Assembly (NCBI GenBank): GCA_046759145.1
Contig: JBHIBR010000070.1
Coordinates: 1 to 7,815, forward strand
Direction of reading: 5' to 3'
Length of the DNA stretch: 7,815 bases
DNA from: JBHIBR01 sp046759145 [NCBI: Nitrospinota bacterium]
GTDB taxonomy: Bacteria; UBA8248
In this document: positions 1 through 7,815 of the stretch, piece after piece
Layout: each line of letters starts with the position of its first letter
How positions within the stretch are numbered: the first letter of the stretch is position 1
Notes under the pieces: model-generated
What the model was told of the DNA's origin: nothing
What the model saw: the letters and a program-made list of their open reading frames with translations, nothing else
Databases searched by the model: none
Position numbers and translations under genes: made by a program

Positions 1-355
1 TCGCTCCTTTTCCGTCCCCCACCGCTGCGGGTGCCTCCCTCAGCGCCGCGGCCTCCCGAATCCCCCGGGCGTCCAGGCGGCGCAGGACATCGAGGGCGCG
101 CCCCCGGTAGAGCTCGGTCATCGCCTCGAAGTCCTCCCGGGAGAGCTTGCCGGTATGGTAGTCGAATTCGAGCTCCTTGATAGCCCGATAGAGGGACTCC
201 TTGGTTGCGAGGAGCTGGCGGGCATCCTCCTCCCCCGGCCGCGGAGGAGGAGGCAGGACGCTCTCCGGGTCGGGCGGCCGGAAGAGGGGTCGGAGCGTCC
301 AGTAGAGCGCCCATCCGATCAGGATCGCCGCGAGGACCAGGCCCGCCCACTGCAC
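1..355 (-). CDS. CcmI-like cytochrome c biogenesis membrane protein (3' end outside window)
   Basis: 118 codons are visible; the C-terminus lies beyond the left edge. The N-terminus (MQWAGLVLAAILIGWALYW) is one membrane segment, about residues 3-21. A proline-rich linker (LPPPPRPGEED) follows, then a soluble helical stretch around residues 46-94 with the signature SLYRAIKELEFDYHTGKLS followed by REDFE. This 'LxFDxxTGKxSxEDF' pattern is typical of the CcmI/CycH-like or small CcmH-associated proteins found directly after ccmF in many deltaproteobacteria-like genomes. It probably helps present apocytochrome to the CcmF haem lyase at the outer face of the cytoplasmic membrane; that role is inferred from position and family. 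The chosen start is GTG at 353-355, four bases after the ccmF stop, which suggests translational coupling. An upstream GTG inside ccmF would add an Arg-rich extension and is less likely. The family call is fairly secure; the exact name is not. Confidence 0.7.
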   Translation of the reverse strand, partial: MQWAGLVLAAILIGWALYWTLRPLFRPPDPESVLPPPPRPGEEDARQLLATKESLYRAIKELEFDYHTGKLSREDFEAMTELYRGRALDVLRRLDARGIREAAALREAPAAVGDGKGA

Positions 356-359
356 GAGC

Positions 360-2429
<2,070 letters not shown>

Positions 2430-2560
2430 GGGCTCCCCTCCCCCGGCCGAAACTCCGGGCGGAGGCCGAGGCCAATTTCTCTCCTTCGCGGGCGCGTCGC
2501 CCCCATGTGGCCTCTTTCATGCGCGGGCGCTCGGGAGGGCCGGGAAGGAATGCGGCCCCT

Positions 2561-3034
2561 TTAGTTTGCCGGCTCCGCCTTCTTCTCTTGGGAGCGGCGG
2601 ACGAGCCGGTCGTAGTCCTTGGGGACTTCCTTCCCTTCTTTCACCATCTCTTCGAACTTGGAGGGGCACGCCACCATCAGGTTCGTGGCCTGGAAGACGC
2701 CATCCTCCCCCACCTTCCCCTCGGCGATGACGTTCACCCCGTCCCTTCCGATGAGGTCGGGGGCGACCCCCCGGAAGTAGACGGGAAGCTCCCCCTTTTC
2801 GCCCCGCAGGCGGAAGGAGAGCTCCATGGTGGCCTTGTTGCGCCGCAGGCTCCCCTCGGCCACCTTGCCCGAGATGCGGAGCCCCTGGCCGGCCCACTGG
2901 GGCGCCTGGGCGACGAGCTCGTCCACGGTGAGGAAGTAGACGAAGTTCCCCTGGAAGCCCGAGATGCCCAGGTAGAGGAAGGTGGCCGCGATGACCAGCC
3001 CGCCGATGAGGAGTTTGACCCGCTTGTGTCTCAT
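2561..3034 (-). CDS. ccmE: Periplasmic haem chaperone CcmE, Cys-type variant
   Basis: 157 residues, the usual CcmE size. It has a short basic N-terminus, one signal anchor (about residues 8-24) and a beta-barrel OB-fold domain (about 33-125; for example GLRISGKVAEGSL, PVYFRGVAPDL, VIAEGKVGEDGVFQATNLM). A charged, flexible C-terminus follows. CcmE accepts haem covalently and hands it to CcmF. Classical CcmE binds haem through His in HXXXY. Here the motif reads CPSKF at residues 123-127, so Cys123 replaces His and Phe127 replaces Tyr. Codons TGC and TTC were checked on the minus strand. Cys-type CcmE (CXXXY) is known from Desulfovibrio-like bacteria and archaea with a variant System I. The Phe is an additional change. 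The ATG is preceded by GCGGAGCC, a modest Shine-Dalgarno. It is first in an operon with ccmF and has a recognisable promoter upstream. Confidence 0.93.
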   Translation of the reverse strand: MRHKRVKLLIGGLVIAATFLYLGISGFQGNFVYFLTVDELVAQAPQWAGQGLRISGKVAEGSLRRNKATMELSFRLRGEKGELPVYFRGVAPDLIGRDGVNVIAEGKVGEDGVFQATNLMVACPSKFEEMVKEGKEVPKDYDRLVRRSQEKKAEPAN

Positions 3035-3073
3035 AGGCTCCGCGCCTGTCCCCCCCCGGCCGCCCTATCTCCT

Positions 3074-3102
3074 ACCATATCCGCCCGGGGGGCCCGTTTC
3101 AA
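3074..3102 (-). promoter_or_regulatory. Sigma70-like promoter for ccmE-ccmF
   Basis: On the minus strand a TTGAAA -35 box (3097-3102, five of six consensus bases) is followed after exactly 17 bp by a TATGGT -10 box (3074-3079, four of six). An A run (TTAAAAACGG) just upstream of the -35 could act as an UP element. Transcription would begin near 3067, about 33 bases before the ccmE start. The site is one of few AT-rich patches in this GC-rich DNA. The call rests on sequence pattern only. Confidence 0.5.
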
Positions 3103-3131
3103 GCCGTTTTTAAGACCCCTCCCTCCGGATC

Positions 3132-3185
3132 AACCCCGAAGGGTCTCTCGCGGGCGGAAAAAAAGCGGAGCGGCGAGCCTCCCCG
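3132..3185 (-). terminator. Possible weak terminator after ilvC
   Basis: Downstream of the ilvC stop on the minus strand a weak GGAG/CTCC stem precedes a run of seven T (A run at 3158-3164 on the plus strand). A further hairpin follows, GACCC-TTCG-GGGTT (3132-3145), with a stable UUCG tetraloop. Neither is a textbook intrinsic terminator: the first stem is short and the second has no T tract. Together they could slow or end ilvC transcription before the ccm promoter. Confidence 0.3.
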
Positions 3186-3207
3186 GCCCCCGCCCCGCCC
3201 GCGCGCC

Positions 3208-4236
<1,029 letters not shown>

Positions 4237-4318
4237 GGCTCTGCCTCCATGGGACCCTCCCCCCTGGGGGAGGACGCGCCGCAATGGGAGGAACCCGATG
4301 CCCTCGGAAAGACGCACC

Positions 4319-4348
4319 CTTGTACTTCCGGAAAAGAGGGGGTGTCAA
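4319..4348 (-). promoter_or_regulatory. Candidate ilvC promoter
   Basis: On the minus strand a perfect TTGACA -35 (4343-4348) is followed after 18 bp by TACAAG (4319-4324, four of six -10 consensus bases). This gives a leader of roughly 75 bases before the ilvC ATG. The -35 is formed by the left arm of the 4343-4364 palindrome. Confidence 0.45.
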
Positions 4349-4364
4349 GGCGCTCGCCTTGACA
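4343..4364. promoter_or_regulatory. Perfect 10-2-10 palindrome, possible operator shared by divergent promoters
   Basis: Arms TGTCAAGGCG (4343-4352) and CGCCTTGACA (4355-4364) are exact inverted repeats around a CT centre. The arms place TTGACA on each strand facing outward, toward ilvC and toward the substrate-binding protein gene. A dimeric regulator bound here would cover both -35 elements. No regulator gene is visible nearby, so the binding protein is unknown. An RNA hairpin is possible but there is no T tract on either side. Confidence 0.55.
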
Positions 4365-4387
4365 GGGAAGAGCCCCGCCGTTAGCCT
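4359..4387 (+). promoter_or_regulatory. Weak candidate promoter for the substrate-binding protein gene
   Basis: A perfect TTGACA -35 (4359-4364) is followed after 17 bp by TAGCCT (4382-4387), which matches only the TA and final T of the -10 consensus. The -35 is the right arm of the palindrome at 4343-4364. The poor -10 makes this tentative. Confidence 0.25.
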
Positions 4388-4422
4388 TGATGGGGCAGTA
4401 CCGGGAGGAGGGAGAGAGGACG

Positions 4423-5447
4423 ATGCCTCAAAGCTGGCGCGAGCTCCGCCATCACGTCGCGGCCTTCCTGGCAGCCCTCCTTTGGCTCCTCCCCCTCGGC
4501 GGGAGAGCCGCCGGGGCTGAGAAGGTGGCCCTCTCCCTCAACTGGATCCCGACCGGCATCCACGCACCCCTCTTCTTCGCGCGCGAGCGGGGTTACTGGT
4601 CCCGGGCGGGCCTGGAGGTACGGATTGAGTCGAGCCGGGGCTCTGGGGATGCCATCTCCAAGCTCGTGCGCAGGAAGGTCCACTTCGCCCTGGCCGAGAC
4701 GGCCGCCCTCATCGAGGGGCGAAGTCAGGGACAACCCCTCGTCGGGGTGTTCCTTCTCTTCGACCGAGGCCCAAGCGCCATCCTCGCCCTCGAGCGCTCT
4801 GGCATCCGCTCCCTGCGGGACCTCGCCGGCCGCACCATCGGAGCGCCCCGGGCCTCTTTCCCCCGGCTCCTCTTCCCCGACCTCGCCCAGGCGGCCGGCC
4901 TCGACCTCGGGCGGGTGAAGTGGAAGGATTTCCCCCCCCGGGAGCTCCTCCCTTCCCTTCTTGCGGGGATGTGGAGGCGGTGGCGAGCTACACCACCGTC
5001 GCTCCCCAGTACGAGCTGGCGGCCCGCAAGGCGGGACAGAAGCTCGTCAGCCTGCCTTATGCCGCGGCGGGTTTCGGCCCCTACGGACTCTCCCTCATCA
5101 CGCGCGACCTCGTCGTGATGGACCAAGCCGAGCTCGTGCGCCGCTTCGTGGAGGGGGCCGCCCGCGCGCTCGCAGACGCCCTCGTCCGCCCTGCGGAGGC
5201 GCTAAAGGTCTTCCTCGCCAAGAACCCCGCCCTGGGGAGGGAACGCGTTGCGGCCGAATGGCGGGAGGCCAGGAAGCTCATCGACACCCCCCGGGCCCGC
5301 CGCGTGGGGCTCGGCCGCTTCGAGGAGGGGGAGATGGCCGCTTTCCTCCGCCTCCTCACCCTCCGCCGGCGCCTCAAACCCATCGGGCAGGTCGGGGAGC
5401 TTTTCACCAACAGCTTCGTGCCCGGGGGGAAGAAGCGCCCGAAGTAG
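4423..5447 (+). pseudogene. NMT1/THI5-like ABC transporter substrate-binding protein, frameshifted
   Basis: The gene encodes about 341 residues if one base is restored, a normal length for this periplasmic family (ThiY, SsuA and TauA relatives). The N-terminus has a signal peptide: RHH, a hydrophobic run (AAFLAALLWLLPL), then a cleavage region GRAAGAEK. The mature part starts VALSLNWIPTGIHAPLFFA and continues with GYWSRAGLEV and SSRGSGDAI, which are family hallmarks of NMT1/THI5-type proteins. The first frame is sound up to LLPSLLAG at 4968. The second resumes as GDVEAVASYTTVAPQYELAA and runs to the stop at 5445-5447. The break lies in GGGG at 4965-4968, where five G would restore one frame. 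ATG 4423 has AGGAGG 11 bases upstream; ATG 4390 has no ribosome site. No permease or ATPase gene is adjacent, so the ligand (pyrimidine precursor, sulfonate or other) cannot be assigned. The frameshift could be a real mutation or a sequencing/assembly error. Confidence 0.85.
4965..4968 (+). other. Frameshift site in substrate-binding protein gene
   Basis: In CTT GCG GGG ATG, reading continues in the family-like frame only if the last G is read twice or a fifth G is added, giving GCG GGG GAT GTG (A-G-D-V). The product otherwise runs out of frame to a stop ending at 5118, with an Arg/Ser/Pro-rich tail typical of out-of-frame GC-rich DNA. Confidence 0.8.
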
Positions 5448-5539
5448 CCCTGGCCCGGAGTCCCCCTCAGCGCCCCTTGACCCTACCGAGCACTACCTCC
5501 CCGCTGACCTCGCCCTTCAGGACGGGCCGCTCGTTGAAG

Positions 5540-5662
5540 TCATTGCACTTGCGCCAGCGCAGCCTCCGCACGAGTCAGCCAGAACGGCATCTCCATAGAG
5601 CGGAATAGCTGAATGGCCGCGGAGAGTTCCGAGCGTGACTCCTCCGCCCGCCCCTTTCGGCC
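5540..5662 (-). pseudogene. Remnant of cyclase/ATPase C-terminal (TPR) tail
   Basis: Forty codons plus TGA (5540-5542) encode a peptide containing SELSAAIQLFRSMEMPFW and LTRAEAALAQ. This resembles the last TPR-like helices and C-terminus of class III cyclase/AAA-ATPase/TPR proteins, the family of the gene directly upstream. It is in the same reading frame as the upstream gene, 67 codons past that gene's stop, with no stop between. It has no ribosome site or good start of its own. The simplest reading is that it is the original 3' end of the cyclase gene, separated from its body when the rhodanese segment replaced the TPR region. Homology is judged from memory of the family pattern, not from an alignment. 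Confidence 0.55.
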
Positions 5663-5711
5663 TTCGGGGAGATTCCTTGCCCAATGCATATTCCAAGAGG
5701 GTTGCTCCGCC

Positions 5712-5726
5712 TCGCCAGTAAGGCGA
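5712..5726. repeat. Small inverted repeat just past the cyclase/rhodanese stop
   Basis: TCGCC-AGTAA-GGCGA forms a 5-bp stem with a 5-base loop, 14 bases downstream of the stop codon at 5741-5743. There is no T tract, so it is at best a weak 3' end structure for the minus-strand transcript. Confidence 0.25.
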
Positions 5727-5740
5727 ACCGTTGCGGTCGA

Positions 5741-6067
5741 TCAGTAGGTCCCCACGCTGGGGTCAACCTCCCGAGCCCAGGCGTCGATCCCCCCGCGAAG
5801 GTTCGAGACGCGCTCGAAGCCCCGCTCCTGCAGGAACTGGGTGACCAGGGCGCTGCGCTGGCCCACGTGGCAGAAGACGACGATGTGGGCCCCGTCGTCG
5901 AGCTCCACGGTTTTGGACGGGATGTCGCGCATCGGGATGTGGAGGGCCCCCGGGATCCGCGCGAGCGGAAGCTCCTCTGGCTCCCGCACGTCGAGGAGGA
6001 CGATCTCCTCTCCCCGGTCCAGACGATCCTTCAGCTCTTTAGGCGTGATCTCAAAAGGTTCAATTTC
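5741..6067 (-). other. Rhodanese (sulfurtransferase) domain fused to the cyclase/ATPase
   Basis: Residues 583-690 of the visible fusion protein. The sequence IEPFEITPKELKDRLDRGEE leads into VLLDVREPEE with D608 and R610, then ARIPGALHIPM, and the active-site loop CHVGQRS (648-654, Cys648). It closes with NLRGGIDAWAREVDPSVGTY, a normal single-domain rhodanese C-terminus. The catalytic Cys and the Arg of the loop are intact, so it may bind persulfide sulfur. No ATG, GTG or TTG start in frame is seen at its N-terminal edge, so it is probably made only as part of the fusion. The first codons (GAA ATT GAA CCT TTT GAG ... CCT AAA) have more A/T third positions than the flanking ATPase codons, which fits a separate origin. 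Confidence 0.85.
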
Positions 6068-7815
6068 ACGCCGCAAGTAGGTGAAGGCCTTGTCCCAGAC
6101 CCCGCCCCGGAAGGCGTGGAGTGCGAGTCGTTCGAGTTGGTCCGCCAGGCGGTGGCCAACCTGTGCCTCGAGGGCCTCCACGATGCGCGCATGGAGGGCG
6201 CGCCGCCGTTCGTGGAGGAGACTCCCGTAGGCTACCTCATGGGTGAGGGCGTGCTTGAAGGTATATTCAAGATCGGGGAAAAGGCTCGTCTCGTAGAGGA
6301 ACTCGGCGCCCTGTAGGTGCGTGAGGCCGCTGCGGAGCTCCTCCTCGGGCAGCTCGGCGATGGCGTGGAGGAGGGAGGAGGGCACATCTTTGCCGATGAC
6401 GGCGGCGGTCTGGAGGAGGCGCTTCTCCTCGGGTGGGAGCCGGTCGATCCGGGCGGCCAGGACCGCCTGGACCGTGGCCGGCACCCGAATGGTCGGGAGG
6501 GACTTCGCCGGACGATAGCTCCCCGGCTCGCCGGCCAGCGCCCCTGTCTCCACCAGGGTCCGGACGCTCTCCTCCAAAAAGAAGGGATTCCCCTCGGTCC
6601 GCTCAATCAAGAGCTGTTTGAGCGGCTCGAGGCTAGCGCCATCTCCCAGGAGGGCCCCGAGGAGTTCCTCGGCGCTCTCGGGCGGCAGGGGGTCGATCCG
6701 GAGCTGGGTGTAGTATGTCTTGCTCCCCCAGCTGTGCTGGTACTCAGGCCGGTAGTTGACGAGAAGGAGAAGACGCGCCGTCGCGAGGCTCTCGACCAGG
6801 CTGTCGAGGAGGGCCTGGGTCTCCGAATCGATCCAGTGGAGGTCCTCGAAAACCAGCAGCAGGGGCTGGACCTGGCTCTCCCGGAGCAGCAGGCGCTTTA
6901 CGGCGTCCAGGGTGCGCTGGCGGCGTCGGCGCGGATCGAGGGCTCCCCACTGCGGGTCCTCCACCGGCACCTCTAGGAGCGCGAGGAAGGCCGGGAGGAT
7001 CGGCTCCAGGGCCCTGTCCAGCGTGAGGAGCTTGCCGGTTGCCTTCTCGCAGATCCTTCGCGCATCGTCGCGATCCTCGATCTCGAAGTAGGATTTGAGG
7101 AGGTTGATGACGGGGAGGTAGGCGGTCGCCTTACCGTAAGAGACTGAGCCGCTTTCGAGCAAAAGCCACCCCTGGGTCCGATGTGAAATGGTGAACTCAA
7201 AGAAGAGGCGGGACTTGCCCACGCCGGCCTCCCCCACGGCTGCCACTACCTGGCCGTGGGCATCCCCCGCCTTCTCGAGCGCCCGTTGGAGATGGTCCAT
7301 CTCGGGGTCGCGGCCCACAAACCGGCTCAGCCCCCGGGCGGCCGCCACTTGTAGGCGCGTCCGCACGGGACCCGCGCCCGTCACTTCGTAGACCTCAACC
7401 GGCTCGGTCAACCCCTTCACAGGAATGGGCCCGAGGGGCTTGACCTGCACGAAGCCTTCGGCCAAGCGGAGGGCCTCCCCGGTGAGCAGGATCGACCCTG
7501 GCATCGCCATCTGTTCCATGCGCGCGGCCAGGTGCGTGGTCTGTCCGACCGCCGTGTAGTCCATGTGGAGGTCGCTGCCGATGGAGCGCACGACAACCTC
7601 GCCTGAGTTCAATCCCACCCGAATATGAATGGGAATGCCCTCAGTCCGTTGGACCTCTTGGGCATAGCCTTTCACTGACTCCTGCATCCGGAGCGCCGCG
7701 TAGCAGGCGCGCACGGCATGGTCCTCGTGGGCGAGCGGCGCGCCGAAGAGCGCCATGATCCCGTCCCCCATGACCTGGTTCACGGTCCCCTCGTAGCGGT
7801 GGACGGCCTCCATCA
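5741..7815 (-). CDS. Class III nucleotide cyclase - ATPase - rhodanese fusion protein (5' end outside window)
   Basis: 690 residues are visible; the N-terminus is cut by the right edge, so the apparent first Met is internal. Residues 1-145 are the C-terminal part of a class III adenylate/guanylate cyclase domain: VMGDGIMALFGAP with metal ligand D17, IRVGLNSGEVVV, then DYTAVGQTTHLAARMEQ. Residues about 164-580 are a STAND/AAA-type ATPase: FVGRDPEMD, Walker A GEAGVGKS (194-201), Walker B LLLVFEDLHWID (318-329), TEGNPFFLEE and FKHALTHEVAYGSLL. Family members normally continue into TPR repeats. Here, after DKAFTYLRR (about 574-582), the frame enters a whole rhodanese domain. The family is a signalling ATPase that probably makes cAMP; the first metal Asp lies outside the window, so activity cannot be confirmed. 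H94 stands where canonical cyclases have the transition-state Asn, while R98 is kept. The gene converges with the substrate-binding protein gene. Confidence 0.85.
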   Translation of the reverse strand, partial: MEAVHRYEGTVNQVMGDGIMALFGAPLAHEDHAVRACYAALRMQESVKGYAQEVQRTEGIPIHIRVGLNSGEVVVRSIGSDLHMDYTAVGQTTHLAARMEQMAMPGSILLTGEALRLAEGFVQVKPLGPIPVKGLTEPVEVYEVTGAGPVRTRLQVAAARGLSRFVGRDPEMDHLQRALEKAGDAHGQVVAAVGEAGVGKSRLFFEFTISHRTQGWLLLESGSVSYGKATAYLPVINLLKSYFEIEDRDDARRICEKATGKLLTLDRALEPILPAFLALLEVPVEDPQWGALDPRRRRQRTLDAVKRLLLRESQVQPLLLVFEDLHWIDSETQALLDSLVESLATARLLLLVNYRPEYQHSWGSKTYYTQLRIDPLPPESAEELLGALLGDGASLEPLKQLLIERTEGNPFFLEESVRTLVETGALAGEPGSYRPAKSLPTIRVPATVQAVLAARIDRLPPEEKRLLQTAAVIGKDVPSSLLHAIAELPEEELRSGLTHLQGAEFLYETSLFPDLEYTFKHALTHEVAYGSLLHERRRALHARIVEALEAQVGHRLADQLERLALHAFRGGVWDKAFTYLRREIEPFEITPKELKDRLDRGEEIVLLDVREPEELPLARIPGALHIPMRDIPSKTVELDDGAHIVVFCHVGQRSALVTQFLQERGFERVSNLRGGIDAWAREVDPSVGTY

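What the first reader, a model, noticed from the sequence alone, without database searches (positions are those of the whole stretch)
5741..7815. Rhodanese domain takes the place of the TPR region in a cyclase/STAND ATPase
Seen: one uninterrupted frame runs from the cyclase and ATPase modules directly into a complete rhodanese with intact CHVGQRS. The junction is near 6067, and codon usage becomes more AT-rich at third positions just past it. Known: such cyclase/ATPase proteins usually carry long C-terminal TPR arrays as the sensing part, and single-domain rhodaneses bind sulfane sulfur at Cys. Inference: the sensing module may have been exchanged for a sulfur-reactive one, giving a sulfur- or redox-responsive cyclase. 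Alternatively it is a chance fusion from a deletion or an assembly join.
Basis: partly seen in the sequence, partly recalled or inferred. Interest (0 to 1): 0.68.

Follow-up and report, generated by a model that had tools for sequence, protein, structure and literature searches.

The report
Rhodanese spliced into a cyclase gene
In this stretch of bacterial DNA a small sulfur-handling enzyme gene stands in place of most of the tail of a signalling-enzyme gene, with the last bit of the old tail left behind it; the change looks recent and is more likely a one-off accident than a proven new sulfur sensor.

Summary
One minus-strand frame (5741-7813, open at the window edge) encodes class III cyclase, AAA_16 ATPase and a complete rhodanese. 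Homology to 78 of 80 relatives ends at residues 573-585; 59 of 72 readable tails go on as ordinary TPR-type tails, and none of the 80 cyclase frames shows a rhodanese as far as its contig reaches.

New: DNA past the rhodanese stop (5659-5540, minus) is the 3' stub of a TPR cyclase: positions 380-417 of a 418-position tail profile (E 6.9e-11 over the six frames), matched by 37 of 72 relative tails. So the rhodanese lies inside a cyclase gene: about 410 bp in place of about 379 TPR codons. One false assembly join, or one deletion next to a rhodanese, would not by itself leave this stub.

The stub shows no clear decay, so the event looks young and an intact frame does not prove function. Stand-alone rhodanese orthologues (69-72%) occur in 3 of 18 genomes of the likely host phylum. 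No listed match covered both cyclase side and rhodanese domain in 808 genomes (limited sensitivity).

Best reading: a real, young, in-frame gene replacement. A sulfur-gated cyclase is possible but unsupported.

The parts
5741..7813 (-). fused open reading frame: cyclase (5' end beyond the window) - AAA_16 ATPase - stump of the first TPR - rhodanese
7385..7774 (-). class III nucleotide cyclase domain, residues 14-143, N-terminal part beyond the window edge; the position of the canonical transition-state Asn (recalled) is His (H94), as in 65 of the 69 relatives (of 78) in which my motif pattern matched
   Evidence: PF00211; motif count
6764..7324 (-). AAA_16 P-loop ATPase, residues 164-350, Walker A GEAGVGKS and Walker B LLLVFEDLHW present
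   Evidence: PF13191; motifs
6068..6079 (-). upstream junction, residues 579-582; homology to TPR cyclases ends here, in what is the first TPR hairpin of relatives (inference from position)
5744..6061 (-). complete MoeB/MoeZ-type single-domain rhodanese; where three stand-alone orthologues have an ATG start the window has ATT (6062-6064), and no ribosome-binding site is visible by eye upstream
   Evidence: confident fold
5852..5872 (-). rhodanese active-site stretch CHVGQRS (Cys648)
5660..5740 (-). 81-bp spacer after the rhodanese stop, matching neither the TPR profile nor a Pfam family above cut-off; probably the rhodanese gene's own 3' flank (inference)
5540..5659 (-). 3' stub of a TPR-cyclase gene, last 39 codons plus stop, in the same frame as the fused ORF
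   Evidence: tblastn and profile matches; frame

Best explanation
A rhodanese gene of the type resident in the likely host phylum, without its usual start codon, stands in place of about 1.1 kb of the TPR-coding part of a cyclase/ATPase/TPR gene. Shown by sequence: the upstream junction is in frame, the rhodanese keeps its own stop, and the last codons of a TPR cyclase still lie beyond it. Inferred: the event is young, happened once, and arose by illegitimate recombination. The gene now makes a cyclase-ATPase-rhodanese chain that has lost its TPR array. The rhodanese domain should fold and carry sulfur on its cysteine. The cyclase is most likely no longer properly regulated, so the product is probably a near-neutral or loss-of-function fusion rather than an evolved sensor.
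For: (1) Homology of 78 of 80 relatives ends at residues 573-585; 59 of 72 readable tails are 395-445 residues long and follow the tail profile from its start, and 8 of 10 tails scanned match TPR families. (2) The tail profile has one significant match in the six-frame window, 5659-5546, positions 380-417 of 418, E 6.9e-11. 37 of 72 tails match there at E<1e-3; top score 50.8 bits against at most 27.3 in 100 dinucleotide shuffles. (3) Stand-alone orthologous rhodaneses (69-72%) occur in G125, G135 and G127, and a 55% one in G136; in 24 genomes of cyclase relatives the best match is 54%. (4) The window's NMT1-KARI-CcmE-CcmF order is shared by five genomes of that phylum, so the rhodanese is of the host's own type. 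(5) The stub is about as similar to relatives (0.45-0.68 in the 14 best) as the ten best are to each other (0.37-0.61, one pair 0.92), hence young. (6) The rhodanese domain is modelled with high confidence.
Against: No reads, second strain or host genome were available, so neither the donor rhodanese nor an intact cyclase paralogue can be seen. The stub is short (39 codons); the 5' part and the stub could come from two different cyclase copies. The age argument leans towards youth because the relatives compared were those most similar to the stub, and against some (L006: 16, 14, 15 differences by codon position; L025: 14, 15, 19) there is little third-position bias. Both enzymatic parts are intact, which a maintained functional fusion would also show. 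Tails shortened from nearly the same junction in 4 of 72 relatives suggest the site tolerates remodelling.
Confidence: 0.6

Rival explanations
1. Functional sensor swap: the rhodanese acts as a sulfane-sulfur or redox sensor that gates the ATPase and cyclase.
For: Intact P-loop motifs and rhodanese cysteine; a single in-frame chain; junction at a site where tails are also remodelled in 4 of 72 relatives.
Against: The architecture was not seen in the relatives examined. The event looks young. The cyclase has His at the transition-state Asn position (recalled) in 65 of 69 relatives with the motif, so even the output is uncertain. The junction lies at the very start of the TPR tail but inside what looks like its first hairpin, not at a clean boundary (inference). 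The rhodanese is no more diverged than stand-alone orthologues.
Confidence: 0.12
2. Assembly artefact or chimeric contig.
For: The cyclase family is multi-copy in related genomes (18 matches in G078) and conserved, hence prone to misassembly; no reads available; the split NMT1 gene nearby could be a sequencing error.
Against: Two false joins about 410 bp apart would be needed, the second returning to the same gene family in the same orientation. No N in the window. Past the junction the window shares little with the relatives' codons printed, so a shared repeat at the join is not apparent.
Confidence: 0.1
3. The rhodanese is the part under selection: it uses the cyclase gene's expression and an N-terminal carrier, and the cyclase/ATPase is a passenger.
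For: The rhodanese is complete, the usual ATG position reads ATT and no ribosome-binding site is visible by eye, so it seems to depend on the upstream frame; its divergence is ordinary.
Against: The host may carry another copy (not testable); no expression data; the event looks young.
Confidence: 0.16

Closest known systems
Class III cyclase - AAA_16 ATPase - TPR proteins (annotated 'adenylate/guanylate cyclase domain-containing protein' in plasmid records)
   Same: the cyclase/ATPase part is 63-79% identical to the best 80 relatives; the last codons of such a gene remain downstream
   Different: about 379 tail residues are absent and a rhodanese follows instead
Stand-alone MoeB/MoeZ-type rhodanese of the likely host phylum (L139, L140, L141)
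   Same: 70-76% identity over 104-105 residues, CH(L/V)GQRS; best NCBIfam matches are parts of MoeB/MoeZ models, below their cut-offs
   Different: here it lacks an ATG at the usual start and is fused behind a cyclase/ATPase
Human soluble adenylyl cyclase ADCY10 (cyclase, P-loop and TPR-like parts: recalled)
   Same: weak cyclase match, E about 1.6e-6
   Different: no rhodanese; two cyclase domains (recalled)
TIGR03903 TOMM system kinase/cyclase fusion
   Same: best NCBIfam match, residues 5-570, 286.8 bits
   Different: far below the cut-off of 705.75

Membership tests
Class III nucleotide cyclase | cyclase homology domain | tested here: met
   PF00211 56.4 bits, cut-off 21.9; N-terminal part outside the window
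Class III nucleotide cyclase | canonical transition-state Asn (recalled) | tested here: not met
   His in the window and in 65 of the 69 relatives (of 78) in which my pattern matched
Cyclase-AAA_16-TPR family | P-loop ATPase with Walker A and B | tested here: met
   by the same patterns 74 and 52 of 78 relatives
Cyclase-AAA_16-TPR family | C-terminal TPR array of about 420 residues in the protein | tested here: not met
   only a 39-codon stub remains, beyond the stop codon
Single-domain rhodanese | full domain with catalytic Cys loop | tested here: met
   PF00581 profile 1-101 of 102; CHVGQRS; model block means 92-97 over fragment residues 31-120
Single-domain rhodanese | sulfurtransferase activity | not testable with these tools
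   needs assay
Sulfur-responsive cyclase (hypothetical) | cyclase or ATPase output changes with cysteine persulfidation | not testable with these tools
   needs assay
Sulfur-responsive cyclase (hypothetical) | architecture conserved in relatives | tested here: not met
   no listed match covers both sides in 18, 95, 398 and 297 genomes or in 80 loci; sensitivity limited as told in Tried and rejected
TIGR03903 TOMM kinase/cyclase | score above curated cut-off | tested here: not met
   286.8 against 705.75 bits

The most novel reading that the evidence does not exclude
A natural sensor-module swap caught soon after it happened: a sulfur-carrying rhodanese, put in frame in place of the TPR array of a cyclase/ATPase, now gates second-messenger output by sulfane sulfur or redox state.
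Probability: 0.1. Interest if true: 0.7.

Novelty: new variant of a known kind. Interest (0 to 1): 0.38.

Why it matters
If real, it is a readable case of domain replacement inside a signalling gene: both edges and the remains of the replaced module are still visible. It offers a testable chance that a sulfur carrier was wired to a second-messenger enzyme. It also shows that DNA downstream of an odd fusion should be checked for the stub of the lost domain before the fusion is called a chimera or a deletion.

Tried and rejected
Simple deletion bringing a downstream rhodanese up to the cyclase: rejected. A rhodanese search of the 80 relative loci (E limit 0.01) gave one weak match (25%, E 0.003), at 21-326 of L038, about 5.7 kb from its cyclase, and such a deletion leaves no TPR stub beyond the rhodanese.

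One-join assembly chimera: rejected as the main reading because of the stub.

Fusion conserved in relatives: sought in 18 genomes of the likely host phylum with the whole fused protein and with residues 479-690 in 95 genomes of the phylum of G004 and in even samples of 398 and 297 genomes of the phyla of G008 and G009. No listed match covers both the cyclase side and the rhodanese domain; the furthest runs past the junction reach residue 594 (G116) and fragment position 133, residue 611 (G088). Limits: E-value limits 1e-100, 1e-20, 1e-26 and 1e-28; at most 32, 7 and 10 candidates scored per genome; the list is cut (best first). A rare or remote fusion could be missed. Of the 475 relatives only the best 80 were kept.

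L057 (homology to residue 637): its tail is TPR. Plasmid hits: 30 of 769 records were listed; most end at residues 576-588, H16 and H24 reach 648 and 640 and were not opened.

Mobile-element signature: repeats in 5400-6300 are one 21-nt direct pair and nine short inverted pairs, among them one of 18 nt at 89% (5546-5563 with 5852-5869), none framing the insert; no promoter or terminator match there; the frames over spacer and stub gave no Pfam match above cut-off (best DUF5703, E 0.09).

AlphaFold of the whole chain: the rhodanese part is of low confidence (no alignment rows there); domain arrangement not interpreted. Alignments A1 and A2 misplaced the rhodaneses and were not used further; A3 and A4 replaced them.

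Viral contigs: two pattern hits, none a relative. Paper searches: in the listings and starts of abstracts shown I recognised no paper on a cyclase-rhodanese fusion; apart from these I saw only one reference-list passage of PMC2447327.

Full report
WHAT IS THERE. The minus-strand frame 7813-5741 (690 codons, stop TGA at 5741-5743) is open at the window's right edge, so the start of the protein lies outside; in the 25 relatives printed the stop-free frame extends 27-224 residues further upstream. Pfam finds Guanylate_cyc (residues 14-143), AAA_16 (164-350) and a full-length Rhodanese (590-681). The P-loop motifs GEAGVGKS and LLLVFEDLHW are present, and the rhodanese cysteine sits in an intact CHVGQRS stretch. 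A model of residues 560-690 made with 14 rhodanese relatives is confident over the rhodanese (block means 92-97 for fragment residues 31-120) but not over the first 22 residues of the fragment.

WHERE THE JUNCTION IS. The scan of the genome collection found 475 relatives, of which the best 80 were kept. In 78 of these 80 the homology ends at residues 573-585; L055 stops at its contig edge (540), and L057 reaches 637. Of 72 tails that could be read to a stop, 59 are 395-445 residues long and follow the tail profile from its start; 13 are odd. Ten tails, eight of them odd ones, were scanned by Pfam: eight match TPR families, L030 and L066 match none. No rhodanese was found in any of the 80 cyclase frames, as far as the contigs reach; eight tails run off their contig, five of them within 0-92 residues. 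At codon level the window follows the relatives printed through '...TAC TTG CGG' and then departs.

THE STUB. TPR tails of relatives match the minus strand of the 'intergenic' DNA at 5659-5546 with their extreme C-terminus. At E<1e-3, 37 of 72 tails match this region. The top score is 50.8 bits, against at most 27.3 bits over 100 dinucleotide shuffles. Against the whole window, 31 tail hits with E<1e-3 lie within the stub region and three more run from it into the rhodanese region; three weaker hits lie there and three elsewhere, all above 1e-3. A profile built from tails of 400-440 residues has one significant match in the six frames, positions 380-417 of 418 at 5659-5546, E 6.9e-11; the other two have E 1.3 and 3.2. 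The stub ends in its own stop (5540-5542) and is in the frame of the fused ORF. So the order on the minus strand is: 5' part of a TPR cyclase, rhodanese, 81 bp of other DNA, 3' end of a TPR cyclase. About 411 bp (6070-5660) stand where relatives have about 379 codons.

WHAT THIS EXCLUDES. A deletion that joined a cyclase to a neighbouring rhodanese, or one false join in assembly, would not by itself leave the last codons of a cyclase on the far side. Two false joins about 410 bp apart are possible but unlikely; the window has no N. The family is multi-copy (18 matches in G078), which is the main reason to keep an artefact at 10%. The 5' part and the stub could also come from two different copies.

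WHERE THE PARTS COME FROM. The window's CcmF is 62-64% identical to G108, G116 and G117 (partial matches: 67% in G106, 59% in G010) and at most 55% to the 88 of 95 genomes of the phylum of G004 that match. KARI is 71-74% in 16 of the 18 genomes of the phylum of G117. NMT1-KARI-CcmE-CcmF order is shared by five loci there. Named members of that phylum are titled Nitrospinota, Nitrospinae or just 'bacterium'. Rhodanese orthologues stand alone in G125, G135 and G127 (69-72%) and in G136 (55%); in 24 genomes of the cyclase relatives the best is 54%. The fused copy is 70-76% identical to the first three, which are 71-80% identical to one another, so it is not evolving unusually. These three have an ATG two codons before the conserved Pro-Phe; the window has ATT there, and by eye no ribosome-binding site. 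A native start further upstream, lost at the junction, is equally possible: L139 also has an ATG four codons earlier. The cyclase half is closer to the best relatives, several of them Rokubacteria or NC10-type MAGs and one titled Deltaproteobacteria (77-79%), than to the host phylum's nearest copies (66-70%, others 40-44%); it may have come by horizontal transfer (inference). GC3 is 0.92-0.96 in CcmF, CcmE and KARI, 0.85 in the cyclase part, and 0.63 then 0.92 in the rhodanese. The dip after the junction is real but not unique.

AGE. If the stub had been untranslated for long it should have decayed. Its identity to the 14 best of 45 placed tails is 0.45-0.68, while the ten best are 0.37-0.61 identical to each other (one close pair 0.92). 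Against the closest its differences are biased to third positions (10, 6, 17 against L020; 11, 6, 15 against L004), against L006 (16, 14, 15) they are not. The comparison favours the stub, because the relatives were chosen for similarity to it, and there are only 38 codons. It is suggestive of youth, not proof, and means that the intact fusion frame says little about selection.

HOW IT MOST LIKELY WORKS. Shown: one open frame and intact motifs. Inferred: the chain is translated as one protein, the rhodanese folds and can bind sulfane sulfur, and the cyclase/ATPase has lost the TPR array that in such proteins is thought to take the input (recalled). The family has His at the canonical transition-state Asn position in 65 of the 69 relatives (of 78) in which my pattern matched (the role is recalled), so even cyclase output is uncertain. 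The most economical reading is a young accident with a probably competent rhodanese and a disabled or deregulated cyclase. Four of 72 relatives (L018, L019, L024, L042) lack the first 84-87 positions of the tail profile from nearly the same junction, so this site tolerates remodelling; that is the best argument for the sensor-swap idea.

SEARCH FOR RELATIVES OF THE FUSION. No listed match covered both the cyclase side and the rhodanese domain in 18 genomes of the host phylum (whole fused protein), 95 of the phylum of G004, 398 of that of G008 or 297 of that of G009; the longest overruns reach residues 594 and 611. Viral contigs gave no relative. Of 769 plasmid records 30 were listed; most end at residues 576-588, two reach 640 and 648 and were not opened. 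Paper searches (listings and starts of abstracts only) showed no cyclase-rhodanese fusion that I recognised.

Noticed in passing
4423-5447 (+), break near 4960-4980: NMT1/THI5-like binding protein gene is split over two frames (profile 4-138, then 140-216) while a relative (L157) has it in one 368-residue frame: a young pseudogene or a single-base sequencing error.
   Followed up: partly
360-5447: NMT1, KARI, CcmE and CcmF are in the same order in five genomes of the likely host phylum (L153-L157).
   Followed up: partly
L018, L019, L024, L042: TPR tails of four of 72 relatives lack about the first 85 profile positions, from nearly the same junction as the rhodanese fusion: a natural remodelling point of this family.
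   Followed up: partly
L142:9529-11674: The more distant rhodanese orthologue (55%) lies on the same strand directly after a ThiC gene, a hint of a role near thiamine synthesis.
   Followed up: no
L139:5985-7199 and L141:10188-11381: Two other rhodanese orthologues lie within 3 kb of similar 4Fe-4S, reductive-dehalogenase-like genes.
   Followed up: no
H94 of the fused ORF and relatives: The canonical cyclase transition-state Asn (recalled) is His in 65 of 69 relatives with the motif; cyclase activity of this expanded family deserves a test.
   Followed up: partly
L030, L066 tails: Tails that leave the TPR profile early and have no Pfam match; possibly frameshifts or other C-terminal modules.
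   Followed up: no
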